A DNA stretch of 41,320 nucleotides from Candidatus Acidiflorens stordalenmirensis. Lineage in GTDB: Bacteria; Acidobacteriota; Terriglobia; Terriglobales; Acidobacteriaceae. Numbering within the stretch: position 1 is the stretch's first letter; each line of letters begins with the position of its first letter. Shown piece by piece: positions 1 through 41,320 of the stretch. The position numbers and the translations under genes are program-made. Under the pieces are notes generated by a model, which made no database searches, was not told the DNA's origin, and was given only the letters and a program-made list of their open reading frames with translations. Location of the stretch: NCBI GenBank assembly GCA_003139995.1, contig PLIC01000177.1, positions 1 through 41,320 on the forward strand, read 5' to 3'.

Positions 1-2
1 CA

Positions 3-1148
3 CTACAAAGTCGGAATTCCCAAAAAAGGAATCATGTCCCTGGGCCGCATCAGAGTTCGATCCAGGATGTAATCGATGGCGGGCTGCTTGCCGATGGTCT
101 TCGGAAGAAGATCTCTGTGAGTAACTAACTGGCTGGTGTACGTGTGCCTCACCATCCGATCAATCCGCTTATCGAGCAACTGTGTCAATTGCTCCCCGGT
201 CCAACTCAGATCCAGATAGAGCGATTCGTATTTTTCTTCCTGAAACCCAGGGCCTCTTGAAAGCCGGATTACCCGGTCAATAAGATCGTAACGTAGCGCG
301 ATAATGATTTTTGCATGCCGAACCTTGCAGAAATCTCGGACCGTTTCGATGAGCGCTCGGATCAACAGGTACCGCAAGTCTTCCTCAATCCAATTCTCGT
401 CCAGGCGATCAATCACGATGTAGTACCTTTTCTCGGGATCCTCCAATATTGAGTCGAGCAGCTCAAGCACATACGACAACTCCTGAATCTGCACTTGGTT
501 TACGACGTATTTCGCGCGCTCTACTACCCTGGCCTTTTCTTCTTGGGTGAGCGATTGACCTCCAGAAATATTGATCTTTGTCGCCGGTATCACGGCGGTG
601 ATTGAGGCCTCAAGTTCGCTCTCCAATTTGGTCTTCAACTCCTCGATGCGGTAGTCTGTCTGTTCCCAGAATTTACTGCCCCACCGCTCCAGGTATTCCA
701 CTGCCTTTTGGTGTTGCCGCTTCTTGTCGCTGAACACTCCGTGTAACCACTCGACGAGGCCTTCCTTGGCGTTCGGGCTATCGAGGTGAAAATGAGCCTT
801 AATAATCTCCACAGTAAACACATGCCGCCAAAGAAGTTTAAAGAAAATGTCTAGATTGACGCCCAGGCCATGCACAAATTGGAGGGTTGTCGAGTTCGAG
901 ATGTACGCAAGAGCAAGACTTTCCGGCCTGATATTTATCGCCGTTACCGATCGCTCCAACAATTGATTGAGCAGAGCCGTCTTGCCCGCCCCAGTCCGGC
1001 CCAGAACTATACGACGATGATCCGCACAGTCCAAAAGGAGATCCACCTGCCCGGTATCAACAAAGCATTCGTCGAGAAATAGGTGGTCTGACTCGGCGTC
1101 TGCAACGCCGACCGTATCCGTTGTTCGAAATCGGAATTTGTGTGCCAT
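3..1148 (-). CDS. P-loop ATPase, Sll1717-like, C-terminus abruptly cut
   Basis: Predicted cytoplasmic P-loop NTPase. A Walker A motif (GRTGAGKT) lies near residue 50, and a Walker B-like strand ending VIDRLDE follows at about residue 240, then an arginine-rich helical segment ending in RPRD. This architecture matches the Sll1717-type P-loop ATPases, which often sit in accessory or defence-like loci; the biochemical role is unknown. I chose the ATG at 1148 because GAGG sits 5 nt upstream; an in-frame ATG at 1202 would add 18 residues. The family normally continues well past the RPRD motif, but here translation stops about 11 residues later (stop at 3-5). A six-T run precedes the stop, and another reading frame stays open to the window edge, so a frameshift is plausible. 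No partner gene is visible on the right; the left side is outside the window. Confidence 0.7.
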   Translation of the reverse strand: MAHKFRFRTTDTVGVADAESDHLFLDECFVDTGQVDLLLDCADHRRIVLGRTGAGKTALLNQLLERSVTAINIRPESLALAYISNSTTLQFVHGLGVNLDIFFKLLWRHVFTVEIIKAHFHLDSPNAKEGLVEWLHGVFSDKKRQHQKAVEYLERWGSKFWEQTDYRIEELKTKLESELEASITAVIPATKINISGGQSLTQEEKARVVERAKYVVNQVQIQELSYVLELLDSILEDPEKRYYIVIDRLDENWIEEDLRYLLIRALIETVRDFCKVRHAKIIIALRYDLIDRVIRLSRGPGFQEEKYESLYLDLSWTGEQLTQLLDKRIDRMVRHTYTSQLVTHRDLLPKTIGKQPAIDYILDRTLMRPRDMIPFLGIPTL

Positions 1149-1614
1149 TAGAGCCTCAACGTGGAAGTATAAACCGGCCGGTACGCCGACCCATTCAATC
1201 ATCTGAAATCGCGTGGCCTTTGACTTTTTTTCATCACATCCAACCAGTGAGCGCCATCACAGACTCCCAACCCGCCCGGCGCGATAATGTTCCCTGACCT
1301 GTGGCAGGCGCGAGGTGTGCCCGTCTCCGAAGACGGCCCTCGCAGCTGGCCCAGCCCCATAAGGGGTCAGTAACTCTTTGATAAGTTAATTTGAAGCGAT
1401 GAGCGGTTGCCAGAAAGCCGCGAAAACTCCAATTTTTAATAGAATCGGGCGAAGAATCGAGCTAAGTCCTTATTCCGGAATATTTTCCGTATAAGTCCTT
1501 TGCGTTCTAGATTTTGAAAGTTTTCCACAGCCTAACTCTCTGATTCCAATAGATAGGGGGGTCGTGGTAAACACGGGTTAATATCTTAAAAGTAAATATG
1601 GCGAGTGGCGCAGC
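1149..1614. other. Intergenic region with repeat copy A
   Basis: This 466-nt gap lies between the 5' end of the ATPase gene and the 3' end of the S9 peptidase gene. It is more AT-rich than its surroundings. It holds the minus-oriented copy of the dispersed repeat (1455-1571) and probably the ATPase promoter, although I could not assign -35/-10 boxes. I see no coding potential in it. Confidence 0.6.
1455..1571 (-). repeat. Dispersed intergenic repeat, copy A
   Basis: Read on the minus strand, it starts with a C-run (complement of 1555-1561). It continues with TCTATTGGAATCA, GAGTTAGGC and GGAAAA, and ends with two AAGGACTTA motifs 29 nt apart (complements near 1463 and 1492). The same order of blocks occurs at 14626-14750 and 38701-38869. 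This copy points toward the ATPase gene about 300 nt away. Confidence 0.65.
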
Positions 1615-3597
1615 CTAATTCAACGAGCAGCTGCAATCCGCCGGCGGAACGTGCGCTTTCAGAAAGTCCCCCACGCGCTTGTAGGCGTCGATTTGATTTT
1701 CAACACGAGCGAAGCCGTGGCCTTCGTTTTCATAGACCTTGTACTCAGCCACGCCGCCGCGTTTTTTGACCGCGTCCACGACTTGCTGCGCTTCTTCCTT
1801 GGGGCAGCGCGGGTCGTTGCCGCCCGCCAACAGATACAGCGGCGCTTTGATCTGATCGACAAAGTTGATGGGCGATCGATCTTCGTAAAGCGCCCGGTTC
1901 TTCTCGGGATCGCCCATGGTCGCAAGATCCGACTGCTGCAGCACGGGGTCTTCATTCTGAATCTCGGTGAACCAGTTCACAAACGGCACAACCGGAACGC
2001 CCGCCGCCCACAGCTCCGGAGCCTTGGTGACGCCCATCATCGTCATGTAGCCGCCGTAGCTGGCTCCCATCAGAATGAGCTTCTTGGGGTCGACGTAGCC
2101 CGTCTGCTTGATCCAGTCGGCAGCCGCGAGCACATCCTGCAAATCGCCGCCACCCATATCGAAAAGATTCGCCTGCTGAAATTCTTTTCCGTATCCAGTC
2201 GATCCGCGATAATTGGGCGCGATCACGATGTAACCCTGGTTGGCCATGTACTGGACGAAGCGATTGAATGTGTTGGTCGTCTGCGAAGTAGGGCCTCCGT
2301 GAACATAGACAATCGCGGGGTGCTCGCCATTGCGCGGCAAGTTATAGGGCACATAGACGAAAGCGGAGATCGTCCACTTACCATCTTTACTGGGATAGTG
2401 CACAAGGTGAGGTTCGACCATGTCTTCGGATCGCATGCCGCCCATCAGTGAGTGCGTGAGTTGATGCGATTTGCCGTCGGCGAGGTTATAGACCCATAGA
2501 TCGCCGGGAACCGTCGGTCCCGTGTGGTAATAAAGCAGCCGCGAATTGTCGCGCGTGAAGGGCGAAGGCCCGCCTGCGGAGTAATTCACTCCTTTGGGAT
2601 GGGGCAGTGCGCGCGCTTTTCCGGATGCAATGTCATACAGGTAAATATCCGTGTTGCCATCGACATTTGCGTTGTAAGTCAGAAACTTGCCGTCGGGAGA
2701 GAAGCTCTCGCCAGAAATTTGCCACTTATCTTGCGTGAGCCAGCGGATTTTCTTGCTCGCAATGTCGAGCAAGCCTACGTTGTCGTAACCGTCGCCGGCA
2801 TTCGACGTGATCAGAATGCTTCTACCGTCGGGCGAAATATCATTTGCCGAGTATGTGTGTTCGCCATCATGCGGAGTCAGCAGCGAACTTTGCGCGGTCG
2901 CAACCTCGACGATAAACACATTCGAGTCGGTCCCTTTCGACTGCTCCTGCGTGTAGACGATGAACTTACCGTCCGCCGACCAGATGGGCGCGACGTTCAT
3001 GCGGTGTTTGGCAGTTCCGGTGGTCAGGTGCTTCACCTCGCGCATGACAGTGTCGTAGACATCGATCTCGAACACAGACGACGTCTTCGGCTTCACCATG
3101 TAAGCCAGGTAGCGCCCGTCGTGCGACCAGACGGGACTTTCCTCCGCGATCTCGCGCGTGTTGGTCAGGTTCACGATTTGTCCGCTCTTAGGCGACACGA
3201 GGAAAATGTCCCATTGCTCGTCACCGTCGTAATCGGACGTATAGGCGATCCACTTGCCGTCCGGTGACCACGTCGGGCTGGTCTGGCGCTGATCGCTCAC
3301 CGTGAGTTGCATCGGCCATCCACCTTCGGCGGGCACGAGCCAAAGATTATTGCGGCCGCTCAGGTTGCTGACGAAGGCGACGGTTTTGCCATCCTGCGAC
3401 CAGGTCGCGCCACCCACTTGGCGCGTCATGTAGAGCTTCTCGATGGAAAGATTCTTCTCCACCCGGGCATCGGGCTTGGAAGCGATCTGCTTGGGATCGG
3501 TGATGGCTTGGGGCGCGGGCAGAGTCTGGGATGCCGTCAGGACGCTCGTCAGTATGTTCATCAGTACGACCATAACAAACGGGATAGGAGTGCGCAT
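1615..3597 (-). CDS. Exported S9 family (prolyl oligopeptidase-like) peptidase
   Basis: Serine peptidase of the S9 (DPP/acylaminoacyl-peptidase) type, expected to cleave short peptides in the periplasm or outside the cell. The N-terminus is a signal peptide ending near TASQ. Residues about 55-380 carry repeated WSPDGK/SPDGK blades of a TolB/PD40-type beta-propeller. The C-terminal alpha/beta-hydrolase domain has the nucleophile elbow GASYGG (Ser513), Asp595 in GGND and His627 in EGHGF, a complete triad in the usual order. The 660-residue length is normal for the family. The ATG at 3597 is preceded by GAGG with 5-nt spacing. It appears to be a single-gene unit; the upstream GH15 gene is co-oriented with a gap of about 70 nt, so co-transcription is possible. 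The exact substrate is not predictable. Confidence 0.9.
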   Translation of the reverse strand: MRTPIPFVMVVLMNILTSVLTASQTLPAPQAITDPKQIASKPDARVEKNLSIEKLYMTRQVGGATWSQDGKTVAFVSNLSGRNNLWLVPAEGGWPMQLTVSDQRQTSPTWSPDGKWIAYTSDYDGDEQWDIFLVSPKSGQIVNLTNTREIAEESPVWSHDGRYLAYMVKPKTSSVFEIDVYDTVMREVKHLTTGTAKHRMNVAPIWSADGKFIVYTQEQSKGTDSNVFIVEVATAQSSLLTPHDGEHTYSANDISPDGRSILITSNAGDGYDNVGLLDIASKKIRWLTQDKWQISGESFSPDGKFLTYNANVDGNTDIYLYDIASGKARALPHPKGVNYSAGGPSPFTRDNSRLLYYHTGPTVPGDLWVYNLADGKSHQLTHSLMGGMRSEDMVEPHLVHYPSKDGKWTISAFVYVPYNLPRNGEHPAIVYVHGGPTSQTTNTFNRFVQYMANQGYIVIAPNYRGSTGYGKEFQQANLFDMGGGDLQDVLAAADWIKQTGYVDPKKLILMGASYGGYMTMMGVTKAPELWAAGVPVVPFVNWFTEIQNEDPVLQQSDLATMGDPEKNRALYEDRSPINFVDQIKAPLYLLAGGNDPRCPKEEAQQVVDAVKKRGGVAEYKVYENEGHGFARVENQIDAYKRVGDFLKAHVPPADCSCSLN

Positions 3598-3664
3598 GGT
3601 GGCCTCGAATTAAATTCGCCAGCATGGAAAGTTTAGCAGTGTCGCTTAGGCTCCGGCTTATGTG

Positions 3665-6064
3665 CTACTCGACCGTTACCTGGTAGTCTCGTCCTTCCCA
3701 GCGCGCGGCGTTTTTCCAGAAGAACGTGAAAACGATTTGGCGGCCTGCGGCGAGAGTTTCGGTTGGCAGATCGACGTGGTGAAGATTCCATCCGCTGTCG
3801 TGGGAGTTACCGTCGTGGCTCCTCTGCCAGTTGTCAAAGCTCCAGTGCACAATGGCTGGCTCCATCAGCAGAAGGCGGAGCTTCTTTCCGCACGGGAGCG
3901 TGCGCGGCTTATTATTGAAGCGCCAGTGGAAGTATGTCGCGGATACTTTTTCTTCTAAGTAACGCTTTACCGTTTGTGGAGGCTGATCGAAAATCTTGCT
4001 GTCGACGAGCGACCTGCGCAGCTTGATGTATTCGGAGTGAGCCCACACCAGCGGACACGCCGACCCCGACCCTTTTCCTGCGAACAGCTCGCGCTCCGGA
4101 ATGTCGTCCGTGTCCCAGACCTGTTCAGGGATCAGGCGGCTCGCTCCGGTTGAATTCTCCATCACGCCCAACAAGGCCTCGGCGGAAGCGACGCGTCCAG
4201 CAGCCAGTTCGTAGTGGGCTCGTTCACCCGCCAGCAGCGGCCATGGGCGGCCAATCCCGGTTCCGTCGAACGGAGATCCGTCTTCGTGCTCCCCGTATCC
4301 GTCGCAGGTGTAGCGGTACCAACCCGGACCCTGGGGAAGTATTATGCACAGCAGTTCATCGATGACCTTGATCGTGTTCACGATTCGCGGATCGTCGGGC
4401 GCGCGCAGGCCGAAGCGTACCAGAGCCAGCGCATCCGGACTGACGATCTCCACCGCCGGCGCACGCGAACTGCTAGTGGCGCGATTCTTAATGGGAACGA
4501 ATCCCTGCAGGGGCGACGCGGCTCCGTCTTCGTCCGGAGGCGTGATGCGCACGTAGTAGCCTTCCACGCCGAACTGCCGGGCGAGATCGCTGTTGACAGC
4601 GTAGGTCCAGCGTTCGATGTTGTCGTTCCATGTGTCGGCCATCTGGCGCAGAAATTCGGCAGGCTGAGACTGACCCATCGAGTGCGCCAGATCGGCGGCG
4701 ACCAGCAGGGCAGAGACTTCGGCGGCCAGCGTGAACGGTGAATATCCGCCGTCCTCTTCCCAACGGTCTTGCTGCGTGACGGGGCCGTTGGCCACAATGA
4801 ATGCCGCCGCTTTTTGCACCATCGGCCACCAGCGACGGCTGTCACCGAAGCAGCGCGGCGATTCGCGGCGCAGCAGATCGACCAGCAGAATCGGAAAGGC
4901 GGTCTCATCCATCTGCGAGCCACTCCAGTACGGACGCCCATCCAGCCACATGTTCTGCGACCAGTGTCCGTCGGCTTCCTGCGTGGCCTCGAGGTAATGC
5001 AATACGCGCAGAGCGTCGTCGTGAGCGCCCGCGGCCAGCAATCCGCCGGCATTCTCGACCAGATCGCGCGGCCAGATAAGGTGGTAACCGCCGAGATCCT
5101 CGTCGCCTTTGTTGAAGCCCCAGGGAATGGAGAGGCTGGCGATGATTCCGCCGAGGAAGTCCTTGGATTCGTGCGTGCGTAGAACCGCCATGCTGGCGCG
5201 GTATAAATCTTTTTCCCGCGGCTCCTCGTCGAGCTTCTTCAGCGTTTGTTGCCAGTTCTGCCAGTGAAAGACGTAATCTTTGCGGATCGTGTCGTAAGAA
5301 GTGAGCAGGGAAGAGAGGGCTTGCTGACTGGCTTCCGCCCAGATTCCGCCAAAGCCGAGTGCGAGGATGAACTCGCCGTTGCAGGCGGCCAGGTCAATTT
5401 CAGCAGTCAGCGCGATGTTTCCGTTTTCCGCGCGGTCGTACTCCCACGTCATCTGGAAATGTTGCGACAGGTCCTGCCAGCCGTCCGACATGCCGACAAA
5501 TCCGACGGAGCGTTTTGGCCAGGGCGCGGAGCAGGCGAGGGCGAGGGCGCAGGAATCGCGCTGGGCAAAAAGCATTGGCTTGCCTTTGTACTCGCCCGCC
5601 CAGCCGGTATTGTCGAATCCGAAATTCGCCAGGTGAGGCGCCAACAGCGCATACAGGCGGTAGTCGCGCAGATTTCGCTGCAACGGCACAAAGCGAATTT
5701 TCTGCAGCACCACGTTTCGCCAGGGATCGGTCAGCACTTCTTTTTCGATCCGGTACCGGCTTTGCACGCAAGTATTGGTCAGTTCATAGGCCGGCACTCC
5801 CGGCTCGATGGGAAGGTTGCGGAAGTTACAATGGCGTTTTTCTTCCGAGAAGAAATCATGGCCGTTGGTGACAATCAGGCCGAAATCGCGGGTGCAGGCT
5901 TGGTCCACGCGGGGAAAATAAATCTCATTGAGAATGCCATGACTCAGCGTGAACCAAACCCGGCTGTGGAGGTTCAGCGCCGTGCCTATGCCTGTTTTGG
6001 CGCTCGAAGTCCAGCGGGCTACGATTCCGGGCCAGCCCGGCGCATAACGAAGATCATCGCTCAA
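3665..6064 (-). CDS. Glycoside hydrolase family 15 (glucoamylase/glucodextranase-like)
   Basis: Predicted inverting alpha-glucan exo-hydrolase releasing glucose from non-reducing ends. The N-terminal beta-sandwich domain (about 1-270) is the GH15-associated super-sandwich type. The catalytic (alpha/alpha)6 barrel follows, with the hallmark WPRDLVENA, a QMDE segment carrying the likely general acid Glu387, and WAHSEYIKL carrying the likely base Glu678. A C-terminal stretch of about 100 residues resembles the small beta domain of bacterial glucodextranases. At 799 residues it has normal length. No signal peptide is evident, so it may be intracellular. The reading frame opens with TTG at 6064, with GAGGA about 9 nt upstream; no better in-frame ATG exists nearby. 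It is divergent from pstS across a 255-nt region. Glucoamylase versus glucodextranase specificity cannot be decided here. Confidence 0.88.
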   Translation of the reverse strand: MSDDLRYAPGWPGIVARWTSSAKTGIGTALNLHSRVWFTLSHGILNEIYFPRVDQACTRDFGLIVTNGHDFFSEEKRHCNFRNLPIEPGVPAYELTNTCVQSRYRIEKEVLTDPWRNVVLQKIRFVPLQRNLRDYRLYALLAPHLANFGFDNTGWAGEYKGKPMLFAQRDSCALALACSAPWPKRSVGFVGMSDGWQDLSQHFQMTWEYDRAENGNIALTAEIDLAACNGEFILALGFGGIWAEASQQALSSLLTSYDTIRKDYVFHWQNWQQTLKKLDEEPREKDLYRASMAVLRTHESKDFLGGIIASLSIPWGFNKGDEDLGGYHLIWPRDLVENAGGLLAAGAHDDALRVLHYLEATQEADGHWSQNMWLDGRPYWSGSQMDETAFPILLVDLLRRESPRCFGDSRRWWPMVQKAAAFIVANGPVTQQDRWEEDGGYSPFTLAAEVSALLVAADLAHSMGQSQPAEFLRQMADTWNDNIERWTYAVNSDLARQFGVEGYYVRITPPDEDGAASPLQGFVPIKNRATSSSRAPAVEIVSPDALALVRFGLRAPDDPRIVNTIKVIDELLCIILPQGPGWYRYTCDGYGEHEDGSPFDGTGIGRPWPLLAGERAHYELAAGRVASAEALLGVMENSTGASRLIPEQVWDTDDIPERELFAGKGSGSACPLVWAHSEYIKLRRSLVDSKIFDQPPQTVKRYLEEKVSATYFHWRFNNKPRTLPCGKKLRLLLMEPAIVHWSFDNWQRSHDGNSHDSGWNLHHVDLPTETLAAGRQIVFTFFWKNAARWEGRDYQVTVE

Positions 6065-6244
6065 AGAGGGTGGTCCTCACCGTCAACAAGTTTGCCAGAA
6101 GATGCGGATTTGCGCTCGATTTCCACCGGAAATACGCATCGAACCCAACCCCTGTTTAGATGCCGCCTCACGGCCGCGGTTCGACAAAAACGGCAGGCGC
6201 TAAGTACTTGGAAAGCAAAGTACGTTCATCAGAAATTCACTCCG

Positions 6245-6262
6245 CTGTAATCTCCCTTTAAT
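6245..6262 (+). promoter_or_regulatory. Pho-box-like direct repeat upstream of pstS
   Basis: CTGTAAT (6245-6251), four bases, then CTTTAAT (6256-6262): two heptamers at 11-bp spacing, the layout of a PhoB/PhoP half-site pair. It lies 58 nt before the pstS start, between the divergent GH15 and pstS genes. Binding is inferred from layout and from the gene it precedes. Confidence 0.45.
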
Positions 6263-6319
6263 ACTTCGCCGATAAAAGAAAATTGCACACTTAAATTGAG
6301 CACGAGGAGGATTCGTCTA

Positions 6320-7327
6320 GTGAACCATCGCATCGCGCTGCTGTTGGCTGGTCTCGCGCTGGCGCTGCCCGTCCTGGGGCAGACCACGTTGAATGGAGCG
6401 GGCGCCACCTTCCCATATCCCGTGTATTCCAAGTGGTTCAGCGAATACAACAAGCTGCACCCGGACGTGCAGATCAACTACCAATCGATCGGCAGCGGCG
6501 GCGGCATTCGCCAGGTATTGAACGGCACCGTCGATTTCGGAGCGAGCGATTACCCGATGTCCGACGAACAACTGGCGCAATCTAAAACCAAGATCTTGCT
6601 CATCCCGACCGTGTTGGGTGCAGTCGTGCCCGCCTACAATGTCCCGGGCGTCAGCGGAGAAATCAAGTTCACTCCCGAAGCTCTGGCCGGCATCTACCTC
6701 GGGAAGATACAGAACTGGAACGACCCAGCCATCACCGGGGTGAATCCCGGCGTCAACTTTCCCAACCAGCCGATCATCGTGGTTTACCGTTCCGAAGGCA
6801 GCGGAACCACGTTCATCTTCACCGACTATCTCTCCAAGATCAGCAAAGACTGGAGCAATAGCGTTGGGAAGAGTGTGTCGGTGCGCTGGCCGATCGGTAT
6901 GGGCGGCAAAGGCAACGAAGGCGTTGCGGGGCAGATCCGGCAATTGCCGGGATCGATCGGCTACGTCGAATTGATCTATGCCGTGGAGAACAAAATCACG
7001 TACGGATCGGTCAGGAACGCCGCTGGCAATTTTGTAAAGGCTACGCTGAATGGAGTGACCGAAGCGGCCGCATCGGTGAAAACGATGCCCGCCGATTTTC
7101 GCGTCTCCATTACGAATGCGCCCGGCAAGACGGCGTACCCCATCTGCAGCTTTACCTGGCTGCTGATTCCGGTGCAGGCCAAGGATCCGAAGAAGGGCAA
7201 GATCATCGCCGATTTTCTCGACTGGATGGTCAACGACGGTCAGAAGATGACGAACCAGCTCAGCTACGCTCCTTTGCCCGCGAACGTAGTGGAGAAGGTG
7301 AAAGCGACGATCAAGCAGATCCACTAG
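6320..7327 (+). CDS. pstS: Phosphate ABC transporter, substrate-binding protein PstS
   Basis: Periplasmic phosphate-binding protein that feeds the PstCAB permease. The N-terminus is a signal peptide ending in VLGQ. The mature protein begins with TLNGAGATFPYP, followed by SIGSGGG and the VDFGASD segment, all conserved phosphate-contact regions of PstS. YRSEGSGTT in the second lobe is also typical. At about 335 residues it has the expected size. I chose GTG at 6320 because GAGGAGG lies about 9 nt upstream; the upstream TTG at 6296 would place the ribosome site inside the gene. It is separated from pstCAB-phoU by about 8 kb containing the porin and polyphosphate genes. A Pho-box-like repeat lies just upstream. 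Confidence 0.95.
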   Translation: MNHRIALLLAGLALALPVLGQTTLNGAGATFPYPVYSKWFSEYNKLHPDVQINYQSIGSGGGIRQVLNGTVDFGASDYPMSDEQLAQSKTKILLIPTVLGAVVPAYNVPGVSGEIKFTPEALAGIYLGKIQNWNDPAITGVNPGVNFPNQPIIVVYRSEGSGTTFIFTDYLSKISKDWSNSVGKSVSVRWPIGMGGKGNEGVAGQIRQLPGSIGYVELIYAVENKITYGSVRNAAGNFVKATLNGVTEAAASVKTMPADFRVSITNAPGKTAYPICSFTWLLIPVQAKDPKKGKIIADFLDWMVNDGQKMTNQLSYAPLPANVVEKVKATIKQIH

Positions 7328-7678
7328 ATGGCCGGTGGTGAGTTCGAGGCCATTCTGCACCTTCCAGGAGGAGAAGTGCATCGAGGGAAAAGGGAGAAAC
7401 TTGGCGCACATGGGGGTCTTGACGAGCAGTGGTCCGCGGGTGACGACAGGTTAAGGTCGCTTCTTCCGCAGGCTATTCCGTGTGGCAGGAGAATTGCTCG
7501 CAAATACAAGTTAGTCTAGCATCGTTATAGAGATAAAGGTGAAAACAGGTTGAGGGAACAAAAAGCAAGAGTCTTAAAACGGCCAAGAGCCGAAGGACAG
7601 CAAAGCACAGTTGAGACGCAAACTGCGCGCGCTCGGGCCAGCAGGCCGGCGCCACAGATTTTGGCAAAAGGAGAAAAA
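7328..7678. other. pstS-porin intergenic region
   Basis: A 351-nt gap. A weak imperfect hairpin (TGCACCTT/AAGTGCA, near 7358-7380) could attenuate transcription after pstS. The porin ribosome site AAAGGAG lies at its right end. An in-frame upstream extension of the porin frame (from 7550) is not protein-like. I see no other gene. Confidence 0.4.
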
Positions 7679-9574
7679 ATGAAAGCAGTTATCAGACTGA
7701 GTATCATCCTGCTGTTGGCATCTGTGCTGCAGGCACAGACGGCAACGCCGACGGCTACACCCAAGAAAAAAGCGGCCAAGCCCGTTAGCGCCGACGTGCA
7801 AGCGTTGAAAGACGCGGTGGCGGCGCAACAGGAACAAATCAAGGAGCTGTCGCAACAGTTGCAACAGACCAACCAGCAACTGCAGCAGACCAACCAGCAG
7901 TTGCAACAGCAACTGCAACAGGCGCAGGCCGCCGCGGCCGACGCTGCCAACAAGGCCGCTGCAGCTCAAACCGAGGCCAGCCAAGAGCAGCAGTCGGTGG
8001 GCGAGATGAAGGGCGACGTGGCCGACCTCAAGACGAACGCCACCAACACGGCCTTGACGGTGCAGGAAACGCAGAAGACTGTCACGGCGCTGGAGAGCCC
8101 GGCGGCGATCCATTACAAAGGCATCACCATTACTCCGGGTGGCTTTGCGGCAGCCGAGTTTGTGCGGCGGTCACGAGCGCTGGGAGCCGATCTTCCCACT
8201 CCCTTCAATTCACTGACCATGCCCGGGGCCTCGCAGAGCTCGATGTCGGAGTTCTTCGGTTCCGGACGCCAGTCGCGGGCTACGGTGTTTGTCGAGGGCC
8301 GCTTGAAGAACGTGGAGCTTTCCAGCTACGTATCGGGCGATTTTCTCTCGGCGGGCACCACCTCCAGCGCCACGCAGACCAATAGCTACACGTTCCGTCT
8401 CCGACAGGCTTGGGGCCAAGCCAAGTTTGACAATGGCTGGAAAATTCTCGGTGGCCAGATGTGGAGTCTGGTCACAGAGAACAAGGCGGGAATCGCCCCC
8501 AGCGACGACCTGGGGAAAGTCAACGACGCCCGGCCGATGACGATCGACCCGCAGTACTCCGTCGGATTCACTTTCGCGCGCCAGTACGGGCTTCGCTTAA
8601 CCAAGGACTTCGGCGATAAATTTTCGGTCGCTGTCGCCATGGAAAACGCGCAAGGCACGCTCACTTCACACAACAACGATGCCAATTTCCTGCTCGGCTC
8701 GGCGGGCGCGAACAGTAGCTACAACTCGACCTCCAATTACACGTTCAATCCTTCCCCCGATCTCATCGCCAAGGTCGCCTTTGATCCCGGCTTTGGGCAC
8801 TACGAGATCTACGGCCTGTTCGACCGGTTCCGAGACCGTATCTTCCCGTGCTACGAGTACACGAGCCCTAGCTGCGCCGTCTCCGGCCTGACTGCGCCCA
8901 GCGCGGTGACCGCCTACAACGCCTCGAAAAACGGCGGAGGCTTTGGCGCCAACGCCCGCTTTACCTTCGCCGACAAGCACGTTGTTTTTGGCCTGCATGG
9001 CTTCGGAGGCAGCGGAGTGGGCCGTTACGGCGCAGCTCAGCTCTCCGATCTTTCCATTAACCCCACCGGAACGGTCCATCTCATCAAGGGTTTTCAGGGT
9101 TTGGGCACGCTGGAGTGGCACGGCAAGAAACTCGACCTCTACTCTTACGCCGGAGTGGAGTACGCCGGACGGTCGTATGGCTACGATAATTATTTGGTGG
9201 TGCCGACGACGACAACAAGCCTGACGACTGGGTTGCCTGTGACTACGTATCCGATCACACCAAATTGGGTCGGGTACGGATCGCCCAACTTCAGGAATGA
9301 CGGTTGCTACATTGAAACGGTTGCTGGGAGCGGCGGTTTTGCTCCAGGCTCACTCTCCCATTGCGCCGGCGACACGCGGGCGGTGATTGAGGGTACGGCC
9401 GGCTTTTGGTACCGCTTCTACAACGGGCCCAAGGGCAGGTTCCAATTCGGCACGCAGTACTCCTATGTGACTCGCCAAACCTGGTCTGGGGCCAACTCCA
9501 CCGGGCCAGGGCCATTCTCGCCGGAAGGGCTGGACTCGATGTTCTTCACGTCGTTCCGCTACTACTTGCCGTAA
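7679..9574 (+). CDS. Outer-membrane porin with N-terminal coiled coil
   Basis: Predicted outer-membrane beta-barrel, probably serving phosphate uptake given its position directly after pstS. The start at 7679 follows AAAGGAG at optimal spacing, and the product begins with a clean signal peptide (MKAVIRLSIILLLASVLQAQ). After a short Ala/Thr/Pro/Lys stretch comes a Gln-rich coiled coil (about residues 40-120, with repeated QQLQQTN units) that may anchor or trimerise the protein in the periplasm. Residues about 140-631 show alternating amphipathic strands, abundant Tyr/Gly/Asn, and a terminal aromatic strand ending TSFRYYLP, typical of porins of the DcaP/OprP-like kind. The 631-residue length is large because of the coiled coil. 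Phosphate selectivity is inferred from context only. A strong hairpin follows. Confidence 0.8.
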   Translation: MKAVIRLSIILLLASVLQAQTATPTATPKKKAAKPVSADVQALKDAVAAQQEQIKELSQQLQQTNQQLQQTNQQLQQQLQQAQAAAADAANKAAAAQTEASQEQQSVGEMKGDVADLKTNATNTALTVQETQKTVTALESPAAIHYKGITITPGGFAAAEFVRRSRALGADLPTPFNSLTMPGASQSSMSEFFGSGRQSRATVFVEGRLKNVELSSYVSGDFLSAGTTSSATQTNSYTFRLRQAWGQAKFDNGWKILGGQMWSLVTENKAGIAPSDDLGKVNDARPMTIDPQYSVGFTFARQYGLRLTKDFGDKFSVAVAMENAQGTLTSHNNDANFLLGSAGANSSYNSTSNYTFNPSPDLIAKVAFDPGFGHYEIYGLFDRFRDRIFPCYEYTSPSCAVSGLTAPSAVTAYNASKNGGGFGANARFTFADKHVVFGLHGFGGSGVGRYGAAQLSDLSINPTGTVHLIKGFQGLGTLEWHGKKLDLYSYAGVEYAGRSYGYDNYLVVPTTTTSLTTGLPVTTYPITPNWVGYGSPNFRNDGCYIETVAGSGGFAPGSLSHCAGDTRAVIEGTAGFWYRFYNGPKGRFQFGTQYSYVTRQTWSGANSTGPGPFSPEGLDSMFFTSFRYYLP

Positions 9575-9584
9575 GGCCGCAAAT

Positions 9585-9613
9585 GGTCCCGCGTCACCGT
9601 TTGACGCGGGACC
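9585..9613 (+). terminator. Hairpin downstream of porin
   Basis: A perfect 12-bp stem (GGTCCCGCGTCA / TGACGCGGGACC) with a CCGTT loop starts 11 nt after the porin stop. No U-run follows, so it may act as an mRNA-stabilising or factor-dependent terminator structure. Confidence 0.6.
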
Positions 9614-9666
9614 ACCAAGTTTAATGGCCTTTCGACTTTCTGAGGTGCAGCCTTCCCTTCAGAATC

Positions 9667-9689
9667 GGCGCCGGCCACAATCCGGCGCC
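9667..9689. terminator. Second GC hairpin downstream of porin
   Basis: A perfect 8-bp stem GGCGCCGG / CCGGCGCC with a 7-nt loop, followed by CCTCTTACT. It could serve as a back-up terminator. It lacks a true T-run. Confidence 0.4.
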
Positions 9690-9706
9690 CTCTTACTATA
9701 AGCTTT

Positions 9707-9753
9707 GAGCTGCGAACCACGAGCAAATCTCGACATCTGTTTGCTCGCAGCTC
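9707..9753. repeat. AGCTGCGAGC-type inverted repeat
   Basis: GAGCTG and CGAGCAAA (9707-9727) are mirrored by TTTGCTCG and CAGCTC (9740-9753), forming a bulged stem. More copies of the same words (GCAGCTCGCAGC) continue to about 9772. It resembles low-complexity palindromic intergenic repeats and has no known function. Confidence 0.45.
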
Positions 9754-10031
9754 GAAGTCCGCAGCTCGCAGCTATCTTGGTATACTATTTCGGTTCGGAT
9801 GCGTTGCAGGGTTTTGGTTGCGCTGGTGTTGTTCCTGGGCCCGGGAGCGGGCTCCTTCGCGGTCGAAAGTGTTTATCTGGCACTGACGATCGTCCGGGCC
9901 CGGCAGAAAACGCGGGATCGCGGCGTATACTGCGTAGTTAACATCTGCGGTTCGTCATTACCCGCCGCACCAAGGCAGCTCCGGAACAGCCCTAGCGTTG
10001 TGTCCCGTAAATGCGCGACATAGGTTTCGGT

Positions 10032-10121
10032 TGTCATCTTGAGCGAAGCGAAATACCCATGCATTGCCAATTCAAATCCATAGGTCCTTCCCCTTCGGCT
10101 CGGCTCAGGGTCAGGATAACA
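10032..10121. repeat. GCGAAGCGAA inverted repeat, copy 1
   Basis: The left arm is TGTCATCTTGAGCGAAGCGA, with CCATGCATTG following; the right arm carries CCATAGGTCCTTC and ends near GGATAACA. The arms are imperfect complements, and the right arm has an insertion. The same element occurs at 22113-22189, where the arms match better. Confidence 0.6.
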
Positions 10122-10212
10122 GTGTGGATTTTTGCCACGAACTTGCGGCATCGCTAAAGCGATGCCCTGATACAAAACCTGAGTTTTTCCGCAGCCTGCT
10201 AGACGTTCCACC

Positions 10213-12435
10213 GTGACGATGGGATTTGGCAAACTGGGTTCAACAAACATGGTTAGACAGACTCTGAGCAATCGCGCCAGCCTCCTGAACCGCGAAGCGT
10301 CATGGCTGAAATTTAATTGGCGCGTGCTCGAGGAAGCCGGGGATCTCCGTAATCCGCTACTCGAACGCGTGAAATTTCTCGCCATCTCCGCCAGCAATCT
10401 GGATGAATTCTTTGAGGTCCGGGTAGGCGGCCTGTTGCAGCAACTTGAAGACGGCCACAACTCCACCACTCCCGACGGCCTCACCATGGTGGAGGAGCGG
10501 GAATTGATCAAGGACGCGACGCACGAGTTCGTCGAAGAACAATATTCATGCTGGAACGAGCGCCTGCGGCCGGAACTGGCGGAGCAGGGAATTCGCGTTC
10601 TCGGCATCGACGAACTGGATGACGCGGCATTGGCCTTCGCGGACGACTACTGCGCGCGGGAGCTCGATCCGCTGCTCACCCCGGTGACGGTGGATCCGGC
10701 ACATCCATTTCCTCGTGTGATCAACAAGGCGCTGTGCGTGGCGCTGTTGCTGCGTCGCCGCCGCCGTTCCTCGCTTACCTATACTGGAGTCGTGACCGTT
10801 CCGCGGGCGCTGCCGCGGCTGGTGCGCCTGCCGTCCCAGGGGACCATCGACTTCATTTTTCTTGCCGATCTGGTCGTCCATCATGCCGCGCGCATGTATA
10901 AGGGTTACGACATCGTTTCTTCCGCCGCCTTCCGCGTTACGCGCAATAGCAACCTCTATTTGCAGGAAGAGGAGTCGCGCAGCCTGCTGGAATCGGTGCG
11001 CGCCGAATTGCACAACCGCCGCAAGGGAGACGCGGTACGGATGGAGATTGAGTCCGAGGCCAACCCCGAGATCATCGAGCGTCTGGGCACGGTGTTCGAA
11101 CTTGACCGCTGGCAAATTTTCCCGGTTAACGGTCCGGTGAATCTTTCGCGGCTGTTTAACATTTACGACGAAGCGGCGCGGCCGGATTTGAAGTTTCGCG
11201 CGTTTGTGCCACGGGAGTTGCGCCTGACCGCGAAGTCCCGCGACCTGTTTGAAGAGTTGCGCCGCCACGATATCCTGCTGCACCATCCTTACGATTCTTA
11301 CGATGCAGTCCTATCCTTCATTCAGTCGGCCGCCGAAGACGACCGCGTGCTCTCCATCAAGCAGACGCTTTACCGGACCAGCGAGCATTCGCTGATTGTT
11401 CCGTCGTTGATGGCTGCCGCGGCGCACAAGGAAGTCACCGCCGTGGTGGAACTGAAAGCGCGCTTCGATGAAGCGTCGAACATCCGTTGGGCGCGCGATT
11501 TGGAAGATGCCGGTGTGCAGGTCTTCCACGGACTGGTCGGCCTGAAGACGCACTGCAAGCTGTGTCTGCTGGTGCGGCGCGATCCCGATGGCGTAACCCG
11601 CCAGTACGCGCACCTGGGCACCGGAAATTACAACGCGACCACGGCCCGAATCTACACCGATCTCAGCCTGCTTACTGCCGATCCGGAGATCACGAGCGCG
11701 GTGCACGATGTTTTCAGTTTTCTGACTGCCTACGCCGAGCACCCCAGCTATGGGCCGCTGCTGGTGGCGCCGCTGGATCTCGCCGAAAAGTGCATGAGCT
11801 TGATTGAGCGCGAAGCCGAACACGCGCGCCTGGGGCGTCCGGCGCGCATGATCGTCAAGATCAACTCGCTGGTCGACAAAAATATTGTCCAGTGTCTCTA
11901 CCGGGCTTCGCAGGCAGGAGTGGACATTGAGCTGCTGGTGCGCGGTATTTGCGCGCTGCGGCCGGGGATTCGCGGCATCAGCGACCGCATCCGCGTGCGC
12001 AGCCTTGTGGGCCGCTTCCTCGAGCACAGCCGCATCTTCTACTTCGAAAACGGCGGCGAGCCCGAAGTTTACCTCGGCAGCGCCGATTGGATGCCGCGCA
12101 ATCTGCACGAGCGCGTGGAAGTCCTGTTCCCAGTCAAGAACCCGCTGCTGCGCGACCGCGTCGCGCATGAAGTTCTGGCGGCATATCTCGCCGACAATGT
12201 GAAAGCAAGATTTCTGCAAAAGGACGGTCGCTACCTGCGCCCATGGCAATCGCCGCGCGGACGCAGCAAGAGACCTCCTCGGGGCGCTGCCGCCTTCAGT
12301 TCGCAGGATTTTCTCATTGGTCTGGCGGAAGGCACGAAGACGCCCGAGGAGATTCCCGCTTCCGTCCCGCGGCGGTCCTCTCGATCATTGAACGGACGAG
12401 CTGTAAACGGACGAGCTTTGACCGGAAAGGAATAG
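10213..12435 (+). CDS. ppk1: Polyphosphate kinase 1
   Basis: Reversibly transfers the gamma-phosphate of ATP to a growing polyphosphate chain. The N-terminal domain has the characteristic LNREASWLKFNWRVLEEA segment, followed by the head domain and two C-terminal PLD-like catalytic domains. The autophosphorylated histidine is H447 in GLKTHCK, and the second catalytic histidine is H605 in FLEHSR; their spacing of 158 residues matches the E. coli enzyme. The SADWMPRNLHERVE signature is intact. At 740 residues it is slightly longer than usual because of a basic, Ser/Arg-rich tail. The start is uncertain: GTG 10213, ATG 10219 or ATG 10249, none with a strong ribosome site; 10249 gives the most family-like N-terminus. 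sixA follows 10 nt downstream, so the two are probably co-transcribed. Confidence 0.95.
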   Translation: MTMGFGKLGSTNMVRQTLSNRASLLNREASWLKFNWRVLEEAGDLRNPLLERVKFLAISASNLDEFFEVRVGGLLQQLEDGHNSTTPDGLTMVEERELIKDATHEFVEEQYSCWNERLRPELAEQGIRVLGIDELDDAALAFADDYCARELDPLLTPVTVDPAHPFPRVINKALCVALLLRRRRRSSLTYTGVVTVPRALPRLVRLPSQGTIDFIFLADLVVHHAARMYKGYDIVSSAAFRVTRNSNLYLQEEESRSLLESVRAELHNRRKGDAVRMEIESEANPEIIERLGTVFELDRWQIFPVNGPVNLSRLFNIYDEAARPDLKFRAFVPRELRLTAKSRDLFEELRRHDILLHHPYDSYDAVLSFIQSAAEDDRVLSIKQTLYRTSEHSLIVPSLMAAAAHKEVTAVVELKARFDEASNIRWARDLEDAGVQVFHGLVGLKTHCKLCLLVRRDPDGVTRQYAHLGTGNYNATTARIYTDLSLLTADPEITSAVHDVFSFLTAYAEHPSYGPLLVAPLDLAEKCMSLIEREAEHARLGRPARMIVKINSLVDKNIVQCLYRASQAGVDIELLVRGICALRPGIRGISDRIRVRSLVGRFLEHSRIFYFENGGEPEVYLGSADWMPRNLHERVEVLFPVKNPLLRDRVAHEVLAAYLADNVKARFLQKDGRYLRPWQSPRGRSKRPPRGAAAFSSQDFLIGLAEGTKTPEEIPASVPRRSSRSLNGRAVNGRALTGKE

Positions 12436-12445
12436 GCACTCCGAA

Positions 12446-12976
12446 ATGTTTCTCTATTTTTTGCGCCACGCCAGTGCTGGGGAACAGTTGAGCAGCGCGA
12501 AGAAGGATGAAAAGCGCGGTCTCGATAAAGACGGCATCCAGCAATGTGGATATATCGGCCGCGCCCTGGCCGCGCTGGGCGTGCAGGTGGAAATCATCGT
12601 CTCCAGCCCGCTAAAACGATCCACGCAAACCGCGGCTTTGGTGGGAAACGAAATGGGGCACGAAGGCAAACTGGTCACTGAAAACGCACTGCGCCCGCAG
12701 GCGAGCTTCTCGGATTTTCAGAAGATGCTGGAAAAGTACGCCCGCCAGGATTCCATCTTGCTGGTGGGGCACAATCCGAACCTGCGCGAATTTCTCGGAC
12801 GCGTAATCAGCGACAGTGGATGCGAAGCGGTGGTTGAGCTTAAGAAGGGAGCCGTCGCCAAAGTCGAAATGCGGCGCAATGCCGGGTCCCTGAGCTGGTG
12901 CATCACGCCCCGCATCTTGCGCACGCTTCACGCCGCGGCCACGGAAAGTTCGCGCCCGAAGACTTCGCGGAAGTAG
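12446..12976 (+). CDS. sixA: Phosphohistidine phosphatase SixA-like
   Basis: Small histidine-phosphatase superfamily protein, 176 residues, slightly longer than E. coli SixA. The catalytic motif LRHASAG sits at the extreme N-terminus (His8), and the second catalytic histidine is His109 in LVGHNPNL. In known cases SixA removes phosphate from phosphohistidine proteins such as HPt domains or NPr. Placement between polyphosphate kinase and exopolyphosphatase suggests a link to phosphate metabolism here, since both Ppk1 and SixA chemistry pass through phosphohistidine; that link is inference. GGAAAGGA lies about 16 nt before the ATG, overlapping the end of ppk1. The last 49 nt overlap the 3' end of the convergent ppx gene. 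Confidence 0.88.
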   Translation: MFLYFLRHASAGEQLSSAKKDEKRGLDKDGIQQCGYIGRALAALGVQVEIIVSSPLKRSTQTAALVGNEMGHEGKLVTENALRPQASFSDFQKMLEKYARQDSILLVGHNPNLREFLGRVISDSGCEAVVELKKGAVAKVEMRRNAGSLSWCITPRILRTLHAAATESSRPKTSRK

Positions 12977-14460
12977 GATCGGTCCTTCTCAATCGACCAT
13001 ACTTCCAGGTCCACGCTTGCCTTTCCGCGCGGAGTGAGTTTCATTGCGACCCTGCCGCTGCGCGCCGACACGCCAACCTTCCCGACGGATTGGCTTCTCC
13101 CCATATTCAAGGCTCGCGCGATGCGGAGCAATACCGATGCTTTCGTTACATTTTCCTGTTCCTCGGGGCTCAAGGCGTTCATCGGGCCATCTCCCGGCGC
13201 GGGGCGCGACTTGCCGAGGTAGCGCGCGATCGAGCCAATGATGCGCCGCTGTTGCGGCGTGTATCCCAGAATTTCCGAGTTCGCGATGATGTAGTAAGTG
13301 TGCCGGTGGTGCCCGTTGCGGTTCACGTAGTCGCCCACCTCAAACAGCATGGCTGCCGCCGAGAGCCATTCGCGATACTCCGCCGGAAGGTGATGCACCG
13401 ACTTCAACGAGGAAAATAGCAGCAATGCCGACTCGCGCACGTGCAAAGCGTGATGTAAGTCGACGCGGTAATGTTCTACGGCGCGCTTGATCGACTCCCA
13501 GCGCTCCGATTCAATCGCTCGGCCCGACCTTGTGCTGCGATCGTATTCCGCCGCCATCTGGGCCAGGATGCCGTCGCGCAGCCCCAGCGCGGAATAGCGA
13601 AAACCGGGGAGATGGCAGCGCTCCAGCAATTCCGCATACACCACTGCGCCGGCACAAATGATTTCAGCGCGCCGCGGACCAATGCCGGGGACCTTCCGCC
13701 GCTGCTCCAAGGTCAGGCGCGTGATGTGTTTTGCAATGCGGCGGATCATCTCGCGGGTCGCGTAAGTTGCCGGTCCGCGCTTCCGGGACCGCGCCATGCG
13801 GCCGGCGGCGCCCACCAGGGCGGCGGCTGTGCCGGATGTCGCGATCACCGCGCCCACACGCGCGGACTTGATCCGATCTTGAATGCGCGTAATCTCTCTC
13901 GCGACAAAGCCCTGGAGCCGCTTCAGTTCGCTCTTGCGCGGCGGATCGTGATGAAGAAATTCGCCCGTCAGGCGCACGGCCCCGAGCGGCAAGCTCACCG
14001 TATCACGGAGTTGTGCCTCGCGCGAAAGGGTGAGCTCGCAGCTGCCGCCACCGAGGTCCACCAGCAGAACGCTGTGTGCGCCCACGCGACCAACGGAGAC
14101 GATGCCCAGGTGAATGAGGCGGGCCTCTTCCAATCCGGAAACGATTTCGATGGTCCAGCCTGTGGTGGAGCGGACCCATTCCAGAAACGCGCGCGAATTG
14201 CGGGCGTCGCGCAGCGCCGCCGTTGCCACCACTTTCACCGCATCCGTGCCCCATTCTTGCGTGGCACGATGGAAGCGTCGCAGCACGCGCACTGTTTGCG
14301 ACATTGCTTCCGGCGAGAGGAGTCCGCCGCTGAAAACGCCTTCCCCCAATCGCGTGACTTCGCGATCTTCGTGGACTGATTTCAGCCGCCCGGCTTGCAG
14401 GCGAGAGATTTTCAGGCGAACAGAATTTGATCCGATGTCGATGGCGGCAAAGGTGGGCAT
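12928..14460 (-). CDS. ppx: Exopolyphosphatase / pppGpp phosphohydrolase (Ppx/GppA family)
   Basis: Member of the sugar-kinase/HSP70/actin fold Ppx/GppA family, removing terminal phosphate from polyphosphate or pppGpp. The N-terminus begins with AAIDIGSNSVRL (phosphate-1 motif). The second phosphate motif LVDLGGGSCEL is near residue 133, and the ATAALRDA and GLEEARLI segments are typical. Residues about 310-510 form the HD-like helical C-terminal domain of the long Ppx type (510 residues total). It opposes ppk1-sixA and overlaps sixA by 49 nt at the 3' ends. A synthesis enzyme (Ppk1) facing a degradation enzyme on the opposite strand suggests possible antisense interference, which is speculative. 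Ppx and GppA activities cannot be separated from sequence alone. Confidence 0.92.
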   Translation of the reverse strand: MPTFAAIDIGSNSVRLKISRLQAGRLKSVHEDREVTRLGEGVFSGGLLSPEAMSQTVRVLRRFHRATQEWGTDAVKVVATAALRDARNSRAFLEWVRSTTGWTIEIVSGLEEARLIHLGIVSVGRVGAHSVLLVDLGGGSCELTLSREAQLRDTVSLPLGAVRLTGEFLHHDPPRKSELKRLQGFVAREITRIQDRIKSARVGAVIATSGTAAALVGAAGRMARSRKRGPATYATREMIRRIAKHITRLTLEQRRKVPGIGPRRAEIICAGAVVYAELLERCHLPGFRYSALGLRDGILAQMAAEYDRSTRSGRAIESERWESIKRAVEHYRVDLHHALHVRESALLLFSSLKSVHHLPAEYREWLSAAAMLFEVGDYVNRNGHHRHTYYIIANSEILGYTPQQRRIIGSIARYLGKSRPAPGDGPMNALSPEEQENVTKASVLLRIARALNMGRSQSVGKVGVSARSGRVAMKLTPRGKASVDLEVWSIEKDRSYFREVFGRELSVAAA

Positions 14461-14625
14461 CGAGTGACGATCGAACGTGAAGCATCAGTATTCTCACACA
14501 CGGGTTGATTCGCGCAAGCTTGTACGCTTCCCGGCAGTGGGCAGGTTGAAACTGGGCACGGCTCTTCACGCCGCGACCCGATGTTTCGACGAATGGTGGT
14601 ACGACCGACCCGCTAGTTACTCTTT

Positions 14626-14750
14626 GGTACCCCCACCCCCCTCCCCCCCTGCCTTTAGGAATCATGGAGTTAGGCGGAAAATTCCAGGCCGGTCTTTGAT
14701 TCTAAAGGACTTATAGATAAAGTCTTTGAGAACAAATGACTTAAGAGCGA
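14626..14750 (+). repeat. Dispersed intergenic repeat, copy B
   Basis: It begins GGTACC and a long C-rich run, then AGGAATCATGGAGTTAGGC and GGAAAA. It ends in two exact-length 30-bp tandem units (14691-14720 and 14721-14750) that share GTCTTTGA and AAAKGACTTA. It is the best-defined of three copies in the window and points toward pstC about 460 nt away. Confidence 0.7.
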
Positions 14751-15028
14751 TTTCGCTGCGCTTGCTGTCAAAGAACTTCCCACAATGGGATTTGTGGTGG
14801 ATTCTGTGGCCGTCTTCGGAGACGGGCACACGTCTGGATTCGTCGATCCGATCGTCATTATCGCGCACGGCGGGTTGGACGTCTGTGATGGTGCACACAG
14901 GTATTTTGTGATGAAAAAAGGTCAGAGGTCAGATTGTGGATTGGGAATGCTCGCGGCATACCAATCAGTGCGGAGAACGTGGTGAGTGGGGCACACGGAG
15001 GAGTCGAACGGTGCCGGCGGTTCGGCAG

Positions 15029-15057
15029 GCCACTTCTCGAAAAGCGCGAGAAGTGGC
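15029..15057. repeat. Perfect hairpin GCCACTTCTCG
   Basis: An 11-bp perfect inverted repeat (GCCACTTCTCG / CGAGAAGTGGC) with a 7-nt loop in the ppx-pstC gap. It could be a repeat-type palindrome or the upstream structure of the pst transcript. Confidence 0.5.
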
Positions 15058-15165
15058 GCACCCCGTTTTTTCCTCTTCCGCAGTCAGGAACGAACGGCGT
15101 TAGGCAGGAGAAGTGCGCCACCCGCCATATTTCTACACGCACATTTCAGACACTACCCGTTCCGC

Positions 15166-15194
15166 TTTTTAACCGATTTGTAACAACCCTTTGA
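15166..15194 (+). promoter_or_regulatory. Triple Pho-box-like repeat upstream of pstC
   Basis: Three heptamers at exact 11-bp spacing: TTTTTAA (15166), TTTGTAA (15177) and CCTTTGA (15188), separated by CCGA and CAAC. The array ends 15 nt before the pstC ATG. Layout matches tandem PhoB/PhoP sites. The close position suggests either overlap with the promoter or a start codon further downstream than assumed. Confidence 0.45.
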
Positions 15195-15209
15195 TAGCCT
15201 CAGCATGGA

Positions 15210-16244
15210 ATGTCTAATCAAGCCCTGCCCCGGCCGCGTTTCAACGCTCCAAACCCGGAGCCGGGATCGAAGGCCGCCCTGAAAGTCGAAGCCAGAACGA
15301 CGCCGCTGTTGCAGGGGAAAGTCAGCGAAGTCCCCGACGTTGCTTTTGGCTGGGCGATGCGCCTTTGCGGCTTGGCGGTGGTCGCGCTACTGGGCTTGAT
15401 CGTTTACCAGTTGGTGGTGGGATCCGCGCTCTCCTGGCACGCTTTTGGCTGGAAGTTCTTTGGTCAATCGGACTGGAATCCGGTGTCGGACCAGTACGGC
15501 GCGCTGCCGTTCATGTACGGCACGATCGTGTCCTCGCTGCTTGCGCTGGTCATCGCCGTGCCGCTGTCTCTGGGCGTGGCTGTGTTTATTACCGAAATGT
15601 GCCCGGTCAGTCTGCGCGGAATTCTTTCCTTTACCACCGAACTCTTGGCCGCAATCCCCAGCGTTGTTTATGGGCTTTGGGCAATCTTCGTTCTGGTGCC
15701 GATACTGCGTGAATATGTGCAGCCATTTCTTGCCTCGACGCTGGGCTGGACGGGCCTGTTCAGCGGACCGCCTTATGGCATCGGCATGTTGGCTGCGGGC
15801 GTGATTCTGGCGATCATGATTATTCCCATCATCTCGTCGATCACGCGCGAAGTGCTCACTGTCGTTCCACAGCACCAACGTGAAGCTGTGCTGGCGCTGG
15901 GCGCGACGCGCTGGGAAATGATTCGCATGGGTGTGCTGCGCAATGCGCGGGCCGGAATCGTGGGCGCCATTATATTGGGCCTGGGCCGCGCGCTCGGCGA
16001 AACCATGGCGGTCACCATGGTGATCGGAAACCGTCCAGAAATTGCCAAGTCGCTGTTTGCTCCCGGATACACCATGGCCAGCGTGCTCGCCAACGAATTC
16101 ACCGAAGCGACCGGCGATCTCTACCTTTCCGCATTGATCGAGATTGGCTTGGCGTTGTTCTTTGTAACGATTGTGGTCAACGCGCTTGCGCGGCTCATGG
16201 TGTGGAGCGTTACTCGAGGCCAACCGGCGAGAAGCATTGCCTGA
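15210..16244 (+). CDS. pstC: Phosphate ABC transporter permease PstC
   Basis: Inner-membrane permease subunit of the high-affinity phosphate transporter. After a hydrophilic N-terminus of about 45 residues come six membrane segments. The ABC-contact (EAA) loop lies in the GATRWEMIRMGVLRNA region, followed by LGRALGETMAVTMVIGN, a hallmark of PstC. At 344 residues it is normal length. The ATG at 15210 is the first plausible start, although no strong ribosome site precedes it. It is the first gene of the pstC-pstA-pstB-phoU operon, and its stop overlaps the TTG start of pstA. Confidence 0.94.
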   Translation: MSNQALPRPRFNAPNPEPGSKAALKVEARTTPLLQGKVSEVPDVAFGWAMRLCGLAVVALLGLIVYQLVVGSALSWHAFGWKFFGQSDWNPVSDQYGALPFMYGTIVSSLLALVIAVPLSLGVAVFITEMCPVSLRGILSFTTELLAAIPSVVYGLWAIFVLVPILREYVQPFLASTLGWTGLFSGPPYGIGMLAAGVILAIMIIPIISSITREVLTVVPQHQREAVLALGATRWEMIRMGVLRNARAGIVGAIILGLGRALGETMAVTMVIGNRPEIAKSLFAPGYTMASVLANEFTEATGDLYLSALIEIGLALFFVTIVVNALARLMVWSVTRGQPARSIA

Positions 16245-17151
16245 TACTGACTCCAATACGGCTGCGGGCTTTGTTCCGCAAAGCAGTATTCCGCAGATCA
16301 GCATTCCGCCCATCAGCTTGCGGCGGCGGGTGATGGATCACGTGATGACCGGCGTCGCTGTGCTCACCGTCGCCCTCGTGCTTTTGCCGCTCTTCGCCAT
16401 CTTTGCCTACCTGGTCTATAAGGGCATCGGCTCGATCAATCTCGCTTTTCTGACCCAGATCCCGAAGCCGCCGGGCGAGCCCGGCGGCGGCATGGCGAAC
16501 GCCATCGTCGGCTCGATGGTCATTCTTGCCATCGCCAGCCTGCTCGGCGTGCCGCTCGGAATCGGCGCCGGCATTTTTCTTTCGGAGTACGGACGAAATC
16601 GCTATGGCGATATCGTGCGTTTTGTCTCCGACGTCCTGAACGGCGTGCCTTCCATCGTGATCGGCATTGTGGCCTACGGGCTCGTCGTGATGCGCCAGAA
16701 ACATTTCTCCGCGCTGGCCGGTGGCGTGGCGCTGGCCATCATGATGGTTCCAACCATTGCGCGCACGACTGAGCAGATGCTACTGCTGGTGCCGCAGGCC
16801 ATCCGTGAGGCCGCGTATGGTCTGGGCGTTTCCCGGTGGCGCACCACGCTCTCGATCACGTTGCGCACGGCCACCTCCGGAGTCATCACCGGCGTCATGC
16901 TGGCCTTCGCTCGCGTTGCCGGCGAAACCGCGCCGCTACTGTTCACCGCATTTGGAAACCAGTATTGGAATTGGAGGACGGACCAGCCGACCGCAGCCCT
17001 GTCGCTGCAAATCTTTACTTATGCCATCTCGCCCTTCGATGAATGGCACCGGCAGGCATGGGCGGGCGCGCTGGTTTTGATTGTCCTCATCGTCGGCGCG
17101 GTCGCCGCGGTTCGCATTGCTGTAAAGCACGGAACTTTAGCAGGAGCTTGA
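16237..17151 (+). CDS. pstA: Phosphate ABC transporter permease PstA
   Basis: Second permease subunit, six membrane segments beginning near VMTGVAVLTVALVLL. The VAGETAPLLFTAFGN segment and the SRWRTTLSITLRTA loop are conserved PstA features. The reading frame is open further upstream, but the only sensible start is TTG at 16237, which overlaps the pstC stop by 8 nt and has GGCGAGAAG just upstream. This gives about 304 residues, the family norm. The first ATG in the frame lies only a few residues before the first membrane helix. It pairs with PstC and PstB. Confidence 0.92.
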   Translation: MPDTDSNTAAGFVPQSSIPQISIPPISLRRRVMDHVMTGVAVLTVALVLLPLFAIFAYLVYKGIGSINLAFLTQIPKPPGEPGGGMANAIVGSMVILAIASLLGVPLGIGAGIFLSEYGRNRYGDIVRFVSDVLNGVPSIVIGIVAYGLVVMRQKHFSALAGGVALAIMMVPTIARTTEQMLLLVPQAIREAAYGLGVSRWRTTLSITLRTATSGVITGVMLAFARVAGETAPLLFTAFGNQYWNWRTDQPTAALSLQIFTYAISPFDEWHRQAWAGALVLIVLIVGAVAAVRIAVKHGTLAGA

Positions 17152-17157
17152 ACAGTT

Positions 17158-17916
17158 ATGGGCGTCGGAATTACAGTCGAGCACCTGAATGCGTTCTACG
17201 GCAAGACTCAGGCCTTGTTCGACATCAACATCGCCGTGCTCGCCAACCACGCGACCGCGCTCATCGGCCCTTCGGGCTGCGGGAAGTCCACGTTCATTCG
17301 TTGTCTGAACCGCATGCACGAAACCATTCCCGAGGCGCGGGTGGACGGGAAAGTACTCATCGGCGATCTCAGTGTTTATAACGGAACCTCGGCCACGCAA
17401 CTGCGCCGCCGCGTAGGCATGGTGTTTCAGAAGGCGAATCCGTTCCCGACCATGTCGATCTACGATAACGTGGCCGCCGGGCTTAAGCTAAACGGCTTTC
17501 GCAACCGCAAACAACTGGATGAGGTCGTCCATAAATCTCTGCACAATTCCGCGCTGTGGGACGAAGTAAAAGATCATCTCCACAAGAAGTCCGGCGCCAG
17601 CCTTTCCGGAGGCCAGCAGCAGCGTCTGTGCATCGCCCGCGCTTTGGCCGTCCAACCGGAAGTTCTGCTCATGGACGAACCCTGCTCGGCGCTCGACCCG
17701 ATCTCCACCGGCAAGATCGAAGAGCTGATCTTTCAATTAAAAGAGCAATACACAATCGTGATTGTCACGCATAATATGCAGCAGGCGGCCCGTGTGGCGG
17801 AGTTCACCGGGTTTTTCCTGCTCGGCAAAATGATCGAGTTCGATAAGACTGAAAAGATATTCACCAATCCTTCCGACAAACGGACGGAAGACTACGTCAC
17901 AGGCAGGTTCGGATGA
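17158..17916 (+). CDS. pstB: Phosphate ABC transporter ATP-binding protein PstB
   Basis: Cytoplasmic ATPase driving phosphate import. Walker [10 protein letters not shown] starts near residue 37. The Q-loop lies in [12 protein letters not shown], the signature is LSGGQQQR, Walker B is [13 protein letters not shown], and the switch histidine is in IVTHNMQQ. The 252-residue length is exact for the family. An AGGAG is present about 11 nt before the ATG, and the gene lies 6 nt after pstA. Its stop overlaps the phoU start (ATGA), indicating translational coupling. Confidence 0.96.
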
Positions 17917-18611
17917 TGCGTACGCGCTTTCAGCAGCAGATGGAGGATCTGCGGGAGAAACTGCTCCGCATGGGCGGTCTCGCGGAACTGGCGGTTGATC
18001 GCGCCACCCAGGCATACACCGAACGCGATCTCACTCGCTGCCAGCTGGTCCTCGAAAACGAGAGCCTCATCAACGCCGCCGAGCGCGAGATCGATGAAAT
18101 GGCCTTCGACATCCTCGCCACGCAGCAACCGGCGGCCACGGATCTGCGCTTCATTCTCGCGGTGACCAAGATCAACGCCGACCTCGAGCGCGTGGGCGAT
18201 CAGGCCGTCAACATCGCCGAGCGCGTCATGGACTTGATTGAATTGCCGGCGGTCGAGTTGCCCGTCGATATTCCGCGCATGGCCACCGCCGTCAGCGCCA
18301 TGGTGCGGCGCGCGCTGGAGTCGTTTGTGGAAGGCAAAGCCGAACTCGCCCAGGCCGTTTTGGAAATGGATCACGTGGTCGACCGGATGCGCGACGAAGC
18401 TTTTATAATGCTCGTGCGAAAGATGAACGAAGAGCCGCAAGTGACTCAACAGGCTCTGGATGCGCTCTTGGTGGCGCGCAATCTCGAACGCGTTGCCGAC
18501 CATGCCACCAACATTTCCGAGGATGTAATTTTCTGGGTTCTGGGAGCCGATGTCCGTCATCACGCGCAGGCAGCGTCCGCCGCGCAACGGCCGGAGAGAA
18601 GCGAAGCATAG
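17913..18611 (+). CDS. phoU: Phosphate signalling/transport regulator PhoU
   Basis: Negative regulator of the Pho response that couples PstSCAB to the PhoR-type sensor kinase. The 232-residue protein consists of two similar three-helix PhoU repeats; the metal-binding signatures [19 protein letters not shown] in the first repeat and [14 protein letters not shown] in the second are present. A ribosome site is not needed because it is coupled to pstB through the ATGA overlap. No phoB/phoR pair occurs in the window, so the sensor must be elsewhere. A very strong hairpin follows 5 nt after the stop and probably ends the operon. Confidence 0.94.
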
Positions 18612-18615
18612 AGGC

Positions 18616-18694
18616 ATCGGGTGATCGGGTCATCGGGCCATCTAAAGGGCAAAGGCTTTTGACTTTAGATCACCCGATGACCCGATCACCCGAT
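18616..18694. terminator. Large near-perfect hairpin after phoU
   Basis: The left arm is 18616-18647 and the right arm 18663-18694. There are 22 perfect pairs built from repeated ATCGGGT words, a 2-nt mismatch, then 8 perfect pairs (ATCTAAAG/CTTTAGAT), with a 15-nt loop. The arm contains tandem ATCGGGTG/ATCGGGTC units. It sits between the phoU stop and the next gene and could terminate transcription in both directions, though no U-run follows. Confidence 0.7.
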
Positions 18695-18725
18695 GGCCCG
18701 ACCTGCGATACACTGTTCGAACCCC

Positions 18726-19835
18726 ATGACCCAGAGAATCCGAGTTTTTGCCACTTGCGACATTGGAGATGCCCTTAACCTTCTTCGCCACAAGGGATAC
18801 GATCTGGAAGTCTATCCCAAGCCCGAAGCTCCGCCGAAAAGTCTGATCGTCGAAAAGGTGAAGTCCGGCGTGGATGGCCTGATCACCACGCTGCGCGATG
18901 AGATCGACGCCGAGGTTTTCGCTGCCGGAGAAGGCACGCTCAAAGTAGTCGCACAGTACGCCGTCGGATTTGACAATATCAACCGCGCCGACGCCAACAA
19001 GTACAAAGTCCTCTTCACTTATACCGCCGACGTCCTGACCGAAGCGACTGCGGAGTACGCTTTTTTCCTGATGGGCGCGCTCGCCCGTAAACTCTGGTCC
19101 GCCGAACATCTGACGCGCGAAAACCGCTGGATCTACTGGCATCCCTACCTGCCATTTCTGGGCGACGAAGTCACCGGAAAGACCGTCGCCGTTATCGGCA
19201 CGGGGCGCATCGGCCTCGCCTTCATCAAGAAGTGCGCGGGATTCGACATGAACATCCTGTGCTTTGATCCGGCCTATGAAAACCACGACTACATCCGGGC
19301 CATACAAGAGGTGAAGGATCTCCGCTTCCAGCGCGGCATCAGCCGCGAGAGAGCCACCATTCGTTACACCACGTTGCACGAGGCCTTGAGCACCGCGGAT
19401 TTCATCAGCCTGCACGTTCCCCTGGCGCGCGAGGGCGAGAGCGCCACGCCGACTTATCACCTGATCAACGAAGCCACGCTGCGCATGATGAAGCCCACCG
19501 CCATGATCGTGAACACGTCGCGTGGTCCGGTGGTGGACGGGGCCGCTCTGGCCCGCGCTTTGCGCGAGAACTGGATCGCCGGCGCCGCGCTCGATGTTTA
19601 CGAGGAAGAGCCTCTGCCCGCCGATTCTCCGCTGCGCGATCCCGCAATCGCCGACCGCTGCCGCCTGCTGCCCCACTTCGCCAGCGCCGCGCGCATTACC
19701 CGCCTGTCGTCCGATCCTAATAAAGGCATGGCCGGCCGCTGCGTGCAGGGACTGATCGACGTGCTGGAAGGGAACTACGGCGGCGATGTTACGAAGATGC
19801 CGTACGTGGTAAACAAGGAGGCGTTCACGAAGTAG
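18726..19835 (+). CDS. NAD-dependent D-isomer-specific 2-hydroxyacid dehydrogenase
   Basis: Cytoplasmic oxidoreductase interconverting a 2-oxoacid and a D-2-hydroxyacid. The nucleotide-binding motif GTGRIG is near residue 158, followed by an acidic strand end. VNTSRGPVVDGAAL, the YEEEPLP segment and the His-containing LLPHFASAARIT region follow the family's catalytic order. An insertion of about 30 residues after the Rossmann motif (around YENHDYIRAIQEV) is longer than in common glycerate or phosphoglycerate dehydrogenases. I start at ATG 18726 because the upstream ATG 18693 falls within the phoU hairpin. The substrate (glycerate, glyoxylate, lactate) is undetermined. A GC hairpin follows the stop. 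Confidence 0.88.
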   Translation: MTQRIRVFATCDIGDALNLLRHKGYDLEVYPKPEAPPKSLIVEKVKSGVDGLITTLRDEIDAEVFAAGEGTLKVVAQYAVGFDNINRADANKYKVLFTYTADVLTEATAEYAFFLMGALARKLWSAEHLTRENRWIYWHPYLPFLGDEVTGKTVAVIGTGRIGLAFIKKCAGFDMNILCFDPAYENHDYIRAIQEVKDLRFQRGISRERATIRYTTLHEALSTADFISLHVPLAREGESATPTYHLINEATLRMMKPTAMIVNTSRGPVVDGAALARALRENWIAGAALDVYEEEPLPADSPLRDPAIADRCRLLPHFASAARITRLSSDPNKGMAGRCVQGLIDVLEGNYGGDVTKMPYVVNKEAFTK

Positions 19836-19842
19836 AGGGTGT

Positions 19843-19866
19843 GGGGACGGGCGTCCCGCCCGCCCC
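19843..19866. terminator. GC hairpin after the dehydrogenase
   Basis: GGGGACGGGCG pairs with CGCCCGCCCC with one bulged A and a 3-nt loop, 8 nt after the stop codon. The GACGGGCG word recurs in the hairpin at 28990-29021, so it may be a small mobile palindrome used as a terminator. Confidence 0.55.
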
Positions 19867-19982
19867 AAGCCGAGCGAAGCTCCGCAGGCTCTATCCCGCG
19901 GACGTAGAGAATGCTGGCAGCGCTTCTCCGAAAACTTGCCGCCGACCGATCTCACCTGTTAGTCTCGCTACTCACTCACGCC

Positions 19983-22103
19983 ATGAAAAATATTAAACGC
20001 ATTTTCGCCTGTCTTATCTGTCTGCCGCTCGCTTCTCACGCCCAGGTCAGCGACGCCGTCCGCGCGCTCAAGGTTCTACCGGCCCCGAAAGAAGTCCGCA
20101 TGGCGGAAGGCAGGCTCGTGATCAAGCCCTCGACCGCCATCCTCATCAGCAATTCCGAAGACCGAACTGCGGCCGAAACTCTGCAGGAAGAGATCCACGA
20201 CCGCACGGGTATGAACCTGTCCATCGGGCTCGTGACGGCCGCTCCGAAAACGACGGGGCACATTTCACTTGGCCGCCTGACCGACCGCGGTTTGCGGGCA
20301 TATCTCGAATCGCAGGGAGTGAAAACGGGAGACGACTTTGACAAGCAAGGTTACGTGATCCGCGTGACCGACTCCGGAGTGCTGGTGGCCGGGCGCACCG
20401 CGCAAGGCCTGTTCTACGGCGTGCAGACCCTTCGCCAGTTGCTGCGCCCGGAACGCCTCGGAGGAAAGACGCTCGCGGTGCCGGCTTTGGTTATCCGCGA
20501 CTGGCCCAGCATGGAATGGCGGGGCATGCAAGACGACATCAGCCGCGGTCCCATCCCCACGCTCGACTACTTGAAGATGCAGATCCACATGTTGGCGGAG
20601 TACAAGATCAACCTGCTCGGGTTCAACATGGAGCACGTTTTCGATTTCCAGACCCAGCCGCTGGTCCCACCTAAAGACGTCGCGCCCAAAGAAGCGGCGC
20701 TGACTCCCGCCGAGATCAAGGAACTGGTCGAGTACGCCGGCAAGTACTACGTCACCCTCTTGCCCGAGCAGCAGGCCTTCGGACATCTTCATCAATTCTT
20801 GAAGTACGAAATCTATTCCGATCTCGCCGAAACGCCCCACGGCCACGTACTCACGCCCACCAATCCCAAAAGCTACGATTTCATTCGGCAGATCTACGGC
20901 GAGATCGTTCCCTTGTTTCCCGGCCCGCTCTTCCACATCGGCGCCGACGAAACTTTCGAACTTGGGCTCGGCCAGACAAAAGCTCTCGCTGCGCAGGAGG
21001 GCCTCGGCCGCGTTTATCTCGAACACCTCCAGAAAGTTTTCGAGATCATGCAGCCTTATCACAAGCAACTTATGTTCTGGGGAGATATCGCGGTCAAGTA
21101 TCCCGAACTGCTTACCATCCTTCCCAAAGATATGATCGCCGTTCCGTGGGACTACGAACCCAAGCCGAGCTACGAAGACATCATTACGCCATACACCAAC
21201 GTCGGACTGCGCGTAGTCGTCGCGCCCGGAGCAGGCAACTGGCGCGCGATCTGGCCTGACCTCGACAGCGCCTTCGTGAACATCCGGAACTTTGTTCGCG
21301 ACGGCCAAAAGCATCAGGCCCTCGGCGCCCTCAACACCACTTGGAACGACGACGGCGAATCCCTCATCGATATGGATTGGCCAGCCCTGGTCTTTGGCGC
21401 GGCCGCCAGTTGGCAGCCCGGCGAGTCCAGCATCGACGACTTTAAGAACAGTTATGACTGGGCCTTCTACCGCAATAATGATGACGACAGAACTTTTGCT
21501 GAGGTGATCGAGAATCTCGATCGGCCCAATACGCTCCTCGGGGGAGTGAAAGTGGACAGCGCGAGCGACGATCTCTTCTGGTCCGATCCATTCAGTGAAG
21601 CCGGAGCCAACATCGCCGCCAAAGCTCTGCCTGCCACCCACGATTTGCGTATCAGCGCGGAACACGCCGCCGAATCGCTCCTGCTCAATCGAGCTAAGGC
21701 GCGGCTCCATTCCGAGACTCTCGATGACATGCTCCTTGCCGCCTGGCACCTGGACACGCTGGGCATGAAGATCCAGTTCACATCCGAAATCAGCCGCTAC
21801 TACTGGGACGCTTATCAGAATCAGACCGACGGGGCACGTGTGCAAAACGATCTGGACGAAATTGTCGACGTCAACGGGCGGTTAGAGAGCTTGCGCGACT
21901 CAATCACCTACATGCGGAAGATGTACGCGGAAGGCTGGGCGCGCGAGAACCATCCCTACTGGCTGGACAACGTTCTGGTTCGCTACGACAATCTGGCGTC
22001 GGAGGCGCAAGCGAAAATCGTCGTCGTGCAAGCAGCGCAACGTCAGTATTGGAGCACCAAGACGCTGCCCGCTCCCGAGCAGTTGGGATTTTTCTTGAAG
22101 TAG
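19983..22103 (+). CDS. Exported glycoside hydrolase family 20 (beta-N-acetylhexosaminidase-like)
   Basis: Secreted enzyme predicted to remove terminal beta-linked GlcNAc/GalNAc by substrate-assisted catalysis. The ATG at 19983 opens a clear signal peptide (Lys/Arg start, hydrophobic core, cleavage after SHA). Residues about 30-160 form the GH20b-type N-terminal domain; the TIM barrel follows. The catalytic pair Asp322-Glu323 sits in HIGADETFELG, the conserved H-x-G-A-D-E signature. The C-terminal region of about 250 residues is helical and not assigned. The total of 706 residues is long but within the family range. An upstream in-frame ATG at 19911 would add a non-signal extension and is less likely. 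The glycosylasparaginase gene 2.5 kb downstream suggests glycoprotein turnover. Confidence 0.87.
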   Translation: MKNIKRIFACLICLPLASHAQVSDAVRALKVLPAPKEVRMAEGRLVIKPSTAILISNSEDRTAAETLQEEIHDRTGMNLSIGLVTAAPKTTGHISLGRLTDRGLRAYLESQGVKTGDDFDKQGYVIRVTDSGVLVAGRTAQGLFYGVQTLRQLLRPERLGGKTLAVPALVIRDWPSMEWRGMQDDISRGPIPTLDYLKMQIHMLAEYKINLLGFNMEHVFDFQTQPLVPPKDVAPKEAALTPAEIKELVEYAGKYYVTLLPEQQAFGHLHQFLKYEIYSDLAETPHGHVLTPTNPKSYDFIRQIYGEIVPLFPGPLFHIGADETFELGLGQTKALAAQEGLGRVYLEHLQKVFEIMQPYHKQLMFWGDIAVKYPELLTILPKDMIAVPWDYEPKPSYEDIITPYTNVGLRVVVAPGAGNWRAIWPDLDSAFVNIRNFVRDGQKHQALGALNTTWNDDGESLIDMDWPALVFGAAASWQPGESSIDDFKNSYDWAFYRNNDDDRTFAEVIENLDRPNTLLGGVKVDSASDDLFWSDPFSEAGANIAAKALPATHDLRISAEHAAESLLLNRAKARLHSETLDDMLLAAWHLDTLGMKIQFTSEISRYYWDAYQNQTDGARVQNDLDEIVDVNGRLESLRDSITYMRKMYAEGWARENHPYWLDNVLVRYDNLASEAQAKIVVVQAAQRQYWSTKTLPAPEQLGFFLK

Positions 22104-22112
22104 AGATTCGGC

Positions 22113-22189
22113 TGTCATCTTGGGCGAAGCGAAAGACCTATGCATTGCGCGGTCAAATACACAGGTCCTTCGCTTCGCTCATGCTGACA
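22113..22189. repeat. GCGAAGCGAA inverted repeat, copy 2
   Basis: Arms of 30 nt (22113-22142 and 22160-22189) agree at 25 of 30 positions as reverse complements; core words are GCGAAGCGAA and GACCT. It lies 9 nt after the GH20 stop and could fold in the transcript. It is related to the element at 10032-10121. Confidence 0.65.
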
Positions 22190-22241
22190 ATGCGGTTTTA
22201 TGCCGCGCAGTTCCGTGGCATGACACTAATCACTGGGATTC

Positions 22242-23411
22242 ATGTTCTCTCACCGCACAGACTGGCGGCTCATCCCAAACGCTCTCACGCGCGCGATCGA
22301 GGAAGCGCGCGCTTCGGGCCAGAAAATTCTCGATCTCACCATCTCGAATCCAACCGAAGCCGGCGTCCGCCCCGACCCTGAAATCGTGCTCGCTGCGCTG
22401 GCGAACCCGGAAGCGATGCATTACGACCCGCAACCCCGCGGTCTGCTCCAAGCGCGCCAAGCCGTGTGCCGCTACTATCGCGAGTCGCACGAGGTCTTCG
22501 ATCTCGATCCCGAGCGCCTGATTCTGACCACCAGCACCAGCGAAGCTTATTCGTACGTCTTCCGTCTGCTCTCGAATCCCGGCGACGAGATCCTTGTACC
22601 CAAGCCGAGCTACCCGCTGTTCGAGTTTCTCGCCGATCTCGCGGACGTCAAACTCGTTCCGTATCCACTGCTCTACGATCACGGCTGGCAAATCGATGTC
22701 GATTCGCTCTACAAAGCGGCAACCGCGCAGTCGCGAGCTGTGATTCTCGTCCATCCCAACAACCCGACCGGTTCGTACGTCTCTGCTGCGGAAACCTCGG
22801 TGCTCAACGCTTTCTGCGGTGACTACGGTCTGGCTCTAATCGTGGACGAAGTTTTTCTTGACTATGCGCATGACGGTGTTCTACGCGGCAGCTTCGTCTC
22901 CAACGCCGAGGCGCTCACCTTCACGCTCAGTGGAGCTTCCAAGATTTCCGCGCTCCCGCAGATGAAACTTGCCTGGGTCGCCACCAGCGGCCCGGAGGAA
23001 ATGGTTCGCGAAGCGGGAGCGCGGCTCGAAATCATCGCCGATACATTTCTCTCCATGAACGCCCCCGTCCAGCTTGCCGCCCCGGTGCTGCTCGATCAAC
23101 GCAAACAGATCCAGCCCATTCTTCTCGACCGTTTGCGCGAGAATCTCGCGGAACTCGATCGCCAACTCGCAAGTCATCCCTCGTGCACGCGACTGCAAGT
23201 CGAGGGCGGATGGTACGCCGTGCTGCGCGTCCCCGTACTTGGAACTGACGAAGATCTGGCCATTGATCTTGTGCGGAGGACGGGTGTCATCGTCCATCCC
23301 GGACACTTCTACGATTTCGCAGGCGAAGGCCATCTGGTACTGAGCCTGATTACCGATCCTGAAGATTTTCACGAAGGCGTCGCGCGGTTGCTGCAGGTGG
23401 TTGGGGCCTGA
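22242..23411 (+). CDS. PLP-dependent class I/II aminotransferase
   Basis: Fold-type I aminotransferase of 389 residues. The Schiff-base lysine is Lys234 in the SGASKISALPQMKLAW segment. The LTTSTSEAYSYVF loop, VHPNNPTGSYV and the DEVFLDYA motif (PLP ring Asp and Tyr) are all in the usual order. It resembles the alanine/aspartate-type aminotransferases (AAT_like fold); the amino donor is not predictable. It probably acts in the cytoplasm, as there is no signal peptide. The ATG at 22242 lacks a strong ribosome site, but the MFSHRTDW start is family-like. It stands between GH20 and the membrane protein, all on the plus strand. Confidence 0.88.
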   Translation: MFSHRTDWRLIPNALTRAIEEARASGQKILDLTISNPTEAGVRPDPEIVLAALANPEAMHYDPQPRGLLQARQAVCRYYRESHEVFDLDPERLILTTSTSEAYSYVFRLLSNPGDEILVPKPSYPLFEFLADLADVKLVPYPLLYDHGWQIDVDSLYKAATAQSRAVILVHPNNPTGSYVSAAETSVLNAFCGDYGLALIVDEVFLDYAHDGVLRGSFVSNAEALTFTLSGASKISALPQMKLAWVATSGPEEMVREAGARLEIIADTFLSMNAPVQLAAPVLLDQRKQIQPILLDRLRENLAELDRQLASHPSCTRLQVEGGWYAVLRVPVLGTDEDLAIDLVRRTGVIVHPGHFYDFAGEGHLVLSLITDPEDFHEGVARLLQVVGA

Positions 23412-23481
23412 ATACGGACAGTGAGTCATTTTCCGGATTGCCTATGATCGAAGCGGAATCCGAGCCCAACCAGTTCGGAAC

Positions 23482-24444
23482 GTGAGCTCTATCGCCTGCT
23501 TGCGACAATTGTGGACCGGTCTAGGAGGACGGAGCTATACTCCGCCACATATGGATGATCCCGGCGTCAGCTCGCGAATGGTTCTACTGGGCCATCTGCT
23601 GATCACGATTCCTGCGATTGCAGTAATTCCGCTCATTTTGTACTTTGGCTGGTACATATTTGGCCCAGACCTGCTGTTGTATTACCTGTGTGCGGGACTG
23701 GCGGTCTCGTGGCAGTGGTACTCGGCAGCCGCACCGCGCTGGAAGGAATCGCTTCGAAAGAAGAACGTTCAGGAGAACGAAATTGAGGAAATACAGCGGC
23801 ACACCGGTCTGCTATGGCCGGGGGCATCAACGGTCGGTCTGTTCGCTCTCCATACGACGATTGCTGCGATTTGCGCGCTCCGTATAGGTCCTTGGCTGGT
23901 TGGCCATTGGTTCGCTTGGATACTGCCGTTGGGTGGAAGAACCTCGCCTAGCGGTTTTACGGCCTACTCAGACTACTACCTCCAGCATGTGGAGCTGGCG
24001 AGTATTCTTCCAGCGCTGGTTATAGGCTACGTTGTTTGCAGATACTTGCCGAAGCTGGCAACGTGGGCTTGGGTTTTGCCCACGTTAATCCTTTCTTACA
24101 AACTCTTGACCTTCACCGATCCACAAGCATCCGTATTTACCTCCCATCCTCTGTCTCGTTTTTCGTATTACTTCGTGATCGTGCGACTCACGCCCACTTT
24201 TACCGATCTTCGTGGTTCTGATCCCATCCGGCTTGTGCGACAGATGACGGTAGTCGAGCCGTTTTATTCCGGCGTGGCATATAGCATCGGAGCGCTTCTG
24301 GAAAGTCACAAAATGTTGGAAAGGATCATCGGGAATATTTTTGCGGAGCCTGAGGCTGAAGTGTTTGGGACGGAGCAAGCGGGAGCCGAGTCTGCCGTGG
24401 ACGCCAACGAGGAACCTGTCCACGAACGCAACCGAGTCCCGTGA
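23482..24444 (+). CDS. Orphan polytopic membrane protein
   Basis: I do not recognise the family. The product has about five hydrophobic segments (near residues 35-60, 68-85, 118-138, 170-190 and 195-212) joined by short loops, a charged helix around KKNVQENEIEEIQRH between segments 2 and 3, and a hydrophilic, Glu-rich C-terminal tail. The start is uncertain: GTG 23482 or ATG 23551, which would remove 23 residues; an AGGAGG lies 22 nt before the ATG, rather far. It overlaps the open frame of the next gene but ends 168 nt before that gene's Tat start. It is more AT-rich than its neighbours, so it may be a more recent arrival. Confidence 0.6.
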   Translation: MSSIACLRQLWTGLGGRSYTPPHMDDPGVSSRMVLLGHLLITIPAIAVIPLILYFGWYIFGPDLLLYYLCAGLAVSWQWYSAAAPRWKESLRKKNVQENEIEEIQRHTGLLWPGASTVGLFALHTTIAAICALRIGPWLVGHWFAWILPLGGRTSPSGFTAYSDYYLQHVELASILPALVIGYVVCRYLPKLATWAWVLPTLILSYKLLTFTDPQASVFTSHPLSRFSYYFVIVRLTPTFTDLRGSDPIRLVRQMTVVEPFYSGVAYSIGALLESHKMLERIIGNIFAEPEAEVFGTEQAGAESAVDANEEPVHERNRVP

Positions 24445-24611
24445 GCGAGCGATTGTCGAAACATCCCATAACGCTCACAACCCCAGAATCGCCCGTTCAC
24501 CGGCCAGTAGTCAGCGACGCGGAAACCGACCCACTACGAATCCACCCCTCCGCGCCAGATCAGATCTTCTTCGTGTTATCCTTCTCGCCGTCCCCTGCAT
24601 ACGGAGAATTC

Positions 24612-25886
24612 ATGTCCATAAGTCGTCGTGGATTTCTAGGTTCCGCAATCGCTGCATCGGTGGGCACTGGCCTGAATGCGCGAGGCCTCAACGCGCAAGA
24701 CAAAGTTAAAGACGATGTGCCCCGTCCCGCCAATCCGTTTGGCGCCGGCAAGCGGCCGATCATCATCTGCGCCAACAACGGAGTCAACTATCTCGACGAC
24801 GCCTTCGCTTTCCTGAAAAACGGCGGCGATACGCTCGACGCTGCCCTGCGCGTTGTAAAGGGGCCGGAAGACGATCCGAATGACGACAGCGTCGGACTCG
24901 GCGGCCTTCCCAACGAAGAAGGCGTGGTCGAACTCGACGCCTGCTGTATGCATGGGCCCACGCGCCGCGCCGGATCGGTGGGCGGCGTGCGGAATATCAA
25001 GAACGTTTCGCTTGTGTCCAAGGCTGTGATGGAACATACCGGCCACGTCATGCTTGTCAGCGAAGGCGCCGAACGATTCGCTGTCGCCGTGGGTTTCCCG
25101 CGCGAGAATCTGCTCACCGAACGGTCGCGCAAAATCTGGCTGCTCTGGAAGGAGTATCACTCGACAGACGACTGGTGGGGTCCGGGATTGGCCGACCCGC
25201 AATGGAAGCCGCCGTCGCCAGCGACGTCACCTCAATCCGAACCTCAATCCGACCTGTGGGAACAACGCATCCAACGCCTCGAAGAGCATGCCGCCCGGCT
25301 GGGCATCGAACCGGAATTCCGCATGGCTGCCATCCGGCGCGTGCTGTCTCCGCCGACCGGCACCATCCACTGCTCCGCGCTCAACGACAAAGGTGAAATC
25401 TCCGGCTGCACAACCACCAGTGGCCTCGCCTTCAAACTCCCCGGACGCTGCGGCGATTCGCCGATCATCGGCGCCGGTTGCTACACCGATCAGGACGTGG
25501 GCTCCGCGGGCGCCACCGGCAGCGGAGAAGAGAACATCAAGGTCGCCGGAGCGCACACCATCATCGAAAATATGCGGCGCGGCATGCCGCCGCTCGAAGC
25601 TGGCCTTGACGCCCTCAAGCGCATCGTCCGCAACTACAACAACGACATGAGCAAGCTCAAGTTCATCGACATGACATACTACGTCCTGCGCAAGGACGGC
25701 GCCTACGCGGGCGTGTCTCTGTGGGAGGGCTATTCTTCGACGCGAGCGCACAAGATCGCCGTTCATGACGGCGCCAAGCGCTCCGAGGTTACAGTAGCGT
25801 TATTCAAAGGCAGCTCGCATGAGTTCCCGCCGTTCCCGGTCGCGATGCCAAAGGAGTTAACGGAGGATTCCGTCTACGTGAAATAG
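24612..25886 (+). CDS. Tat-exported N4-(beta-N-acetylglucosaminyl)-L-asparaginase (glycosylasparaginase family)
   Basis: Ntn-hydrolase that in its family cleaves the GlcNAc-asparagine bond after autoproteolytic activation. The ATG at 24612 has GGAG about 6 nt upstream and opens a twin-arginine signal (SRRGFLG, then a hydrophobic stretch). The predicted nucleophile is Thr251 in PPTG-TIHCSALN, followed by the conserved GCTTTSG and GRCGDSPIIGAG loops. Most characterised members have Asp before the nucleophile (D-T scissile bond); here Gly250 takes that place. A Pro/Ser/Gln-rich insert just before the site probably forms the mobile linker cut out on maturation. At 424 residues it is longer than typical. 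Together with GH20 upstream it suggests N-glycan breakdown outside the cytoplasm. Confidence 0.85.
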   Translation: MSISRRGFLGSAIAASVGTGLNARGLNAQDKVKDDVPRPANPFGAGKRPIIICANNGVNYLDDAFAFLKNGGDTLDAALRVVKGPEDDPNDDSVGLGGLPNEEGVVELDACCMHGPTRRAGSVGGVRNIKNVSLVSKAVMEHTGHVMLVSEGAERFAVAVGFPRENLLTERSRKIWLLWKEYHSTDDWWGPGLADPQWKPPSPATSPQSEPQSDLWEQRIQRLEEHAARLGIEPEFRMAAIRRVLSPPTGTIHCSALNDKGEISGCTTTSGLAFKLPGRCGDSPIIGAGCYTDQDVGSAGATGSGEENIKVAGAHTIIENMRRGMPPLEAGLDALKRIVRNYNNDMSKLKFIDMTYYVLRKDGAYAGVSLWEGYSSTRAHKIAVHDGAKRSEVTVALFKGSSHEFPPFPVAMPKELTEDSVYVK

Positions 25887-26010
25887 GAACATGAAATAAG
25901 GAAGGCAGCGCCGCCGCGAACCTCGTTTCCGCTCTTCCCACCGGGTGTACAATTGTCTCGTTAGGACCGCAGCTTCACGGGACTCTTCTTCCCGCGTTCG
26001 AGGCGCGAAA

Positions 26011-27057
26011 ATGAACGTTCACGTCAGTTACAAGGTCCACAAAACCCCCGACATCGAAAAAGAGATCGGCCATCAGATAGAGAAAATCCAGAAGCGCCTC
26101 CAGGTCTTCCGGCCCGAATTGGTCCATTTGAAGGCCATCATCGATCAGAATTCAGCGCGCGAGGGGACGCTTGTCTCCTTGAATCTGCGCTTGCCCTCGG
26201 GCCAACTGACCGCCCAGGCGAAAGCTTCCAGCCCGACCGCGGCTATTAAGGCTGCCTTCGACGAAATCATCCAGCAGATCGGCCGGCACAAGGAACTGCT
26301 CCGCTCCAGCCACAAATGGCGCCGCTGGCGCGGAGGGCCACAGGAATCTCCCGAACCCGGCGTTCCCTTCGAGCAGACGCTGGCAGCAGTTCTGCCGCCC
26401 ACCATTTCCGCCGACGACATTGGTTCCTATGTGAACGCCAATCTCGCCCGCCTCGAACGTTTCGTGGACCGCGAGCTTTACTTCCGTCGCGCCGGCGAGG
26501 AGATTCCCGAGGATGGTCTCTCCACCCCCGAAGTCGTGGACGAAGTCATCGCCCGAGCTCTCGGCGACCACGACCGTCCAGAAAAGCTGTCGCTTGAACC
26601 GTGGCTTTACCGCCTTGCCCTGCAAGCCATGAACGAGATGACTAAGCGCCTTCATGAACTGGAGTCTCCCGTCCATCTGCATCTCGAAGACAGCCGCCGC
26701 CGGCAAAATGTGCAAGCCTCAGACGAGGTCGGCCTGCAATTCCATCAGCCCGACGAGGGTTGGACCCGCGAAAGCGCGATTCCCGACCGCCGCGTGTCCA
26801 CTCCGGAACAGGCCGCCTACTCCGACGAAGTGATTGCCTTGGTGCAAGCCGCGCTCCGCGGCGCCGACCGCTCCGACCGCGAAGCTTTCCTCCTCTATGG
26901 TATCGAGGGCTTTTCCCTCGGCGAAATTGCCGCCATTACCGGCCGGCATCTGGAGGCCGTGCGCGAGTCCGTGCAGCGGGCGCGCGACTGCGTTCGCAGC
27001 GCGCCTTCCATCGCCAGCGAATTCCACAAGGAACTCTTAGTCAAAACTCGAATCTAA
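26011..27057 (+). CDS. HPF/S30AE ribosome-hibernation domain fused to sigma-70-like domains
   Basis: A 348-residue two-part protein. Residues 1-102 have the S30AE/HPF pattern: strand MNVHVSYK, helix IEKEIGHQIEKIQKRL, strands LVSLNLRLPS and QLTAQAKAS, then a long basic helix. Residues about 136-213 resemble sigma region 2, with the WLYRLALQAMNEM element. Residues about 264-330 resemble sigma region 4, with SDREAFLLYGIEGFSLGEIA and a helix-turn-helix ending QRARDCV. HPF proteins bind the 30S decoding centre and promote 100S dimers; the usual HPF C-terminal dimerisation domain is replaced here by the sigma-like part. The ATG at 26011 is family-like with GAGGCG upstream; an open extension to 25945 has no support. 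The next gene starts 39 nt later. A dual role in ribosome dormancy and transcription is inference. Confidence 0.8.
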   Translation: MNVHVSYKVHKTPDIEKEIGHQIEKIQKRLQVFRPELVHLKAIIDQNSAREGTLVSLNLRLPSGQLTAQAKASSPTAAIKAAFDEIIQQIGRHKELLRSSHKWRRWRGGPQESPEPGVPFEQTLAAVLPPTISADDIGSYVNANLARLERFVDRELYFRRAGEEIPEDGLSTPEVVDEVIARALGDHDRPEKLSLEPWLYRLALQAMNEMTKRLHELESPVHLHLEDSRRRQNVQASDEVGLQFHQPDEGWTRESAIPDRRVSTPEQAAYSDEVIALVQAALRGADRSDREAFLLYGIEGFSLGEIAAITGRHLEAVRESVQRARDCVRSAPSIASEFHKELLVKTRI

Positions 27058-27096
27058 ACATCTCAGTACCGCATCTCTGTATCAAGGAGAGTCGCG

Positions 27097-28272
27097 ATGA
27101 TGACCCGGGACGAAATCCGTGAGTTGGCGGCTTTTCAAGCGGACGAAACCAAAGGGGCGTGCGCCCTGAGTTTTTACTTTCAGCCCGATCCTCCCCAGGA
27201 TCGTTCCCATCGCCGCGAGGCAATCGTCGCCAAAGATGTCGTCAAGCAAGCCCTGAAAAGCGCTGCCGCCAGCGGCAAGAACGGACCCCTTCACGCCGAC
27301 CTCGATCGCGTCCTCGATCTGGCCACGAACTTGCGCGGCAGCGCCCGGGGAAGGGCAGTTTTCGCCTGCTCCGCTCAGAATTTCTGGAAAGAGTACGAAC
27401 TGCCTCCGCGTCTCGGAGGCACCCAGATTTATCTCCAGCCTCGCTTTCAATTGAAACCGCTGGCAGCGTTGCTGGGAGCCCAGCCCACGCTCTCGGTTGC
27501 CGTGGTCGACCGCCAGCGCGCGCGCTTCTTCGATCTTCGCCTCGATGACCTGCGCGAACGCGGAGCTATTGTCCACATGCTCTCGCGCAACGCCTCCAGC
27601 GACGGCTTCAATGGCTACGAAGCCGGCCATGCCGAACGCCGAGTGTCCGAGGAAGCGCTCCAGCACTTCAAGGCGGTTGCCGAACGGCTGCGGATCGACT
27701 TCGAGAAAGGCATCTGGGAGCGGCTCATCGTCGGGTGCCAGGATGCCAACTGGCGCGAATTCGAGGCCCACCTCCACCCATACGTCAGACAGCGCCTGAT
27801 TGGCCGATTCTCCGCCGATGTTGCCAGCGTCTCGAATGAAGAGATTCGCGATCACGCCGGCGCCGTCCTCAATCAATGGATCGCTAAACGCGCCTCTACG
27901 AAGGCCGGCGAAGCGGTGGATTTCGCCAAGTCCAATGGACGCGGTGTCACCGGCCTCCGCCGCGTCCTGCAAGCACTGGAAGCCGGGGAAGTGCAGAGCA
28001 TCTTCCTCACCGAAAACTATTCTGCTCGAGCGGTCGAGTGCCCTAACTGCGGCCACCTCGACGCCCATCTGGTCCCGTCGTGCGTCGCTTGCGGACGCCC
28101 CACTCGCGAACTCACCGACGTCAGTGACGCCATCATCCCCATCGCCATTCGCCGCGACATCGAATTGTTCTATCTCAAGGAGCACGCCGATCTGGATCGC
28201 GCCGGCAACATCGCGGCGCTATTGCGTTTCCGCTCCGATCAGACGACAGGACAGCTCGCGGCGGCCTCGTAG
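27097..28272 (+). CDS. Bacterial archaeo-eukaryotic release factor (eRF1/Pelota-like, baeRF) homolog
   Basis: 391-residue protein resembling the baeRF families, bacterial relatives of eRF1/Pelota. The LSVAVVDRQRARFFDLRLDDL strand-turn-strand segment (from about residue 130) is the family hallmark in the eRF1 domain-2 fold. It is followed by a charged loop (GYEAGHAERRVSEEAL) where GGQ would sit in true release factors; no GGQ is present. The C-terminal domain carries a zinc ribbon, C315xxC318 and C329xxC332. AAGGAG is about 9 nt before the ATG. Location directly after the HPF-sigma gene implies action on stalled or dormant ribosomes, without evidence yet for peptide release. The gene is probably in one operon with its upstream neighbour and perhaps the hydrolase downstream. 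Confidence 0.75.
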   Translation: MMTRDEIRELAAFQADETKGACALSFYFQPDPPQDRSHRREAIVAKDVVKQALKSAAASGKNGPLHADLDRVLDLATNLRGSARGRAVFACSAQNFWKEYELPPRLGGTQIYLQPRFQLKPLAALLGAQPTLSVAVVDRQRARFFDLRLDDLRERGAIVHMLSRNASSDGFNGYEAGHAERRVSEEALQHFKAVAERLRIDFEKGIWERLIVGCQDANWREFEAHLHPYVRQRLIGRFSADVASVSNEEIRDHAGAVLNQWIAKRASTKAGEAVDFAKSNGRGVTGLRRVLQALEAGEVQSIFLTENYSARAVECPNCGHLDAHLVPSCVACGRPTRELTDVSDAIIPIAIRRDIELFYLKEHADLDRAGNIAALLRFRSDQTTGQLAAAS

Positions 28273-28339
28273 GTTGAAACAAATCGCGGGGCGTCGTTCC
28301 GCGGTGGTGAATTGTCGCGGCCTGGGCGAAAATGAACTG

Positions 28340-28969
28340 ATGATCCACAAGATCCTTCCCGTGGGCCCGCTGCAATGCAACTGCTCGATCATCGGCGATG
28401 AGACCACGCGCGAGGCAATGGTCATCGATCCTGGCGATGACATTGAAGACATTCTCGCCATCGTCCGGCAACACAAGCTGGAAGTGAAGCAGATCGTCAT
28501 CACCCACGCCCACATCGATCACGTAGGCGGAGCCATGAAGCTGCGCGCGCTGACGGGCGCCCCAATCCTGCTCAATCAGAATGACTATGCGCTGCTGAAA
28601 ATGCTCGACGTGCAGGCTTCCTGGCTCGGCATGGCCGCGCCAGGCGAAGTTGCCATCGAAGCGAGTATCGCGGATGGAGAAGCGCTGCGGACGGGCAGCT
28701 TGACGGCGAACGTTCTCCACACTCCCGGCCACACCGAGGGCAGTGTCTGCCTCTATTTTCCCGCGGAGAAATTACTGATCGCCGGCGACACCCTGTTCGC
28801 CCGCAGCATCGGACGTACCGATCTTCCCGGAGGATCGTTCGAAAAAATCATGCGCTCCCTGCACGAGCGCGTCCTGACCCTGCCCGATGACACTCTCGTG
28901 ATTCCGGGCCACGGCCCCCGAACAACCATAGGAGAGGAAAGGGAAGAGAATCCGTTTTTGGTGGGGTGA
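28340..28969 (+). CDS. Metallo-beta-lactamase-fold hydrolase, glyoxalase II-like
   Basis: 209-residue cytoplasmic hydrolase with the binuclear metal motif THAHIDH (HxHxDH), a later His in HTPGHTEGS, an Asp in IAGDTLF and a His in IPGHGP, so all ligands are present. It belongs to the short glyoxalase II-like group (YcbL type), which hydrolyses thioesters such as S-lactoylglutathione; the natural substrate is uncertain. The start ATG at 28340 is chosen because the protein then begins directly with the first strand. The open frame continues far upstream but overlaps the baeRF gene and is not protein-like. It lies 67 nt after baeRF and may share its transcript. Confidence 0.85.
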   Translation: MIHKILPVGPLQCNCSIIGDETTREAMVIDPGDDIEDILAIVRQHKLEVKQIVITHAHIDHVGGAMKLRALTGAPILLNQNDYALLKMLDVQASWLGMAAPGEVAIEASIADGEALRTGSLTANVLHTPGHTEGSVCLYFPAEKLLIAGDTLFARSIGRTDLPGGSFEKIMRSLHERVLTLPDDTLVIPGHGPRTTIGEEREENPFLVG

Positions 28970-28989
28970 ACGCGTGGCTAGCCATACGA

Positions 28990-29021
28990 TGGAGGGACGG
29001 GCGGGGACGCCCGGCTCTCCA
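28990..29021. terminator. Bidirectional hairpin between hydrolase and secG
   Basis: Outer pairs TGGAG/CTCCA and an inner stem GGGCG/CGCCC with a GGGA loop lie between two convergent genes, 20 nt after the hydrolase stop. On the plus strand it is followed shortly by ATTTTT. Plausible terminator for both directions. Confidence 0.6.
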
Positions 29022-29029
29022 CTAGCAAG

Positions 29030-29389
29030 TCATTTTTGTGTCGGCGCCTGGCTTTGCGGAACGGTTGGCGGCGCGGAAGGCGCGACGGGAGTCGCTGGCT
29101 GCGATTTTGTCTGCGACGGCTTCACTCCCGAAAGCACGGACGTAGGCCCTGTCCGCCGCGCCGCAAAAATCGAAAGCGTGATCGACGTGACCATGAAAAT
29201 GATCGCGGACCAGGTCGTCGCCCGTGAGAGGACCGAAGCCGCGCCCCGCGGGCCAAATGCTGTCTGGCTGCCCTGACCGCCGAAAGCCGCGGCCAGGTCG
29301 CCGCTCTTTCCGCTTTGCAGCAACACCACTGCAATCAGAAAGAAGCAAACGAATACGTGAACGATCGTGATCAGAACTGTTACCCACAT
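29030..29389 (-). CDS. secG: Preprotein translocase subunit SecG
   Basis: Small inner-membrane partner of SecYE that helps export unfolded preproteins. The 119-residue product has two membrane helices (MWVTVLITIVHVFVCFFL and a second around SAIIFMVTSITLSIFAAR). Between them lies the conserved LLQSGKSGDLAAAFGGQGSQ loop, the SecG signature. The C-terminal tail is a Pro/Ala/Gln-rich extension common in this lineage. I chose ATG 29389 because GGAG is about 8 nt upstream and the first helix begins there; an ATG at 29428 would add 13 residues. It lies downstream of tRNA-Leu on the same strand. Confidence 0.92.
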   Translation of the reverse strand: MWVTVLITIVHVFVCFFLIAVVLLQSGKSGDLAAAFGGQGSQTAFGPRGAASVLSRATTWSAIIFMVTSITLSIFAARRTGPTSVLSGVKPSQTKSQPATPVAPSAPPTVPQSQAPTQK

Positions 29390-29460
29390 ACACAAAACTC
29401 CAATGGAGCCGAAGCTGGGATCCGGCAATCTCCTCTGCCGGGCAATGAAATTGAATACGA

Positions 29461-29545
29461 TGGTGCGGAAGGGGGGATTTGAACCCCCACGCCTTTCGGC
29501 GCCACCCCCTCAAGATGGTGTGTCTGCCAGTTCCACCACTTCCGC
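29461..29545 (-). tRNA. tRNA-Leu (GAG)
   Basis: Complete 85-nt class II tRNA on the minus strand. The acceptor stem is GCGGAAG/CTTCCGC, discriminator A, and the CCA end is encoded (complement of 29461-29463). The anticodon loop TTGAGGG contains GAG; the T-loop segment GGTTCAAATCC and a long variable arm (GGCGCCGAAAGGCG) confirm leucine. A decayed recombinase lies just upstream of its 5' end. Confidence 0.95.
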
Positions 29546-29577
29546 ACTTTGTAAACTACATGTACTCAACAACCTAG

Positions 29578-29829
29578 CTATGTCGGCTTCCGAGGGCATT
29601 TCGCACTGCGCCGATTTTTCACCGACTTCTTGCACTCTACTCCCGCCTTCAGACGCTCCCGCCCGCCGAGCTGCACAAACAGCTCCTGGATCGCATGTTC
29701 GCGTGAGTGCACGCAGCGCATCGCGGTCTTAATGTTATCGTGTCCGGCCACGTACTGCAACGTGAAGGGGTCGGAGTACTCGCCGGCCTCGGTAAAAAGC
29801 GTGGGGGTGCGAGGTATGCAGGCCGGCAT
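29578..29829 (-). pseudogene. Tyrosine recombinase (integrase) C-terminal remnant
   Basis: An 83-codon fragment. The segment around FTLQYVAGHDNIKTAMRCVH aligns with the C-terminal GH-x-T-x-x-Y-x-H box of phage-type integrases, followed by a typical helix (AIQELFVQL). The catalytic Tyr position is Cys here, and the Arg/His/Arg part of the active site is missing, so it cannot recombine DNA. It lies 32 nt from the tRNA-Leu 5' end, consistent with an old integrated element. It may be unexpressed. Confidence 0.65.
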
Positions 29830-29900
29830 CGCGCGCCGACCTTCATGTAGCCGATCCTACGGGCTTGAATCCAGTCGCGCAGGGTCCTGACCGAAATGCC
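29817..29900 (-). pseudogene. Excisionase/MerR-type helix-turn-helix remnant
   Basis: Read on the minus strand, the frame encodes GISVRTLRDWIQARRIGYMK followed by VGAR, which matches the excisionase-family winged-helix start (SVRT-x-x-x-W). An in-frame stop lies eight codons upstream, and the frame is out of phase with the integrase remnant. Together the two pieces look like a shortened xis-int pair. Confidence 0.5.
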
Positions 29901-30140
29901 AGCAGATGGGGGCGGCCCTGTTCACCTGGTGCAAAGATGGAACTCAGTTCAAGCAGCCCACAGGTGAGCAAAACGAGTGTACAATCCTTCTCGTTCTTGA
30001 GGTCAAAAAGGAAATCTCGGTCTAGTGTGTCTGATTGCAGACTTGCCGTCGTCTCTGCATCGGCGCCATCTTACTCTTCGTAAGGCGATGCGCGAGCTGT
30101 CGGCAAGTTCCGCGGCGACAATTTATAACTCGAGGCAAGT
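29901..30140. other. Intergenic region before the M13 peptidase
   Basis: About 240 nt holding the M13 peptidase promoter region. No repeat or RNA is recognisable. GAGG sits about 6 nt before the peptidase ATG. Confidence 0.35.
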
Positions 30141-32192
30141 ATGCTAACTCGCATTCTCTGTGTTGTTTCAATGCTGCTGATCGCTGTCCTCTGCTCGGCC
30201 CAAACCAGCCTGTCTTCCTCCGTCCTTCCCAAGGAAATCCCCAGCTTCGACGTTACCGCCATCGATAAGAGCACCGATCCCTGTGTGGACTTTTACCAAT
30301 ACGCCTGTGGAACCTGGATGAAGAACAATCCCATTCCTCCCGACAAGTCGCGGTGGGGCCGATTCGACGAGCTCTACGAGCGCAATCTCTATATCTTGCG
30401 CGACCTACTGACCGAGGCGCAGGCTCCGGGCAAACACACGGCAACTGAAACGATGGTGGGTGCTTACTACGCCTCCTGCATGGACGAGAGCACGATCGAG
30501 AAAAAGGGGGTTTCTCCCCTGACGCCGGAGCTGGAACGTATTAACGGCATCAAGACGAAAGCGGATCTCATTCGGCAAGTTGCTTACATGCACCGCAATT
30601 CCACGCCGGCGCTGTTTGCCTTTTATTCCCAGCCCGACATGCACGATTCAGCCAAAACCATTGCGCTCATCGACCAGGGCGGAATCACGCTGCCCGATCG
30701 CGACTACTACTTGAAAGACGATCCCAAGTCGGTGGAGACGCGGCAAAAATATCTGGAGCACGTGCAAAAGATGTTCGAACTCACCGGGGACAAGCCGGAA
30801 GTGGCGACCGCCGAGGCCAAAACCGTTTTAACGGTCGAGACCGGCCTGGCCCAGGCCTCGATGGACCGCACAGTTCGCCGCGATCCGAAAACCCGCGACC
30901 ACAAGATGACAGTCGCGGAAATCGCTGCTGCGCTCCCGAGTTTCGACCTCACCCTCTACTTCGCCGATAATGGCTCGCCCAAGTTCACTTCCCTCAACGT
31001 GGGCAACCCTGATTTCTTCAAGCAGGTCAACGACCAGCTCAACGCAGTGTCCCTCGAAGACTGGAAGGTGTACCTGCGCTGGAAAACGATCAACGTGTAC
31101 GCCCCAATTCTGACCAACGCTTTCGTCGAAGAGGATTTCCTGTTCAACGGCAAATACATGTCGGGACAGAAAGAGATAGAGCCGCGCTGGAAGCGCTGTG
31201 TGAAGTCCACCGACGCCAGCCTGGGTATGGCCCTCGGTCAGCTCTATGTGGACCGCACTTTCGGCCCCGATGGCAAGGAGCGCACCTTGAAGTTGGTGCA
31301 GGGCATCGAGAACGCAATGCGTCAGGACATCGGCCAATTGTCCTGGATGTCGGACACGACGAAGAAGAAGGCCTATGAGAAGCTCAACACCATCGTCAAC
31401 AACATTGGCTATCCCGACACCTGGCGCGATTACAGCAGTGTCGCGATCAAGTCCGGCGACTACGCCGGGAATTCCGTGCGCGCTGGCGCGTTCGAGGTGC
31501 GGCGCCAGTACAACAAGATCGAACGCCCCACGGACCGCAAGGATTGGGGCATGACTCCGCCCACGGTCAACGCCTACTACCGCCCTCCCATGAACGACAT
31601 CAACTTTCCCGCCGGCATTTTGCAGCCGCCGTTTTACGGCAAGCTGATGGATGACGCCGTGAACTATGGCGCCATCGGCGTGGTGATCGGACATGAACTC
31701 ACGCACGGCTTCGACGACCAGGGTCGTAAGTACGATGCGCAAGGCAACTTCCGCGACTGGTGGACGGCGGAGGACGCCAAGGAATTTGAGCAGCGCGTCG
31801 ATTGCACCGCCAAAGAGTATTCGAACTTTGTCTCCGTGAAGGACGACAAGGGCGAGGTGAAGCTCAATGGCAAACTGACGCTGGGTGAAAATACCGCCGA
31901 CAACGGAGGCCTGAAGCTGGCCTACATGGCGCTGACCGATATCATCGGCAACACGCCGGTAAAACTCATCGATGGATATACTCCTCCGCAGCGGTACTTT
32001 CTTGCGTATGGGCAGATCTGGTGCCAGAACGTGACCGATCAGGAAGCCCGCAAGCGCGTGCTCACCGATCCGCATTCCCCAGGACGATGGCGTGTGAATG
32101 GCGCGGTGCAGAACTCAGCCGCCTTCGAGGAAGCCTTTGGATGCAAGGCCGGACAACCGATGGTCGCCGAGAACGCCTGCCGCGTGTGGTAA
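30141..32192 (+). CDS. Exported M13 family zinc metallopeptidase (neprilysin/PepO-like)
   Basis: Zinc endopeptidase of the neprilysin family cleaving oligopeptides. The signal peptide runs to CSAQ (about residue 21). The N-terminal M13_N domain follows, with DPCVDFYQYACGTWMKNNPI as its usual opening. The catalytic domain has HELTH (His518, Glu519, His522) and the third ligand Glu583 in ENTADNGG; the NAYYRPPMNDI motif for substrate binding is intact. The C-terminus ends CRVW, the classic M13 end. The length of 683 residues is standard. It is expected to be soluble in the periplasm or secreted. The ATG at 30141 has GAGG upstream. It is followed 120 nt later by a dipeptidase gene, together forming a peptide-degradation pair. 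Confidence 0.95.
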   Translation: MLTRILCVVSMLLIAVLCSAQTSLSSSVLPKEIPSFDVTAIDKSTDPCVDFYQYACGTWMKNNPIPPDKSRWGRFDELYERNLYILRDLLTEAQAPGKHTATETMVGAYYASCMDESTIEKKGVSPLTPELERINGIKTKADLIRQVAYMHRNSTPALFAFYSQPDMHDSAKTIALIDQGGITLPDRDYYLKDDPKSVETRQKYLEHVQKMFELTGDKPEVATAEAKTVLTVETGLAQASMDRTVRRDPKTRDHKMTVAEIAAALPSFDLTLYFADNGSPKFTSLNVGNPDFFKQVNDQLNAVSLEDWKVYLRWKTINVYAPILTNAFVEEDFLFNGKYMSGQKEIEPRWKRCVKSTDASLGMALGQLYVDRTFGPDGKERTLKLVQGIENAMRQDIGQLSWMSDTTKKKAYEKLNTIVNNIGYPDTWRDYSSVAIKSGDYAGNSVRAGAFEVRRQYNKIERPTDRKDWGMTPPTVNAYYRPPMNDINFPAGILQPPFYGKLMDDAVNYGAIGVVIGHELTHGFDDQGRKYDAQGNFRDWWTAEDAKEFEQRVDCTAKEYSNFVSVKDDKGEVKLNGKLTLGENTADNGGLKLAYMALTDIIGNTPVKLIDGYTPPQRYFLAYGQIWCQNVTDQEARKRVLTDPHSPGRWRVNGAVQNSAAFEEAFGCKAGQPMVAENACRVW

Positions 32193-32311
32193 GGACGCCA
32201 TAGGGTTTGGTTCCCAACTGCCGTCCGGCTTCAGCAAATCGAAGCCAACGTGTGCGTCCTCGCGTCCGCGCTGTACAATGGCCCGAAACTTCTATTGCTA
32301 CGGAGCGTGTC

Positions 32312-33760
32312 ATGATACCTGCACTCGCGAACCTGGAACCCGAACCGTTATGGAAGCACTTTGACAGATTGGCGGCAATTCCTCGCGCCTCTACAAAAGA
32401 GGCCGCAGCGCGGGACTACATCCGAACGCTGGCCACAAAGCTGGGCTTGGACTCCATGCAGGACGATGCCGGCAATCTCGTGGTCCGGAAACCTGCGCGG
32501 CCGGGACGCGAGGGAGCGCCCATGGCCCTCCTCCAGGGCCACCTCGACATGGTGTGTGAGAAGAACGAGGGAACCGCTCACAACTTCGATACCGATCCGA
32601 TCAAGGTGGTAAGAGATGGCGACTGGCTGAAGGCAGATGGAACGACTCTGGGCTCCGATAACGGAATCGGCGTGGCCGCCGCGCTGGCCGTCATGGAGAG
32701 CACTGACATTGCCCACGGTCCGCTGGAATTCGCTTTCACCATTGACGAAGAGTCCGGACTCACGGGCGCTGCCGAGTTCCCCGGTGGCGTGCTGAAGTCC
32801 AAGTATTTCCTCAACCTCGACAACGAAGAGAAGGGGACGCTCTGTATCGGTTGTTCAGGTGGCATCAAGACGACGGCTCGACGCAAAGTCAGGCTTCATC
32901 CTGCAGGCGCGGGATCGGCCTGGCGCATCAAGGTGTCTGGCCTGAAAGGTGGCCACTCCGGTGTCGATATCCATCAAGGCCGCGGCAATGCGCTACGGAT
33001 CATGGGTGGAGTTCTTCAGACCTTACTCGATCGCCTTCCCGTCGAAATCGCCGAGATCAACGGTGGAAGCGCGCAGAATGCGATTCCGCGCGAAGCTGCG
33101 GCGTTGGTACTGGCCGATCCCTCTCGCGAGAGTGAACTGAAATCGCTTGTCGCCACAGCCGAAGCTGGTTACAAAACCGCCTTGGGAGGATTCGATTCCG
33201 GATTGCAGATCACGGTCGAGAAAGCCGAACGCCCGGGAAAGGTGCTGGATGCCACAGACGCGACGCAGACTGTGGCGCTGCTCGCGAGCTTGCATCATGG
33301 CGTTATCGCTATGAGCCCCGACGTTCCCGGCTTGGTCCAGACCTCCACCAATCTCGCGACCGTTACCACCAAGGGCGACGTAGTGGAGATTGTCACCAGT
33401 CAGCGCAGCGCGATCGAGAGCAGCATGCTGGCTGCCGCCCGCATGGTTGCGACGGTTTGCGCGCTGGCGGGGTTCGAAGTGGAGCACGCAGGCAAATACC
33501 CCGGCTGGAAACCTGATCCGAACAGCGACATCGTGCGCAAGCTCCAGGAGGTGCACAAGAAACTCTTCGGCGAACCTGCAAAGCTGATCGCCATGCACGC
33601 TGGCTTGGAGTGCGGCGTCATTGGCGAGAAATATCCCGGCATGCAGATGGTGTCTTTCGGTCCGACGATCGTAGATCCTCACAGTCCGAACGAGCGAGTG
33701 CAGATATCGTCGGTGGAGAGTTTCTGGAACTACCTTAAGATGGTGCTCGAGAACTTGTAA
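32312..33760 (+). CDS. pepD: Aminoacyl-histidine dipeptidase (M20C), PepD-like
   Basis: Cytoplasmic metallodipeptidase (beta-Ala-His/Xaa-His dipeptidase). The co-catalytic zinc residues appear in order: LQGHLDMVCEKN (His, Asp), SDNGIG (bridging Asp), DEESGLTGA (Glu-Glu), LNLDNEEKG (Asp), and the His in MHAGLECG near the C-terminus. The lid/dimerisation domain GLKGGHSGVDIHQGRGNA is present. The 482-residue length equals the E. coli enzyme. The start ATG at 32312 is set by GGAG 6 nt upstream; an open extension to 32207 is ignored. It could finish breakdown of peptides released by the upstream exported peptidase, after import. Confidence 0.92.
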   Translation: MIPALANLEPEPLWKHFDRLAAIPRASTKEAAARDYIRTLATKLGLDSMQDDAGNLVVRKPARPGREGAPMALLQGHLDMVCEKNEGTAHNFDTDPIKVVRDGDWLKADGTTLGSDNGIGVAAALAVMESTDIAHGPLEFAFTIDEESGLTGAAEFPGGVLKSKYFLNLDNEEKGTLCIGCSGGIKTTARRKVRLHPAGAGSAWRIKVSGLKGGHSGVDIHQGRGNALRIMGGVLQTLLDRLPVEIAEINGGSAQNAIPREAAALVLADPSRESELKSLVATAEAGYKTALGGFDSGLQITVEKAERPGKVLDATDATQTVALLASLHHGVIAMSPDVPGLVQTSTNLATVTTKGDVVEIVTSQRSAIESSMLAAARMVATVCALAGFEVEHAGKYPGWKPDPNSDIVRKLQEVHKKLFGEPAKLIAMHAGLECGVIGEKYPGMQMVSFGPTIVDPHSPNERVQISSVESFWNYLKMVLENL

Positions 33761-33870
33761 GCGGGAATTGGGTCCGCCTGGCGTCCTTGACGACTTACGC
33801 GAACCAAGTGATTGAATCGGCGTGGTGAACTGGCCTGTGTGCCTGATGACGGCGCGCGTTCCACGTATTT

Positions 33871-33915
33871 TTCCTAATCCCAACTTTCCTAATTCCAATC
33901 TCCTAATTCCAATGG
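33871..33915. repeat. Three tandem 15-bp units
   Basis: TTCCTAATCCCAACT, TTCCTAATTCCAATC and TCCTAATTCCAATGG follow one another without gap. The last unit overlaps the 3' end of the minus-strand glycosyltransferase gene and encodes its final residues. Simple slipped duplication is likely. Confidence 0.55.
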
Positions 33916-35738
33916 TGGGAGTGCCACCAGATTTTCTGGATGTCGAAAGTGACACCGCGGCAGAGGTACATCGGTGTGTTTTCCTCGTCCATGCCAAAGC
34001 GTTGGTAGTGCTCGAAGGCTTGAAATGAAGTGCAGTTGTCGCGCACGTCGTCGAGGCTCCACTGGATCACGATGAGGTTCTTGAAGACCTGTGGCGGCGG
34101 ACCCCAATACCAATGGTTCTGGTGGCGAGACCAGGCGCGGGGCAGTCCGTAGCGAGGGCCGAACTCGTTAATCGCGCCGGCTTCACCGTAGTTGCCGGCC
34201 CAGATGCCGGTCTGGGCGCGCTGGTTCGGTGGCAGCGAGTTGTAGATGGCGGCGACCTCACCGACCATCTCGGGCCATCCGAACTGGTCGGCAATCGGTT
34301 GCGGCAACAGTGACTCGTGGTGCACCTCGGCCTTGGCGGGTTTGAAGCCGATCGCGTTTTGATAGGCGAGGAGACGTTCCGGCGGCAGCATCCACGTCAC
34401 CAGCGGGATGGCGGGCAGCGCCGCGAGCAAGATGATGGCGACGACGGCCGCGCGTGTCGTCGTGCATATCAAGGTGGCGCGGTTTGCCGGCTGTCGTTTG
34501 AATGTACGTTCGGTCGTACGTTCAATCACGACAGCGCCGCCAGCGAAGAGCATCGGATAGATCGGGAACACGTAGTAGTTCTTGGCGTGCGCGACTTCCA
34601 TCAATACGAAAAAAACTGCAAAGGTCAGGCCGAGCACGCGCCAGCGGCGGTCGCGGAGAAACCAGACCAAGCCCGAGACCCAGACCGGCAAGAGGATCGG
34701 GTGCATGTCGACGATCTGCTCCTTAACGAACGCGAGCGGACCGAGCACGACGTTCTTGCCTTCGCGGCGGACGTTGGCCAGGTCTTCGATGGTCGGAAAG
34801 TGATGGCGGATTTGCCAGACGATGTTGGGGAGGAAGAGCGCGAGGGCGATAGCACCGGCGATCCAGATCCACTGCCGGGCAAACTCGCGGCGATGATGCG
34901 TCAGAAGCAGGGCGACGGTGACGGCGAATCCGAAAGACAGCGTGGAGTGCTTGTTCTCAAGCCCGAGTCCGGCGAGCACGCCGAACCAGAGCCAAAGCCG
35001 CGAGTCTCCGGTGCGCAAAATGCGAGCGACGACAAAAATGCAGCCCATCCAGAACAGCGGCTCGAAGGCATTCATGGTGAGGAGGCTGTCCGCAATTAGG
35101 ACAGCGGGGCAGAGCAGAATGGCGGCTCCGGCGAGAAGCTGGGCATACCGTTCGCCGCCGAGTTCACGCGCGATGAGGATGGTGAGCGCGACCAGTGCCG
35201 TGCCGGCGAGCGCGGGAAGGATGCGCAGCGCCGCGAGCGATCCGCCCATCAGCATCGCGACTTTCGCGTAAACGGCGATCAGCGGGGCGGCATCGACGTA
35301 GCCCCAGTCGAGATGGCGGGCCATGTCGAGGTAATAAAGTTCGTCGCGAAAGTAGCCGTAGTGACGGACGCTGATGAAGATGTGCAGCAGCAACTTGGCG
35401 GCGCAGAGCGCGACCATGACGCCGACGGCAAGGCGAGGCAATGGCCCTGTCGAGTTCGTTTCGCAAGGCGAGTAAGTGTCAGGCGCGGACGTGTAAGTTT
35501 CCGATGCAGGCAAGTTCGTGCTCCTGCGAGTCAGGTAAGACGAAAGGGGCATCGCCGGTGACTCTTCTGTAATTTCGCAGGAGGGCTTTCGGAAAGCAAA
35601 TTCGTTCTGCCCTGCCATGCTCGCAATTTCCGTATAGCCCGTCACTTGGGGAGAATCGCCAGAGGCGAAACCTCCTCGCGCTGCGTCGAGCCTACTCGGG
35701 TTTCCCGGTGTAGTGTTGTTCGCGGTGGACATCGGCAT
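33903..35738 (-). CDS. GT39-type membrane glycosyltransferase
   Basis: Polytopic inner-membrane transferase of the PMT/ArnT-like (GT39, GT-C) fold, using a polyprenyl-phosphate sugar donor. The luminal acidic motif FRDELYYLDMARHLDWGYVD follows the first membrane helix, as expected. About 10-11 hydrophobic segments fill residues about 100-450, and a soluble C-terminal domain of about 160 residues follows. The first 90 residues are Ser/Thr-rich and disordered, so the true start may be downstream: ATG 35618 or ATG 35552 are alternatives to 35738. Using 35738, it overlaps the end of the co-oriented CDF gene by 47 nt. The acceptor (protein, lipid or glycan) cannot be told. Confidence 0.82.
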   Translation of the reverse strand: MPMSTANNTTPGNPSRLDAARGGFASGDSPQVTGYTEIASMAGQNEFAFRKPSCEITEESPAMPLSSYLTRRSTNLPASETYTSAPDTYSPCETNSTGPLPRLAVGVMVALCAAKLLLHIFISVRHYGYFRDELYYLDMARHLDWGYVDAAPLIAVYAKVAMLMGGSLAALRILPALAGTALVALTILIARELGGERYAQLLAGAAILLCPAVLIADSLLTMNAFEPLFWMGCIFVVARILRTGDSRLWLWFGVLAGLGLENKHSTLSFGFAVTVALLLTHHRREFARQWIWIAGAIALALFLPNIVWQIRHHFPTIEDLANVRREGKNVVLGPLAFVKEQIVDMHPILLPVWVSGLVWFLRDRRWRVLGLTFAVFFVLMEVAHAKNYYVFPIYPMLFAGGAVVIERTTERTFKRQPANRATLICTTTRAAVVAIILLAALPAIPLVTWMLPPERLLAYQNAIGFKPAKAEVHHESLLPQPIADQFGWPEMVGEVAAIYNSLPPNQRAQTGIWAGNYGEAGAINEFGPRYGLPRAWSRHQNHWYWGPPPQVFKNLIVIQWSLDDVRDNCTSFQAFEHYQRFGMDEENTPMYLCRGVTFDIQKIWWHSHHWN

Positions 35739-36636
35739 GGTCTTCTAAGGATTCCAGGTGAGTCGTGACTTCAGCGGGCATCCCCAGTTCGGCCGGGAGA
35801 CGTTCTTCCAGAATGGTTGCGAGGCGGTGGGCCTCGCTGACCGAGGTTAGGTGCGGGAACAACAAGTGTACTTCGATAATCTGGCGGTATCCAGTTGTTC
35901 GGAAGCGTACGCCATGGTATTGAATGGCCAGCTCCGAGCAAATTGCATCCAGCTTGTCCCTAATTTTCCGCCCGGCTTTCGGATCGGAATAATCCAGCAG
36001 CCCGACCGCCGAACGCCAGACCAAGTGCCCTCCCGACCAGAGGATATTTGCGGCGACGGCGATGGCTACCAGCGGATCAAACGGTTTCCAGTGCGTCAGC
36101 AGCACCAGCCCTAGTCCTCCGACGACCCCAAAGCTGGTCCAGCTATCGGTCAAAACGTGTTTGCCATCGGCTTCGAGAATGAGTGAATTGATTCGCCGCC
36201 CGGTCCGCAGAAGATAGTAACCGAGACCCGCATTGAGTATTCCCGCCATCAAGATCAGCAACGCGCCTGTTCCCAGGTGTTCCAGTTGCAGCCCTCCGAT
36301 CCACTTCCGGATCGACTCAAAGAGAATTGCAATTGCGGCCACGACGATCATCGCTCCTTCAAATCCAGCGGAGAAGAAGGTGATCCGCTCGTAACCGTAG
36401 AGGAATTGAGGGGAAGCTGACTTTGTGCTGAGCCGAAGACTGAAAGTAGCGAACCCCACGGCGATCACGTGGATGACCGACTCCGCCGCGTCGGAAAAAA
36501 TGGCCGCCGAATGCGTCAGGAAATAGGCTGTGATCTTGCCGATCAGCATTGCCAAACCAAAAACCAGGGAGAGGCGCATGGCGAAGCGTGCCTCGCGCAA
36601 CTCCCGTTCGTCTCTTCGTGTTGCGGAGCTAACCAT
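35692..36636 (-). CDS. Cation diffusion facilitator (CDF) metal transporter
   Basis: Inner-membrane divalent-cation/proton antiporter. Six membrane segments; the metal-site motif in helix 2 is SDAAESVIH and in helix 5 HVLTDSWTS, both with acidic/His residues in place of the usual HxxxD pairs. The C-terminal cytoplasmic ferredoxin-like domain contains HGVRFRTTGYRQIIEVHLLFP and ends with a His-rich tail. I chose ATG 36636; a GTG at 36645 would add three residues. The length of about 314 is normal. Exported ion (Zn, Fe or Mn) is not predictable, but the non-HxxxD motif argues for an Fe/Mn-leaning or uncertain subgroup. It overlaps the next gene by 47 nt. Confidence 0.9.
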   Translation of the reverse strand: MVSSATRRDERELREARFAMRLSLVFGLAMLIGKITAYFLTHSAAIFSDAAESVIHVIAVGFATFSLRLSTKSASPQFLYGYERITFFSAGFEGAMIVVAAIAILFESIRKWIGGLQLEHLGTGALLILMAGILNAGLGYYLLRTGRRINSLILEADGKHVLTDSWTSFGVVGGLGLVLLTHWKPFDPLVAIAVAANILWSGGHLVWRSAVGLLDYSDPKAGRKIRDKLDAICSELAIQYHGVRFRTTGYRQIIEVHLLFPHLTSVSEAHRLATILEERLPAELGMPAEVTTHLESLEDHADVHREQHYTGKPE

Positions 36637-36821
36637 GGCTTGCACCGGCGCGCTCTATGTCCCTGGATCAGAAGCTTAGCATTTCGCGCATAATCCCACA
36701 GAAATCGCACCACGACAAGATGTGATGTCGCTCACGCACCGAGCGCGTCGGGCTTGTTGAAAGTGAATTCATTCCGGTGCGAGACGAGCGCGGCCATCCC
36801 TGGTCCGTAGCGGGCAACCTG

Positions 36822-38594
36822 TTACGACCCGAGCTTGAGCAGCGCGTCGCGCAATTTTTCGTGCCTCTGCGTCAGGTGGAGATAGAGCATTTCGTCGGGC
36901 TTGGCCTTGGCGCGGATGATTTCGACGAGCGCATCCTTTTGCTCGCGTTTCCACGAGGAGAGATCGCGAATCAGCGCCAGCACCAGCGCGAGATTCTCAA
37001 AACTGGCTTTCTCCAACTTGCTCCACGAAGCGAGCTTGACTCCGAGAATCCGCGCGACGGCACGCACCGATTCCTTGCGAATGCGGCTGCTGTCGCCTTG
37101 AAATTCTCTCGCCATTCGCCGATTCACGCGCAGACCAATGTCACGCGTGCTGAAGCTGTCCCACGCTCCCGGCTGGCCGCCGGGCAATTCGTAGAACGCG
37201 TGGCCAGCGGCCAGGCGGCGCAACGTTCTGGCGGGTGTCCGATATTTCGGATCGGCGGCAATTCTGCGTTCTTCGCGCTCCGCCAATCTTTGGAGGTCGG
37301 AGCGTCCCGGCCTAAATCCGAGCTTGCGATAGAACCAGAACGCGCCGGATTCGATCGCTTCCTCGTTGTCATGGCCCAGTTGATACGGATAGACCGAGAC
37401 GCAGGTCGTTCCCATGAAGTGACACAAGCAGCGCAGCACTTGCGCATACATCCATCCCGCTTCGCCGCCGCGAAAAGTGTAGAAGGTGTTGAAGCCGACC
37501 TCCATCCACTCGCAGAGTCCAATGGCTTCGATGTAGTTAATTGGCACGCCATTCTTCAGCGTCAATCCCGCGACATACGCCCGCAGCGGCAGACGGCGAG
37601 CGGGAGGCAGGTTCCAGAGATAGATGGAAACGCCGCGGCCAGCTTCGTGTATTCCAAGATCGGCGCGCACTTCAGCTCGGACTTCAGCCCGCACTACCGA
37701 CGCCGGATCGCCCAGCGTTGTGCCATAAAGTTCGCGGTAGCGCACCAGCATGACCTCGCGGATCATGTCCATGATCTCGCCGCCCTGCTTGCGCGAAAGC
37801 CGCGTCAGTTGCACCGGAGGCCGCGCCAGTTCTTCGGCCAGTGAGACTTGGCTGCGGCTGATTAGCGGTTCACTGTGGTAAAAGACGTTCGAAACCGGCT
37901 TCCAGTTGCGCGTTCGCGTGATAGCGGAGTTCGCGAGATTCCAGCGCAAGGGAACGCGCAGCGATTCGTAGAGCTCAGCTTTCTGCTGCGATGGCAGCGG
38001 CAATTGGTCGAAGCGCGAAATCAGCCACGAAAAGTCAGCATTCTTCTTGTCGTTATTACTAGCCGCTTCGATCCATCGCCGCCAAGGCGTGTCGGCCTCG
38101 ACGTACGCGTCGTCTTCGAGCAAGGCGATGAAGCGCGGGCCGGTTGTGCCTAACTCTCGTCCGGGCTCGTAATTTTCCCAGGCGATCTCGACTTTGCCGG
38201 GCAGGCGCTTGATGAGCCAGCTTGCGACATCGAAGCTGAGCGTGTCTTCCATCTCGGTACCGGCAATACCGGCGACTTCGAAGGTATCGAAGGCATCCAT
38301 GTCAGCGCCCGCTTTGCGTAACGCTTCCACTTTTTTGTGGAAACGATTCAGAATGCGCTCGGTGGCGTGAACCACGGCTGGCGCTTGAGGAAAGGCGCGC
38401 AGGAAAAGAAGCGCTTCGTGGAAGCGGATCAGCGAAGCCGTATCAAGAAAGCGCGCGGCGTCGAGACGTTTCAGCAATTTCGCTACGCGAGCGGCTTCGT
38501 GGCGGCCGAAGCGATAGCGGGAGGCTTCGAGTTCGGTGAGTTGGCCGTCAAGAGCGTTTGCTGCCATGGAGATTCCCAACAAAGGGTACCTCAT
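36822..38594 (-). CDS. 590-residue protein of unknown family with a GNAT-like segment
   Basis: I do not recognise a named family. The N-terminal 300 residues are mainly helical and charged. A central block (from about residue 320) contains LGIHEAGRGVSIYLWNLPP, then the segment CEWMEVGFNTFYTFRGGEAG, then HDNEEAIESGAFWFYRKLGF. The FWFYRKLGFRP ending is the classic last element of a GNAT acetyltransferase fold (AxxFYxKLGF). I infer an acyltransferase-like domain; a catalytic function is unproven. The tail is again helical and basic. No signal peptide or membrane helix. The start ATG 38594 has GGAA 8 nt upstream; ATG 38567 is an alternative. It stands alone, divergent from the restriction locus, with repeat copy C upstream. 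Confidence 0.65.
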   Translation of the reverse strand: MRYPLLGISMAANALDGQLTELEASRYRFGRHEAARVAKLLKRLDAARFLDTASLIRFHEALLFLRAFPQAPAVVHATERILNRFHKKVEALRKAGADMDAFDTFEVAGIAGTEMEDTLSFDVASWLIKRLPGKVEIAWENYEPGRELGTTGPRFIALLEDDAYVEADTPWRRWIEAASNNDKKNADFSWLISRFDQLPLPSQQKAELYESLRVPLRWNLANSAITRTRNWKPVSNVFYHSEPLISRSQVSLAEELARPPVQLTRLSRKQGGEIMDMIREVMLVRYRELYGTTLGDPASVVRAEVRAEVRADLGIHEAGRGVSIYLWNLPPARRLPLRAYVAGLTLKNGVPINYIEAIGLCEWMEVGFNTFYTFRGGEAGWMYAQVLRCLCHFMGTTCVSVYPYQLGHDNEEAIESGAFWFYRKLGFRPGRSDLQRLAEREERRIAADPKYRTPARTLRRLAAGHAFYELPGGQPGAWDSFSTRDIGLRVNRRMAREFQGDSSRIRKESVRAVARILGVKLASWSKLEKASFENLALVLALIRDLSSWKREQKDALVEIIRAKAKPDEMLYLHLTQRHEKLRDALLKLGS

Positions 38595-38700
38595 GGCTTG
38601 GCTTCCAGGCGTTACATAGCTGATGACGCTGTAGGCTCGGGCGCAAATCCATCGTTTTGACCTTCGGTTTTGACTTTAGTTACCAGTTGGTACTGTAGGG

Positions 38701-38869
38701 GGTACCCCCCCTCCCCCTGGTCTATTAAAATCATTGGGTTAGAGGGGTATTTTCCGCCAGGTCTTTGACTCTAAAGGGGTTAACTTACAAAGTATAGATA
38801 ACGAAGGAGTTACTGGAGTATTTCTGATGGCTTGGCCTTTAGAATCAATGACTTCGACTTACTAAGTCG
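38701..38869 (+). repeat. Dispersed intergenic repeat, copy C
   Basis: It begins GGTACC with a C-rich run, then TCTATTAAAATCATTGGGTTAG (first 20 nt shown in copy A as TCTATTGGAATCA), then the 30-bp spaced AAAGGGGTTA/GAAGGAGTTA units (38760-38789 and 38790-38819). It closes with a perfect palindrome CGACTTA-C-TAAGTCG (38855-38869). It faces the nuclease gene about 500 nt downstream. Confidence 0.65.
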
Positions 38870-39268
38870 CGCAAAATATAGATTTCAAATAACTTAGTTT
38901 CGATTGCGCCTACAGGCTCGCTGGACTGTAACTAACTTTTATTATAGAGCATTGTGTCAAGTCTTCGCGCTGATTTTCAGGGCGTGCCCGCGGCCTTTCA
39001 AGTGGATTGTGGCTTGCGTTTTTGGTCTCTCTGGTGTCAGGCGTCATCCACGCCGTGGATGCTCCGTCCTCGCGCACTTTGCGAAGGGCGGGAGTTGAAC
39101 GGTTCACATCACGGACGACACAAAGGTTATATCGGCGGCATCGCCGCCCACCCCTTTGGCTGCGCTCAGGGCAGGCTCTTGCAAAGAACACAAGGATGGG
39201 GCACCCTCAGTTATGGTGACGCAGGCGAACATCGTTCAGAGGGTGGGCCATCAACCTGTCAACTAGAT

Positions 39269-39290
39269 AATGATGCAATATTGAATCATT
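39269..39290. promoter_or_regulatory. 22-bp near-palindrome upstream of the nuclease
   Basis: Arms AATGAT and ATCATT surround the perfect core CAATATTG, with only one mismatched pair (positions 39275 and 39284) over 11 pairs. A second pair, GATGCA (39272-39277) and TGCATC (39295-39300), nests around it. It is about 80 nt before the nuclease start and looks like an operator. Confidence 0.45.
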
Positions 39291-39340
39291 TTGCTGCATC
39301 ACGTTTGGGCACTCCCTTCAGCCCCGCGCCATGTGGTAGG

Positions 39341-39364
39341 CTAGGCTCCCTACTAGGCTTCCTA
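39341..39364 (+). repeat. Tandem 12-bp repeat before the nuclease start
   Basis: CTAGGCTCCCTA is directly followed by CTAGGCTTCCTA, ending 6 nt before the ATG at 39371. The position suggests a role in translation or transcription control of the nuclease, or a site prone to slippage. Confidence 0.55.
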
Positions 39365-39370
39365 AATGGA

Positions 39371-40225
39371 ATGATCGCTAATCCGGAGTTCCAAAATCAG
39401 CCGAAGATGTTTTGGGCTTACATCCGCACCCTTAGCCAGCATCTCGGTTCCACGGTGCGCGGTGAGGGCCAGATTAAAATCCCGACGCTGGCAGAGATGT
39501 GTACGGGATTGGGCGAACTCGGTTTGGACCCACGTAAGATCGCGGCAGGCGAGGAGAAACCGACCGATCTTGGCGCAGAGTTGCACAAATATTTCGGGTA
39601 CCGCGCTGAGGTTCTGAACGGCTTTGTAGAGTCCCAATTGATGAACGCCGAGCAAGCTCAGGCACTATACGATGAGCTGCGAAAGAAATCTAAGTACGAG
39701 TGTCCTACGCCGATGAACAAGCAGAAAGGGGAGAAGGCGAAGCCTGCCTATTTCACTGGCATCGTAAATACGCTGATTGCGAGCAGTACTAAGGGTGCGG
39801 AGTGCAATTACTCGCCTATGAAGCTGACTACGGTCACACGCGATGGGGCTGCGGTGCGAACGTTGTCCCGCCGGATCGACGGCGCTTTCCCTGGAGTCGT
39901 TAACCCAGTCGCCCTGTGGGAGATCAAAGAGTATTACTACACAACCACGTTCGGGAGCAGAATCGCGGACGGCGTGTACGAAACGCTTGTCGATGGGATG
40001 GAACTCGAAGAACTCCGCGAACGCGAGGGAATCGACATAAAGCACTACCTCATGGTCGATGCCCATGAGACATGGTGGGAACTGGGTGGGCGTCCCTATT
40101 TGTGCCGCATGGTTGACATGCTGCACATGCGTTATGTAGACGAGATTCTTTTTGGCAAAGAGGTAGTTGATCGGTTGCCCATTCTGGCTCAAGAGTGGAT
40201 GCGGCTTGTTGCCGAGAGAGGTTAA
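39371..40225 (+). CDS. Probable type II restriction endonuclease, PD-(D/E)XK fold
   Basis: 284-residue protein with a nuclease-like active-site set: Asp170 in RRIDGAFP, then Glu184 and Lys186 in WEIKEYY (D-x13-E-x-K). The surrounding segment ALWEIKEYYYTTTFGSRIAD and the C-terminal half (MVDAHETWWELGGRPYLCR) appear well structured. It lies tail-to-tail with a Dam-class adenine methylase, which supports a restriction role. The recognition site is unknown. ATG 39371 is chosen since it gives a compact, helical N-terminus (MIANPEFQNQPKMFW); the open frame reaches 38954 but crosses repeats. No clear ribosome site is seen, which would fit low expression. Coding is less GC-rich than nearby core genes, a sign of transfer. 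Confidence 0.75.
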   Translation: MIANPEFQNQPKMFWAYIRTLSQHLGSTVRGEGQIKIPTLAEMCTGLGELGLDPRKIAAGEEKPTDLGAELHKYFGYRAEVLNGFVESQLMNAEQAQALYDELRKKSKYECPTPMNKQKGEKAKPAYFTGIVNTLIASSTKGAECNYSPMKLTTVTRDGAAVRTLSRRIDGAFPGVVNPVALWEIKEYYYTTTFGSRIADGVYETLVDGMELEELREREGIDIKHYLMVDAHETWWELGGRPYLCRMVDMLHMRYVDEILFGKEVVDRLPILAQEWMRLVAERG

Positions 40226-41130
40226 ATTCTGTAGGTGAGCAGGAGCCGGTCAGTGACATGCTCTTCCTCAAGTGTCTGACCGTCCATCTGGAAACGCCGG
40301 AGCATCGAACGCCCGCAGTCGATAAACACCTCTTTTTCAAAGAGGCCGGGCGGGATGGGGAGATCAACCTTGTGTTTGCCTGACTTCTTAGTGCCGTCGA
40401 TACTGAGAGCCACAAACACGCCCCTTGATTTGCAGCGGTCGATGACCCGGAAGAGGTCGTTCAAATCGAACGCTTGAGCGCCGTAGAGGATAGCTTGAGA
40501 GTTGCTGTATGGAGGATCGCAATAAATAAGATCCCCACGCTTCGCATTCTCCATCGCCTCTTCGTATTCGATTCGCAGGAACTGAGCGCCTGCTGTTCGT
40601 TTCGTCCACTCGTCTACTCGCTTGGCGAAACTTTTGGGGTGAATCGGATCATGGATACCGCACGGAGTAGACATATAGCCGTCTGCTTGCCGGAAACGCA
40701 CCACACCCCCATAGCAGGATCGGCAGAGAAAGAGAAGGTCCGCGCCGTTCGGTTTGGCATTGTACGCGGCCTTAATCTTCTCGTACTGCGCGACCTTTTC
40801 TCCGTCCTTAAACAACAGCCAACGATCTGCATACCAAAGCTTGAGCAGTTCCGGGTTGCGAGAAAGGGTCTGCCATATCTCGATGAGGGGCTTGAACGAA
40901 TCCGAACCGATAGCACGCTCAGGTGCCAGTGTTGCCAGAACCGCCCCGCTGCCAACGAAGGGCTCCAAATAGGTATTGAAGTGCGCGGGGAAGAAAGAGG
41001 CGATCTTGTGGGCAAATCTCTGCTTGTTCCCGATCCATTTGAGCAAGCCCATCTTGAACGGGTCAACGACCCTCGCGTTGCTAAAGAGAAGTTGTTGTCC
41101 CTCGGCTCTGGAAGTCATCAGGCGATCCAT
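40222..41130 (-). CDS. DNA adenine methylase, D12/Dam class
   Basis: N6-adenine methyltransferase using S-adenosylmethionine, the probable protective partner of the adjacent nuclease. Motifs of the alpha (Dam) class appear in order: LKWIGNK at about residue 30, EPFVGSGAV (SAM-binding) at 56-64 and the catalytic DPPY at 205-208; a target-recognition insert of about 120 residues lies between. About 302 residues, normal for the class. Starts at ATG 41130, ATG 41118 (GAGG about 12 nt upstream) and ATG 41052 are all possible. The last 4 nt overlap the nuclease gene: TTAA at 40222-40225 provides a TAA stop to each strand. Whether it methylates GATC or another sequence is open. Confidence 0.88.
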   Translation of the reverse strand: MDRLMTSRAEGQQLLFSNARVVDPFKMGLLKWIGNKQRFAHKIASFFPAHFNTYLEPFVGSGAVLATLAPERAIGSDSFKPLIEIWQTLSRNPELLKLWYADRWLLFKDGEKVAQYEKIKAAYNAKPNGADLLFLCRSCYGGVVRFRQADGYMSTPCGIHDPIHPKSFAKRVDEWTKRTAGAQFLRIEYEEAMENAKRGDLIYCDPPYSNSQAILYGAQAFDLNDLFRVIDRCKSRGVFVALSIDGTKKSGKHKVDLPIPPGLFEKEVFIDCGRSMLRRFQMDGQTLEEEHVTDRLLLTYRI

Positions 41131-41320
41131 CCTCAGTTTAGTCTTGACCTGTTGTCGCGTCGGACTTTTCCTGTGTGCAAAAGAGGTTCCATTTGTGGAT
41201 TTCCCCGGCGCACGATTGGGAGTGTCCCAGCAATGCGATGTGAGGCACAAGGGGAAACGACCGGAACGCTAAATTAGATCAGTGCCCCTTATAGCCAGGC
41301 GCGTCAAGCCATTTAAGAAT

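Follow-up and report, generated by a model that had tools for sequence, protein, structure and literature searches.

What does a protein do that carries a ribosome hibernation domain at one end and a sigma factor-like part at the other? The question is raised by a gene in the window (the whole 41,320-nt stretch of DNA from a soil acidobacterium analysed here), whose features are collected in Table 1. The gene is a single open frame running from the ATG at 26011 to the stop codon at 27055-27057 and encoding 348 aa. The ORF listing also allows a GTG start at 25945; the ATG at 26011 is favoured as the start of the fusion, because the MNVH beginning of the protein is conserved and a conserved leader lies just upstream. 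Within the aligned upstream regions of the genus, GGTGTACAAT was invariant in 17 of 17 and resembles a promoter-like element. Single-sequence folds of the leader paired its GAGG stretch, but with z-scores of just -0.8 to -1.3. A 28-sequence alignment gave no predicted pair in a search for consensus RNA structure, and few changes on both sides were seen in the pair table of the leader.

Table 1. Positions of the fusion gene, its parts and the adjoining features in the window.
Feature	Position	Strand	Remarks
HPF / apparently retired-sigma fusion gene	26011..27057	+	348 aa; stop codon included
S30AE/HPF domain	26011..26316	+	residues ~1-102; Pfam S30AE; PDB HPF matches
Sigma region 2-like part	26416..26649	+	residues ~136-213; D in place of the region 2.2 glutamine
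FHQPDE motif	26740..26757	+	residues 244-249; linker between region 2- and region 4-like parts; read from alignment
Sigma region 4-like part	26800..27000	+	residues ~264-330; ECF DNA-contact arginine absent from the recognition helix
baeRF family 10 gene	27097..28272	+	391 aa; Pfam baeRF_family10
GGTGTACAAT	25944..25953	+	upstream of the fusion gene; promoter-like; genus alignment

A first-pass annotation, made from the sequence alone, had read an HPF pattern and sigma region 2- and region 4-like parts in one frame, and the fusion was borne out by Pfam: S30AE matched residues 9-96 of the window protein (30.9 bits, cut-off 23.7) and Sigma70_r4_2 matched residues 289-326 (30.7 bits, cut-off 25.7). 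The assignments of residues 1-102 to S30AE and of the C-terminal part to region 4 thus held above their cut-offs, while region 2 gave the weaker signal. The usual HPF dimerisation tail was also correctly said to be missing, as no Pfam S30AE_C match was obtained in the window protein at E 1 and the sigma-like half stands there instead. No description of an HPF-sigma fusion was found in the titles and abstract openings of open-licence literature.

The fusion is a conserved family and not a join of two genes. A sequencing or assembly artefact was rejected because the two-domain match recurs in many genomes, two of which (G213 in the phylum sample and G368 in the GTDB family of the window, here f1) have it on single contigs. 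Some match to the fusion was found in 52 of 61 genomes searched, and in 40 it spanned both domains; the frames of a 41st two-domain genome, G049, align end to end. Within f1, 67 of 120 genomes had a match (E 1e-20), and across the phylum sample 20 of 297 genomes reached both domains, both counts among the matches listed, with the two-domain matches standing at the top of the sorted phylum-sample list. Thirteen of those 20, again among the matches listed, lie outside f1, in nine other families; one phylum-sample genome, G281, has a cut-off copy. The 13 matching contig loci belong to MAGs of Acidobacteriaceae, Acidobacteria, Terriglobia or Terriglobales.

The HPF half was recognised throughout the family. 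All 31 members of the fusion alignment A1 had an S30AE match (E 0.01), and scores reached 48.9 bits in distant acidobacterial members, most of which had region 4 or PhyR-like matches too; one of the nine distant members (L078) matched S30AE at just 18.7 bits, under the cut-off. The fusion-family profile matched solved HPFs in the PDB within positions 1-110 (best E 5.8e-8). A chance match of the HPF part was rejected, given the passed cut-off in the window and the matches in A1 and in the distant members. For comparison with canonical HPFs we used 18 other S30AE proteins of relatives, three short divergent rows (L122-L124) included, and counted a column as basic when >=60% of them had a basic residue there. 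Of the 14 columns obtained, four (K25, K28, R92 and K94) were kept in 88-96% of fusions, and the other ten had K/R in less than 50%. Ribosome binding could be altered because of these ten weakened columns, so that by this residue comparison binding of the HPF half is plausible, not assured.

The sigma-like half follows the layout of ECF factors, with region 2 and region 4 collinear with those of the window's genome. In profile-profile comparison with nine ECF factors of the same genome, the whole sigma-like part aligned with a probability of 99.2 (E 2.4e-19) and region 2 alone with 79.9 (E 1.4e-5). Weakest is region 2: the Pfam model Sigma70_r2 matched in one of 31 relatives (E 0.007). Among PDB chains, the family profile matched ECF factors at 235-325 (E 9.4e-13), the sigma factor 7qh5_A over 147-327 (E 6e-12) and also PhyR-type sigma-like chains. 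Pfam PhyR_sigma-like was matched by 27 of the 31 A1 members (E 0.01); the window protein scored 24.4 bits, under the cut-off of 27, and L066 exceeded it with 33.5 bits. No Pfam receiver domain match was obtained in the window protein at E 1. A linker motif, [FY][HYW]QPD[ED], was seen in alignments of many relatives and is lost in the rows of the sister family f2. Two structure models were made, both poor (pLDDT 44.2 and 51.0) because the input consisted of the window proteins and related loci 75-93% alike; the Foldseek matches of the pLDDT 51.0 model included structures of region 4 (TM by target 0.72-0.81), but no match reached E <=0.001.

The residues of this half were compared between 25 fusions (alignment A5, chosen for spread) and nine ECF controls from the window's genome. 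That genome has 14 sigma factors over the cut-off, of which L087, L094 and L096 (group 1/3 type) and the divergent L098 and L099 were left out. At the recognition-helix arginine position K/R was found in 0 of 25 fusions versus 5 of 9 controls, at the first R of the RAR stretch that follows in 7 of 25 versus 9 of 9, and at the region 2.4 R in 4 of 25 versus 9 of 9. The region 2.2 Q was present in all nine controls; in all 25 fusions its place is taken by D or N. The positions in regions 2.4 and 4.2 are, we take it, promoter-contact residues of ECF factors, and the region 2.2 Q is presumably a contact to the beta-prime clamp helices. On membership of the ECF factors, then, the promoter-contact residues of regions 2.4 and 4.2 are not retained. 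Promoter binding by the sigma-like half appears unlikely, given the missing basic residues of the recognition helix and region 2.4 and the substituted region 2.2 glutamine; ordinary contact with core polymerase is less likely too, because that glutamine is gone from every fusion compared. The first-pass proposal that a working sigma factor is released when the HPF domain leaves the ribosome is, as stated, not supported in view of these losses. Since the sigma fold survives across two phyla without DNA-contact residues, a protein-facing module is the best explanation, and this half has the look of a sigma module that, as in PhyR, was retired and put to use in docking. The reading that we favour, with moderate confidence, is that of a hibernation factor of the HPF/S30AE kind whose tail derives from an ECF sigma factor, has given up reading DNA and docks to a protein partner.

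The baeRF-like gene reported downstream was confirmed. It starts at 27097, 39 nt past the fusion stop codon, and its product scored 70 bits against Pfam baeRF_family10 (cut-off 27.1). Its best score against the NCBIfam Balon-type RHF equivalogs was 40.1 bits, under the cut-off of 480, and a PDB search with the baeRF protein alone gave no matches. The GGQ and NIKS motifs are both absent from its translation as read by eye, and according to passages of PMC10901736 Balon-type hibernation factors have neither motif. Adjacency was scored as a downstream distance of <1200 bases on the same contig and strand. By this measure baeRF10 lay directly downstream in 52 of the 67 f1 genomes with a fusion match, a few of which are fragments at contig ends; 13 of the remaining 15 had no baeRF10 match and two had one elsewhere. 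Among the matches listed, baeRF10 was present in 9 of the 53 f1 genomes without a fusion match, and it was found in 0 of 14 f2 genomes. Four downstream genes scanned in f2 were SLT/LysM lytic transglycosylase-like, and in four fusion members of other families an aminotransferase gene lay downstream. The adjacency is therefore lineage-specific: it stood in f1 and failed in f2 and in the four other lineages, and baeRF as a fixed partner was rejected as a general rule. No other partner gene of the fusion was found, and no regulator-type neighbour lay beside it in the lineages scanned. HPF-baeRF adjacency itself is already in print, such operons having been described by Burroughs and Aravind (PMC6514570) and in the Balon paper (PMC10901736), according to the portions of both texts that were available. 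In the latter, Balon, a baeRF relative, is presented as a hibernation factor binding jointly with RaiA, and a legend names alternative sigma-70 factors among the operon neighbours of Balon genes (PMC10901736). A class relative of the window's genome, G059, has a short 122-aa HPF gene followed by a baeRF gene.

The distribution of other HPFs bears on whether the tail has any business outside the ribosome. An S30AE match was found in 13 of 14 genomes of f2, and each was the fusion; the remaining genome (G046, 82% complete) had no S30AE match. With no other S30AE protein found beside it in those 13 genomes, the fusion probably does the HPF job there, and its tail may by the same token do the job of the HPF tail. 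This suggests a ribosome-only module, a possible if unlikely alternative, in which the sigma-derived half would stand in, as a structural tail, for the dimerisation domain of long HPF; it would hold ribosomes in pairs or cap a site on the ribosome, and would take no part in transcription. The loss of the DNA-contact residues and of the region 2.2 Q agrees with it, as does the lack of an adjoining regulator-type partner in the lineages scanned. However, a long HPF is encoded separately from the fusion in most f1 genomes. In the window's genome this is a canonical protein of 227 aa with its tail (G000:C252), encoded downstream of the apparent end of what we take, from the translation, to be an rpoN gene. 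Moreover, the sigma fold has been kept across two phyla, though any helical tail would serve.

Relatives of the fusion were also found outside the Acidobacteriota. When 72,556 plasmid records were searched by tblastn with an acidobacterial member, 18 matched, 17 of them at >=80% coverage, and all those among the matches listed (15 of 18) were from Pseudomonadota. With the Agrobacterium member as query, 286 of the 72,556 records matched, 270 at >=80% coverage, led by Klebsiella (124), Enterobacter (74), Acinetobacter (30) and Escherichia (17). Phage records gave no matches for the window protein or for the relative L125. Eleven plasmid regions were opened (5 alpha, 3 beta, 3 gamma), and stress genes surrounded the relative in 11 of 11. 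Among the island genes are those for Hsp20, FtsH, a ClpK-type ATPase, HdeD, YfdX, thioredoxin, an antiporter, GroEL or DnaK; in the Methylorubrum region the stress context consists of one annotated gene (yfdX1) and our reading of its frames. The window itself is without a tLST-type island. A profile built from acidobacterial members only scored eight alpha/beta plasmid proteins at 202-210 bits, with reversed sequences at <=5.4; Pfam S30AE passed its cut-off in two of the eight (L125, 24.1 bits; L135, 24.7 bits). In the tree the 11 Pseudomonadota rows formed one group (98/98) on the non-Terriglobia acidobacterial side, with the root placed at midpoint. Full-length fusion relatives in the stress islands of Pseudomonadota plasmids are new. 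The tie to dormancy drawn in the first-pass annotation, or to stress, is supported by context, in the baeRF neighbour of f1, the sole S30AE protein of f2 and the plasmid islands.

In the E. coli and Klebsiella plasmids the relative is a hypothetical protein between hdeD-GI and trx-GI, which is the place of orf11 in the tLST1 gene order given in the available text of PMC8290217. Under the same acidobacteria-only profile, three orf11 proteins aligned with hmm positions 1-328 and scored 110-114 bits (<=5.4 for reversed sequences), and these proteins are 25-26% identical to the Agrobacterium member. With single-part profiles, which include the alpha/beta plasmid proteins, orf11 scored 32-38 bits for the HPF part (6.5-8.4 reversed), 36-39 bits for region 2 and 28-32 bits for region 4. 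Pfam gave just a weak region 4 match, and an S30AE match in 0 of 3 at E 1, and direct comparison of the orf11 N-terminus with canonical HPFs failed (probability 0.6), so the HPF link of orf11 rests on the family profile. The plasmid family appears, by position, to include tLST orf11; its family link comes from the profile, and its function we infer. The orf11 gene was present in 152 of 5,426 complete E. coli genomes. The oxidative stress module containing orf11 is reported to be needed for chlorine resistance and not for heat or pressure resistance (PMC8290217), and deletion of orf11 to leave membrane lipid oxidation unchanged (PMC8407380), in the parts of those papers at hand.

Public annotation names the plasmid relatives sigma-70 family factors or FliA, and this bears on the improbable alternative of a working sigma factor under HPF control, restrained by ribosome occupancy and starting transcription upon release. 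In its favour, besides these names, the whole sigma part aligns with ECF factors, and two relatives pass the cut-off of NCBIfam TIGR02937 sigma70-ECF (42.9), L070 with 48.2 bits and L125 with 45.7. The window protein matched that model over residues 174-329 (E 9.9e-9) at ~35-36.5 bits, under the cut-off, and the near or complete absence of K/R from the recognition-helix and region 2.4 positions and of the region 2.2 Q argues against such activity. It is also doubtful that both halves are degenerate, leaving a protein that has lost ribosome binding and serves as a stress adaptor or in a chaperone-like way: the ten weakened basic columns, the little HPF signal that orf11 keeps of its own and the chaperones and proteases among the island neighbours would fit, but the four central basic residues are kept in 88-96% of fusions and S30AE is found in every A1 member and, with scores of up to 48.9 bits, in distant acidobacterial ones.

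The docking hibernation factor would work as follows. Under stress the HPF domain, judged by its family, would occupy the small-subunit channel for mRNA and tRNA. Docking would fall to the retired sigma module, which would mimic a sigma factor to bind a partner protein; core RNA polymerase and an anti-sigma factor are the likeliest candidates. Through this contact the hibernating ribosome would be connected with the transcription apparatus. In the window's lineage the protein would usually be made together with the adjacent baeRF protein, which may act as a Balon-like A-site factor. In Pseudomonadota the same protein family sits in mobile stress-tolerance islands, orf11 included by position, and would presumably serve there in a like manner. 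This reading is supported by the two-domain architecture, the sole S30AE protein of f2, the four kept basic columns and the loss of DNA contacts with the sigma fold kept, and also by the baeRF and stress-island contexts, the PhyR matches and the plasmid profile match; HibA, with its HPF domain joined to CBS domains, and the paired silencing by Rsd and RMF in E. coli serve as precedents. Against it stand the ten weakened basic columns, the lost region 2.2 Q, the two relatives that pass sigma70-ECF, the HPF part of orf11 that Pfam does not see, the poor models and the lack of a partner gene. Our confidence remains no higher than moderate because, with the region 2.2 Q gone, core polymerase is less likely to be contacted in the ordinary way.

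A bolder form of the same proposal, which we think rather unlikely, is a factor for two machines: its HPF domain would park the ribosome while its sigma module would take the seat of sigma on RNA polymerase without opening DNA, and the device would have spread as orf11. In E. coli these tasks are described, in the consulted part of PMC6904343, as done by separate proteins, Rsd silencing the polymerase and RMF/HPF the ribosome. If the bolder form were true, one protein would shut down translation and transcription together and keep both machines side by side for restart, and mobile stress islands would have carried this two-machine device between bacteria. Ribosome parking and RNA polymerase control, usually studied apart, would be joined in one protein of two phyla. 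The stress-island link would be a first clue to an unexplained island protein, and the present reading corrects the public annotation that names such proteins sigma-70 factors or FliA.

Several known systems resemble the fusion in part. HPF/RaiA shares the N-terminal S30AE domain above the Pfam cut-off and the four central basic positions; it differs in that the tail of long HPF is a dimerisation domain, whereas that of the fusion is sigma-derived, and in the basic columns that the fusion has weakened. ECF sigma factors (TIGR02937) show the same collinear order from region 2 to region 4, whereas the fusion is without their DNA-contact residues and region 2.2 Q and has the extra QPDE linker. 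PhyR is a response regulator with a sigma-like domain that acts as an anti-anti-sigma factor through a NepR-type partner. Like PhyR, the fusion carries a sigma-like module without DNA-binding letters, recognised by PhyR_sigma-like in most members; unlike PhyR, it has no receiver domain match and is joined to an HPF domain. HibA likewise joins an HPF domain to a second, non-ribosomal domain, but it is archaeal with a CBS module, whereas the fusion is bacterial with a sigma-like one (PMC13324472). That paper included a domain search of bacterial HPFs, and its accessible text makes no mention of a sigma fusion (PMC13324472). The orf11 of tLST, or locus of heat resistance (PMC8290217, PMC8407380, both in part), matches the family profile over its full length, and differs in its low identity to the Agrobacterium member, in lacking a Pfam S30AE match at E 1 and in its place between hdeD-GI and trx-GI, a position that the window does not have. 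Closest in gene order is Balon/baeRF next to RaiA, as given in the available portions of PMC10901736 and PMC6514570, where a baeRF gene directly follows an HPF-domain gene; in other lineages of the fusion the baeRF gene does not adjoin, and here the HPF and sigma parts are one protein.

A stand-alone HPF of 122 aa was found in G059, a relative from the same class, where it lies together with a baeRF gene (L060:3001-4567). Its closest similarity was to the HPF part of the fusion (40% over 99 residues), and the baeRF gene begins 38 nt after it. From these sequences, the HPF-baeRF pair of G059 may represent the ancestral arrangement, or the sigma part may have been lost. Separately, several genomes of the genus encode extra short S30AE-domain proteins of ~116-141 aa (L122, L123 and L124), alongside the long HPF and the fusion.

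In the genus upstream alignment, GGTGTACAAT was unchanged in all sequences (17/17), and a conserved leader of ~57 nt separates it from the ATG of the fusion. The GAGG stretch ahead of this ATG was paired in folds of single sequences; the consensus fold of the leader, computed from a 28-sequence alignment, predicted zero pairs.

Features in the window and in locus L063 (prefix L063).
Feature	Coordinates	Strand or position	Basis
GGTGTACAAT and leader	25944-26010	upstream of fusion ATG	alignment of genus upstream regions
Metallo-beta-lactamase-fold gene	near 28340; L063:5094-5735	downstream of fusion	
tRNA-Leu (gag)	29461-29545	minus strand	

In the genome G016, the metallo-beta-lactamase-fold gene comes directly after the fusion, with baeRF absent in between. 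One genome of the sister family, G049, carries the fusion in two copies (L058 and L057). In the four loci of this family that were scanned (L062:4031-5860, L048, L053 and L054), a LysM/SLT lytic transglycosylase-like gene follows the fusion.
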